Below are positions 1-53,250 of a stretch of DNA of 53,250 bases, in pieces (positions within the stretch are counted from its first letter, which is position 1; every line of letters starts with the position of its first letter). A program made the position numbers and the translations under genes. Source of the DNA: Ignavibacteria bacterium (GTDB lineage Bacteria; Bacteroidota; Ignavibacteria; Ch128b); the NCBI GenBank assembly GCA_026415235.1, contig JAOAHM010000059.1:1-53250 (forward strand), in the 5' to 3' direction. Below the pieces are notes generated by a model, which saw only the letters and a list, made by a program, of their open reading frames with translations, was not told the DNA's origin and ran no database searches.

Positions 1-108
1 TATTTCATCCAAAATTTAATGCAAATTATGAAAAAAAGGATTGAAAAGAATTAACTGAAAAATTACACTATGAAGATGAAGAAATGATGAGTTGAGAAGA
101 TATTTAAT

Positions 109-369
109 GTTACCAAGAGCGAAGACTAAGGGTGACTTCTAATAAATGTCAGTCTTCGACAGGCTCAGACTGATAATAATTTTTTTGTCACCCTGAGTTT
201 AACAAAGGGTGACTTTTAATAACTGTCAGTCTTCGACAGGCTCAGACTGACAATAATTTTTTTGTCACCCTGAGCGAAGACTAAGGGTGACTTCTCATAA
301 ACGTCAGTCTTCGTCAAGCTAAGACTGACATAAGGTTCTTTGTCACCTTGAGCGAAGACGAAGGGTGAC
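109..369. repeat. Composite tandem array of two alternating palindromes, period 77-78 bp
   Basis: Hairpin A (GTCACCCTGAGCGAAGACTAAGGGTGAC type) at 109-136, 187-213, 264-291, 342-369; hairpin B (GTCAGTCTTCGACAGGCTCAGACTGAC type) at 148-173, 225-251, 303-329. Confidence 0.9.
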
Positions 370-448
370 ATATTCAGACTTACGATTTAATCGTCAGACT
401 AAAATTGAAAAAAAAATTACTCAACTCACAAAAATGTTGAAGGAGAAA

Positions 449-2446
449 TCAGATAAGTATTTGGCTTACTAATCCACCAATAGTAAATGCGAAGAACCAA
501 GTTCCCGCCCAAATGATTAATCCTTTTGCAATTCCTCTTTCTTTAATCATCACAAGGAAGGATGCAATGCACGGAACAAATAATGTGATTGTTACCAAAG
601 CTACAACTGTCTGATAAACACTCAAATTCATGTGAAATAGTCCTGCTGCACCAAAATCTCTTCTAATCATTCCCATTATGAAAGCAACTGCAGATTCCTT
701 TGGTAACTGAAGCCATTTTGTAGTTAATGGTTCAAGGAAATTAATCCAAACAATTATTAATCCAGTCAGATTTAATAAACCAATAATTGCTGTTCCTAAG
801 AAGAAAAGTGGAGTTGCCTCTTTCATGAAACCAAGTGTTCTGTAGTAAGTTTTTCTAAGAACATTTTTTGGATCGGGCAAACTCATCAAAGGTAAATCTA
901 AGATGAGTGGTGAGCTATGTCCTGGAACAAGTTTATCAAGAAGTGTAGTCGTTAAAATCAACACAATAAACATTACAGCAACATATAATACAATTGCTTT
1001 TGGACCAGCAGCACTTAACAAAACAGTTATCACTGCAAGTTGTGCTGAACACGGAATTACAAATTGCAAAATTGCCGTGGCAATAGTTTTTTCTCTTTCT
1101 GTCCCAAGCATTCTTGTTGTAATTGTTGCCATGGTTACACAACCAAATCCAAGTATGATTGGAATGATTGCTTTTCCATTCAATCCAACTTTCGTAAATA
1201 AACGATCTGCCATAGCAGCAAGTCTTGGCAAGTAACCACTATCTTCAAGAAATGCGAGTGTTAAATAAAATGAAGTTACAAGTGGAAGTAGTAAAAAGAA
1301 AAGATAAGTTACGGTCATCGTAATCACGCCAAATTCACCAAAGAAAAATTGAGCAATCACATTGTGAAAAATAAAATTCAACTCAACATTTTTATCAGAA
1401 ATAAATTGCTCAAACTCTTGAAATGTTTTTGTATCGTTTGAAATTCCATTTGGAAAAGAAAATGTTTTATTTTGAATGGCATTGTCGTCATCATCAAGTA
1501 TTGTAACTTCAATATCAGTGTTAATCGAATGAGCAACTAACTTTTTCAGATTGTATTCAACAATGCCTTTCCCAATTGTATTTTCTGTAAAATCAACAAG
1601 CCTTTGTGCGACAAAATCTCCAACAAAGAAATAAACCAGTGTAAGTATTAATAAGAGAATTGGGATTCCAGTTAGCGGATTCAATGCAAGTCTTCCGAGC
1701 TTAGAGAAAAATAATCCACTTGGAGTGTCTTTGCTCTCAACTGCATCAACAATTTCTTTAACTCTATTTCTACGATGAATGTAAATTTCTTCACGAATAT
1801 CTGTAATTGGTAATTTTATGTCTGAGTATTTCTTTAATATTTCTCTATCACCCTCTAAAAATAGGAGTGCTTCTGATTGATTTGTAATTTTATCTTTTAC
1901 AAGTTTCAATTTTTCATGAATTAACTTATCCTGCTTGCCTATTCTTGCTTTTTGAATTGCTTCTTCAATTTTATCTAATCCTTCACCTTTCAAAGCAGAA
2001 GTTTCGTATACTTCGACACCAAGTAGGTCAGATAATTTTTTAGTATCAATTTTCAAATTCTGTTTCTTCACTTCGTCCATCATATTAAGTATGACGGACA
2101 CTTTCTTACCCATATCAATTAATTGAAGTGTAAGGAACAAATCTCTTTCGAGATTTAGAGCATTAACAACACTCAGTATTACATCACCTTGTAAAATAAT
2201 TTCTTTCGCAACTCTTTCTTCATCATTAAACGAAGAAACTCCATAAATGCCTGGAGTATCGAAGATATTGTAGTTTTTATACCAAGCTGAAGTTATCGAA
2301 ACAGTTGTTCCAGGAAAATTCGATACTTCAGCATATAAACCACTTAGGTGATTAAAAATCAGAGATTTACCGACATTTGGATTGCCAGCAAGAACAACTT
2401 TCTTAAATTCTAATTTCTGACCAATTGAAGATTGTGGTGAGTGCAT
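449..2446 (-). CDS. feoB: Ferrous iron transport protein B
   Basis: G motifs GNPNVGKS, FPGTT, DTPG, NMMD; FeoB membrane core with MIRRDFGAAGLF; next to feoA. Confidence 0.96.
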   Translation of the reverse strand: MHSPQSSIGQKLEFKKVVLAGNPNVGKSLIFNHLSGLYAEVSNFPGTTVSITSAWYKNYNIFDTPGIYGVSSFNDEERVAKEIILQGDVILSVVNALNLERDLFLTLQLIDMGKKVSVILNMMDEVKKQNLKIDTKKLSDLLGVEVYETSALKGEGLDKIEEAIQKARIGKQDKLIHEKLKLVKDKITNQSEALLFLEGDREILKKYSDIKLPITDIREEIYIHRRNRVKEIVDAVESKDTPSGLFFSKLGRLALNPLTGIPILLLILTLVYFFVGDFVAQRLVDFTENTIGKGIVEYNLKKLVAHSINTDIEVTILDDDDNAIQNKTFSFPNGISNDTKTFQEFEQFISDKNVELNFIFHNVIAQFFFGEFGVITMTVTYLFFLLLPLVTSFYLTLAFLEDSGYLPRLAAMADRLFTKVGLNGKAIIPIILGFGCVTMATITTRMLGTEREKTIATAILQFVIPCSAQLAVITVLLSAAGPKAIVLYVAVMFIVLILTTTLLDKLVPGHSSPLILDLPLMSLPDPKNVLRKTYYRTLGFMKEATPLFFLGTAIIGLLNLTGLIIVWINFLEPLTTKWLQLPKESAVAFIMGMIRRDFGAAGLFHMNLSVYQTVVALVTITLFVPCIASFLVMIKERGIAKGLIIWAGTWFFAFTIGGLVSQILI

Positions 2447-2454
2447 AAAATCAT

Positions 2455-2682
2455 TTAATTAATCATAGTCACATGAATTTTCTTTGCGAGTTCACTACCA
2501 AGAGCAATTTCCAGTCGATTCTTTTTTAATATGACAGTCCCTCCAAGAATTTTATCAAGGCAGGTTACTTTTTCTCCTTCAGCAATTCCAAATCTAATTA
2601 ACTGAAGTTTGTATTCATCATTAGGTAAATGATCAATTATAAATTTTTGTCCCCGCTCTACTTTATCGAGTGTTGTTTTCAT
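2455..2682 (-). CDS. feoA: FeoA-domain ferrous iron transport protein
   Basis: 75 aa SH3-like FeoA sequence, 8 nt upstream of feoB. Confidence 0.9.
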   Translation of the reverse strand: MKTTLDKVERGQKFIIDHLPNDEYKLQLIRFGIAEGEKVTCLDKILGGTVILKKNRLEIALGSELAKKIHVTMIN

Positions 2683-3145
2683 TTCCGTTTTCTCTATTGG
2701 TTTTACATTTGTCTGGATTTTTACAATATCCGTAAATATTAAAGCTATGATTTACAGGAATAAATCCATATTCTTCGCAAATTTTTTCCTGCAATTTCAA
2801 AATTTCGTTATTATCGAATTCAATTATCTTTCCACAATTCAAACAAATCAAGTGGTCGTGTTCACTTACACCTAAACTTTTTTCGTATCGAGCTTCTTTG
2901 CCCATAAAATTATGTTTTGAAAGAAGCCCACACGCTACAAGTAATTCCAGTGTATTGTAAACTGTGGCTCTTGAAATATTGGAACCATCATTTTTCATCG
3001 AAAGAAAAAGTTCATCTGCACTGAAATGCTGAGTTTGTTTGAAGGCATATTCAAGAACCTCAAAACGCTCTGGAGTAATCCGATAAGAACCTTTCTTTAG
3101 AAAGTCCGTGAATATTTCTGTTGCATGAGTTATGTTGATAATCAT
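2663..3145 (-). CDS. Fur/PerR family transcriptional regulator
   Basis: Winged helix with SRATVYNTLELL, HDHLICLNCG and a second Cys pair CKNPDKC; 20-nt overlap with feoA. Confidence 0.93.
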   Translation of the reverse strand: MIINITHATEIFTDFLKKGSYRITPERFEVLEYAFKQTQHFSADELFLSMKNDGSNISRATVYNTLELLVACGLLSKHNFMGKEARYEKSLGVSEHDHLICLNCGKIIEFDNNEILKLQEKICEEYGFIPVNHSFNIYGYCKNPDKCKTNRENGNENNTR

Positions 3146-3157
3146 TTCAATCGTTAT

Positions 3158-3172
3158 TTAGACTAAATCTAA
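3158..3172. promoter_or_regulatory. Candidate Fur/PerR-type 7-1-7 operator
   Basis: TTAGACT-A-AATCTAA imperfect inverted repeat (6/7) 12 nt upstream of the fur-like start codon. Confidence 0.4.
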
Positions 3173-3262
3173 TTTAGAAATCAATTATTTATTAATCAAG
3201 ATTAAACTTTATTCCTTTCTTTTTTGTTGAAAATTGCGAAATTTGAAAAAAAGAGGTGTTCA

Positions 3263-3466
3263 ATGTCAAATTCAACTTTTGAAAAGAAGCAAGTAGTCGG
3301 AACTTCAAAAAAAAGTGTTTCCGATGCAATTGAATCAGTAGTCAAACAATACAGTGCAAGTAATCCAGTCTACTGGTTTGAAGTTACTGAAATTCGTGGT
3401 CGAGTAACTCAAACTGGAGAGATTGAATATCAAGTAACAGTTAACTTAGGTCAAAAAACAAATTAA
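3263..3466 (+). CDS. Dodecin family flavin-binding protein
   Basis: VVGTSKKSVSDAIESVV...WFEVTEIRG...YQVTVNLG; ATG at 3263 preceded by AGAGGTG, so the ORF-track start at 3224 is too long. Confidence 0.85.
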   Translation: MSNSTFEKKQVVGTSKKSVSDAIESVVKQYSASNPVYWFEVTEIRGRVTQTGEIEYQVTVNLGQKTN

Positions 3467-3477
3467 ACGGAGGAAAA

Positions 3478-3960
3478 ATGTCTCTAAAAGTTGGTGATAC
3501 TTATAAAAACTTTACTCTCAAAAATCATCGTTTTGAAGATGTTACATTAAGCGATTTTGTGGGAAAGAAAAATGTCGTTCTTCTATTCTTCCCTTTTGTG
3601 AATACAGGTGTATGCGAAAAAGAACTTTGTCAAACAAGAGATAGCTTGGAAGATTACAAAAATTTAAACGCAACAATTTTCGGAATTAGTGTAGATAGTC
3701 CTTTTGCACAAAAATTATGGAACGATAAACTAAACTTTGGTTTTGATTTATTGAGTGATTTTAATAAAGAAGTATGCCAAATGTATGGTGTTCTTGAAGA
3801 AAATTGGTTACCAGCAAAATATGGATTTAAAGGAGTTGCAAAACGCTCAGCATTTGTTATAGATAAAAATGGAATAATTCAATATGTAGAAGTTTTGGAT
3901 GACCCAGGCAAAGAACCAGATTACGAAAAAATAAAAGAAACTCTTTCAAAGTTATCATAA
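3478..3960 (+). CDS. Peroxiredoxin (AhpC/TSA, AhpE-like)
   Basis: FFPFVNTGVCEKELC active-site region; GGAGG ribosome-binding site upstream. Confidence 0.88.
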   Translation: MSLKVGDTYKNFTLKNHRFEDVTLSDFVGKKNVVLLFFPFVNTGVCEKELCQTRDSLEDYKNLNATIFGISVDSPFAQKLWNDKLNFGFDLLSDFNKEVCQMYGVLEENWLPAKYGFKGVAKRSAFVIDKNGIIQYVEVLDDPGKEPDYEKIKETLSKLS

Positions 3961-4031
3961 CCTTTTCGAATGCCTATCTCGTGTAATCGATATTTTTTCA
4001 AACAATCATTATTTTTGAAATAAAAAAAGAG

Positions 4032-4526
4032 ATGGGCATTCATTTCTTAAAATATCTATCTAATATTCTTCAAGTTTTTGCAATTGTTATTTGGTCAGGT
4101 AGCCTTTTTATGATTGTTTTCATTTTATTCCCTCAACTTCGAAAATCTAATGATAAAAAAATCTTGACTAATCAATTTTTTATTGAAGCCATTAACAAAT
4201 TAGAGTATTCGTTTATCTTTGGAATTATTTTTTTGTGGAGTGGAATTTTAATTCATCTCATTACAGCATCTATTAATCCCTTAAAATCAAAATTATATAT
4301 TCTTTACATTTGTTTATCAGCATTGTTAAGTTTCTTCACATTATTGAAAATTTTTTGGATACAGCATTCAATTATAAAGTCCGAAAAAAGTATGAAGTTA
4401 TTTTTACAAGAAGAACTTCAAACTGAAATTGAAAGAAGAATTGAAAGTTATAAAAATGCATATTACTTCATTTCCATAGTAAACCTTTTAATTATCACAG
4501 TAATTATTTTCATAAAACAATACTAA
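4032..4526 (+). CDS. Small integral membrane protein, DUF4149-like
   Basis: About four hydrophobic helices; VIWSGSLFMIVFILFPQL N-terminus; family assignment from memory. Confidence 0.5.
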   Translation: MGIHFLKYLSNILQVFAIVIWSGSLFMIVFILFPQLRKSNDKKILTNQFFIEAINKLEYSFIFGIIFLWSGILIHLITASINPLKSKLYILYICLSALLSFFTLLKIFWIQHSIIKSEKSMKLFLQEELQTEIERRIESYKNAYYFISIVNLLIITVIIFIKQY

Positions 4527-4538
4527 AAGGAGAAAAAG

Positions 4539-4997
4539 ATGTTAAAAGAAGGAGCAAAAGCACCAGCATTCTCCCTCCCAAATCAAGATGGGAAAAAAAT
4601 TTCTTTGAAAGATTTTTTAGGTAAGAAGGTGGTTCTTTATTTCTATCCGAAGGATATGACATCTGGTTGTACAAAGGAAGCGTGCGATTTCAGAGATCAC
4701 ATCAAATTATTTCACAATAGCGATGTTGTTGTTTTAGGTGTAAGTCCAGACTCAATTGAATCTCACAAAAAATTTAAAGAGAAATATAACTTACCATTTG
4801 ATTTACTTAGTGATGAATCAAAAAAAGTTCTTGAGAAGTATGGTGTTTGGAAAGAAAAAAGTATGTATGGCAAAAAATACTTTGGAGTTGAAAGAACAAC
4901 ATTTATAATTGATGAGAATGGAAAAATCAAAAAGATTTTTCCAAAAGTTAAAGTTGATGGTCATGTCAAAGAAGTCTTAAAAGCACTGGAAACTTAA
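4539..4997 (+). CDS. bcp: Thioredoxin-dependent thiol peroxidase (Bcp/PrxQ)
   Basis: FYPKDMTSGCTKEACDFRD, YGVWKEKSMYGKKYFGVERTTFIIDENG. Confidence 0.95.
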   Translation: MLKEGAKAPAFSLPNQDGKKISLKDFLGKKVVLYFYPKDMTSGCTKEACDFRDHIKLFHNSDVVVLGVSPDSIESHKKFKEKYNLPFDLLSDESKKVLEKYGVWKEKSMYGKKYFGVERTTFIIDENGKIKKIFPKVKVDGHVKEVLKALET

Positions 4998-5000
4998 AAA

Positions 5001-5468
5001 ATGGAAAAACCACAATTGGATAAAGACAAAATCAAACTTCTTGCAAATTCAAAAACATACAAAAATTTGTTGGAAGGATTCGCTTTAGAAAGTCAAGCAA
5101 ATCGAAGGTATTTATTTTTTGCTCAAAGAGCTAAAGAGGAAGGATTTGAAGAGATTGCAAATGTTTTTTTCGAAACAGCAGAAGGAGAAGGTGGACATTC
5201 ATTCGGGCACATAGAGTTTTTAGCACCAGTTGCAGATCCTTTAACAGGTAGAGAACTTGGTGATACTGAGACCAACCTTAAAACCGCAATAGAAGGCGAG
5301 ACCTACGAATTTTCTGAATTATATCCTGGCTTTGCCAGAGTAGCTCGAGAGGAAGGATTTGATGAGATTGCTGAGTGGTTTGAATTTTTAGCTCGAGCAG
5401 AAAAGTCGCACGCAGGTAGACTTCAAAAGGCTTTAGATTTGCTTTATGAGTTAAAAAAGAAAAAATAA
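5001..5468 (+). CDS. Rubrerythrin family diiron protein without rubredoxin domain
   Basis: Two ExxH-type halves ([19 protein letters not shown]...[31 protein letters not shown]); no C-terminal CxxC pairs. Confidence 0.93.
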
Positions 5469-5512
5469 ATTCTTCCTCTTTGAGAACTATTCAAAATCTT
5501 ATGAGGTTTTAA

Positions 5513-6097
5513 TTGAAAAAAATTGAATTTGAAGATATTATACCTTATCACGAATACATAAAAATTAGAAAAGATTTTCAAGATAGGATAATCAAATTAA
5601 AGAAAAATCGCAGAGTACAAGTAGGAAATTATATCACTTTTGTTTTTGAGAATCGTCAAACTGTGCTTTATCAAATTCAGGAAATGATTCGACTCGAAAA
5701 AATGACTGATGAGAGATTGATTAAAAACGAAATAGAAGTTTTCAATCAATTAATTCCAGGTGAGAATGAACTCTGCGCAACAATGTTGATTGAAATCTTT
5801 GAGCGTCATTTAATCAAACCTATTTTAAATTCTTTAATTGGTATTCACGATAAAAAAATATTTCTTCAATTTGATGATATATCAATCACACCAATTTTCT
5901 ACGATGAAAATTTAGCTGAAGGTAAAATTAGTGCTGTTCAATATGTAAAATTTACTTTTACCAAAGAACAAACTAATAAATTCATTGAAAACAAATCTCC
6001 AGCAAAGATTTTAGTCAATCACGAGAACTACAAAGCCGAAACAATAATTCCCGAAAATGTTAGAGCAAGTTTAATTGAGGATTTAAAAGGATTATGA
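5513..6097 (+). CDS. DUF3501 family protein
   Basis: EYIKIRKDFQDRIIKLKKNRRVQVGNYITFVFENRQTVLYQIQEMIRLE; likely TTG start; 4-nt overlap with the next gene. Confidence 0.85.
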   Translation: MKKIEFEDIIPYHEYIKIRKDFQDRIIKLKKNRRVQVGNYITFVFENRQTVLYQIQEMIRLEKMTDERLIKNEIEVFNQLIPGENELCATMLIEIFERHLIKPILNSLIGIHDKKIFLQFDDISITPIFYDENLAEGKISAVQYVKFTFTKEQTNKFIENKSPAKILVNHENYKAETIIPENVRASLIEDLKGL

Positions 6098-6504
6098 AAA
6101 TTTATGTAACCAGAAAAACTCATTTCGCCGCAGCACATAGACTTTACAATCCAAATTTTAGCGACGAAAAGAATAATGAAATTTATGGTCTCTGTAACAA
6201 TCCAAACTACCATGGTCACAATTACATTTTAGAAGTAACCGTATGCGGTGAACCTGACCCTGAAACTGGTTATTTAATTGACTTAAAAAAATTAAAAGAA
6301 ATTGTGGAAGAAAAAATCATAAAATATGTTGATCACAAAAATCTAAATCTCGAAGTTGATTTTTTGAAAGGTATAATTCCAACTGCTGAAAATTTAGCTT
6401 TTGCTTTTTGGAAACGGTTGGAAAATGAAATTCCAAGTGGAAAATTATATTCAATAAAAATCTATGAAAGTGAAAGAAACATTGTAGAATATAGAGGTGA
6501 ATAA
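6094..6504 (+). CDS. 6-pyruvoyl-tetrahydropterin synthase family protein, PTPS-type motif
   Basis: [11 protein letters not shown] (C-x5-HGHNY), [39 protein letters not shown]. Confidence 0.93.
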
Positions 6505-7070
6505 TGAATAAAGAAAAAATTCAAACTCTTGTAAGAGAACTTCTGGTTGAAATCGGAGAGAATCCAGATCGTGAAGGATTAATTAGAACTCCAGAGCGAG
6601 TTGCCAAAGCATACGAATTCCTCACTCGTGGCTATCAACAAGATGTTGATGAAATTATGAACAAAGCAATATTTACAGAAAAATATGATGAAATGGTGAT
6701 TGTGAAAGACATTGATTTCTATTCGATGTGTGAACATCACATGTTACCATTTTTTGGAAAAGCTCATGTTGCTTATATACCAAACGGAAAAATCATCGGA
6801 CTAAGTAAAATTCCAAGACTCGTAGATATTTTTGCAAGACGATTACAAGTTCAAGAAAGATTAACCCAACAAATTGCTGATACATTAAATGAATATCTTA
6901 AACCAGACGGTGTGGGCGTTGTGATTGAAGCAATGCACATGTGCATGATGATGCGTGGAGTTGAAAAACAAAACAGTATTGCAACAACAAGTGCGATGCA
7001 CGGCTCGTTCAAAGAAGATGAAAGAACAAGAGCTGAATTTTTAACACTAATTAAATCAGGATTAAAGTAG
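6504..7070 (+). CDS. folE: GTP cyclohydrolase I
   Basis: [43 protein letters not shown]-terminal HGSF. Confidence 0.97.
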
Positions 7071-7792
7071 TGAAGGAAGAAAAAAAAGTCGTTTGGGTCA
7101 CTGGTGGCTCAAGCGGAATCGGAAAAGCAATAGCTTACAACTTAGCTAAAATAAATTGTAAAGTTTACATTTCCGGTAGAAGAAATTCCGAGCTCGAGAG
7201 AACGATTAAAGAATTTTCAAAAGAAAAGTTAAAATTAAAAGCTATTCCATGTAATGTTGCATCAGAAGTAAATGTGAGTCAAGTTGTTAAATCAATTATT
7301 AGAGAAGAAGGAAAAATTGATTGCCTTATTAACAATGCTGGAGTAACTGTTTTCAAAAATGTAATTGAAACTTCAAATCGTGAAGCTAAAGAGATAATTG
7401 ATATAAACCTATTAGGTACAATTTACTGTACAAAAAATGTTTTGCCTTATATGATGGAAAAGAAAAGTGGAATTATTATTAACATTAGTTCATTTGCTTC
7501 AAGAAAAATTTATCCTAAAAGTGCTGTTTACTCTGCATCAAAGGCAGGTTTGAATACTTTTGCTAATTGTCTAAGAGAAGAAGTTAGAGAGTTTGGAATC
7601 AAAGTGATAAATATTTTGCCAGGACCAACTGAAACTCCTATGTGGGACAAAGAGATCAGAAAAATCTATTCAGATAAAATGATGAAACCCGACGATTTAG
7701 CTCACTTAGTTGTCTCTGTCTTCCTTCAACCAGATAATTTAGTAAGTGAAGAAATTGTTGTAAGACCAATTTGTGGAGATTTAAATGTCTGA
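7070..7792 (+). CDS. Short-chain dehydrogenase/reductase
   Basis: TGGSSGIGKA, NNAG, YSASK, PGPTETPM; GTG start; 1-nt overlap with folE. Confidence 0.92.
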   Translation: MKEEKKVVWVTGGSSGIGKAIAYNLAKINCKVYISGRRNSELERTIKEFSKEKLKLKAIPCNVASEVNVSQVVKSIIREEGKIDCLINNAGVTVFKNVIETSNREAKEIIDINLLGTIYCTKNVLPYMMEKKSGIIINISSFASRKIYPKSAVYSASKAGLNTFANCLREEVREFGIKVINILPGPTETPMWDKEIRKIYSDKMMKPDDLAHLVVSVFLQPDNLVSEEIVVRPICGDLNV

Positions 7793-8498
7793 ACTCAAAG
7801 GCAAAAATGTCTTTATTTCTGGAGTGAGCAAAGGCATTGGTAAAGCCATTGCTATAAAACTCGCAAAAGAAGGTTGCAACATTTTCGGGCTTTCAAGAAC
7901 AAAAGTCGATCTTGAAAAACTTCAAGATGAACTTAAACCATTCAATATTTATAATAAATTTTTTGCGGTTGATGTAGGAGACTACTACAATTTGAAATCA
8001 ACTCTCGAACCTTTTTTGAAGGAAACTAAAATAGATATACTCGTTAACAACGCTGGAATAGGAATGTTCAAAAACCTCATTGAATATTCTTATGAAGAAT
8101 TTGACCGAGTCATTAAAACAAATCTTTATGGTGTCTTCAATTTAACACACTTAATTTTACCTTCAATGATAGAACAAGAATTCGGTGATATTATTTTCAT
8201 TTCTTCACTTGCTGGTAAGAATGTAAATGCGGGAGGAACAGCTTACTCTGCTACTAAATTTGCATTGACAGGTTTTGCTCATTCACTTATGCTTGAGGTT
8301 CGTCAGTATAATATTCGTGTTTGTTTAGTTCATCCAGGTTCAGTTGATACTGATTTAATTGGTAATTTCAATCCGAACATAAACAGAGAAAAAATATTAA
8401 AACCGGAAGATGTTGCAGAAGGTATCTTAACCTTCCTCAAATTACCACGAAGAGCAATGCTCTCAGAATTTGAAATAAGACCTACAAATCCAAAATAA
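7785..8498 (+). CDS. Short-chain dehydrogenase/reductase
   Basis: SGVSKGIGKA, NNAGIG, YSATK, HPGSVDT; 8-nt overlap with the preceding SDR. Confidence 0.92.
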   Translation: MSELKGKNVFISGVSKGIGKAIAIKLAKEGCNIFGLSRTKVDLEKLQDELKPFNIYNKFFAVDVGDYYNLKSTLEPFLKETKIDILVNNAGIGMFKNLIEYSYEEFDRVIKTNLYGVFNLTHLILPSMIEQEFGDIIFISSLAGKNVNAGGTAYSATKFALTGFAHSLMLEVRQYNIRVCLVHPGSVDTDLIGNFNPNINREKILKPEDVAEGILTFLKLPRRAMLSEFEIRPTNPK

Positions 8499-8573
8499 AT
8501 CATTTAACTAACTTATAACCACTGAACCAAACCAATTTATTTTAGCATCTTTTATTCAATTTAAAATAAAAGA

Positions 8574-8602
8574 GCCTCACAGAGGAGGAGTAACTGTGAG
8601 GC
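8574..8602 (-). terminator. Candidate terminator downstream of the Spy-like gene (possibly bidirectional)
   Basis: GCCTCACAG-11 nt-CTGTGAGGC; on minus followed by TCTTTTATTTT. Confidence 0.55.
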
Positions 8603-8644
8603 TTATGGGAATTTAGCAAGCAAGGAGGTTCTTATGAGGCAAAC

Positions 8645-9133
8645 CTAATCCTTATCCCACCAAGGACCATGCATTCCACAAGGACATGGTCCACATCCAG
8701 GTTTTCTGATTGGAAAATCTTTTCTAAACTTTGGACCCATGAATTTCCCATCTTTGAAAAATTCGCTTCGAAGTTCACGAAACTTTTCTTTCTGTTTTTC
8801 GTCAAGCAGATTGTAAACATCAAACCAATGATTTAATCTTTGTTTTTGTATCCTTGCTCTCAACTCGCTCATTTTGTCAGTTAATACTTCAATCTTTTTT
8901 CTATCAGGATTTGATTTACGCCATTCGCTTCTTAAATCAATTGCTAATTTTTCTAATTCATTTTTTAAGTCGGACATTTTCTTTAGATGTTCATCTCGCA
9001 ACTTTTCAATTTCCGCAATCTGCTTATCTGTTAAATCTAATTTATCCCTAAAGTAACCTCTTAGTGGTTGACCTATTAAGTTACCAAAGAAAACTATTGT
9101 TATTACTGCAATCGCTAATAATTTCGTTTTCAT
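8645..9133 (-). CDS. Secreted Spy/CpxP/ZraP-like helical protein
   Basis: Signal peptide, LDLTDKQIAEIEKLRDEHLKKM LTxxQ-like repeat, Cys/His/Trp-rich tail GCGPCPCGMHGPWWDKD. Confidence 0.7.
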   Translation of the reverse strand: MKTKLLAIAVITIVFFGNLIGQPLRGYFRDKLDLTDKQIAEIEKLRDEHLKKMSDLKNELEKLAIDLRSEWRKSNPDRKKIEVLTDKMSELRARIQKQRLNHWFDVYNLLDEKQKEKFRELRSEFFKDGKFMGPKFRKDFPIRKPGCGPCPCGMHGPWWDKD

Positions 9134-9254
9134 TTTTACACCTTTCGTTTTTTAATTCATGCATTTTGACATTATGAATTAAATATTGGTTTAAATTTGA
9201 GGAAGGTTGAAATGAAGTTTTAAGGAAAGATTTAGGAAGGAAAATTAATTAAAA

Positions 9255-9294
9255 GAGCGTTTATCCTTTCAATTACTCGAAAGAATAAACGCTC
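9255..9294 (-). terminator. Intrinsic terminator of the acyl-CoA ligase gene
   Basis: GAGCGTTTATCCTTTC / GAAAGAATAAACGCTC stem; minus strand continues TTTTAATTAATTTT. Confidence 0.8.
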
Positions 9295-9305
9295 GAAAAA
9301 ATTAC

Positions 9306-11114
9306 TTATTCTTTCTCATAGATATCTCTAATTAAATGAGCGTATCGCTCTTCGATTACTTTTCGTCTAATCTTAAGTGTTGGTGTTAACTCACCACCTT
9401 CAATTGTGAATGGCTTATCAAGAATAACAAATTTTCGTATTCGTTCGTAGCTTGCCAAATTCTTTTGTAATGTCTGAATATCTTTTTCTATTAACTTGTA
9501 GATTTCAGGGTGATGAGCAAGATCTTCAACTCTTTCATAAGGAATTTTATGGGCATCTGCATATTCTCGAATTGCTTCAAAATCAGGAGTGATTAATGCC
9601 GAAAGAAATGTTTTGTTATCACCGATTAATACAAATTGATCAATGAATTTACTTCTTGTGAATAAGCTTTCAAGTTGTTGTGGCGCAATATATTTTCCAC
9701 CAGAAGTTTTGAAAAGATGTTTCTTCCTATCGGTAATCTTTAAAAATCCTTGCTTATCAAATTCACCGATATCACCGGTATGTAGCCAACCATCTTTATC
9801 AATGGTTTCTTCAGTAGCTTTTTTATTCTTGTAATAACCTTTCATAATGTTTGGTCCACGAGCTAAAATTTCTCCATCTTCCGCAATTTTCACTTCCACT
9901 CCTGGTATTGGTTTTCCTACAGTACCAAATTTATAATCATCCAAACGGTTACAAGTTATAACCGGACTTGATTCAGTTAAACCATATCCTTCAAGAATTA
10001 ATATTCCCATTGCTTCGAAAAATTCACCTATTTCTTGTGGAAGTGCAGCACCACCACTCACAAAAAATCTTAATCTTCCTCCAGTAGCTGCTCTAATTTT
10101 ATGGAAAACTAATTTCTCAGCTAATTTGTACTTTGCTGCCAAAATTGGTGAAAGCTTTTTTTCTTTTTTTGCTTCATGATATTTTCGACCGACTTCGAGT
10201 GCCCAATAGAAAATCTTTTGTTTAGCTGGTGGAGAAGTATCTACATTTTTCATAACTCGAGAATGGATTCTTTCAAACAATCTTGGCACTGAGGTCATAA
10301 TGGTTGGTTTAACTTCTTGTAAATCCTTTGCAACTGTATCAATTGATTGAGCATAAGCAATTAGACATCCTGCCGAAAATGCCGTGTAATAACCAGCCAT
10401 TCTTTCAAATGAGTGAGAGAGTGGTAAGAACGATAGAAAAATATCATTATGATCTGCTGGGATAACCTGCAATGCTGCTTTCACATTGCTAACAAAATTA
10501 TTATGTGTTAGCATTACTCCCTTTGGTTCACCTGTTGTCCCCGAAGTGTAAATCAATGTAGCTAAATCATCAGGTTGAACTTTTTGCATTTCTTCGTCTA
10601 AAACTTTTTCATACTTATCAGCCGATTTCTTCCCAAGTTCAACTATTTCTTTAAATGTATATACACCTTCTTCTGCATCTTTCTCATTCATTATGATAAT
10701 GTGCTTAAGTGATTTAACATTATCTTTTATCTTTTGAACTTTAGTCAGCTGAAGTCTATTCGATACAATTACAGCTTTGCATTCCGAGTCGTTCATTATA
10801 TATTCAATTGTATTGGAAGTAGAAGATGGATACATTGGAACATCAATTGCACCAATTGAAAGAATTGCTAAATCCGAAAAAACCCATTCTGGTCGATTTT
10901 CTGAGATGATACCAATCATATCACCTCTTTTAAGACCGAGTGCTAATAAACCCATAGCAAAATTTCGAACAATTTCCCTCAGCTCTTTGTAAGTGATCCC
11001 CACCCACTTATCCTGCACTTTATGCATTAAGGCAGGACGCTCAAGGTTTATAAAATGCTTTGTAATTCGATCGTACATCTGTACGAGATTGGTGAAATCA
11101 GTAACAATTGGCAT
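9306..11114 (-). CDS. Long-chain fatty-acid--CoA ligase (AMP-forming)
   Basis: YTSGTTGEPKGVMLTHNN, GYGLTESSPVI, GWLHTGDIGEFD, ITDRKKHLFKTSGGKYIAPQ. Confidence 0.95.
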   Translation of the reverse strand: MPIVTDFTNLVQMYDRITKHFINLERPALMHKVQDKWVGITYKELREIVRNFAMGLLALGLKRGDMIGIISENRPEWVFSDLAILSIGAIDVPMYPSSTSNTIEYIMNDSECKAVIVSNRLQLTKVQKIKDNVKSLKHIIIMNEKDAEEGVYTFKEIVELGKKSADKYEKVLDEEMQKVQPDDLATLIYTSGTTGEPKGVMLTHNNFVSNVKAALQVIPADHNDIFLSFLPLSHSFERMAGYYTAFSAGCLIAYAQSIDTVAKDLQEVKPTIMTSVPRLFERIHSRVMKNVDTSPPAKQKIFYWALEVGRKYHEAKKEKKLSPILAAKYKLAEKLVFHKIRAATGGRLRFFVSGGAALPQEIGEFFEAMGILILEGYGLTESSPVITCNRLDDYKFGTVGKPIPGVEVKIAEDGEILARGPNIMKGYYKNKKATEETIDKDGWLHTGDIGEFDKQGFLKITDRKKHLFKTSGGKYIAPQQLESLFTRSKFIDQFVLIGDNKTFLSALITPDFEAIREYADAHKIPYERVEDLAHHPEIYKLIEKDIQTLQKNLASYERIRKFVILDKPFTIEGGELTPTLKIRRKVIEERYAHLIRDIYEKE

Positions 11115-11284
11115 TTTGCTCTCCTCTTTTATTATTTGGCAAAATAGTTTGATAAAAGTTAATTATCAAGAAGTAAAAAATCCCAGATTCAACCATTTCT
11201 TATTTATCAATTAGCAAGGTTTCCAAAATTTTTGTGGATAATTCAATCTCCACATTTTTTATCTTTGTAAAAATCGGAGAAAAT

Positions 11285-12813
11285 ATGAAAAGGATAAATT
11301 CAGTAATCTCAAATATCTTTAACAAATCATTAGATGTTATAGAGTATATAGGGAATAAACTTCCCCATCCAGCCACATTATTTGCTTTGCTTGCATTAAT
11401 CGTTGCAATTTTTTCAATGATTGGAGCAATCCTTGATTGGACAGCTATTCATCCTGCAAACAACTCTGAAATTAAAGTAAAAAACTTATTGAATGCTGAT
11501 GGGTTGAGGTGGATTTATACAAATGTCACACACAACTTCGTTAACTTTCCACCTCTTGGTTATGTTCTCGCTGTTATGATTGGAATTGGTGTTGCCGAAG
11601 GTTCTGGTCTTTTCACCGCTTTGATTAGAGCGTTAGTATTAAGCGCACCAAAAAGTATGATTACATTTGCTTTGGTTTTTACAGGAATTCTATCTCACAT
11701 TGCATCTGAAGCTGGTTATGTAATATTAATACCTCTTGGTGCAATGTTATTCCATGCACTCGGTAGACATCCCATGGCAGGACTTGCAGCTGCTTTTTGT
11801 GGTGTAAGTGGAGGTTTTGGAGCTAATTTTTTGATTGGTTCTGTTGATCCTATTCTTGCAGGTCTAACACAATCAGCAGCTCAATCATTGACCCAAATAT
11901 TAAAATTAATGCAGCTGTTAATTTTTATTTCATGTTCGTATCAGCTATACTTATCACTTTTCTTGGTACATTCATTACTGAAAGGATTGTTGAACCTCGA
12001 CTTAAAACTTATACTGGTAACGCTGAGAGAGTTAATGTTGAAACTATCTCACCAGAAGAAAAGAAAGGATTGCGATGGGCAGGTCTTAGTGCATTAATTT
12101 TACTTCTCGTTTTAATATCAACTATCATCCCCGAAAACGGTTTGTTAAGAAATCCAGAAACTAAGGAAATTCTTCACTCTCCTTTCTTTGATGGAATAAT
12201 CACAGGCATCCTTTTATTCTTTTTCATTCCTGGAATGGTTTATGGTATTGTAGTTAAGTCTATTCGTAACGATAAAGATTTAATGAAGCACATTATAAAA
12301 TCAATGGGAACGATGGCTACATATATCGTACTGGTCTTCTTCGCTGCACAGTTTGTTTATTTCTTTAGATATAGTAACCTCGGTTTAATCATTGCAATCA
12401 AAGGTGCGGAATTTTTGAAGAGCATTCAGTTAACTGGTGTAAGCTTGATAGTCGCTTTTGTTTTACTTTCTGCTTTCATTAATCTATTCATGGGAAGTGC
12501 TTCAGCAAAATGGGCAATAATGGCTCCTGTATTTGTACCAATGTTTATGTTGCTTGGATATCATCCTGCATTAACTCAAGCTGCTTTTCGAATTGGAGAT
12601 TCAGTTACTAATCTGATTACACCAATGATGAGTTATTTTGCTTTGATTGTAGCATTCGCACAAAAGTATGACGAGAAATACGGTATTGGCACAATTATTT
12701 CTACAATGATACCTTATACAATTTTATTTACAATTTTCTGGACTTTGCTTTTAATCATTTGGATGTTAATCGGATTGCCGGTTGGACCTGATGGACCTCT
12801 TTATCTCAAATAA
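11285..12813 (+). pseudogene. AbgT family transporter interrupted by a frameshift near 11885-11887
   Basis: N-terminal part in frame of 11285, C-terminal part in the frame of ORF 11932; restoring one base gives ...QSAAQS-IDPNIKINAAVNFYFMFVSAILI..., continuous AbgT-like sequence. Confidence 0.85.
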
Positions 12814-12992
12814 TCATAAAAGTCAAGTTTTATTTTTGAAATTCTATAGTTATGTTTGAAACAAATTTCCCGAAACTCTTCTATCTCGTTTTGAACATTG
12901 AAAATTATCCTATGTTTTTATATTTAGCAGTCAATATCTTTCCATCACAAATGGAAAAGTCGTAACTAAAAAACAAAAACGGAGAGCTCAAC

Positions 12993-15758
12993 ATGAAACA
13001 TTCAAATACAAATGAATCGAAGCATTCGACCAACCTTGAAGGTAATGGACTTTTTAAGCAAGGAGGATTAAAGTTTAAATATCTTTTCTCGAAAAAAGGA
13101 ATTCATCCTTTCGATGAAATAGAATGGGAGCTTAGAGAAGCAAAAATTTCAAACGAAAAAGGGCAAGTTGTATTTCATCAAAAGGATGTAGAGGTACCTA
13201 AGAGTTGGTCAATGACTGCAACTAATGTAGTTGTTTCAAAATACTTTCATGGGCAACTGAATAGCCCTGAAAGGGAAAAAAGTGTTAAGCAGTTAGTCAA
13301 TCGCGTTTCTAAAACAATAACTAATTGGGGTATAAAAGACGGTTATTTCGAAAGCGAGGAAGATGCAAAAGCTTTTTACAACGAATTAACTTATCTATTA
13401 GTCAATCAGTACGGAAGTTTTAATAGTCCGGTTTGGTTTAATGTAGGAATAGAAGAAAAACCTCAGTGTTCAGCTTGTTTTATTAATTCCGTTGAAGATA
13501 CAATGGAATCGATTTTAGAGTTAGCAAAAACTGAAGGGATGCTTTTCAAATATGGTAGTGGAACTGGTTCAAACTTGAGTGTTCTTAGGTCATCAAAAGA
13601 ACCATTAAGTGGCGGTGGTATGGCATCTGGACCAGTTTCTTTCATGAAAGGTTTTGATGCATTTGCGGGAGTTATAAAAAGTGGTGGAAAGACCAGACGT
13701 GCTGCCAAAATGGTCATTTTAAATGTTGACCATCCTGATATTATTGATTTTATTAACTGCAAAGCAGAAGAAGAAAAGAAAGCCCATGCATTAATTCAAA
13801 TGGGATACGATCCAGGATTTAATGTGCCTGGTGGTGCTTATGATAGCATCGCATATCAAAATGCAAATCACTCAGTTCGTGTATCTGATGAATTCATGAA
13901 AGCAGTTATTGAAGATAAAGAGTGGCAAACGAAAGCAGTTAAAACTGGAAAAGTTTTAGATACTTATCGAGCAAGAGATATAATGGACCAAATTGCTCAA
14001 GCAGCATGGATTTGTGGTGATCCGGGAATGCAATTCGATACAACAATCAACGATTGGCATACATGCCCAAATTCTGGTAGAATTAATGCTAGCAATCCTT
14101 GTAGTGAATACATGTTCCTCGATGATTCGGCATGCAATTTAGCTTCTCTAAACTTGATGAAATTCAGAAAAGATGATGGAACTTTCGATATCGAAAAATT
14201 CAAATATGCAGTAGATATCTTTATCACAGCTCAAGAAATTATTGTAGACAATTCCTCTTATCCAACAAAAGCAATTGAAAAAAACAGTCATGAGTTTCGC
14301 CCACTTGGTTTAGGTTATGCAAATCTTGGTGCTTTGTTAATGTCAAATGGATTTGCTTATGATAGTGACGAAGGTAGAGCTTATGCAGCAGCCATAACTT
14401 CAATTATGACTGGTGAAGCGTATCGTCAATCTGCAATTATAGCAAGCAAAATTGGACCATTCAAAGGTTTTGCTAAAAATAGAGAACCTTTCTTAAGAGT
14501 TATAAACAAACATCTTTCCGCAGCAAGAAAAATTGATGGTACTTTAATTCCCATCGATATGTATGATGAAGCAGTTGCAGTTTGGGAAGAAGCACTTAAA
14601 CTTGGTGAACAATACGGTTATAGAAATTCGCAAGTAACCGTGCTTGCACCGACCGGAACAATTGGTTTCATGATGGATTGCGATACAACTGGAGTTGAAC
14701 CTGACATTGCACTTGTAAAATATAAAAAGTTAGTTGGTGGTGGAGTATTCAAAATTGTCAATAATACTGTTCCTCTTGCTCTTGAGAAACTTGGATATGA
14801 CAGCGAACAAATTGAACAAATTGTAGCGTACATCAATGCAAATGATACAATTGAAGGAGCGCCATATCTTTTGGAAAAACATCTTCCAATTTTTGATTGC
14901 GCTTTCAAACCTGCAAATGGTAAACGTTCAATTCACTATATGGGTCACATCAAAATGATGGCTGCAGTTCAGCCATTCCTTTCAGGTGCAATCTCAAAAA
15001 CTGTTAATATGCCAAATGAAGTTACTCCAGAAGAAATCAAAAACGCATATATCGAAGCATGGAAACTTGGATTAAAAGCAATAGCAGTTTACCGTGATGG
15101 TTGTAAATTAACCCAACCTCTCAGTACTTCACTTAAAACGGACAAAAAAACTAAAATCGAAGAAAAAACAACTGTTGTAGAACAACGACCTAAACGAAGA
15201 AGATTACCAGACGAGCGTCAATCAATCACACATAAATTTAGTATTGGTGGTCATGAAGGTTACATTACAGTAGGAATGTACGAAGACGGAACACCAGGTG
15301 AAATTTTCATTGTTATGTCAAAAGAAGGGAGCACAATCTCTGGCGTTATGGATGCATTTGCAACTGCTGTTTCTCTTGCATTACAGTATGGTGTACCACT
15401 TAAAGTTTTAGTAGACAAATTTACGCACACACGATTTGAACCATCTGGCTTTACAAATAACAAGCAAATTCCAATTGCAAAATCTGTAATGGATTATATT
15501 TTCAGATGGCTTGCTCTTAAATTCCTACCTGAAGAATCAACTTCTTATAGTTCTATTGTTGAAACACCAACTGATTTGAAGGTAGATGAGCCAAAGATTG
15601 AAAGAACTGAAAAAGAAAAACAAATAGAACAAACCGAAAAACTTGTTTTCGTAAGTCAAGCCGACGCACCACCTTGTCCAGAATGTGGTTCAATTATGGT
15701 TAGAAGTGGAAGTTGTTACAAATGTTTTGAGTGTGGTGCAACAAGTGGTTGTTCTTAA
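12993..15758 (+). CDS. nrdJ: Vitamin B12-dependent (class II) ribonucleotide reductase
   Basis: 921 aa; CSACFINSVEDTMESI, SGTGSNLS, NPCSEYMFLDDSACNLASLNL, C-terminal CPECGSIMVRSGSCYKCFECGATSGCS. Confidence 0.95.
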   Translation: MKHSNTNESKHSTNLEGNGLFKQGGLKFKYLFSKKGIHPFDEIEWELREAKISNEKGQVVFHQKDVEVPKSWSMTATNVVVSKYFHGQLNSPEREKSVKQLVNRVSKTITNWGIKDGYFESEEDAKAFYNELTYLLVNQYGSFNSPVWFNVGIEEKPQCSACFINSVEDTMESILELAKTEGMLFKYGSGTGSNLSVLRSSKEPLSGGGMASGPVSFMKGFDAFAGVIKSGGKTRRAAKMVILNVDHPDIIDFINCKAEEEKKAHALIQMGYDPGFNVPGGAYDSIAYQNANHSVRVSDEFMKAVIEDKEWQTKAVKTGKVLDTYRARDIMDQIAQAAWICGDPGMQFDTTINDWHTCPNSGRINASNPCSEYMFLDDSACNLASLNLMKFRKDDGTFDIEKFKYAVDIFITAQEIIVDNSSYPTKAIEKNSHEFRPLGLGYANLGALLMSNGFAYDSDEGRAYAAAITSIMTGEAYRQSAIIASKIGPFKGFAKNREPFLRVINKHLSAARKIDGTLIPIDMYDEAVAVWEEALKLGEQYGYRNSQVTVLAPTGTIGFMMDCDTTGVEPDIALVKYKKLVGGGVFKIVNNTVPLALEKLGYDSEQIEQIVAYINANDTIEGAPYLLEKHLPIFDCAFKPANGKRSIHYMGHIKMMAAVQPFLSGAISKTVNMPNEVTPEEIKNAYIEAWKLGLKAIAVYRDGCKLTQPLSTSLKTDKKTKIEEKTTVVEQRPKRRRLPDERQSITHKFSIGGHEGYITVGMYEDGTPGEIFIVMSKEGSTISGVMDAFATAVSLALQYGVPLKVLVDKFTHTRFEPSGFTNNKQIPIAKSVMDYIFRWLALKFLPEESTSYSSIVETPTDLKVDEPKIERTEKEKQIEQTEKLVFVSQADAPPCPECGSIMVRSGSCYKCFECGATSGCS

Positions 15759-15783
15759 TTAATAAAATTTCTTTCCGAAAACG

Positions 15784-15823
15784 ACTGGTGCTTCAATTAA
15801 ATTTGGGGCGCCAGTTTTTTGTT
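15784..15823 (+). terminator. Intrinsic terminator downstream of nrdJ
   Basis: ACTGGTGC...GCGCCAGT stem followed by TTTTTGTTTTTTT. Confidence 0.82.
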
Positions 15824-15953
15824 TTTTTAACTCATCTATCAAAATTTATTACTTAAATATCAAACACTAAAAAAATTAGATGTGAACCTTAAATTAATTT
15901 AATATCATTTGAGATAGGGAAGGAAAAAATATTTTTAGCAGAAGGTAAATAAC

Positions 15954-16652
15954 TTAATCGGCATTAGTTAAAGAATAAACCTCATCCAATCTCCTAGCAC
16001 CAACAAATCTTCTGTCATAGTAACCTGATGCCATGGAGCTTACAATCACACCATATTTTGTTGAAGCATGAACAAAATAATTATCCCAAAGATAAATCCC
16101 TACATGTCCAGGATTTTGTCTTCTACGGGTATTGAAAAAAACTAAGTCACCAAATTGCAAATCTTTTCTTGAAACCGGATAACCCAACTTTACCTGTTCG
16201 AGCGTAGAGCGTGGTAATTCAATATTCAGAGATTCCTGAAAGATTAACCTGGTGAAAGCACTGCAATCAATACCTTTCCTTGAAGTTCCACCAAACTTGT
16301 ATGGTGTTCCTAAATATGAAATAATAGTCATCAAAAATTTTTCATAATTAGTAGGGATACTATTGTTTGTGTCTATATTTCCGTACCGTGCAAAAAAATC
16401 GGTGATGTTTTCAATTGGTTTAACTTCTTCTTCTGAAGAAATGATTTCTCTAAGTTCTTCTTCTGTAAATTCAAGGTCAGTTGCAAAACGAAGAGTTGTG
16501 TCAGATTGAGTGTTAATTGCTCGAGATATTCGTAGAGAATCAACAAAAAATGGCTTGCCATTACCGTTCCCATTAGTTGAAGTAGCAAATCTTACTGGTC
16601 CATAGCAAGAAATGAAAACTATAGATAAGAAAAGTAGAATTATGTACCTCAA
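15954..16652 (-). CDS. NlpC/P60 family lipoprotein (C40 peptidase)
   Basis: Lipobox-like SIVFISC; DCSAFTRLIF, GDLVFFNT, PGHVGIYL, FVHAS. Confidence 0.92.
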   Translation of the reverse strand: MRYIILLFLSIVFISCYGPVRFATSTNGNGNGKPFFVDSLRISRAINTQSDTTLRFATDLEFTEEELREIISSEEEVKPIENITDFFARYGNIDTNNSIPTNYEKFLMTIISYLGTPYKFGGTSRKGIDCSAFTRLIFQESLNIELPRSTLEQVKLGYPVSRKDLQFGDLVFFNTRRRQNPGHVGIYLWDNYFVHASTKYGVIVSSMASGYYDRRFVGARRLDEVYSLTNAD

Positions 16653-16686
16653 ACTCTCTCCTTATTCATTTAAAATAAAAATAAGG

Positions 16687-16721
16687 CGTTCCAGATGAAT
16701 TTTAAAAACCCATCTGGAACG
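16687..16721 (-). terminator. Intrinsic terminator downstream of the sigma factor gene
   Basis: CGTTCCAGATG / CATCTGGAACG stem; minus strand continues CCTTATTTTTATTTT. Confidence 0.75.
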
Positions 16722-16742
16722 AAATTTTGATCAAAATTAATT

Positions 16743-17600
16743 TTATCCTAAATAAGCTTTCAAAGCTTTACTTCTCGAAGCGTGTCTTAATCTTCGGATA
16801 GCTTTCTCTTTTATTTGTCTAACTCTTTCTCTGGTAAGATTGAATTTCTCACCAATCTCTTCAAGTGTGAGCGAGTGTTCGGAATTTAAACCAAAGTAAA
16901 GTCTAATGACTTCTGCTTCTCTTTCAGTTAATGTAGATAGAGCTCTTTCAATTTCTTGCTTTAATGATTCTTTCATTAAGCCGTGGTCAGGAGCTGGTTG
17001 TTGATCATTACTAATAACATCAAGCAATCGATTTTCTTCACCTGGTGCAAAAGGTGCATCAACTGAAACATGACGACCAGAAATTTTCAGAGTGTCTGCA
17101 ATTTCATTAATTGGAATATTTAATTCTTCTGACAATTCTTCAGCGCTTGGTTCTCTTTCAAATTCTTGTTCGAGGTTGCTGAATGCTTTACCAATTTTAT
17201 TTAAAGCTCCAACTCTATTCAATGGAAGTCGAACAATTCTTGATTGCTCGGCAAGAGCTTGCAAAATGGATTGACGAATCCACCAAACTGCGTAAGAGAT
17301 AAACTTAAAACCACGCGTCTCATCAAATCTCTTCGCAGCTTTAATTAAACCTAAATTACCTTCATTGATTAAATCACCAAGAGATAATCCTTGGTTTTGA
17401 TATTGTTTAGCAACGCTAACTACGAAACGTAAGTTAGCCTTGACCAGTTTTTCAAGAGCTTTTTGGTCTCCTTTTTTAATTCTTTGAGCTAACTCAATTT
17501 CCTCTTCAGAGGTTATCAAATCTACCTTACCAATTTCCTGCAAATATTTATCTAACGATTGGCTTTCACGATTTGTGTATTGTTTAGTGATTCTCACCAT
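16743..17600 (-). CDS. rpoD: Primary sigma-70 factor, short RpoD/SigA type
   Basis: [80 protein letters not shown]. Confidence 0.96.
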
Positions 17601-17611
17601 ATTTATCCCTT

Positions 17612-17884
17612 TTAATTTGTTTCTACATCTATTCTATCAATGATGCCCACAATTGAGGCATCAACAGGAGCCATATCAACAGGGAGTGGAATAACAGCTT
17701 CGGACGCAGTTATATACATAACAATTTCGCCCGGACCTGCGCCCACAGTATCAATTGCAACTATTGGCTCACCAACTTTTTCTAAGTTTGAATTTAATGG
17801 TTGAATAAATTGCATCTTTAACGATTGCAGGGCTGGATACTTCTTTGTCGCCCAAATTGTTCCAATTACTTTTGCAAAAAACAT
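17612..17884 (-). CDS. EutN/CcmL family microcompartment vertex protein (BMC-P), copy 1
   Basis: [30 protein letters not shown]...[21 protein letters not shown]...[13 protein letters not shown]. Confidence 0.93.
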
Positions 17885-18183
17885 CAGTTCTTTGCTGTCT
17901 CCAATTTTTCTTCTTTGATAACTATGTCTAACTTATCAACAATTGCCATGATTACTGCATCTATTGGTTTATTCTTGGTGAATGTGGTTTGTCTTGCTGA
18001 TGAACCAGTTGCAACTAAAACCACTTCACCTACACCTGCTCCAACACTATCAACTGCTATTACAAAATTTTTTGTATCAGAATAATCAAGATTAATCTGA
18101 CGAACAATTAAAAATTTAGCACCAACAAGATTTTCGTCTTTTCTTGTTGCCCATACTGTGCCAATTACTCTTCCTAAAATCAA
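17884..18183 (-). CDS. EutN/CcmL family microcompartment vertex protein (BMC-P), copy 2
   Basis: MILGRVIGTVWATRKDENLVGAKFLIVRQ...AVDSVGAGVGEVVLVATGSSARQ...IDAVIMAIVDKLDI. Confidence 0.95.
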   Translation of the reverse strand: MILGRVIGTVWATRKDENLVGAKFLIVRQINLDYSDTKNFVIAVDSVGAGVGEVVLVATGSSARQTTFTKNKPIDAVIMAIVDKLDIVIKEEKLETAKN

Positions 18184-18193
18184 AGCTCTCCCC

Positions 18194-18580
18194 TCATTTG
18201 TTTACTTTAAAAAGTTTTACATTATTATAATTTAAATATTTTTCGTCATTAAAAGTAGCCAAAACCAGTTTATTCTGAATTGCCATCATAACAATAATTG
18301 CATCACGCAAGTTCCAATTTCGCTTTTGACTTTTATTGGTATTTATTATATCTGCAACTTTTTCAGCATATCTGCTATGAATACCTAAAACCTTAAAACT
18401 ATACAGCATCATATCAGCATAGATTTTATTCTCTATACCAGCAAACTCATAAACCTCAATTGCATTTATAACTGTTGTGAAACAATCATATTTTTTCATC
18501 AACTTTACGAGTATGGATTCCTTTTCGCTCGTAGTTAGATGATCAATAAGGATATCGGTATCAATTAATAACTGCTTCAT
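18194..18580 (-). CDS. PIN-domain protein, VapC-like putative toxin nuclease
   Basis: LLIDTDILIDHL, TVINAIEVYEF, LRDAIIVMMAIQNKLVLATFNDEKY; acidic residues spaced as in PIN domains. Confidence 0.85.
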   Translation of the reverse strand: MKQLLIDTDILIDHLTTSEKESILVKLMKKYDCFTTVINAIEVYEFAGIENKIYADMMLYSFKVLGIHSRYAEKVADIINTNKSQKRNWNLRDAIIVMMAIQNKLVLATFNDEKYLNYNNVKLFKVNK

Positions 18581-18825
18581 TTTTTGATTTTACCTGTGGA
18601 TTTTAATAGTCCAAGTGCAACTTCAGTTGGAATTTTTTGTGTATTTGCAACTTGCTCAACTGTTTTTTTTGAAATGTTTTCTCTCTTACAAATTTCATCC
18701 AAGTCTAAAATTATCTTCACTTTGAAAGTATTATAACCAGTTGATTTAAGAAATTCTAAATCTTCATCATCTAATAAGAGTGAATTACCTACTAACTTAA
18801 CTTTGAATTCTTTTTCTTGATTCAT
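18577..18825 (-). CDS. Small protein, putative antitoxin partner of the PIN protein
   Basis: 82 aa, 4-nt overlaps with both the PIN gene and deoB; no recognisable family. Confidence 0.5.
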   Translation of the reverse strand: MNQEKEFKVKLVGNSLLLDDEDLEFLKSTGYNTFKVKIILDLDEICKRENISKKTVEQVANTQKIPTEVALGLLKSTGKIKK

Positions 18826-19988
18826 ATTAATTCTTTATAAAAACTTTTTCCACTTAAATTATTTTCTAAACTGTAAAATTCACAAATGGTCTTCGCTAAA
18901 TCTGCAAAAGTTTCTCTAAGTCCTAAGTCAACACTTCTTTTGATATTTTTTCCATATACAAGCAGTGGGACTAATTCTCTTGTATGGTCGGTTCCAGGAA
19001 AAGTTGGGTCATTACCATGGTCAGCAGTGATAAAGAGGATATCATCATCTTTCATGGCATTAATTATTTCTGGAAGATAGTTATCAAATTCGAGTAAAGC
19101 TTTGTAAAATCCATTCACATCATTTCTATGACCATAGAGCATATCAAAATCAACAAGATTTGTCATAATGTATGAAGTGTCTTCTGATTTAATTTTCTCG
19201 ATCGTTTGAAGGATTCCATCAAGATTATCTTTTGTTTTGATTTGTTCATCAATATTACGATATGCATAAAGGTCGTTAATCTTGCCAATTCCAATTGTTT
19301 TGATATTGTTTTCTTTCAGCACATCGAAAATAATTTTTCCATTAGGTTCAAGAGCAAAATCTTTTCTTCGATGAGTTCTAACAAAATTTCCATTTGAACC
19401 TATGAATGGGCGTGCAATTATTCTACCAACAGCGTGTTCACCGACCATTACTCGCTCACGAGTAATTTTACAAATTTCATATAATCTTTCGATCGGGATA
19501 ATTTCTTCATGAGCTGCAATTTGAAAGACTGAATCTGCGCTAGTATATACAATTGGGTAACCTGTTTTTATATGTTCTTCTCCAAGTTCTTTAATTATTT
19601 CAGTACCTGATGCTGCTTTATTGCCTAAAATTCCTTTTAAGTTATTTTCAGATAAAAATTTTTGAATTATATCTTCAGGGAAACCATTCGGATATACAGG
19701 AAATTGTTTTTCTGAAATCAAACCACCCAATTCCCAGTGACCTGTTGTACTGTCTTTTCCTTTAGAAACTTCTTTCATCTTACCAAAAGAACCAATCACT
19801 TCTGTACTATTTGAGTTCAATTTGACAAGTCTCCCAAGTCCAAGTTTTTCAAGATTCGGAAGATTGATTCCACCCAAACTTTTAGCAATGTTACCAAGAG
19901 TATTGGAGCCTTCGTCATTATAAACTTTTGCATCAGGTGCATTTCCTATTCCGACACCGTCTAAAACAATTACAATTGCTTTACCCAT
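18822..19988 (-). CDS. deoB: Phosphopentomutase
   Basis: VLDGVGIGNAPDA, KDSTTGHWELGG, YTSADSVFQIAAHE, TADHGNDPTFPGTDHTRELVPLL. Confidence 0.96.
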   Translation of the reverse strand: MGKAIVIVLDGVGIGNAPDAKVYNDEGSNTLGNIAKSLGGINLPNLEKLGLGRLVKLNSNSTEVIGSFGKMKEVSKGKDSTTGHWELGGLISEKQFPVYPNGFPEDIIQKFLSENNLKGILGNKAASGTEIIKELGEEHIKTGYPIVYTSADSVFQIAAHEEIIPIERLYEICKITRERVMVGEHAVGRIIARPFIGSNGNFVRTHRRKDFALEPNGKIIFDVLKENNIKTIGIGKINDLYAYRNIDEQIKTKDNLDGILQTIEKIKSEDTSYIMTNLVDFDMLYGHRNDVNGFYKALLEFDNYLPEIINAMKDDDILFITADHGNDPTFPGTDHTRELVPLLVYGKNIKRSVDLGLRETFADLAKTICEFYSLENNLSGKSFYKELI

Positions 19989-19998
19989 TGATACTCTC

Positions 19999-21834
19999 TT
20001 ATTTTAATGTTCTAATTTTTCCACCACCATCATTTATAGCTTTGCTTAAAGCTGTTTCAGCTGAATTGAAAAGCGTATCAGCATTAATTAATTTAATTCC
20101 ACCAGCGTATCCGATGCTAACACTAATACTAAACTCATCTTCATTATATTTAACAGGAGAACCAGAAATTTTCTGCAAGATTTTTTGACACCAAACATTA
20201 TCAGCAGTACTGTCTCTATTCATAAATAAAACACCAAACTTAAGATTTTCTAATCTTCCAACCATCATCAATTCTTCTGCTTCTTTCGTCAAATGAGTTG
20301 AAACATGCTTTGCAATTACAGGAATTATTTTTGAAGAATACTTTTTAACTAACTTATCAATTTTATCAACCGAAATTAGAGCAAGGCCTATATGCATGTT
20401 TGTTGTTTTGAATTTATTTAGCTCTTCCTGTACTCTCTTCTCAAAAGTTACTTTATTCATTAACTTAGTTTCTAAATCAATGCTCAAAAAATTCTCAAGT
20501 AATAAATTATTAAAAATAAAATCCAATTGATTAGCAAAATAATTCGAAATTTTTTCTATCAATCTAACATCTTCATCAGAATATATTTTCTTTTTCAAAC
20601 TTTCAAGAACCAAAGCCCCATGAATTTTTCCATTCGATGAAATTGGAACAATAATAATTGAACCTTTTATGTTCGATTGAACATTCTTCCTAAATAGAAA
20701 ATACTTACTACTACTCGAATCATCAATACGTATGCTTTTATTTTTCTCAAAAGAGTAACCAACCAAAGTTTCTGGACTAATATCAACTGGTAAGTTTTCG
20801 CCCATGTAATCAATTGATGTACGATTCACTAATTTTTTAAGAATGTAGGTACGTGCATTAATATCATACAAAACAACTCCAAAAACATCCCATTCTAAAA
20901 ACTTGTCGAGAACTACCATAATGTTTTGAATTAATTTCTTTTCATTTAACTCTGTAGATGAATTACCTATTAATTCTAAAATTGCATCGAGTTTCAAATT
21001 TGCCAATTCAATATTAAACTTTTCGTCATAAATGCTTAGAATAAGTGTAATCATTCTGACGAACTTACCTAATGTAAAAATTGTCTCAGGTCCAAAAGCA
21101 TCTTCACTTTTGCTATCAATTGCTAAAACTCCAATTACTTTTTCATTCAAAAAAACTGGTACAGCTGCAATTGATTTTATTCCAATTGGTTGAGAATAGT
21201 ATTTAATCAAATCACTTTCAACATTACTATTAATATTACAAGTATAATTTGGATTGCCTGATTTTATTACTCTACTAATGATATCATCACAAATTGTGTA
21301 TTTAATTTTTTGCAAATGATTTGCTTCAGACGAAAAGTTATGAAAGATGATTTGGTTCTTATCTCTTCTGTACCAGAAAAAAATTGCAGAGTGAGCTAAA
21401 AAAACATGTTTAATAACATCAAGAACTTTTTCAAGAATGAAGTTGAATTGTACTTCAACACTTGCACTACCAGGAATTGGTTCTAATGCAATTTTACGAT
21501 ACTCTTCATTCAAATCTTGTGGAATAAATTGAACAATTTTTTTATTAACTAAACTTTCTTGTAAATCATAATCTGTTAAAATTTTATCAGTAGGATCTTC
21601 GATAATTTTTTCTTCTTCAGAATTTTTATCTTCATTAGTCTCTTCTGGTTCAACTTTATTTAACTTTTGCTCTCGATCTGCCCCATTTCTTAAAAAAATT
21701 ATCAAACTAATGATTATTAATAAAACCCCTGTGAGAATAATTTTCACAATCAACAAATCAATGAGGAAAATGCTCACTACTAAAGCTGAGATAAGTAAAA
21801 ATATTGCTATCCTTTTCAAATTAAAGCGGTTCAA
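19999..21834 (-). CDS. Membrane-anchored GAF-domain protein with degenerate C-terminal GGDEF-like domain
   Basis: Two N-terminal TM segments, two GAF-like regions, GGDEF fold end (SISVSIGYAGG...ALSKAINDGGGKI) with RLENLKFGVLF where RxGGDEF is expected. Confidence 0.7.
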   Translation of the reverse strand: MNRFNLKRIAIFLLISALVVSIFLIDLLIVKIILTGVLLIIISLIIFLRNGADREQKLNKVEPEETNEDKNSEEEKIIEDPTDKILTDYDLQESLVNKKIVQFIPQDLNEEYRKIALEPIPGSASVEVQFNFILEKVLDVIKHVFLAHSAIFFWYRRDKNQIIFHNFSSEANHLQKIKYTICDDIISRVIKSGNPNYTCNINSNVESDLIKYYSQPIGIKSIAAVPVFLNEKVIGVLAIDSKSEDAFGPETIFTLGKFVRMITLILSIYDEKFNIELANLKLDAILELIGNSSTELNEKKLIQNIMVVLDKFLEWDVFGVVLYDINARTYILKKLVNRTSIDYMGENLPVDISPETLVGYSFEKNKSIRIDDSSSSKYFLFRKNVQSNIKGSIIIVPISSNGKIHGALVLESLKKKIYSDEDVRLIEKISNYFANQLDFIFNNLLLENFLSIDLETKLMNKVTFEKRVQEELNKFKTTNMHIGLALISVDKIDKLVKKYSSKIIPVIAKHVSTHLTKEAEELMMVGRLENLKFGVLFMNRDSTADNVWCQKILQKISGSPVKYNEDEFSISVSIGYAGGIKLINADTLFNSAETALSKAINDGGGKIRTLK

Positions 21835-22439
21835 TCTTTTTTCTCTCTACTTTCAATGATTCTATTGATGATAAACGATTGAACTTCTCTTTTTCCTTCG
21901 CCTGTCTTTGCTGAAAAAAAGAAATAATCAAAACCGAAAGATTTAACCAACTTGTCTGCTTGATTTTTCAATTTCGATTTTTCTGATTGATTTAATTTAT
22001 CAACTTTTGTAAACAAAATGCAATAATCTAAACCAAGATTAGTTACATAATCCCTTGCGATTGTATCTAATTGAGTAAAAGGTACTCTTGAATCCATTAG
22101 ATGAAAAACTAAAATGATTTTTTTGCTTAATCTAAAGTAGTCTTGGATTAACTGAGAAAATCTGAAGCTATCCTCTTTACTTGTAGAAGCATAGCCAAAA
22201 CCTGGTAAATCAACTAAATAAAATTTTTCATCAACAACAAAAAAATTAATTGACCGTGTCTTACCCGGTTTTTGACTTACTTTTGCAAAATTTTTTTTAT
22301 TTAAAAGTTTATTAATCAAAGATGATTTGCCCACATTAGAACGACCCATAAAAACAATTTCTGGCAACATCTGCGTCTTTAATTGTTCGAGAGTATATAC
22401 CGTTCTTTCTAATCTCACATTTTCAAAATCAATTTTCAT
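21831..22439 (-). CDS. engB: Ribosome biogenesis GTP-binding protein EngB/YsxC
   Basis: MGRSNVGKSSLINKLLN, KPGKTRSINFF, LVDLPGFGYA, FTKVDK. Confidence 0.95.
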   Translation of the reverse strand: MKIDFENVRLERTVYTLEQLKTQMLPEIVFMGRSNVGKSSLINKLLNKKNFAKVSQKPGKTRSINFFVVDEKFYLVDLPGFGYASTSKEDSFRFSQLIQDYFRLSKKIILVFHLMDSRVPFTQLDTIARDYVTNLGLDYCILFTKVDKLNQSEKSKLKNQADKLVKSFGFDYFFFSAKTGEGKREVQSFIINRIIESREKKD

Positions 22440-22488
22440 CTTTGCTTATCTAAATTAGAGTTAATTTGATCAATCTAAAAATAAAAAA

Positions 22489-22518
22489 AGGAGTAGTTAG
22501 AAAATTCCAACTACTCCT
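22489..22518 (-). terminator. Intrinsic terminator of the ribosomal superlocus downstream of rplQ
   Basis: Minus: AGGAGTAGTTGGAATTTTCTAACTACTCCT then TTTTTTTATTTTT. Confidence 0.92.
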
Positions 22519-22539
22519 GAATCTTTCAAAATAAAAATT

Positions 22540-23133
22540 TTATTTTTGTTCTTTATCTGTTTCTGACTTTTGTTCAGATTCATTTTGATCTGAACTTTCG
22601 CTATCTGAAGTTGTTTCTTTAACTTCTTGTTCTGATTTTACATCTTCCGAGTGTTCAGTTTCAGAGGCTTCAGATTTTTTCTCTTCAGCTTTAGCTTTCG
22701 TTTTTTCTTCGGTTACTTTTTCAGTCGAAACGGTTTCGGCTTTTTCTTTCTTCTTTGTAACTTTTACTTCACCTTCATTATAATCAACCAATTCTAAAAT
22801 TGCTAAATCTGCGCCATCACCACGTCTTGCCCCAAGTTTAACTACTCGAGTATATCCACCTGGTCTTTGACCAACTTTTACAACAATTTCGTTAAATAAT
22901 TCTTTTAATACTTCCCGATCTTTAATAAATCTTGCAACATATCTTCTTGCTGGTATATCACCTTTTCTTGCCTTTGTTATTAATCGCTCAACAAAGATTC
23001 TTGCTTCCTTTGCTTTTGCAACAGTTGTTTTAATCTTTTTATGTCTAAACAAAGCAGTTGCAAGATTTACAAGCAAGGCTTTCTTGTGACTTGATGTTCT
23101 TTTTAATTTTCTACCTTTAACTGCGTGTCTCAT
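22540..23133 (-). CDS. rplQ: 50S ribosomal protein L17 with long charged C-terminal extension
   Basis: MRHAVKGRKLKRTSSHKKALL N-terminus; ~75 aa K/E/S-rich tail. Confidence 0.95.
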   Translation of the reverse strand: MRHAVKGRKLKRTSSHKKALLVNLATALFRHKKIKTTVAKAKEARIFVERLITKARKGDIPARRYVARFIKDREVLKELFNEIVVKVGQRPGGYTRVVKLGARRGDGADLAILELVDYNEGEVKVTKKKEKAETVSTEKVTEEKTKAKAEEKKSEASETEHSEDVKSEQEVKETTSDSESSDQNESEQKSETDKEQK

Positions 23134-23153
23134 TTTTCAATTCCCGGTTATTA

Positions 23154-24134
23154 CTACTCGTTTTCTAAATATTTGTCTACATCCATACCAAATTGGAGAC
23201 CTAATTCCTGGATTTTCTCTTTTATTTCATCCAGAGATTTTCGTCCGAAATTTCTAAATCTAAGAAGCTCACTTTCTTCTCTTCGGACAAGGTCAGCAAC
23301 AGTTGTAATGTTTGCACCTCTAAGTGAGTTAGTTGCTCGAACTGAAAGTTCAAGTTCTTCAATCGATCTTTTAAGTATTTTTCGAATTCTTTCTTTTTCA
23401 GGATCTTTTTGTTTTTCAGCAGCTGATTTATCTTCAATTTTAAATGTAGTGAAGAATTCAAAATGTTCTCTTAAGATATTAGCTGCTGTTTTCAAACTCT
23501 CTTCAGGTGTGATTGACCCATCTGTTGTAACTTCAAGAGTCAATCTTTCGAGATTATCTCGATTTTCCCAACGAATAGTTTCAACAATGTAATTAACATT
23601 TTTAATTGGAGTATAGATAGCATCAATAGGAATAACGCCAATTGAAAATTCAGGGCTTTTATTCTCTTCTGCTGGAACATAACCAATTCCAAAACCAACC
23701 CACAGTTCCATGCTAAAGTTCGCAGATTTACCTAATGTTGCAATATGAGTTTCGGGATTAAGTACCTGAATATCTGGCGATTGTTTTTGAATTTCAGCAG
23801 CAGTGAATTCTCCTGGACCTTTTAACTTCAAAGATATTTTATTTACTCGGTCATTTAATAATTTTATTCTTACTTGTTTTAAATTCAAAATAATTTCTGT
23901 AACATCTTCGCGGACTCCTTCAATAGTGCTGTACTCGTGTAAAACATTATCAATCTTAATTGCTTTAAACGCATATCCTGGAATTGATGAAATTAAAACA
24001 CGGCGAAGTGCATTTCCTACAGTTGTGCCGTAACCTCTCTCAAGTGGTTGAATCACAAACTTCCCGTAACTTGATGAATAGGAGTCTTGATCCAATGTAA
24101 TCTTTTGTGGTAATTGCAATAATGATAAACTCAT
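23154..24134 (-). CDS. rpoA: RNA polymerase alpha subunit
   Basis: [25 protein letters not shown]-type motif; C-terminal [15 protein letters not shown]...[18 protein letters not shown]. Confidence 0.98.
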   Translation of the reverse strand: [326 protein letters not shown]

Positions 24135-24160
24135 CTCTCAACCTTTCCTAAGGTTATTGA

Positions 24161-24787
24161 TTATTTAGAATACAATTCTACAATTAACTGTTCATTCGCA
24201 TTTAATGGAATATCGGCTCTTTCAGGAATGTGTAAAAATGTTCCTGAGAGAGTTGCCTTATCAATTTGTAACCAAGGATAAGTACCTTCTTTAACTCTTT
24301 TCAAAGAGTTATGAATGATATCAAGAGTTTTGCTTTTCTCTTTAATTGAAACAACTTGACCTGGTTTTAATAAGTATGATGGAATGTCAACAATCTTACC
24401 ATCAACCAAGATGTGTCTATGACGAACTAATTGCCGAGCAGCTTTTCTTGATGGTGCAAAACCAAGTCGATAAACAACATTATCAAGTCTTCTTTCAAGA
24501 AGCTTAATCAAATTTTCACCTGTTCGACCTTTTTGCTTCAGTGCTTTTTCAAAATAGTTTTTGAATTGCCTTTCGAGAAGACCATAAATTCTTTTGACTT
24601 TCTGTTTTTCTCTTAACTGAATTCCATATTCGCTAATTTTAGTTCGTCGGGATGTGCCGTGTTGTCCCGGTGGATAATTTTTCTTCTCGAGAGGACATTT
24701 TTCAGTATAGCACTTAGTTCCTTTTAAGAACAACTTTTGTCTTTCTCTTCTGCATAATTTACAAACAGCGTCGTGATAAACTGCCAT
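24161..24787 (-). CDS. rpsD: 30S ribosomal protein S4
   Basis: [37 protein letters not shown]4 domain [17 protein letters not shown]. Confidence 0.97.
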
Positions 24788-24805
24788 TTACTTTTTCTCC
24801 AATAA

Positions 24806-25192
24806 TTAAACTCTTCTTCTTTTTGGTGGTCTACAACCGTTATGTGGGATTGGTGTAATATCCTTGATTGATTCAATTTGAAGTCCCACATTAGCAAGTG
24901 CACGAATTGCAGCTTCTCTACCAGCGCCTGGTCCTTTAATTAAAACATCAACTTTTCTTACACCAGCATCATAAGCTTCTTTTGCTGCGGCTTCAGCTGT
25001 TACTTGTGCAGCAAAAGGCGTATTCTTTCTCGAACCTCTAAAACCATTTCTACCAGCTGATGACCAAGCTATTGTATTTCCATAAATATCTGTTATGGTT
25101 ACAATAACATTATTGAAAGTTGCTTGAATATGAGCAACACCCTTAGGATCTATATGAATTTTCTTTTTTGATTTCTTATGTGTCTTTGCCAA
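24806..25192 (-). CDS. rpsK: 30S ribosomal protein S11
   Basis: [42 protein letters not shown]. Confidence 0.98.
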
Positions 25193-25208
25193 GTTTCTAT
25201 CTCCTGAA

Positions 25209-25592
25209 TTACTTCTTAGCTACTGCTTTTTTCTTTCCAGCTACAGTTTTTCTCTTACCTTTTCTTGTACGAGCGTTTGTTCTTGTTCTTTGACCACGAA
25301 CTGGCAGACCTTTTCTGTGTCTTAATCCACGATAGGTACCAATATCCATCAATCTCTTGATGTTCATCTGAACTTCACTTCTCAAAGCACCTTCGACTTT
25401 ATAATCAGAAGTAATAACTGCTCTAATTGCTGCCACTTCGTCTGGTGTTAAATCAGCAACTTTTTTGTTGGGATCAACATTAGCAGCTTTCAAAATTTCC
25501 CATGTATTGGAACGACCAATGCCATAAATTAATGGCAATGCATAAGCTATTTTTTTATTCTTTGGTAAATCAATTCCTGCTATTCGTGCCAA
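25209..25592 (-). CDS. rpsM: 30S ribosomal protein S13
   Basis: [40 protein letters not shown]. Confidence 0.98.
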
Positions 25593-25607
25593 TTTTAGAC
25601 TCCTTGT

Positions 25608-25721
25608 TTATCCTTGTCTTTGCTTATGTTTTGGATTTTTACAAATAACTCGAACTTGTCCTTTGCGTTTTATTATCTTACAATGTTCACATCTTTTTTT
25701 AACTGATGCTCTAACTTTCAT
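25608..25721 (-). CDS. rpmJ: 50S ribosomal protein L36 (absent from the ORF track)
   Basis: Minus translation [37 protein letters not shown]. Confidence 0.97.
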
Positions 25722-25733
25722 AAAAACTCCAAA

Positions 25734-25952
25734 TTACTTGTATCTGTAAATAATTCTTCCCTTTGTTAAATCGTATGGTGATATTTCTACTTGAACTTTA
25801 TCACCAACCAATATTCTAATAAAATGCATTCTCATTTTACCAGAAACATGAGCTAAAATTTCATGACCGTTGTCTAATTTAACGCGAAACATTGCGTTTG
25901 GTAATGTTTCGGTTATTACACCATCCATCACAATTACATCTTTCTTAGCCAT
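25734..25952 (-). CDS. infA: Translation initiation factor IF-1
   Basis: [43 protein letters not shown]. Confidence 0.98.
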
Positions 25953-26710
25953 TATGCTGTCAAAATTTCTGGTTCGTTTTTAGTTATCAAAATTGTATGT
26001 TCAAAATGAGCTGATGGTTGTCCATCTTCAGTAACTATTGTCCAGCCATCTCTCAATGTTTTTACTCTATATGTTCCTGCATTTACCATTGGCTCAATCG
26101 CTAAGGTCATTCCTTCTTTCAATCTTGGACTCGGACCTGAAATGACATAATTTGGAATTGATGGGTCTTCGTGCAAATATTTTCCAACTCCATGACCAGT
26201 TAATTCTCTTACAATACTAAATCCATTACTTTCAACATAATTTTGAATAGCTCTTGAAATATCTGAGACACGATTTCCATTTCGAGCTTTATCAATACCT
26301 TTATAAAGAGACTCTTCAGTTACTTTAACCAATTTTTTCTTCAGTTCAGATATTTTTCCAACAGGAAAAGTTCTTGCAGCATCACCAAAGTAACCTTTGA
26401 ATTGAACACCAACATCAATTGAAATTATTTGACCTTCTTTTAATTCTTCATCGTTTGGAATTCCATGAACAACAGCATCATCAATTGATGCACAAATTGA
26501 CGCAGGAAAATTAAAACTTCCAGCTTGAGAATAACCTTTAAAAGCTGGAACAGCACCTCTGCTTCTAATATAATCTTCAGCTGCTTGATCTAACATTTTT
26601 GTTGTTATTCCTGGTTTAATCATCTCACCAATCATTTTCAAAACTTCAGAAACAATCTGACAACTTTTACGAATACCATCAATTTCCTGCGCATTTTTTA
26701 TAAAAATCAT
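25952..26710 (-). CDS. map: Type I methionine aminopeptidase
   Basis: [56 protein letters not shown]. Confidence 0.97.
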
Positions 26711-26715
26711 TCAAG

Positions 26716-28050
26716 TTATCTACGACCTTTAATTCGACCTGACTTCAAAAATCCATCATAATGGCGCATCTTCAAATGAGTTTCAATTTGTTGAAGTGTA
26801 TCAAGAGCAACTCCAACAACAATCAACAAACTTGTTCCACCAAAAAATTGTGCAAAACTATGTGAGACCCCAAATCTAGAAATAAATGCTGGTAAAATTG
26901 CAATGATGGCTAAGAATATTGAACCAGGTAATGTAATTCTTGTTAAAATATTATCAATGTACTCAGCTGTTTGATTACCTGGTCTAATACCTGGAATAAA
27001 GCCACCTTGTTTTTTCATTGTCTCAGCAACATCTTTCGGATTAAATGCAATAGCAGTATAGAAATAAGTGAAAAATACAATTAAAAGAGCGTAGAAAAAT
27101 GAGTAAACAAACGAATCATATGTAAAATGACTTGCAATAGATGCCATCAATTCACTTTCTGGGAAAAATGTCAAAACCGTATTTGGAATAAACATAATTG
27201 ATTGAGCAAAAATTATAGGCATTACACCAGCAGTATTTACTCTCAAAGGTATAAATTGGGTTACACCGCCAACAACTTTTCGTCCAACTACTCTCTTTGC
27301 ATATTGAACTGGGATTCTTCTTTCAGCACGAGTCATCAAAACTACAGCTGCTATGATAAAGACCATGATGGTCAAGAAAATTAACTCGATAATTAAATTT
27401 GTTTGTCCAGCAGCAAGTAATCTATACTCATCTAATAATGCGTAAGGTAATCGATCAATAATACCAATGAAAATAATTAAAGAAATTCCGTTTCCAATTC
27501 CTCTTTCAGTGATTTGCTCACCTAACCACATTAAGAAAATTGTTCCGGATGTTAAGATAATAATAGTAGATAATGTGAAAAGGAATCCTTGAACTTCTTG
27601 AGGTACAATTGGAGCACCACCAGCGTTCATATGTTCCAAGCGCACACTTACACCCCATGCCTGTACTGAAGCAACTAATACAGTTCCATATCTTGTAATC
27701 TGATTAATTTTCTTTCTACCTTCTTCACCTTCTTTTTGAAGTTTCTGGAAATATGGAACTACAGCACTTAAAAGTTGAATAATAATAGACGAGCTTATAT
27801 AAGGCATTATACCCAATGCAAAAATAGCTGCGTTCGAAAAAGCTCCACCAACAAATAAATCGTACAAACCAAACAAATTATCTTGCGTTGCATTTCTTGT
27901 AGCTTCAGCAAGAACATGAGCATCAACACCAGGAAGTGTTATGTGAGCTCCAATTCGAACAATGATTAATAATCCAAGAGTAAAAAGAACTCGTTCTCTT
28001 AGCTCTTGAATTTTGAAAATATTTCTAAAGCTCTCAGCAAATGTTGCCAT
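26716..28050 (-). CDS. secY: Protein translocase subunit SecY
   Basis: Multi-TM; RRIPVQYAKRVVG, FNPKDVAETMKKQGGFIPGIRPG. Confidence 0.98.
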   Translation of the reverse strand: MATFAESFRNIFKIQELRERVLFTLGLLIIVRIGAHITLPGVDAHVLAEATRNATQDNLFGLYDLFVGGAFSNAAIFALGIMPYISSSIIIQLLSAVVPYFQKLQKEGEEGRKKINQITRYGTVLVASVQAWGVSVRLEHMNAGGAPIVPQEVQGFLFTLSTIIILTSGTIFLMWLGEQITERGIGNGISLIIFIGIIDRLPYALLDEYRLLAAGQTNLIIELIFLTIMVFIIAAVVLMTRAERRIPVQYAKRVVGRKVVGGVTQFIPLRVNTAGVMPIIFAQSIMFIPNTVLTFFPESELMASIASHFTYDSFVYSFFYALLIVFFTYFYTAIAFNPKDVAETMKKQGGFIPGIRPGNQTAEYIDNILTRITLPGSIFLAIIAILPAFISRFGVSHSFAQFFGGTSLLIVVGVALDTLQQIETHLKMRHYDGFLKSGRIKGRR

Positions 28051-28514
28051 TAGAATTTCACTATATTTATTGTTCCACCTGCAGATTCAATTTTTTGTCG
28101 GGCAGATTGGCTAATGGCGTGTGTAGAGATGTTTAGTTTTATATCAACATCCCCTTCGCCTAATATTTTTATTGGTTTGTTTTTACTGCCCACAACTTTC
28201 TTTTGATAAAGTAATTCAGGAGTAATTTGTTCTTCTGTTAAATTATTTTTCTTAACAAACTTAACTAACTTTTCTAAATTCAATGGTTGATATTCAACTT
28301 TAAACGGACTTTTAAAACCACGTTTTGGAATTCTTCTTGAGAGTGGCATCTGACCGCCTTCGAACCACGGTCTATATTTATCACCAGATCGTGACTTTTG
28401 ACCATTCATTCCTCTTGTGGATGTTCCACCATGTCCGGAACCTGGTCCTCGACCAACTCTTTTTTCTTTTCTTACTGAACCTTTTGCTGGTTTAAGATTG
28501 CTTAAAATGTCCAT
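28050..28514 (-). CDS. rplO: 50S ribosomal protein L15
   Basis: KRVGRGPGSGHGGTSTRGMNGQKSRSG. Confidence 0.97.
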   Translation of the reverse strand: MDILSNLKPAKGSVRKEKRVGRGPGSGHGGTSTRGMNGQKSRSGDKYRPWFEGGQMPLSRRIPKRGFKSPFKVEYQPLNLEKLVKFVKKNNLTEEQITPELLYQKKVVGSKNKPIKILGEGDVDIKLNISTHAISQSARQKIESAGGTINIVKF

Positions 28515-28516
28515 AA

Positions 28517-28705
28517 CTACTCTTCTACAATTTCTTCAACTTTAACTAAATGACTTACTTTACGAATCATCCCTCTAATTTGAGGTGTATCGTTATGAAT
28601 AACAACATAATTTGGTCTACCAAGACCAAGTGCTTTAATTGTTCTCTTTTGTCTTTCGGGTCTATCAATAATAGATCTAATTTGAGTAATCTTTAATTTT
28701 TTCAT
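28517..28705 (-). CDS. rpmD: 50S ribosomal protein L30
   Basis: [32 protein letters not shown]. Confidence 0.95.
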
Positions 28706-29217
28706 GACTGACCAAATAATTCTTTTTTAGTAATTCCTCTTTTTAAGGCAACAGTATTTGCATCCAATAAAGTAGTTAATGCTTTAAGAGTTGCTTTTAC
28801 TGTGTTGTGTGGATTTGAAGAACCTAAAGATTTTGTAAGAACATCAGTAATTCCCGCAGCTTCCAATACTGCTCTTACACCACCACCAGCAATCAATCCA
28901 GTACCTGGAGATGCTGGTTTCAAAAGAACTTTTGCTGCACCATACTTACCGATAATCTCATGTGGAATTGTACCTTTTACAACAGGAACACGAACTAAAT
29001 TCTTTTTTGCATCTTCGGTTCCTTTTCGAATTGCATCTGTAACTTCATTAGCTTTACCAAGTCCAACTCCTACATGACCATTACGGTCACCAACGACAAC
29101 AATAGCGTTGAAACTAAATCTTCGTCCACCTTTAACGACTTTAGCGACACGATTAATGTGGACAACCTTTTCTTTTAACTCTTCGATATTTTGTGGTTTA
29201 ACTGTTTTCAATCTCAT
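28702..29217 (-). CDS. rpsE: 30S ribosomal protein S5
   Basis: [24 protein letters not shown]; start set at MRLKTVKP (29217) because the ORF-track start at 29304 reads through a tRNA. Confidence 0.95.
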
Positions 29218-29232
29218 CACTCCATTATTTTG

Positions 29233-29303
29233 CTGCCGGGAGAGGATTCGAACCTCTACATACGGCTCCAAAGGCCGCTGTCCTACCCTTAGACGACCCG
29301 GCA
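29233..29303 (-). tRNA. tRNA-Gln (anticodon TTG)
   Basis: Minus TGCCGGGTCGTCTAAGGGTAGGACAGCGGCCTTTGGAGCCGTATGTAGAGGTTCGAATCCTCTCCCGGCAG folds into a complete cloverleaf; U1-A72 as in bacterial tRNA-Gln; CCA not encoded. Confidence 0.96.
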
Positions 29304-29310
29304 AGTTTTG

Positions 29311-29679
29311 TTAAATTTTGAAGCCACCTTCTCGCAAACCTTCAGCTAATGCTTGAACTCTTCCGTGATATCGAAAACCATTTCTATCAAATATTCCAGT
29401 CACAATGCCTTTACTCAATGCAATTTCTGCTGCGACTTTTCCTACCAATCTACTGACTTCAGTTTTAGTAAGATGACCTTGAATTTTTTCTTTAACTTCC
29501 TTTGAAAGATTTGAAACTGAAAAAAGTGTTCTTTGATTTAAGTCATCAATAAATTGCACATAAATATTGTTCAAGCTTCTATAAACACATAACCTTGGTT
29601 TTTCTGGCGTTCCTCTTTGCAAAACTTTTTTTAGATGTTTCTTAACTCTAAATCTTGATTTTATTTTTGGTTTAATCAT
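29311..29679 (-). CDS. rplR: 50S ribosomal protein L18
   Basis: GTPEKPRLCVYRSLNNIYVQFIDD; FDRNGFRYHGRVQALAEGLREGG. Confidence 0.97.
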   Translation of the reverse strand: MIKPKIKSRFRVKKHLKKVLQRGTPEKPRLCVYRSLNNIYVQFIDDLNQRTLFSVSNLSKEVKEKIQGHLTKTEVSRLVGKVAAEIALSKGIVTGIFDRNGFRYHGRVQALAEGLREGGFKI

Positions 29680-29681
29680 AT

Positions 29682-30221
29682 TTACTTACCTGCAGTTTTA
29701 CCAGCTTTACGAATTATTTGTTCACCTTCATATCTTATACCTTTACCTTTGTACGGTTCAGGTGGTCTGAAAGAACGAATTTTAGCTGCAACTTGACCTA
29801 CAAGTTGCTTATCAATTCCACTTACAACTATGTTAGTTGGTGCTGGAACTTCTATTTTAACATCCTGTGGTGGAATGAAGAAAATTGGATGCGAATAACC
29901 TAATGCAAGTTGCAATCCTCTTCCTTTCCATTCTGCTCTGTAACCTACACCAACTATTTCCAATTTCTTTGTATAACCTTCACTTACTCCAATTATCATG
30001 TTTTGAATTAATGCACGATACAAACCATGCAATGCTCTAACTCTCTTATCATCAGAATTTCTTGTCAAAATTACCTGACCATTTTCAACAGTTATATTAA
30101 TGCGAGTATCGTATGTTTGGGTCAATTCACCCTTGGGACCTTTAACTTTAATGGTCCCATTTTGAATTTCAACTGAAACACCTTTTTTTATTTCAACTGG
30201 TTTTCTACCAATTCGCGACAC
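29682..30221 (-). CDS. rplF: 50S ribosomal protein L6
   Basis: MSRIGRKPVEIKKGV; PPEPYKGKGIRYEGE. Confidence 0.97.
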   Translation of the reverse strand: MSRIGRKPVEIKKGVSVEIQNGTIKVKGPKGELTQTYDTRINITVENGQVILTRNSDDKRVRALHGLYRALIQNMIIGVSEGYTKKLEIVGVGYRAEWKGRGLQLALGYSHPIFFIPPQDVKIEVPAPTNIVVSGIDKQLVGQVAAKIRSFRPPEPYKGKGIRYEGEQIIRKAGKTAGK

Positions 30222-30242
30222 TTTTTAATCTCCTCTTTCGAT

Positions 30243-30647
30243 TTACCAAATGTGACAGATTACTTCACCACCGATGTTTTCATTTCTTGCTTCTCGATCG
30301 GTTTTTAATCCTTTCGATGTAGAAACGATTGCAATACCAAGACCATTCAAAACTCTATCGATTGACTTAGCATCTTTATATATTCTAAGTCCTGGTTTAC
30401 TTATTCTTTTCAATCCAGATATTGCACATCTTCCCTGAACATATTTCAATCTAATTTTTAGAATTCCTTGCTTATTATCTTCAATTACTTCGTAAGAGTC
30501 TATATAGTTTTGTTGTTTCAAAATTCTGGCAATATCAATTTTCATTTTTGAAGCTGGCACTTCAACAATTACATGTCGTGCCTTAATTGCATTTCTCAAT
30601 CTGGTTAAAAAATCAGCAATAGGATCTGTCATTGTCATTCTTTTCAA
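30243..30647 (-). CDS. rpsH: 30S ribosomal protein S8
   Basis: [33 protein letters not shown]. Confidence 0.97.
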
Positions 30648-30657
30648 CTCTCCTTTT

Positions 30658-30843
30658 TTACCAACTTGCTTTTCTTACACCAGGAATTTGTCCACTACTT
30701 GCCATATTCCTAAAGCAAATTCTACAAATTCCAAACTTTCTTAAATAACCTCTTGGTCTACCGCATAAGCTGCAACGGTTATATTTTCTGACCTTGAATT
30801 TTGGTTCTTTTTTCTGTTTAACAATTAAAGCTAATCGTGCCAA
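30658..30843 (-). CDS. rpsZ: 30S ribosomal protein S14, zinc-binding type Z
   Basis: 61 aa, [22 protein letters not shown]. Confidence 0.96.
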
Positions 30844-30853
30844 GTTTCACTCC

Positions 30854-31522
30854 TTATTGACTTACTTCTTTTTTCCTGAATGGAAAACCAAATGCTTTTA
30901 ACAATTCGTATGCTTCAGCATCGGTTTTAGCAGTTGTAACAATTGTAATATCCATTCCGTAAATACGATTCACTTTATCAACATTGATTTCTGGGAAGAT
31001 GATATGTTCTTTAATACCAAGAGAATAATTTCCTCTACCATCGAATGATTTGTCAGAAACTCCTCTAAAGTCTCTTACTCTTGGTAATGCAATATTGATT
31101 AATCTATCCAAAAACTCATACATTCTTGCACCGCGAAGAGTAACCATACAACCAATTGCCATACCTTGTCTGAGCTTAAAATTAGAAATAGCTTTTTTTG
31201 CTTTACGGATAGCAGGTTTTTGACCAGCAATCATTTCAAGATCTTTAACTGCATCTTCAAGTAATTTTGGATCTTGAGTAGCTTTTCCAACTCCAATGTT
31301 AAGAGTAATTTTATGAAGTTTTGGAACCTGCATTACATTCTTATAATTGAATTGCTTCATCAACATCGGAACAATTTCTTGCTTATACATCTCGAACAAT
31401 CGAGGTGTAACTTTTTCTTCTGGTTCCGTTTGAACTTCAACTTTAGTTTCTTTTACTTCTTTCTTTGATTTTTTAGTCTGAACTTCTTGCTGAGCTTGTT
31501 TTTTCTGTTTTTTATCTGCCAT
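30854..31522 (-). CDS. rplE: 50S ribosomal protein L5 with charged N-terminal extension
   Basis: L5 core [18 protein letters not shown]...; ~40 aa Lys/Glu/Gln-rich leader. Confidence 0.96.
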
Positions 31523-31530
31523 CTTTAGAC

Positions 31531-31860
31531 CTAAATCATTTCTCCGGATTTTTTACTTACACGAACGATTTTTTTCTTTTTAGTAGTTTCATCAAAAATG
31601 ATTTTTGCACCAACTCGAGTTCTTTCATTGGTTTTTGGGTCAATTAACATAACATTAGAGATATGTATTGGTGCTTCTTTTTTAATAATTCCACCTTGTG
31701 GATTTTTTTGAGATGGTCTTGTATGTCTTTTAACTATATTAACACCTTCAACAATTACTCTTTGTTTTTTTGGAAAGACTTTCAATACTTTACCTGTCTT
31801 TCCTTTTTCATTACCTGCGATAACAATTACATTATCATTCTTTTTTATTTTAAGTCTCAT
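31531..31860 (-). CDS. rplX: 50S ribosomal protein L24
   Basis: [42 protein letters not shown]. Confidence 0.97.
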
Positions 31861-31871
31861 TCCAAAACCTC

Positions 31872-32240
31872 TTATAATACTTCTGGAGCTAATGAAACAA
31901 TTTTCATGAACTGTTTTTCTCTTAATTCACGAGCAACAGGACCAAAAATTCTTGTTCCACGTGGTTCATTTTTATTATCTAACAAGACTGCAGCGTTTTC
32001 ATCAAATCTAATATAAGTTCCATCTTTTCTTCTGACTTCTTTTTTTGTTCTTACGACAACAGCTCTCGATACATCACCTTTTTTAACAGCACCACCTGGT
32101 ATTGCCGATTTCACTGAAACAACAATTATATCACCAACGCTTGCATATCTTCTATTACTTCCACCAAGTACACGAATGCATCTTACTTTTTTTGCACCTG
32201 AATTATCTGCTACCACTAAATTAGTTTCTTCTTGAATCAT
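31872..32240 (-). CDS. rplN: 50S ribosomal protein L14
   Basis: [27 protein letters not shown]. Confidence 0.98.
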
Positions 32241-32264
32241 TTTTTAATCCTCTCTCTATATTAT

Positions 32265-32525
32265 TTATTTCTCTCTTTCAAGAATTTTAACAAGTCTCCA
32301 TCTTTTTCTTTTACTAAGAGGACGGGTTTCCATAATTTCCACTACATCACCAATCATACATTCATTATTTGGGTCATGAGCCATTAATTTCGTAGTCTTT
32401 TTATAATATTTCTTATAAATCGGATGAGCAACTCGACGCTCAATAGCAACTACAATACTCTTATCCATTTTGTTGCTTACAACTACTCCGATTCTGGTTT
32501 TTCTTCTACCTCTGATTGCTGTCAT
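32265..32525 (-). CDS. rpsQ: 30S ribosomal protein S17
   Basis: [34 protein letters not shown]. Confidence 0.97.
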
Positions 32526-32528
32526 TTT

Positions 32529-32768
32529 TTACTTCTCCTCCTTTTTTCCAGAATCGGTTTTTCTTTCAATACCTAATTCTCTTTCTCGAAGAACGGTTTT
32601 CATTCTTGCAATATCTCTTCTTGTTAATTTTATTTTTGCTGTATTAGTTAATTGTTTCGTTGCTAATGCAAATCTTAAATCTACTAAGTTGTTTTCTTCT
32701 TCAATGATTCTTTTTTTCAATTCTTCATCTGTCATTTGTCTGATTTCGAACATCTTCATAAGTTTCAC
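32529..32768 (-). CDS. rpmC: 50S ribosomal protein L29
   Basis: LRFALATKQLTNTAKIKLTRRDIARMKTVLRERE. Confidence 0.95.
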   Translation of the reverse strand: MKLMKMFEIRQMTDEELKKRIIEEENNLVDLRFALATKQLTNTAKIKLTRRDIARMKTVLRERELGIERKTDSGKKEEK

Positions 32769-33185
32769 CTATTCAGCTTTGTAATCTATTCTTGTAACAA
32801 TTTTGGTTTTAATAGGTAATTTATGAGCAGCTAATTTTAACGCTTCTAATGCAGTATTTGCATCTACTCCAGCTACTTCAAATAAAACTCTACCTGGTTT
32901 AACCACTGCAACCCAAAATTCTGGTGAACCTTTTCCTTTACCCATTCTTGTTTCAAGTGGTTTTTTGGTGACTGGTTTATCTGGGAAAATTCTTATCCAA
33001 ATTTTACCATCCCTTTTCATTTTTCTTGCAAGAGCAACACGGCAGGCTTCAATTTGTCTTGCAGTAATCCAATGAGGTTCCAAAGCTTTAAGTCCAAAAT
33101 CACCAAATGCAACCGTATTTCCACGAGTTGCTTTACCTTTCATTCTACCGCGTTGAGCTTTACGATATTTAACTCTTTTAGGCAT
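32769..33185 (-). CDS. rplP: 50S ribosomal protein L16
   Basis: [23 protein letters not shown]; start set at MPKRV. Confidence 0.97.
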
Positions 33186-33196
33186 TAACATAAAAT

Positions 33197-33847
33197 TTAC
33201 GCTCCAATTTTTTCACCTGGTTTACCGAAAATTTCGCCTCTGCAAATCCAGACTTTTACACCAATAGAACCATAAATGGTTTGAGCTGTTGCAGTTGCGT
33301 AATCAATATCTGCTCTAAATGTATGTAATGGAACTCGACCTTCTTTGTATTGTTCAGAACGAGCCATTTCAGCACCAGCGAGTCTTCCACCGCACTTAAT
33401 TCTAATACCTTCTGCACCCATTCGCATTGCAGCAGTAATAGCAGTTTTCATTGCTCGTCTGTGAGAAATTCTATTTTCAATTTGTTTTGCAATATTTTTT
33501 GCAACTAACTCGGCGTCTAATTCAGGGCGTTTTATTTCATGAATTTGTACTTTTACTTCTTTATCAAATAATTTCTTTAATTCTGCTTCAAGTTGTGCAA
33601 TATCTTTACCACTGCGACCAATAACTACACCTGGTCTTGAAGTATGAATAGTAATTGTTAAATCCTTCGCTGTTCTTTCAATAACAACTTTAGAAACACC
33701 AGCATTTTCTAAACGATTTTTGATATAATTTCTAATCTTAACATCCTCAACGAGTTTGGGTCCGAAGGATTTTTCTTCATACCAGTTTGAGTCCCAACCT
33801 CGTGTAATTCCTATTCTCAAGCCAATTGGATTAGATTTCTGTCCCAA
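33197..33847 (-). CDS. rpsC: 30S ribosomal protein S3
   Basis: [28 protein letters not shown] domain. Confidence 0.98.
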
Positions 33848-33855
33848 TGATACTC

Positions 33856-34209
33856 CTATGATTTTGTTTCTTTTTGTGCAACAACTATAGTTACATGATT
33901 TGATCTTTTACGAATTCTGTATGCTCGACCCATCGGAGCCGGTAAAACACGCTTTAACATGGGACCACCATCTACATACGCTTCCTTGACATACAAATCA
34001 CTAATCTCAATACGACCATCTTCGACTTTATTCATTAAGTTAGCAACTGCTGATCTTAAAACTTTTTCAGCATCTCTTGCTGCATGTTTTTTATTAAAAT
34101 GCAAAATACTTAATGCTTCTTCGACAGATTTTCCACGAATCAAATCAATCACAGTTCTCATTTTTCGTGGCGATGTAGGTATAAATCTAAATTTTGCTCT
34201 AGCTTCCAT
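33856..34209 (-). CDS. rplV: 50S ribosomal protein L22
   Basis: [48 protein letters not shown]. Confidence 0.97.
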
Positions 34210-34226
34210 AGTTTACCTTATCAAAC

Positions 34227-34514
34227 TTATTTTGCTTTGCTTGCTTTCTCAGCTTTAGTTCCTGGATGACCTCTGAAAATTCGAGTAGGTGCGAATTCAC
34301 CTAATTTATGACCTACCATGTATTCTGTAATCAAAACAGGAATAAATTGTTTACCATTGTGTATGGCAATTGTATGTCCCACAAATTCAGGCGATATAGT
34401 TGATGCACGAGACCAGGTTTTTATTAATTTTTTCTGATTAGCTTCGTTCAAAGCTCTTATCTTCTTCAGAAGTTTCTCATTAATATATGGACCTTTTTTA
34501 ACTGATCTTGGCAT
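34227..34514 (-). CDS. rpsS: 30S ribosomal protein S19
   Basis: [32 protein letters not shown]. Confidence 0.98.
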
Positions 34515-34529
34515 AAATTCCTCGTTACA

Positions 34530-35363
34530 CTACTTTCTTCTTTTTACAATGTATTTATCGGATAATTTATTTTTCTTCCTTGTTTTCAAACCTTTTGCAT
34601 ATTGACCCCATGGTGATGTTGGATGTTGCCAACCACCACCTGATTTGCTTTTTCCTTCACCACCACCATTTGGATGGTCAATCGGGTTCATTGCAACACC
34701 ACGGACATAAGATCTCCAACCAAGCCATCTGTTTCTACCAGCTTTACCTAAACTTATATTTTCATGATCTGCATTACCAACAACCCCATAAGTACAATAG
34801 CAATTTACATTAACTAATCTAACTTCACCTGAAGGAAGTTTTAAATGTACATATTTACCTTCTCTTGCGACAACTTGAGCAGAAGTTCCTGCACTTCTCG
34901 CTAATTGCCCACCTTTACCTGGTTTGAGCTCAACATTGTGAACAAAACTACCAAGAGGGACAATTCCCAATGGCATTGCATTACCAGGTTTAATCTCTAC
35001 ATTTTCACCAGCAATTATTGTTTCTCCGACTTTTAAGCCATTTGGAGCTAAAATGTATCGTTTTTCACCATCTGCGTAATGAATTAGCGCAATTCGAGCC
35101 GATCTATTTGGGTCATACTCAATTGAATGTACAGTACCAGGAATGTTTCTTTTGTCTCGTTTGAAATCGATTATTCTGTACATTCTTTTATGTCCACCAC
35201 CACGATGACGTGCCGTTAATCTACCATAATTATTTCTTCCACCAGATTTTTTCAATGGTTCGAGAAGAGATTTCTCTGGTTCAGTTTTAGTGATTTCAGA
35301 GAAATCTGGTAATATTGCAAATCTTTGTGATGGTGTTACTGGTTTTAATTTTTTAAGTCCCAT
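34530..35363 (-). CDS. rplB: 50S ribosomal protein L2
   Basis: [47 protein letters not shown]. Confidence 0.98.
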
Positions 35364-35381
35364 TCTAATTCATCCTTGCAA

Positions 35382-35690
35382 TTATATGTTCTCAAAGAAA
35401 TCTATTTTTTGACCTTCAGCTAAAGTTACATAAGCTTTTTTGATTGTTGCAGTTCGTCCGGTGAAACGACCAGACCTTGTGAACTGTGTTTTGGTCTTTC
35501 CTTTTCTGACTACAGTTCTAACATTGATAACTTTTACATTAAACTTTTTTTCAACGGCATTAGCAATTTCAATTTTATTCGCATTACGTGCAACTTCGAA
35601 ACCATAAACATTAACACCCTTATCTTGTAAAGCTGTCAACTTTTCGGTTAACAAAGGTCTTATCAATATTTGATTAATTTGTTTACTCAT
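35382..35690 (-). CDS. rplW: 50S ribosomal protein L23
   Basis: ILIRPLLTEKLT...YGFEVARNANKIEIANAVEKKFNVKV. Confidence 0.96.
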   Translation of the reverse strand: MSKQINQILIRPLLTEKLTALQDKGVNVYGFEVARNANKIEIANAVEKKFNVKVINVRTVVRKGKTKTQFTRSGRFTGRTATIKKAYVTLAEGQKIDFFENI

Positions 35691-36315
35691 GGCTAAACTT
35701 CTGATTAATTAAATTCAATGCACTTTCCTGAAGCAATAAAACTTTATTATTTAGAATATCATAAGTAGAAGCTTTAGGCGCCTCTAAAATGTTTAACTTT
35801 GGAATATTTCTACCAGAGAGATAAATAGTTTTATCGTATGAACCAGTTAGTAAAAGTGTCTTTTTATCCTCAAGCTTTAATGCCTTGAGGATATTAAACA
35901 TTTCTTTTGTTTTTGGCTGTTCAAATTGAAAATCTTCAACGACAATAATTTGATTATTTTTTGCTTTGTAAGTTAAAGCAGATAAACGAGCCAAAGTTTT
36001 AATTTTTTTAGGAATTTTCATTTCATAGTCGCGTGGTTTTGGACCGAACACAGTACCACCACCAACCCAAAGAGGAGAACGGATTGAACCAGCACGAGCA
36101 GTTCCTCTACCTTTCTGTCTCCAAGGTTTTCGACCACCACCACGCACTTCACTTCTTTCTTTGGTTTTAGCTGTTCCTTGCCTTTGATTAGCAAGAAATG
36201 CTTTAACTGCTAAGTAAATAGCATGGTCGTTTGGTTCTATTCCAAATACATCCGGATTTAATTCGATTTGTCTTCCGGTTAATGTTCCATCTATTTTATA
36301 TACATCAACTTTCAT
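35683..36315 (-). CDS. rplD: 50S ribosomal protein L4
   Basis: RQGTAKTKERSEVRGGGRKPWRQKGRGTARAGSIRSPLWVGGG. Confidence 0.97.
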   Translation of the reverse strand: MKVDVYKIDGTLTGRQIELNPDVFGIEPNDHAIYLAVKAFLANQRQGTAKTKERSEVRGGGRKPWRQKGRGTARAGSIRSPLWVGGGTVFGPKPRDYEMKIPKKIKTLARLSALTYKAKNNQIIVVEDFQFEQPKTKEMFNILKALKLEDKKTLLLTGSYDKTIYLSGRNIPKLNILEAPKASTYDILNNKVLLLQESALNLINQKFSHE

Positions 36316-36317
36316 GT

Positions 36318-36938
36318 TTACTTCTTAATCAATTTCACATATCCATTTATATGACCAGGAATTGCACCTTTGATAAATATTAGGTTCTGGTCTTTGTCTA
36401 TTTTGACGATTTTAAGATTTCTTATTGAAACTTTGTCACCGCCCATTCGTCCAGCCATTCTTTGACCTTTAAACACACGGCTTGGAAATGAACTTGCACC
36501 AATCGAACCTGGAGCTCTTAACCTATCACTCTGACCGTGAGATACAGGTCCGCCACCAAAACCATGTCTTTTAACAACTCCCTGAAATCCTTTACCTTTT
36601 GAAATTCCTTGAACTGTAATCTTATCACCTTCGTTAAAAATCTCTACCGATATCTTCTGACCTAATTGCAAATCTTTCAAATCGAAGTCTCTAAATTCTG
36701 CCAGGAATTTCTTTGGCGAAACTCCAGCTTTGTTAAAATGACCAATTAATGGCTTATTGGTACTTCTAAGTCTTCTCTCATCGAATCCTAATTGAACTGC
36801 ATCGTACCCATCTTTGTCTTTAGTTTTAATTTGAGTTACGAAGCAGGGACCAGCCTCTACAATCGTAACTGGAATAACATTTCCATTTTCATCAAAAATT
36901 CTTGTCATTCCTGTTTTTTTACCTAAAAGGCCTATCAT
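36318..36938 (-). CDS. rplC: 50S ribosomal protein L3
   Basis: MIGLLGKKTGMTRIFDENGNVIPVTIVEAGPC; internal start preferred over 36950. Confidence 0.95.
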   Translation of the reverse strand: MIGLLGKKTGMTRIFDENGNVIPVTIVEAGPCFVTQIKTKDKDGYDAVQLGFDERRLRSTNKPLIGHFNKAGVSPKKFLAEFRDFDLKDLQLGQKISVEIFNEGDKITVQGISKGKGFQGVVKRHGFGGGPVSHGQSDRLRAPGSIGASSFPSRVFKGQRMAGRMGGDKVSIRNLKIVKIDKDQNLIFIKGAIPGHINGYVKLIKK

Positions 36939-36950
36939 TATATTCTCCAA

Positions 36951-37265
36951 CTATGCATTGACTTTAATCTCAATATCGACACCCGCTGGGATATCGAGTT
37001 TCATTAGTGAATCAATTGTTTTGTTATTTGAATTTATAATGTCGATTAATCTCTTGTGTGAACGTATTTCAAATTGATCACGTGATTTTTTATCAACATG
37101 AGGAGATCTAAGAACAGTATAAACGGTTCTTTTAGTTGGCAAAGGAATGGGACCTGAGACTAAGGCTCCCGTACTTCTTACAGTTTTAATTATCTTCTCA
37201 GCTGACTTATCTAACAAGTTATGGTCGTAAGATTTTAATTTAATGCGTATCTTTTGACTCTGCAC
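36951..37265 (-). CDS. rpsJ: 30S ribosomal protein S10
   Basis: [43 protein letters not shown]. Confidence 0.98.
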
Positions 37266-37296
37266 TTCTTAAATCTCCTTAAATATACTTTCTTTA

Positions 37297-38505
37297 TTAT
37301 TCAAGAATTTTAGTTACAACACCAGCACCAACAGTTCTACCACCTTCACGAATAGCGAAACGCAATCCCTCTTCCATAGCAATTTCTGAAATCAAATCAA
37401 CTGTTAATTTCACATTGTCACCTGGCATAACCATTTCAACACCTTCTGGTAAGGTTACAACACCAGTAACATCAGTTGTTCTGAAATAGAATTGTGGTCT
37501 ATATCCAGAGAAGAATGGAGTATGACGTCCACCTTCTTCTTTTGATAAGACGTAAACTTCACATTCAAATTTCTTGTGAGGAGTTATACTACCTGGTTTT
37601 GCTAAAACCATTCCTCTTTCAATTTCATCTTTTCCAATTCCTCTCAAAAGCAAACCTGCGTTATCACCAGCGATTGCTTCATCAAGTTCTTTTCTGAACA
37701 TTTCAATACCAGTGACAACTGTTTTCTTATGTTGACCAAGACCAATTAACTCAACTTCTTCATTAAGTTTGATTCTTCCTCTTTCAACTCTACCAGTTGC
37801 AACAGTTCCACGACCTGTAATACTGAAAACATCTTCTACAGGCATTAAGAATGGTTTATCAATATCTCGTTGTGGCAATGGAATATAATTATCAAGTGCA
37901 TCAACCAATTCCCAAATGCATTTGAATTCTGGTTCATCTGGTGTAGAATTTGGTTGCAGTGCTTTTTCCATTGCTTTTAATGCACTACCTCTAATGACTG
38001 GAATTTCATCTCCAGGAAACTCATATTTTGAAAGTAATTCTCTAACTTCCATTTCTACTAAATCTAATAGCTCTGGATCATCTACTGCGTCAACTTTATT
38101 CATAAATACAACGATAGCGGGAACACCAACTTGACGGGCGAGAAGAATATGTTCTCTTGTTTGAGGCATAGGACCATCGGTAGCAGCAACGACTAAGATT
38201 GCACCATCCATTTGTGCTGCACCGGTAATCATGTTTTTAATATAGTCTGCGTGACCTGGGCAGTCAACATGTGCATAATGTCTTTTTTCAGAAGAATATT
38301 CAACGTGTGCAGTTGCAATGGTAATACCACGTGCTTTTTCTTCTGGTGCGTTATCAATAGAGTCGAAGGTTCTTACTTGAGCAAGATTTTTCTTAGCAAG
38401 AACCATTGTTATTGCTGCTGTTAAAGTTGTCTTACCATGATCCACGTGACCAATTGTTCCAACATTCACGTGAGGTTTACTTCTATCAAATTTTTCCTTT
38501 GCCAT
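37297..38505 (-). CDS. tuf: Elongation factor Tu
   Basis: [52 protein letters not shown]. Confidence 0.99.
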
Positions 38506-38532
38506 TTTTGTTTCTCCTTTTAATTGATAAAA

Positions 38533-40632
38533 TTATACTGTAATACTTTCTTTTCCACCAATTGATTTTTCAATTATTTGATCTGCTATTTGTTTTGGAA
38601 CTTCTTGATAAAAAGCAAATTGCATTGTGTATAAAGCTCTTCCTTGTGTCATAGATCTCAAAACGGTTGCATAACCAAACATCTCAGATAGAGGCACTAA
38701 AGCTCTAATGACTTGCGCATCTTTTCTTGCACTAAATCCTTCTATTTTCCCTCGTCTCGAATTCAAATCACCCATAACATCACCTAAGTATTCCTCAGGC
38801 GTGACTACTTCTACTTCCATTATTGGTTCAAGTAAAATTGGATTAGCTTTCTTTGCAGCTTCTTTAAATGCGATTGAACCGGCAATTCTGAACGATAATT
38901 CATCAGAGTCAACTTCATGATATGAACCATCAAACAAAGTAACTTTTACATCAACAACTGGATAACCTGCTAATACTCCGTTTCTCATCGCTTCTTCTAT
39001 ACCAGCAGAAACTGCTGGAATATATTCTTTTGGAACAACACCACCTACAATTTTATTAATAAACTCGTATCCTTTCCCTTTTTCATTAGGTTCGATTTCT
39101 ATCCATACATGTCCATATTTACCACGACCGCCAGTCTGACGAATAAACTTTCCTTCAGCTTGAACTTTCTTTGTAATCGTTTCTCTATAAGCTACTTGAG
39201 GTTTACCAACATTAGCTTCAACTTTAAATTCTCTCTTCATTCTATCAACTAAAATCTCAAGATGAAGTTCACCCATTCCAGCAATTAAAGTCTGACCAGT
39301 TTCCTCGTTAACACTAACTCTAAAAGTTGGATCTTCATCTGCTAGTTTGTTTAATGCTTCAGATAATTTATCTTGATCTGCTTTTGTCTTAGGTTCAATT
39401 GCAATTTGTATAACTGGCTCTGGAAATTCCATTTTTTCCAAAATTATTGGATCAGATTCATCACACAATGTATCGCCAGTTTTTGTGAACTTTAATCCAA
39501 CAGCTGCTGCAATATCACCAGCATAAACTTCATCAATATCTGTTCTATGATTTGCATGCATTTGAAGAAGTCTACCTAATCTTTCTTTCTTCTCTTTAGT
39601 CGAATTATAAACATAAGAACCAGCTGTTGCCTTTCCTGAATAGACTCTAAAAAATGTTAATCTTCCAACATAAGGATCGCTCATAATCTTAAATGCTAAA
39701 GCAGTAAACTTCTCATCTTCAGTCAATTTACGAGTAACTAAATCATTTAAGTGTGGATGATGACCTACAATTGGAGGTAAATCTGCGGGTGAAGGCAAGA
39801 AATCAATTACAGCATCCAATAAAAGTTGAATACCTTTATTTTTGAAAGCAGAACCACAAAGAACTGGTACAATTGTACCTTTAATAGTTGCTTGTCTTAT
39901 TACTCTCTTAATTTCTTCTTCAGTGATTTCTTCACCTTCAAGATATTTTACGAGCAAAGTATCGTCAATATCGGATACAGATTCTAATAATTTTGTTCTA
40001 TTTTCTTTAGCGTAATTTTCTAAGTCTTTTGGTATGTCAAAAATTTCAAACTTAGTTCCAAGTGGATCCTCAGTATACATCACAGCCTTCATTCGAATCA
40101 AATCTACAACACCAGTGAACATGTCACCTTCGCCAATCGGAATTTGAATAGGCACTGGATTAGCACCTAATCTATCCTTCATCATCTGAATAACATTAAA
40201 GAAATCGGCACCTACTCTATCCATTTTGTTCACAAAAGCAATTCTTGGAACGCCGAATTTATCTGCTTGTCGCCATACTGTTTCAGATTGGGGCTCAACA
40301 CCTCCAACAGCGCAAAATAGGGCAACTGCGCCATCTAAAACTCGTAATGAACGTTCTACTTCAACTGTAAAATCAACATGTCCAGGGGTGTCAATAATAT
40401 TAATTCTATGACCTTTCCATTCGCAAGTTGTTGCAGCACTTGTAATGGTTATACCTCTTTCACGCTCTTGCTCCATAAAATCCATCGTAGCAGAGCCATC
40501 GTGAACTTCGCCCATTCGATGCACTTTACCGGTATAAAACAGAATTCTTTCTGTTGTAGTAGTTTTACCGGCATCGATATGAGCCATAATTCCAATATTT
40601 CTAAGTTTCTCTATCGGTAATCCTCTAGGCAT
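38533..40632 (-). CDS. fusA: Elongation factor G
   Basis: [48 protein letters not shown]. Confidence 0.99.
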
Positions 40633-40652
40633 AAATTAAGTTAACTCCAATC

Positions 40653-41120
40653 TTACCATTTAAAGTGAGCGAATGCTTTGTTAGCTTCAGCCATTCTATG
40701 CGTATCTTCTTTTTTCTTGATTGCAGCACCTTCATTGTTTGCAGCTGCAATCAGTTCAGCAGCTAATTTATTAGCAAAAGATTTATCTTTTCTTTCTCTA
40801 GCAAAATTTATAATCCACCTTAAAGCAAGAGCAATTTGTCTTTCAGGTCGCACCTCAGTCGGAACTTGATATGTTGCACCACCAATTCTTCTACTTCTAA
40901 CTTCAATCATTGGCTTAACATTATTCACAGCTTTTAAGAATACTTCAAGTGGATTTTTGTTAGTTCTTTCTTTAATGATGTCAAATGCACCATAAACAAG
41001 TTTTCTTGCTACATTCTTTTTACCACGCTTCATCACATAGTTAATGAGCTTTGTAACTAAGACCTCATTATAAATTGGATCTGGTGGTAAAATTCTTTTT
41101 TCTGCTCTTCTCTTTCTCAT
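40653..41120 (-). CDS. rpsG: 30S ribosomal protein S7
   Basis: [31 protein letters not shown]. Confidence 0.98.
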
Positions 41121-41122
41121 AA

Positions 41123-41506
41123 CTACTTACTTGCTGTTTTTGCTTTTTTAGTACCGTATTTAGATCTACCTTGTTTTCTATCAGCTACACCAGCTGCATC
41201 TAAAGTTCCACGAATAATATGATAACGAACACCTGGCAAATCTTTTACTCTTCCGCCTCGTACCAACACAATCGAGTGCTCTTGAAGATTATGTCCTTCT
41301 CCAGGTATATATGCCGTAACTTCAATACCATTTGAAAGACGAACACGGGCTACTTTTCTTAAAGCGGAATTCGGTTTCTTTGGTGTCGTTGTATAAACAC
41401 GGGTGCATACACCTCTCTTTTGAGGGCAACCCTGAAGAGCTGGTGACTTGCTCTTACTTTTAACTTTGACTCTATTCTGTCTGACTAATTGATTTATTGT
41501 TGGCAA
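41123..41506 (-). CDS. rpsL: 30S ribosomal protein S12
   Basis: [39 protein letters not shown]. Confidence 0.99.
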
Positions 41507-41578
41507 ATCTACTTCTCCGTTTTATAAAAATTTAGCTTCGCAATATAACATTTCAAATTATTTTAATCAATAGTCAAT

Positions 41579-44500
41579 TTACTTTTTAACTTTAGTAGTT
41601 TCAGTAATTGGTTTTTGTTCAGACACAAATTCAGCTGATGTGAGAATTAAATTTCTAAACTTCTTCAGACCTGTACCAGCTGGTATCTTATGACCAATAA
41701 CAACATTTTCTTTCAATCCTAACAAGTAGTCGGTCTTTGCTTCCGTTGCTGCATCAGTAAGAACTTTTGTTGTTTCCTGGAATGAAGCTGCTGAGAGGAA
41801 GCTTTCCGTTGATAATGCTGCTGCAGTAATTCCTAAGAGTACAGGTTCCGAAGTTGCTGGTTGAGCATCACGAAATTCAACTAATTTTTTATTTCTCTTT
41901 CGAAGCTCAATATTAACATCTCTAACTTTATTTCTATCTACTACTTGACCATTTCTAAATCTCGAATCACCTCTATTCAAAATAACTACTGATTGTGTAA
42001 TTTTACTGTTTTCTTCATCAAGAACATATTTATCAACTAAATCATTCTCTAAAAACTTAGTATCACCTGGGTCTAACACTTTTACTTTCTGCAACATTTG
42101 TTTAACAATAATCTCAATATGTTTATCGTTTATCTTTACACCTTGTAAGCGATAAACTTCTTGAATTTCATTTACTAAGAATTCTTGAACTGCACCTGGA
42201 CCTTTAATTCTCAAAATATCATGTGGATCTAAATCACCGTCAGTGAGTTTGTCTCCAGCTTTTACAGTATCACCATTTTGAACAAGAACATGTTTTCCCA
42301 CAGAAATTGAATATGTCTTCTGTGTTAATCCATCAATTGAAGTGATGATAATATCTCTTGTACCTCTTCTTTGGGCACCAAAAGTTACAACACCGTCGAA
42401 TTCAGCGATAATTGCGGGATCGTGTGGCCTTCTCGCTTCAAATAATTCTGTAACTCTTGGTAAACCACCAGTGATGTCTCTTGTTTTACCAATTTCTCTT
42501 GGAATTTTTGCAACTATAGTTCCTGCTTGAATTTCTTGTCCTTCCCTAACGATTATATGTGCTTTCGCTGGGATGATTATTTCATGAACTTTTTCGTTGT
42601 TCCTTATTATATTAATTCTTGGTACTAATGATTTGTCACGAGACTCAATTACTACCTGTTGAATATGACCAGTCTGTTCATCACTCTCATGTCTGAATGT
42701 TATATTTTCCACCATATCTTGGAACTGAACAATACCACCTTCTTCAGAAAGAATAACTGCATTATATGGGTCATGATTGTATAAAATAGTTCCTCTTTCA
42801 ACTTTTTGATTTTCTTCAACTACAATTTCAGCACCATAAGGAACTTCGTATCTTCTCAATACTCTGCCATCATTATCAATAATTCCAATTACACCATTTC
42901 TTCCTAATGCAACTTTAACTTTTTCACCAAATTCATTTATCTTTTCTACATATTTCAAATGTTCGAAGAATGTTTTTCCTTCGAAACGAGATGTGATTTG
43001 TGATGTTTCAACTATTCTGCTTGCAGCACCACCGATGTGGAAAGTTCTCAAAGTTAACTGAGTTCCTGGTTCACCAATTGATTGTGCTGCAATAATTCCA
43101 ACTGCTTCACCAACATCAACGAGTTTACCGGTAGTAAGATTTCTACCATAACATTTCGCACATACACCGCGTTTACTTTCACAAGTAAGTACTGTTCTAA
43201 TCTTTACTGATTCAACGGCTGTTTCACCGATTCTTTCTGCAATTTCTTCAGTTATCAATTCGCCTTGTTCGCATAAGATTTCACCAGTTAGCGGATCCTT
43301 CACATCATCTGCAGCAACTCGACCTAAAATTCTTTCGGATAGAGGCTCTCTAATTTCTTCACCATCTTTGAGTGCAGTAATCTCAATATTTCGTACTGTA
43401 CCGCAATCATATTGAGTTACAACAACATCTTGACTGACATCTACAAGCCTTCTTGTCAAATAACCAGCATCTGCAGTTTTCAATGCTGTATCAGCAAGAC
43501 CTTTTCTTGCACCGTGCGTTGAAATAAAGTATTCAATAACTGAAAGACCCTCTTTGAAATTGGAGATGATAGGACTTTCAATAATTTCACCAGCTTGACC
43601 AGTTAAACTCTTTTGTGGCTTAGCCATCAATCCACGCATACCAGCAAGCTGACGAACTTGCTCTTTAGAACCTCGAGCACCTGAGTCTATCATCATCCAA
43701 AGTGGATTAAATCCATCTTGAGATTTCTTTAATGTATCAATAAGAGCATCAGCAACATTATTCGTTGTATGAGTCCAGATATCAATAATCTTGTTGTATC
43801 TTTCACCTTCAGAGATGTAACCTTCTTGCCACTGGTTGAGAACTTTTTTGACTTCTTTATTTGATTTTTCGACAAACTGCCATTTCAATTCTGGAACAAT
43901 CATATCGTCAACATTAATTGAGATACCACCCATCGTTGCGTACTTGAAACCAATATCTTTTAAGTCATCCAAAAATTGAGCAGTTCTAACATTTCCAAGT
44001 TTTCTAAACATTTTTCCAATTAGCGAACCGAAAGATTTCTTAACCAGTAACTCATTGATGAATCCCATCTCTTTCGGAACAATTCGATTGAAAATTACTC
44101 GACCAACCGATGTCTCAATCAACTCATCATTAATTCTTACTTTTATCCTTGCATGTAAGCCAACTTTTTTGTTTTCATAGGCAATTAATACTTCATCGGG
44201 TGAACTGAAGACTTTTCCTTCGCCCAAATCACCATCTTTAATCTTTGTAAGATAATAACAACCTAAGATGATATCCTGTGTTGGGATAACAATTGGATTA
44301 CCGTTTTGTGGTGAAAGGATATTGTGACTTGAAAGTAATAGCAATTGACATTCAAGTATAGCTTCAGGAGACAATGGAACATGCACAGCCATTTGATCGC
44401 CATCGAAATCGGCGTTGAAAGCTGTACATACCATTGGGTGTATTTCGATAGCCTTAGTTGTTACAAGTATTGGTTGAAATGCTTGAATTCCTAATCTGTG

Positions 44501-45820
44501 GAGCGTTGGTGCTCGGTTTAACATTACTGGATGTGAGTCAACTATTCGCTCTAAGATTTCCCATACAATCGGTTGTTTCTTATCAATAACTTTTCTTGCA
44601 CTCTTTACAGTTTTTACATAACCTCTTTCAATAAGTTTGTTAATTACAAATGGTTTGAATAATTCCAGAGCCATATCTCTATTCAAACCGCACTGATGTA
44701 ATTTGAGCTCTGGATTAACAACGATTACTGAACGACCTGAATAATCAACTCGTTTTCCTAACAAGTTTTGTCTGAAACGACCCTGTTTACCTTTTAAAAT
44801 ATCTGAAAGTGATTTAAGAGCTCTATTTGATTCTGCTCTAACTACATTGGTTCTTCGTGAGTTATCAAACAATGCATCAACTGCTTCCTGAAGCATTCTT
44901 TTTTCATTTCTCAAAATTACATCAGGAGCTTTGATATCAATTAATCTTTTTAGTCTGTTATTTCTAATAATAACTCTACGATAAAGGTCATTCAAATCGC
45001 TTGTGGCAAATCTTCCACCTTCGAGAGGGACAAGGGGACGAAGTTCAGGTGGAATTACAGGAACAACATTTACAATCATCCATTCAGGTTTATTTTCTGG
45101 AGCTCCTTCACGAGGTTTGAAGGATTCAATAATTTTCAAACGTTTTAATAATTCCTGTTTTTTCTGTTGAGAAGTCTCTTCTTTTAATTGAGTTCTTAAT
45201 TCAAGGCTCAAAGCTTCAGGGTCAACCTTTTTTAATAAAGCTTGAAGAGCTTCGCCCCCCATTTTTACAACAAACTTTCTCGGATCGTCATCAGGCAACT
45301 TCTCATTATCAGGAGGTAATTTGCTTAATGTTTCAAAATACTGTTCTTCAGTAAGCAGGTCTTTTTCTTTTAATCCTGTTGGACCTGGATTTATAACGAC
45401 ATAAGTTTCGTAATAGACTATCTTTTCTAAATCCTTCGTTGAATAACCTAAAACATTTCCGATTTTGCTAGGTTGTGAACGGAAGAACCAAATGTGGACT
45501 ACGGGAACTGCAAGTTGAATATGACCCATTCGCTCTCGGCGAACAGATTTAGTAGTAACCTCTACACCGCAACGGTCACATATAATACCTTTATATCTTA
45601 TCCTTTTATATTTACCACAATGGCATTCCCAATCTCGAGTAGGACCAAAGATTTTTTCACAGAATAATCCATCTTTCTCTGGTCTGAATGATCTGTAATT
45701 AATTGTTTCTGGTTTAGTTACTTCGCCATAAGAGCGTTTGAGAATTACATCAGGATTAGCAAGACTTATGGTAATCTTTGAAATCGTTTTAGTTTGTTGT
45801 TCTGTTCTTACTGTTGTCAT
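41579..45820 (-). CDS. rpoC: RNA polymerase beta' subunit
   Basis: [39 protein letters not shown]. Confidence 0.99.
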
Positions 45821-45851
45821 TTTTCAAACTCACAATTAGTTTTAGTTGTTC

Positions 45852-48800
45852 TTACTCGTATTCAACATTAACTTCCAAACATAGACCCTGCAATTCCCTG
45901 ACAAGAACATTGAAGGATTCAGGAACATTAGCTTCAGGGAAATTATCACCTTTTACAATTGCTTCATAAACTTTTGCTCGTCCTGTAACATCATCACTTT
46001 TTACAGTTAACATTTCTTGTAATGTATGAGCTGCACCATAAGCTTCAAGTGCCCAAACTTCCATTTCACCAAATCGTTGACCACCAAATTGAGCTTTTCC
46101 ACCAAGAGGTTGTTGTGTGATTAATGAATAAGGTCCAATAGAACGAGCATGTATCTTATCTTCCACAAGGTGTGACAACTTCATAATATAAGCCACACCT
46201 ACAGTTACTTCTTTGTCGAATCGTTCTCCAGTTCTTCCATCATAAAGAACTGTTTTTCCACTTGGATTTAAACCGGCTTTCTTAAGGTATTCTTGTATTT
46301 CTTCCCAAGAAGCACCATCAAAGATTGGCGTAGCGAACTTCACACCTAATTTGTATGCTGCCCAACCTAAGGCACATTCAAGTAATTGTCCAACATTCAT
46401 TCTTGAAGGCACACCAAGTGGATTTAAAATAATATCTACTGGTGTACCATCTGGTAAGTATGGCATATCCTCAACAGGAACAATCTTAGCTACAACACCT
46501 TTATTACCATGTCTTCCTGCCATCTTATCACCAACCATAATCTTGCGCTTTTTCGCAACATACACTTTTGCCATCTGAACAATTCCTGGAGGCAAATCAT
46601 CACCTGCTTGTATCTTATTCTTTTCTCGCTTCAGAGTATCATCTATTTCTTGTTTATTAATGAAATAGTTTTCGTAAAGTTTTCTTACGAGTGAATTCTT
46701 CTTCGAATTTTCAGTCCAATCTGATTCTGTGTCTAATTCATCTATCTTGTCTCCAAGTGCTTCAAAGATAGACCTACGCAAAACCGTACCGCTTCTTATT
46801 GCCGAAGAACCATCACGGAATTTTATACCGACACATTCAATACCATCAAAAATCTCAACTAATCTATCAACTAACTTTGACCTTAATTTATCAATATCTT
46901 CATCATGTTGTTGTTCAAGTAATTCAATTAATTTTTTCTCTTCTTTTCTTCCCTCAGCATCTCGTCTTCTTCGCGTGAATAATTTAGTAGCAACAACGAC
47001 TCCTTTCATTCCAGCAGGAGCTCTAAGTGAGGCATCTTTAACATCACCAGCTTTGTCACCAAAAATTGCTCTTAATAATCTTTCTTCAGGAGTTGGATCA
47101 GTTTCACCTTTTGGAGTTATTTTACCAATTAAAATGTCACCTTCTTTGACTTCAGTTCCAACTCGCACGATACCATGTTCATCAAGGTCTTTTGTAGCCT
47201 CTTCACTTACATTTGGAATTTCTCTAGTAAGTTCTTCTTCACCTCGTTTGGTTTCTCTAACTTGCAATTCAAATTCTTCAATATGAATTGAAGTGTAAAC
47301 ATCTTCTTTTACTAACCTTTCACTTAAAATGATAGCATCCTCAAAATTATAACCACGCCAAGGCATGTAGGCAACTAAAATATTTTTGCCAAGAGCTAAT
47401 TCACCATTTTCTGTTGCATGACCATCAGCAAGAACATCACCTTTTTTAACTCTTTGACCTTCAACTACTAATGGTTTTTGGTTGATGCAAGTATCTTGGT
47501 TTGTTCTGTAAAATTTGGTTAAATAATAAGTTCTAATTTTTCGGTCTTCAAATGATGTTAAGCGCTCAGTTTCAGTCATGTCATATTCAATTGTAATGTG
47601 ATTTGAATCACATTCTAAAACAGTTCCATCACCTTCAGCTAAAATCAATGCTCTTGAGTCTCTTGCAACTTTTCCTTCCATTCCAGTACCAACCAATGGT
47701 GCTTCAGTTTTCAATAATGGCACAGCCTGCCTTTGCATGTTACTTCCCATCAATGCTCTGTTAGCGTCATCGTGTTCAAGGAATGGAATTAATGAAGCTG
47801 CAGGACTAACAATTTGATTTGGAGCAACATCCATGTACTTTATTCTATCAGGTGTTGCTTCGGGGAAATCACCTCGGAACCTTGAAATAATTCTTTCGCC
47901 AATAAATTTACCTTGCTCGTTTAATTTTGTACTTGCTTGAGCAATTGCAACTTCATCTTCTTTTTCAGCAGTAAGATATTCAATTTCGTTTGTAACAACA
48001 CCATTCTGAACTTTTCGATATGGTGTTTCAATAAAACCGTATTTGTTAATTCTTGAATAAATACAAAGTGAAGAAATCAAACCGATATTTGGACCTTCCG
48101 GTGTTTCGATTGGACATAACCTACCATAATGCGTGTAGTGAACATCGCGCACCTCGAAACCTGCTCGTTCACGAGTTAAACCACCTGGACCTAAAGCACT
48201 TAATCTTCGCTTATGCGTAATTTCAGCAAGTGGATTTGTTTGATCAAGAAATTGTGATAATTGATTTGTACCGAAAAACGAGTTAATTACACTTGAGATT
48301 ATTCTTGCATTAACAAGGTCTTGCGGACCGAAATTTTCGGTTTCTTGAATATTCATTTTTTCTCGAATTGTTCGAGCAAGCCTTGCAAATGCTGTGTTGA
48401 ATTGTTGTGTAAGTTGTTCACCTACGGTTCGTACTCTTCGGTTGCCTAAGTGATCAATATCATCAACAGGAACCTTTTGATCTTTTAAGTCAATTATGTA
48501 CTTAATAATTGCAATAATGTCTTCTTTAGTGAGGATAGTGATGTCTTCAGGAATATTCAATCCGAGCTTGACATTCATTCTATGTCTTCCCACTTCACCA
48601 AGGTCATATCTCTTCGGATTGAAGAACAGTTTATCAATTAATCCTCTTGCAGTTTCTAAATCAGGTGCTTCGGTTGCTCTGAGTTGTTTATAAATTGCTT
48701 CAAGAGCTTCTTCTTCACTATGAGCAATATCATTTGCTAAAGTATTTAAGATTAAATGACCATCAACCGAGTCAATTTGCTTGATAAATTTGATTTTCTT

Positions 48801-49610
48801 GTTTCCAGTCTTTTTAGCTCTTTGCAGAATTTCTTCTGTAAACTCTGTATCCTTAGTTGCAAAAATTTCGCCTGTAGTAAAATCAATTAAATCGGTCGCT
48901 AATTTTCTTCCAAAATATTCTTTAATTTGCTCTTTATTAACATCTACTTCTTCGTATAAATCAAATAATTCAAGTATCTGTTCGTCAGAAGAATAACCAA
49001 TAGCTCTTAGAAGTGTTGTGGCTGGGAATTTTTTCTTTCTATCAATATAGACATACATCATATTGGAGATGTCAGTAGCAAATTCCACCCAAGAACCTTT
49101 GAATGGAATTACTCTACCAGTATAAATCATCGTTCCGTTTGGATGCATTATTTCAGAAAAGACTACGCCCGGAGAACGATGTAATTGACTTACAATTGCT
49201 CTTTCAGCACCGTTAATTATAAAACTTCCTTTAGGCGTCATGTATGGTAAGTTTCCAAGATAAACATCTTGCTCAACCGATTGAACAAACTCTTGAGTAT
49301 CTAAATCTCTGATTGATAATCTCATTTTTGCCTTGAGAGGAACAGCGTAAGTTAATCCTCTCTCGAGACATTCTTGAATGGTATATCTTGGTTTTTCAAC
49401 ATAGTATTCAACAAAATCTAATTTGAAATTTTCCCTTTGATCCAAAACAGGAAAATTCTGAAGGAAAACACTTTGTAATCCTTTGTTTTCTCTTTTACTG
49501 GGTGGAACTTTTGCTTGGAGAAAATCTTCAAACGACTCAAGCTGAACAGCTAATAAATCCGGCGCCTCAATTGCACTTTTAATTTTCGAGAAAGATATTC
49601 TATCTGCCAC
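45852..49610 (-). CDS. rpoB: RNA polymerase beta subunit
   Basis: [68 protein letters not shown]. Confidence 0.99.
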
Positions 49611-49654
49611 TTTTACATCTCCAATACTTATTATTGATTGTTACCAATAAAAAT

Positions 49655-49692
49655 GGAAAATGATGAGCCAAAATTTTGACTCATCACTTTCC
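49655..49692 (-). terminator. Candidate attenuator hairpin between rplL and rpoB
   Basis: Minus: GGAAAGTGATGAGTCAAAATTTTGGCTCATCATTTTCC followed by ATTTTTATT. Confidence 0.65.
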
Positions 49693-49721
49693 TATAAAAT
49701 GTATTATTTAACGAATTAAAT

Positions 49722-50105
49722 TTATTTGATTTCGACTTTACCGCCAGCTTCTTCAATTTCTTTCTTGATTTTTTCAGCTTCTTCTTTGCTAACACCTTCT
49801 TTAATTGGTTTTGGAGCTGAATCAACCAAATCTTTTGCTTCTTTCAAACCTAATCCTGTATGAGCACGAACAACTTTAATAACATTAATCTTTTGTGCAC
49901 CTGCATCCGTTAAGATAACATTAAATTCAGTCTTTTCTTCTTGTGCTGGAGCTGCTGCTGCACCTGCGGCTGGTGCACCTGCCATAACTACTGGTGCTGC
50001 TGCAGTTACTCCAAATTCTTCTTCTAATGCTTTCTTTAATTCAGCTGCTTCTGTTAAAGTCAATCCTTTGATTTGCTCTACTAAACTTGCGACTTTCTCT
50101 GTCAT
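49722..50105 (-). CDS. rplL: 50S ribosomal protein L7/L12
   Basis: [54 protein letters not shown]. Confidence 0.98.
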
Positions 50106-50123
50106 TTTTCTAACTCCTAATTT

Positions 50124-50648
50124 TTAATTACTTTCTTGTTTTTTGATATAAGCATCTAATACACCAACAAGATCACGCATTACACCATTGATAGCTCCAA
50201 TTACACCAGCAATTGGTGCTTGAATACCACCAATGATTCCTGCAATGATCTCTGGTTTCGATGGAAGTGATGCTAATTCTTCTAACTTTGAACCATCAAA
50301 AAATGAATTCTCAATATAACAAGCTTTTAAATCTAACTTGTTATATTTTTCTCTGAACTTTTTAATGATTCTTGCAGGAACTACTGGGTCTTCTTTTGAA
50401 ATTGCAAGACCTGTCATTCCCACTAAATAATCTTTTGCTTTATCGAAACGGTTAACTCGATCGATTGCAAGTTTTGCCAAAGTGTTTTTTACAACACGAT
50501 ATTCGACATTAGCTTTCCTGAACTCACGTCTAAGCTCATTAACTTCTTCAACTTTAATCCCCTGAAAATTAACGAGGTAAAGTCCAGTGGCGTCTTTCAA
50601 CTTCTCGGCAACCCTTGCAACGACCTCTGCTTTTTCGGCTTTGTTCAT
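50124..50648 (-). CDS. rplJ: 50S ribosomal protein L10
   Basis: LYLVNFQGIKVEEVNELRREFRKANVEYRVVKNTLAKLA. Confidence 0.97.
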   Translation of the reverse strand: MNKAEKAEVVARVAEKLKDATGLYLVNFQGIKVEEVNELRREFRKANVEYRVVKNTLAKLAIDRVNRFDKAKDYLVGMTGLAISKEDPVVPARIIKKFREKYNKLDLKACYIENSFFDGSKLEELASLPSKPEIIAGIIGGIQAPIAGVIGAINGVMRDLVGVLDAYIKKQESN

Positions 50649-50718
50649 AATTCAACCTATCCTTAAATGGATTTACATCAATTATTTTTGAAGCTTTTAG
50701 AGTGCGTAATAGTCAACT

Positions 50719-51420
50719 TTATAAATTTGTTAATTCAGCACGGTCTATCTTAATCCCAGGTCCCATTGTACTTGAGACATAGATAGACTTAACATACTGT
50801 CCTTTTGCCGAAGCAGGTTTTAATCTCAAAATGGTGCTTAACAAAGCTTTAAAATTTTCAATTAGCTTTTGAGTATCGAAAGATGCTTTTCCAATTGAAG
50901 CGTGAACAATTCCAGCTTTATCAACACGAAATTGTATTTTTCCAGCTTTAAGTTCTTTGACAACCTTACCAACATCCATAGTCACAGTACCACTTTTTGG
51001 ATTTGGCATTAAACCTCTTGAGCCTAAAATTTTTCCTAACTTACCTACTTCTGGCATTACATCTGGAGTTGCAACAACTACATCAAAATCAAGCCAACCT
51101 TCTTGTATCTTTTTTATGTACTCATCAAAACCTACATAATCAGCACCAGCTTCTTTTGCCTCTTGTTCTTTTGGTCCACGAGTTAATACTAAGACTTTCA
51201 CTTCTTTCCCTGTACCATGTGGCAATACAACCGTTCCTCTTACCATCTGGTCTGCATGTCTTGGGTCAACTCCTAGTCTTACAGCTACATCAACCGACTC
51301 ATCAAATTTCGCATTAGCTAATTCTTTAACTAACGCAAATGCCTCAGAAAGTTTATACTCTTTTTTTGTATCAACTTTTGAAATGTTGTTTTTAACTCTT
51401 TTACTTACTTTCATGCTCAA
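50719..51420 (-). CDS. rplA: 50S ribosomal protein L1
   Basis: [40 protein letters not shown]. Confidence 0.98.
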
Positions 51421-51429
51421 ACCTATTTT

Positions 51430-51855
51430 TTATCCTTCTACAGTAATTCCCATGCTTCTTGCAGTACCTTCAATCATACTCATAGCTGCTTCAAGTGATG
51501 CTGCATTCAAATCTGGCATTTTCATCAAAGCAATCTCTTTAATTTGCTCTTTGGTTACTTTACCGACTTTTACTTTGTTTGGCTCAGCTGAACCTTTTTC
51601 AATTTTTGCAGCTTTGAGTAATAAAACTGATGCAGGTGGTGTCTTCGTGATAAATGTAAACGACTTATCAGAATAAACCGTAATAACAACTGGTATAATT
51701 AATCCTGCTTGATTTTGAGTTCTTGCATTGAATTGCTTGCAGAACTCCATAATGTTAACACCTTTTTGACCTAAAGCAGGTCCAACTGGTGGTGATGGAT
51801 TTGCTTGTCCTGCAGGAATTTGAAGTTTAATATATCCAACTACTTTCTTAGCCAT
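51430..51855 (-). CDS. rplK: 50S ribosomal protein L11
   Basis: [37 protein letters not shown]. Confidence 0.98.
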
Positions 51856-51870
51856 AATTTTCTCTCAAAT

Positions 51871-52404
51871 TTATTTTTCTAATTCTGCTTGAGTGAAATC
51901 AATTTCAACTGGAGTTTTTCGACCAAAAATGGAGACCATTACTTTTAATTTTAACTTTTCGCTATTCACTTCTTGAACTGTTCCTTTCATCTTTGCAAAT
52001 GGTCCATTCGTAATTACGATTGGGTCTCCAACTTTGAATGGTGTTTCAACTCTTTCGCCTTTCTCTTCAGCTTTAATCTTTCCAATAATTCTTTCAACTT
52101 CATCAGGATGAAGAGGTTGAGGTTTATTTCTTGTACCGAGAAATCCCATTACAGAAGGAATACTCATTATAATATCAATTATTCTCTTGTCAAGTTGTGC
52201 TTCTATTAAAATGTAACCAGGGAAAAAACTTTTGCTTTTACTTTTCTTTTTACCGTCTTTTACTTCAAAAACTTTTTCGATTGGAATTAAGATTTGTTTA
52301 ATGTAAGGCTGCAAATTCCTAAACTCAATTTCTTTTTCTAAGGCAGTTTTAACCTTATTCTCATGTCCAGAAAAAGTTCTCAACACATACCACTGATAAC
52401 TCAT
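51871..52404 (-). CDS. nusG: Transcription termination/antitermination factor NusG
   Basis: WYVLRTFSGHENKVKTALE; FFPGYILIEA; KOW motif DPIVITNGPFAKMKGTV. Confidence 0.98.
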   Translation of the reverse strand: MSYQWYVLRTFSGHENKVKTALEKEIEFRNLQPYIKQILIPIEKVFEVKDGKKKSKSKSFFPGYILIEAQLDKRIIDIIMSIPSVMGFLGTRNKPQPLHPDEVERIIGKIKAEEKGERVETPFKVGDPIVITNGPFAKMKGTVQEVNSEKLKLKVMVSIFGRKTPVEIDFTQAELEK

Positions 52405-52405
52405 A

Positions 52406-52588
52406 TTAAAATATTCCCTTGAAAATATTACTTAAAATCTGATCAATGATATAAACAAAAATTGCAAGAATAATACAAGTGATAATAATAAGCTGAGTTG
52501 AGCCTTTTAACTCTTCCTGTGTTGGCCAGGTAACTTTTTTCATTTCCCTGACAACATCATTGAAATAATTGATTATTTTTTCTTTCAT
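52406..52588 (-). CDS. secE: Preprotein translocase subunit SecE
   Basis: 60 aa, VVREMKKVTWPTQEELKGSTQLIIITCIILAIFVYIIDQIL. Confidence 0.96.
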   Translation of the reverse strand: MKEKIINYFNDVVREMKKVTWPTQEELKGSTQLIIITCIILAIFVYIIDQILSNIFKGIF

Positions 52589-52607
52589 AATACAATTCCT
52601 ATCTCTG

Positions 52608-52680
52608 CACGTCTGGAGGGACTCGAACCCCCAACCTGCGGTTTTGGAGACCGCTGCTCTACCAATTGAGCTACAGACGT
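52608..52680 (-). tRNA. tRNA-Trp (anticodon CCA)
   Basis: Minus ACGTCTGTAGCTCAATTGGTAGAGCAGCGGTCTCCAAAACCGC...GGTTCGAGTCCCTCCAGACGT; loop CTCCAAA. Confidence 0.97.
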
Positions 52681-52684
52681 AAGA

Positions 52685-52834
52685 TTATTTCGTCTCTTTG
52701 TGAGTTGTATGTTTATTACACCACTTGCAGTATTTTTTATACTCTACTCTGCCTGAATGGAGTTTTTTATTTTTTGTAGTTGTGTAATTTCTCCTTTTAC
52801 ACTCTGTACACTCTAAAGTAATAATATCTCTCAT
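52685..52834 (-). CDS. rpmG: 50S ribosomal protein L33, zinc-binding type
   Basis: [49 protein letters not shown]; start trimmed because the longer ORF runs into tRNA-Thr. Confidence 0.97.
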
Positions 52835-52854
52835 TTTCTTTTCTCGCTTTTTTG

Positions 52855-52927
<73 letters not shown>

Positions 52928-52950
52928 CTGTTCAATTTATCAAATAAAAA

Positions 52951-52973
52951 AATTTTCCCTTAATGGGAAAATT
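52951..52973 (-). terminator. Intrinsic terminator-like hairpin between tRNA-Gly and tRNA-Thr
   Basis: AATTTTCCC-ATTAA-GGGAAAATT on minus, followed by TTTTTATTTG. Confidence 0.7.
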
Positions 52974-53018
52974 CTTAAATATTCATTCAATCTGTTACAA
53001 TTAAAATAAAACGATTAG

Positions 53019-53091
53019 AGCGGGAGACGGGACTCGAACCCGCGACCAACAGCTTGGAAGGCTGTGACTCTGCCAACTGAGTTACTCCCGC
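53019..53091 (-). tRNA. tRNA-Gly (anticodon TCC)
   Basis: Minus GCGGGAGTAACTCAGTTGGCAGAGTCACAGCCTTCCAAGCTGT...GGTTCGAGTCCCGTCTCCCGC. Confidence 0.97.
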
Positions 53092-53156
53092 ATTAATAAA
53101 TTCATCTTGTAAATGAACTTTTCTGAGTAATCAGTATTTCAATCGAACTTTTCTTG

Positions 53157-53240
53157 TGGGTGGCGAGGGATTCGAACCCCCTAAGGCGTAAGCCAACGGA
53201 TTTACAGTCCGCCCCGGCTCTCCAACTCCGGCGTCCACCC
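53157..53240 (-). tRNA. tRNA-Tyr (anticodon GTA), class II with long variable arm
   Basis: Minus GGGTGGACGCCGGAGTTGGAGAGCCGGGGCGGACTGTAAATCCG...GGTTCGAATCCCTCGCCACCC. Confidence 0.96.
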
Positions 53241-53250
53241 ATTTTATCTT

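What the first reader, a model, noticed from the sequence alone, without database searches (positions are those of the whole stretch)
5001..8498. Rubrerythrin-DUF3501-PTPS-FolE-SDR-SDR operon: a candidate tetrahydropterin system tied to oxidative stress
Genes from DUF3501 onward overlap by 4, 1, 1 and 8 nt, strongly suggesting one translationally coupled unit fed from the peroxiredoxin/rubrerythrin genes just upstream. GTP cyclohydrolase I, a PTPS-type enzyme and SDR reductases are the three activities needed for biopterin-type synthesis (SDR as sepiapterin reductase). Green sulfur bacteria are known to make biopterin glycosides. Coupling this to DUF3501 and rubrerythrin points to an uncharacterised role for a reduced pterin in redox defence, and a possible function for DUF3501. 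No pterin-dependent aromatic amino acid hydroxylase is visible in the window.
Basis: partly seen in the sequence, partly recalled or inferred. Interest (0 to 1): 0.75.

Follow-up and report, generated by a model that had tools for sequence, protein, structure and literature searches.

The report
Peroxide-defence operon making a biopterin cofactor
A bacterium related to Ignavibacterium carries, in one operon, peroxide-destroying enzymes and what looks like a complete pathway for a tetrahydrobiopterin-like cofactor, although its known user enzyme was not found in the genome; this gene order recurs across many related families, so the cofactor probably has an undescribed job linked to oxidative stress.

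Summary
In detail: rubrerythrin, DUF3501, PTPS, FolE, SDR1 and SDR2 lie at 5001-8498, with overlaps of 4, 1, 1 and 8 nt. The run extends upstream through two peroxiredoxins and a dodecin to a divergent fur gene.

The pterin reading is well supported. The PTPS has the biopterin-type motif CxxxxxHGH; the genome has its own QueD and FolB. SDR1 carries the two residues (Phe99, Trp196) needed by Chlorobium tepidum sepiapterin reductase. In Ignavibacteriaceae the same operon begins with phenylalanine hydroxylase.

The redox link is real at the level of gene order. Peroxiredoxins or DUF3501 lie just upstream of PTPS in 13 of 20 families sampled, although 104 of 117 genomes with this PTPS lack phenylalanine hydroxylase.

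New point: DUF3501, reported to occur almost only with aerobic-type rubrerythrin, sits beside PTPS in 27 of 30 genomes that have both, including lineages without that rubrerythrin. In two genomes it stays with PTPS while rubrerythrin-RFO lies elsewhere.

What the pterin does remains inferred. The host is not a green sulfur bacterium, and the rubrerythrin-DUF3501 pair itself was already published. I rate it a new variant of a known kind.

The parts
2663..3145 (-). Fur-family regulator, divergent from the operon
   Evidence: NCBIfam Fur models, best 4.1e-28, below their cut-offs; a fur-like gene lies divergent in the same place in f1 and Melioribacteraceae loci
3155..3177 (.). Candidate operator: conserved palindromic block TATTTAGACTAAATCTAATTTAG (core TTAGACTAAATCTAA at 3158-3172) in the fur-dodecin intergenic region
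   Evidence: nearly invariant in 5 family members in an otherwise diverged spacer; core motif in 5 of 207 loci, all with fur and dodecin; no binding evidence
3263..3466 (+). dodecin (flavin-binding protein)
   Evidence: PF07311 8.7e-11; the listed ORF starts at TTG 3224, the ATG at 3263 is the likelier start
3478..3960 (+). peroxiredoxin 1 (AhpC/TSA)
   Evidence: PF00578 6e-35
4032..4526 (+). small predicted membrane protein without a Pfam match
   Evidence: seen only in the window's family
4539..4997 (+). peroxiredoxin 2 (Bcp/PrxQ type)
   Evidence: NF006960 1.6e-53, above cut-off
5001..5468 (+). aerobic-type rubrerythrin (ferritin-like domain only, no rubredoxin domain)
   Evidence: PF02915 residues 21-144 of 155; 64-87% identical homologues in f1, f8, f11, f16 and one f2 genome
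5513..6097 (+). DUF3501 protein
   Evidence: PF12007 2.6e-59; model pLDDT 92; the only significant structural match is 3fjv, itself a DUF3501 protein of unknown function
6094..6504 (+). PTPS-II, 6-pyruvoyl-tetrahydropterin synthase
   Evidence: motif CNNPNYHGH; mammalian PTPS 1b66 at 5.6e-41 against QueD structures at about 1e-7; ligand and catalytic residues invariant in class
6504..7070 (+). GTP cyclohydrolase I (FolE), the only true copy found in the genome
   Evidence: TIGR00063 1.6e-81 above cut-off; copy count
7070..7792 (+). SDR1, probable sepiapterin reductase of the C. tepidum type
   Evidence: 2bd0 hit 2.1e-32; Phe99 and Trp196 equivalents present
7785..8498 (+). SDR2, second reductase of unknown substrate
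   Evidence: closest PDB chain 2ehd 6e-40; lacks the Trp196 equivalent; separate clade from SDR1

Best explanation
The operon makes a tetrahydrobiopterin-type cofactor and co-expresses it with peroxide-removing enzymes under a Fur-family regulator. FolE converts GTP to dihydroneopterin triphosphate, PTPS-II makes 6-pyruvoyl-tetrahydropterin, and SDR1 reduces the side chain, probably giving L-threo-tetrahydrobiopterin as in Chlorobium tepidum. SDR2 most likely does a second carbonyl reduction or regenerates oxidised pterin. The reduced pterin then acts as a low-molecular-weight electron donor or cofactor in microaerobic peroxide defence, with DUF3501 as its protein partner. Shown here by computation: family identities, diagnostic residues, the presence of separate genes for the alternative roles of the PTPS, and conserved gene order. 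Inferred: product stereochemistry, the role of SDR2, regulation by Fur, and every step after tetrahydropterin synthesis, including any involvement of DUF3501. My confidence in the biosynthesis part alone is about 0.85; the score below is for the whole statement.
For: PTPS-II motif CxxxxxHGH as defined in PMC5041015; separate QueD (CKNLHGH)-QueC-QueF cluster and separate FolB-FolK in the same genome. SDR1 has Phe99 and Trp196 equivalents, as do the SDR1 proteins of the class loci, while SDR2 proteins lack the Trp (residues from PMC7520308). PAH heads the same operon in three Ignavibacteriaceae-type genomes (f22) and in loci L123, L132, L138. Peroxiredoxin upstream of PTPS in 11 of 20 families, Rbr-RFO-DUF3501 or RFO-DUF3501 in two more. 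PAH in only 13 of the 117 genomes with PTPS-II and in none of the window's family. DUF3501 adjacent to PTPS in 27 of 30 genomes with both, including lineages without aerobic-type Rbr.
Against: No consumer of the pterin is identified. NOS and alkylglycerol monooxygenase could not be searched genome-wide. FolE is the only copy, so the operon also has to supply folate and queuosine, which weakens a purely stress-related reading. Seven of 20 class families have PTPS without peroxide genes beside it. DUF3501 occurs without PTPS-II in f8 and f16 and without PTPS nearby in Burkholderia. CtSPR does not group firmly with SDR1 in the tree.
Confidence: 0.42

Rival explanations
1. The pterin is an ordinary cofactor for an aromatic amino acid hydroxylase or another oxygenase, and the peroxidases are there to remove the peroxide released by pterin autoxidation and uncoupled turnover. 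In lineages without PAH another, unrecognised oxygenase uses it.
For: PAH-Prx-PTPS-FolE-SDR1 order in Ignavibacteriaceae; tetrahydropterins are known to autoxidise with peroxide formation (general knowledge); a PCD gene is in the genome.
Against: 104 of 117 PTPS-II genomes lack PAH; PCD lies beside pyrE, not in the operon, and also occurs in PAH-free genomes; does not explain DUF3501.
Confidence: 0.28
2. The tetrahydrobiopterin is glycosylated, as in Chlorobium and cyanobacteria, and serves as a soluble redox buffer or photoprotectant; peroxide genes are co-regulated because both respond to oxygen or iron.
For: C. tepidum makes L-threo-BH4 and its N-acetylglucosamine glycoside (PMC5683033); the function of such glycosides is unknown (PMC3546692); SDR1 has the C. 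tepidum residues.
Against: No glycosyltransferase seen in the operon; the C. tepidum enzyme was not searched for in the genome.
Confidence: 0.15
3. Housekeeping cluster: FolE feeds folate and queuosine, PTPS is a QueD or folate-bypass enzyme, and the peroxide genes are neighbours by descent only.
For: FolE is the only true copy in the genome.
Against: Separate QueD-QueC-QueF and FolB-FolK loci; PTPS-II motif, not CxxxHGH or ExxHGH; linkage kept over class depth while most outer flanks differ.
Confidence: 0.08
4. DUF3501 belongs only to the rubrerythrin-RFO system and is next to PTPS because that cassette was inserted there once and then eroded. (This concerns the DUF3501 part only and can be true together with any of the others.)
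For: Rbr-RFO-DUF3501 is the published arrangement (PMC5114695) and is seen in f8, f16 and Burkholderia.
Against: In G033 and G042 DUF3501 stays with PTPS while Rbr-RFO lie elsewhere; six f2 genomes and two f20 genomes tested keep DUF3501-PTPS and have no aerobic-type Rbr.
Confidence: 0.3

Closest known systems
Tetrahydrobiopterin biosynthesis (GTPCH-I, PTPS-II, sepiapterin reductase), as in Chlorobium tepidum
   Same: all three enzyme classes in consecutive genes; PTPS-II motif; SDR1 with the Phe99/Trp196 pair of the C. tepidum enzyme
   Different: embedded in a peroxide-defence operon; a second SDR; no glycosyltransferase seen in the operon; no PAH found in the genome
Aerobic-type rubrerythrin system (RBR-DUF3501-RFO; Cardenas et al. 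2016, PMC5114695)
   Same: rubrerythrin without rubredoxin domain next to DUF3501
   Different: no RFO detected in the genome; DUF3501 overlaps PTPS; elsewhere in the class DUF3501-PTPS exists without aerobic-type RBR
Bacterial PAH-PCD-pterin systems (phhA type)
   Same: in Ignavibacteriaceae PAH heads the same operon
   Different: PAH not found in the window's family; PCD unlinked

Membership tests
PTPS-II (6-pyruvoyl-tetrahydropterin synthase) | motif CxxxxxHGH | tested here: met
   CNNPNYHGH in the window; C34, H40, G41, H42 invariant in 16 class sequences; motif definition from PMC5041015
PTPS-II (6-pyruvoyl-tetrahydropterin synthase) | zinc ligands and catalytic Asp-His, pterin-anchoring Glu | tested here: met
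   H15, H40, H42, D80, H81, E125 invariant; residue roles from own knowledge of the rat enzyme
PTPS-II (6-pyruvoyl-tetrahydropterin synthase) | makes 6-pyruvoyl-tetrahydropterin | not testable with these tools
   needs an enzyme assay
QueD (PTPS-I) | CxxxHGH motif and linkage to queC/queE/queF | tested here: not met
   the QueD of this genome is a different gene, CKNLHGH, beside queC and queF at G000:C88
PTPS-III (folate bypass) | ExxHGH, and a role where FolB is missing | tested here: not met
   no such Glu; FolB 1.2e-34 at G000:C16 beside a FolK-like ORF
Sepiapterin reductase, C. tepidum type | SDR with Phe99 and Trp196 for substrate binding | tested here: met
   both present in SDR1, Trp absent in SDR2; requirement from PMC7520308
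Sepiapterin reductase, C. tepidum type | phylogenetic grouping with CtSPR | tested here: inconclusive
   SDR1 of the class is a supported clade, CtSPR placement weak
Aerobic-type rubrerythrin system | rubrerythrin lacking rubredoxin domain, beside DUF3501 | tested here: met
Aerobic-type rubrerythrin system | RFO Fe-S oxidoreductase (present in most, not all, systems) | tested here: not met
   best hit 26% over a fragment, 1.8e-5, in G000; likewise none in the five family genomes
PAH-dependent biopterin system | aromatic amino acid hydroxylase in the genome | tested here: not met
   no PF00351 match in G000 (88.8% complete) or five family genomes, 97-100% complete
Other BH4 users (NOS, alkylglycerol monooxygenase) | presence in the genome | not tested

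The most novel reading that the evidence does not exclude
DUF3501, a protein with no structural neighbour outside its own family, is a tetrahydropterin-linked redox partner: it binds or regenerates reduced pterin and passes electrons to rubrerythrin or peroxiredoxins, so that tetrahydrobiopterin replaces the missing rubredoxin domain and RFO as electron source in this lineage.
Probability: 0.15. Interest if true: 0.85.

Novelty: new variant of a known kind. Interest (0 to 1): 0.55.

Why it matters
The function of biopterins in bacteria without aromatic amino acid hydroxylase is unresolved; a review of cyanobacterial and Chlorobium pteridine glycosides says their function is unknown (PMC3546692). 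A conserved operon that joins the pathway to peroxiredoxins, rubrerythrin and DUF3501 gives a specific, testable role. It also changes the published picture in which DUF3501 is tied almost exclusively to rubrerythrin, and suggests where to look for what this family does, including its mitochondrial copies in protists (PMC7050145).

Tried and rejected
QueD and folate-bypass roles for PTPS: rejected by motif and by separate genes. PAH elsewhere in the genome: none found. PCD as a clue to a hydroxylase: uninformative, present in 120 of 139 genomes and unlinked. RFO elsewhere in the genome: none. DUF3501 fold search for a functional hint: only its own solved member 3fjv. Plasmid collection: only Burkholderia DUF3501; the one region examined has Rbr and RFO but no PTPS. 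Small ORFs of about 105 aa between the peroxiredoxins as possible PCD: the one tested is a rhodanese-like protein. Generic 7-1-7 palindrome count upstream of the operon: no clear excess over shuffles; only the aligned conserved block in the family stands out. Rfam search of the region: nothing. Paper search for biopterin in Ignavibacterium: nothing.

Full report
1. What is there. The run of same-strand genes starts further upstream: dodecin, AhpC-type peroxiredoxin, a small membrane protein, Bcp/PrxQ peroxiredoxin, rubrerythrin (3 nt after the peroxiredoxin), then DUF3501 after 44 nt. A Fur-family gene and feoB lie divergently (feoB named from its sequence). No terminator-like site was found inside. 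A palindromic block, TATTTAGACTAAATCTAATTTAG, is almost invariant in five members of the family in the otherwise diverged fur-dodecin spacer, and its core motif occurs in the same spacer in one further Ignavibacteriae locus; it is a candidate operator, nothing more.

2. Whose genome. The window is contig C81 of a 2.14 Mb, 88.8% complete assembly. It is therefore an Ignavibacteria-type organism, not a green sulfur bacterium.

3. The pterin pathway. The PTPS matches mammalian 6-pyruvoyl-tetrahydropterin synthase at 5.6e-41 and QueD structures only at about 1e-7. It carries the PTPS-II motif CxxxxxHGH as defined in PMC5041015, and the zinc and catalytic residues are invariant in the class. The genome has its own QueD (CKNLHGH) beside QueC and QueF, and a FolB with a FolK-like ORF beside it, so neither queuosine nor folate needs this PTPS. 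FolE is the only true copy, so it must also feed folate and queuosine. SDR1 hits C. tepidum sepiapterin reductase 2bd0 at 2.1e-32. [quoted passage not shown] Both are present in SDR1 and in the SDR1 proteins of the class loci; SDR2 lacks the Trp, and so do unlinked SDRs in the same loci; SDRs that follow PTPS in Verrucomicrobiota and Rhodothermota keep the Trp although they are remote. The tree keeps SDR1 and SDR2 apart but does not fix CtSPR.

4. Independent support from PAH. In three f22 genomes and in loci L123, L132 (Ignavibacteriaceae) and L138, a phenylalanine hydroxylase gene heads the same operon: PAH, Prx, PTPS, FolE, SDR1. That is strong contextual evidence that the operon makes a hydroxylase-competent tetrahydropterin.

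5. The missing consumer. PAH was found in 13 of 139 class genomes and in none of the six genomes of the window's family. Counting only strong matches, 117 genomes have PTPS-II, so about 104 appear to make the pterin without PAH. NOS and AGMO were not searched.

6. The redox linkage. In the fetched class loci, from 20 families, a peroxiredoxin lies within 3 kb upstream of PTPS on the same strand in 11 families; in f11 (three of five loci Rbr-RFO-DUF3501) and f20 (RFO-DUF3501) the other peroxide cassette takes its place. Seven families have neither. The order persists at PTPS identities of 55-65%, over which most outer flanks have changed.

7. DUF3501. The rubrerythrin-DUF3501-RFO association is published (PMC5114695, PMC7050145, PMC7852563). 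Here, DUF3501 and PTPS-II co-occur in 30 class genomes and are adjacent in 27, in all four families concerned. A rough null of two genes adjacent in a 2500-gene genome gives about 1e-9 at family level (a crude figure that treats the four families as independent). Eleven f2 genomes have DUF3501-PTPS; of the seven tested, six have no aerobic-type rubrerythrin (only about 45% identical, unlinked rubrerythrins) and none has RFO. Three f20 genomes have DUF3501-PTPS; the two tested lack aerobic-type rubrerythrin but keep RFO. In G033 and G042 DUF3501 sits with PTPS while Rbr-RFO lie on another contig or about 140 kb away. Conversely f8 and f16 have Rbr-RFO-DUF3501 and no PTPS-II. In the window's family RFO was not detected. 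DUF3501 thus associates with both modules. Its predicted structure (pLDDT 92) matches only 3fjv, an unannotated member of the same family, so structure offers no function.

8. Mechanism. Best reading: GTP to dihydroneopterin triphosphate (FolE), to 6-pyruvoyl-tetrahydropterin (PTPS), to tetrahydrobiopterin (SDR1, perhaps with SDR2), made together with enzymes that remove peroxide, probably under Fur-family control. I think it most likely that the reduced pterin is used in that defence, as electron donor or cofactor, with DUF3501 as partner; this last part is inference. The main rival is that the peroxidases protect against peroxide generated by the pterin or by a pterin-dependent oxygenase.

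9. Verdict. The role is open but now sharply posed. The parts are known; their conserved combination, and a DUF3501-PTPS link independent of rubrerythrin, I did not find in the papers I could search.

Noticed in passing
window 11234-12813 (+): An AbgT-family transporter gene (p-aminobenzoyl-glutamate type) is split into two overlapping ORFs that match profile positions 3-197 and 208-500: a frameshift or assembly error.
   Followed up: partly
window 8645-9133 (-): A small secreted LTXXQ/heavy-metal-resistance protein (Spy/CpxP-like) faces the end of the operon; a related gene on the opposite strand follows the operon in 15 class loci.
   Followed up: partly
L052:9712-10433: In genome G002 the SDR1 gene reads as two ORFs overlapping by 4 nt (134 and 106 aa): a frameshift or assembly error.
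   Followed up: no
L147, L152 (Balneolaceae), L126, L143 (Opitutaceae): PTPS-II is followed by an ORF that looks like FolE2-type GTP cyclohydrolase in place of FolE (read from the sequence, not tested with a model).
   Followed up: no
L085:6536-6850, L123:1162-1482, L183:2503-2820: A rhodanese-like gene lies among the peroxiredoxins of this operon in several lineages (L085 tested, PF00581 3e-19; the others judged by sequence).
   Followed up: partly
L160:4827-6157: Upstream of the peroxiredoxins in this record lie ORFs resembling manganese exporter MntP and methionine sulfoxide reductase MsrA (GCFWC motif), more stress genes in the same neighbourhood (sequence reading only).
   Followed up: no
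class genomes of family f8 (e.g. G031:C59, G057:C113, G133:C68): DUF3501 lies about 2-6 kb from QueC in this genus although PTPS-II is absent; may be chance within one genus.
   Followed up: no
window 2663-3145 (-): The divergent Fur-family protein has Glu (IIEF) where PerR has Asp, which suggests iron-sensing Fur and not PerR (own knowledge, not modelled).
   Followed up: no
window 4032-4526 (+): Membrane protein without Pfam match between the two peroxiredoxin genes, seen only in the window's family.
   Followed up: no
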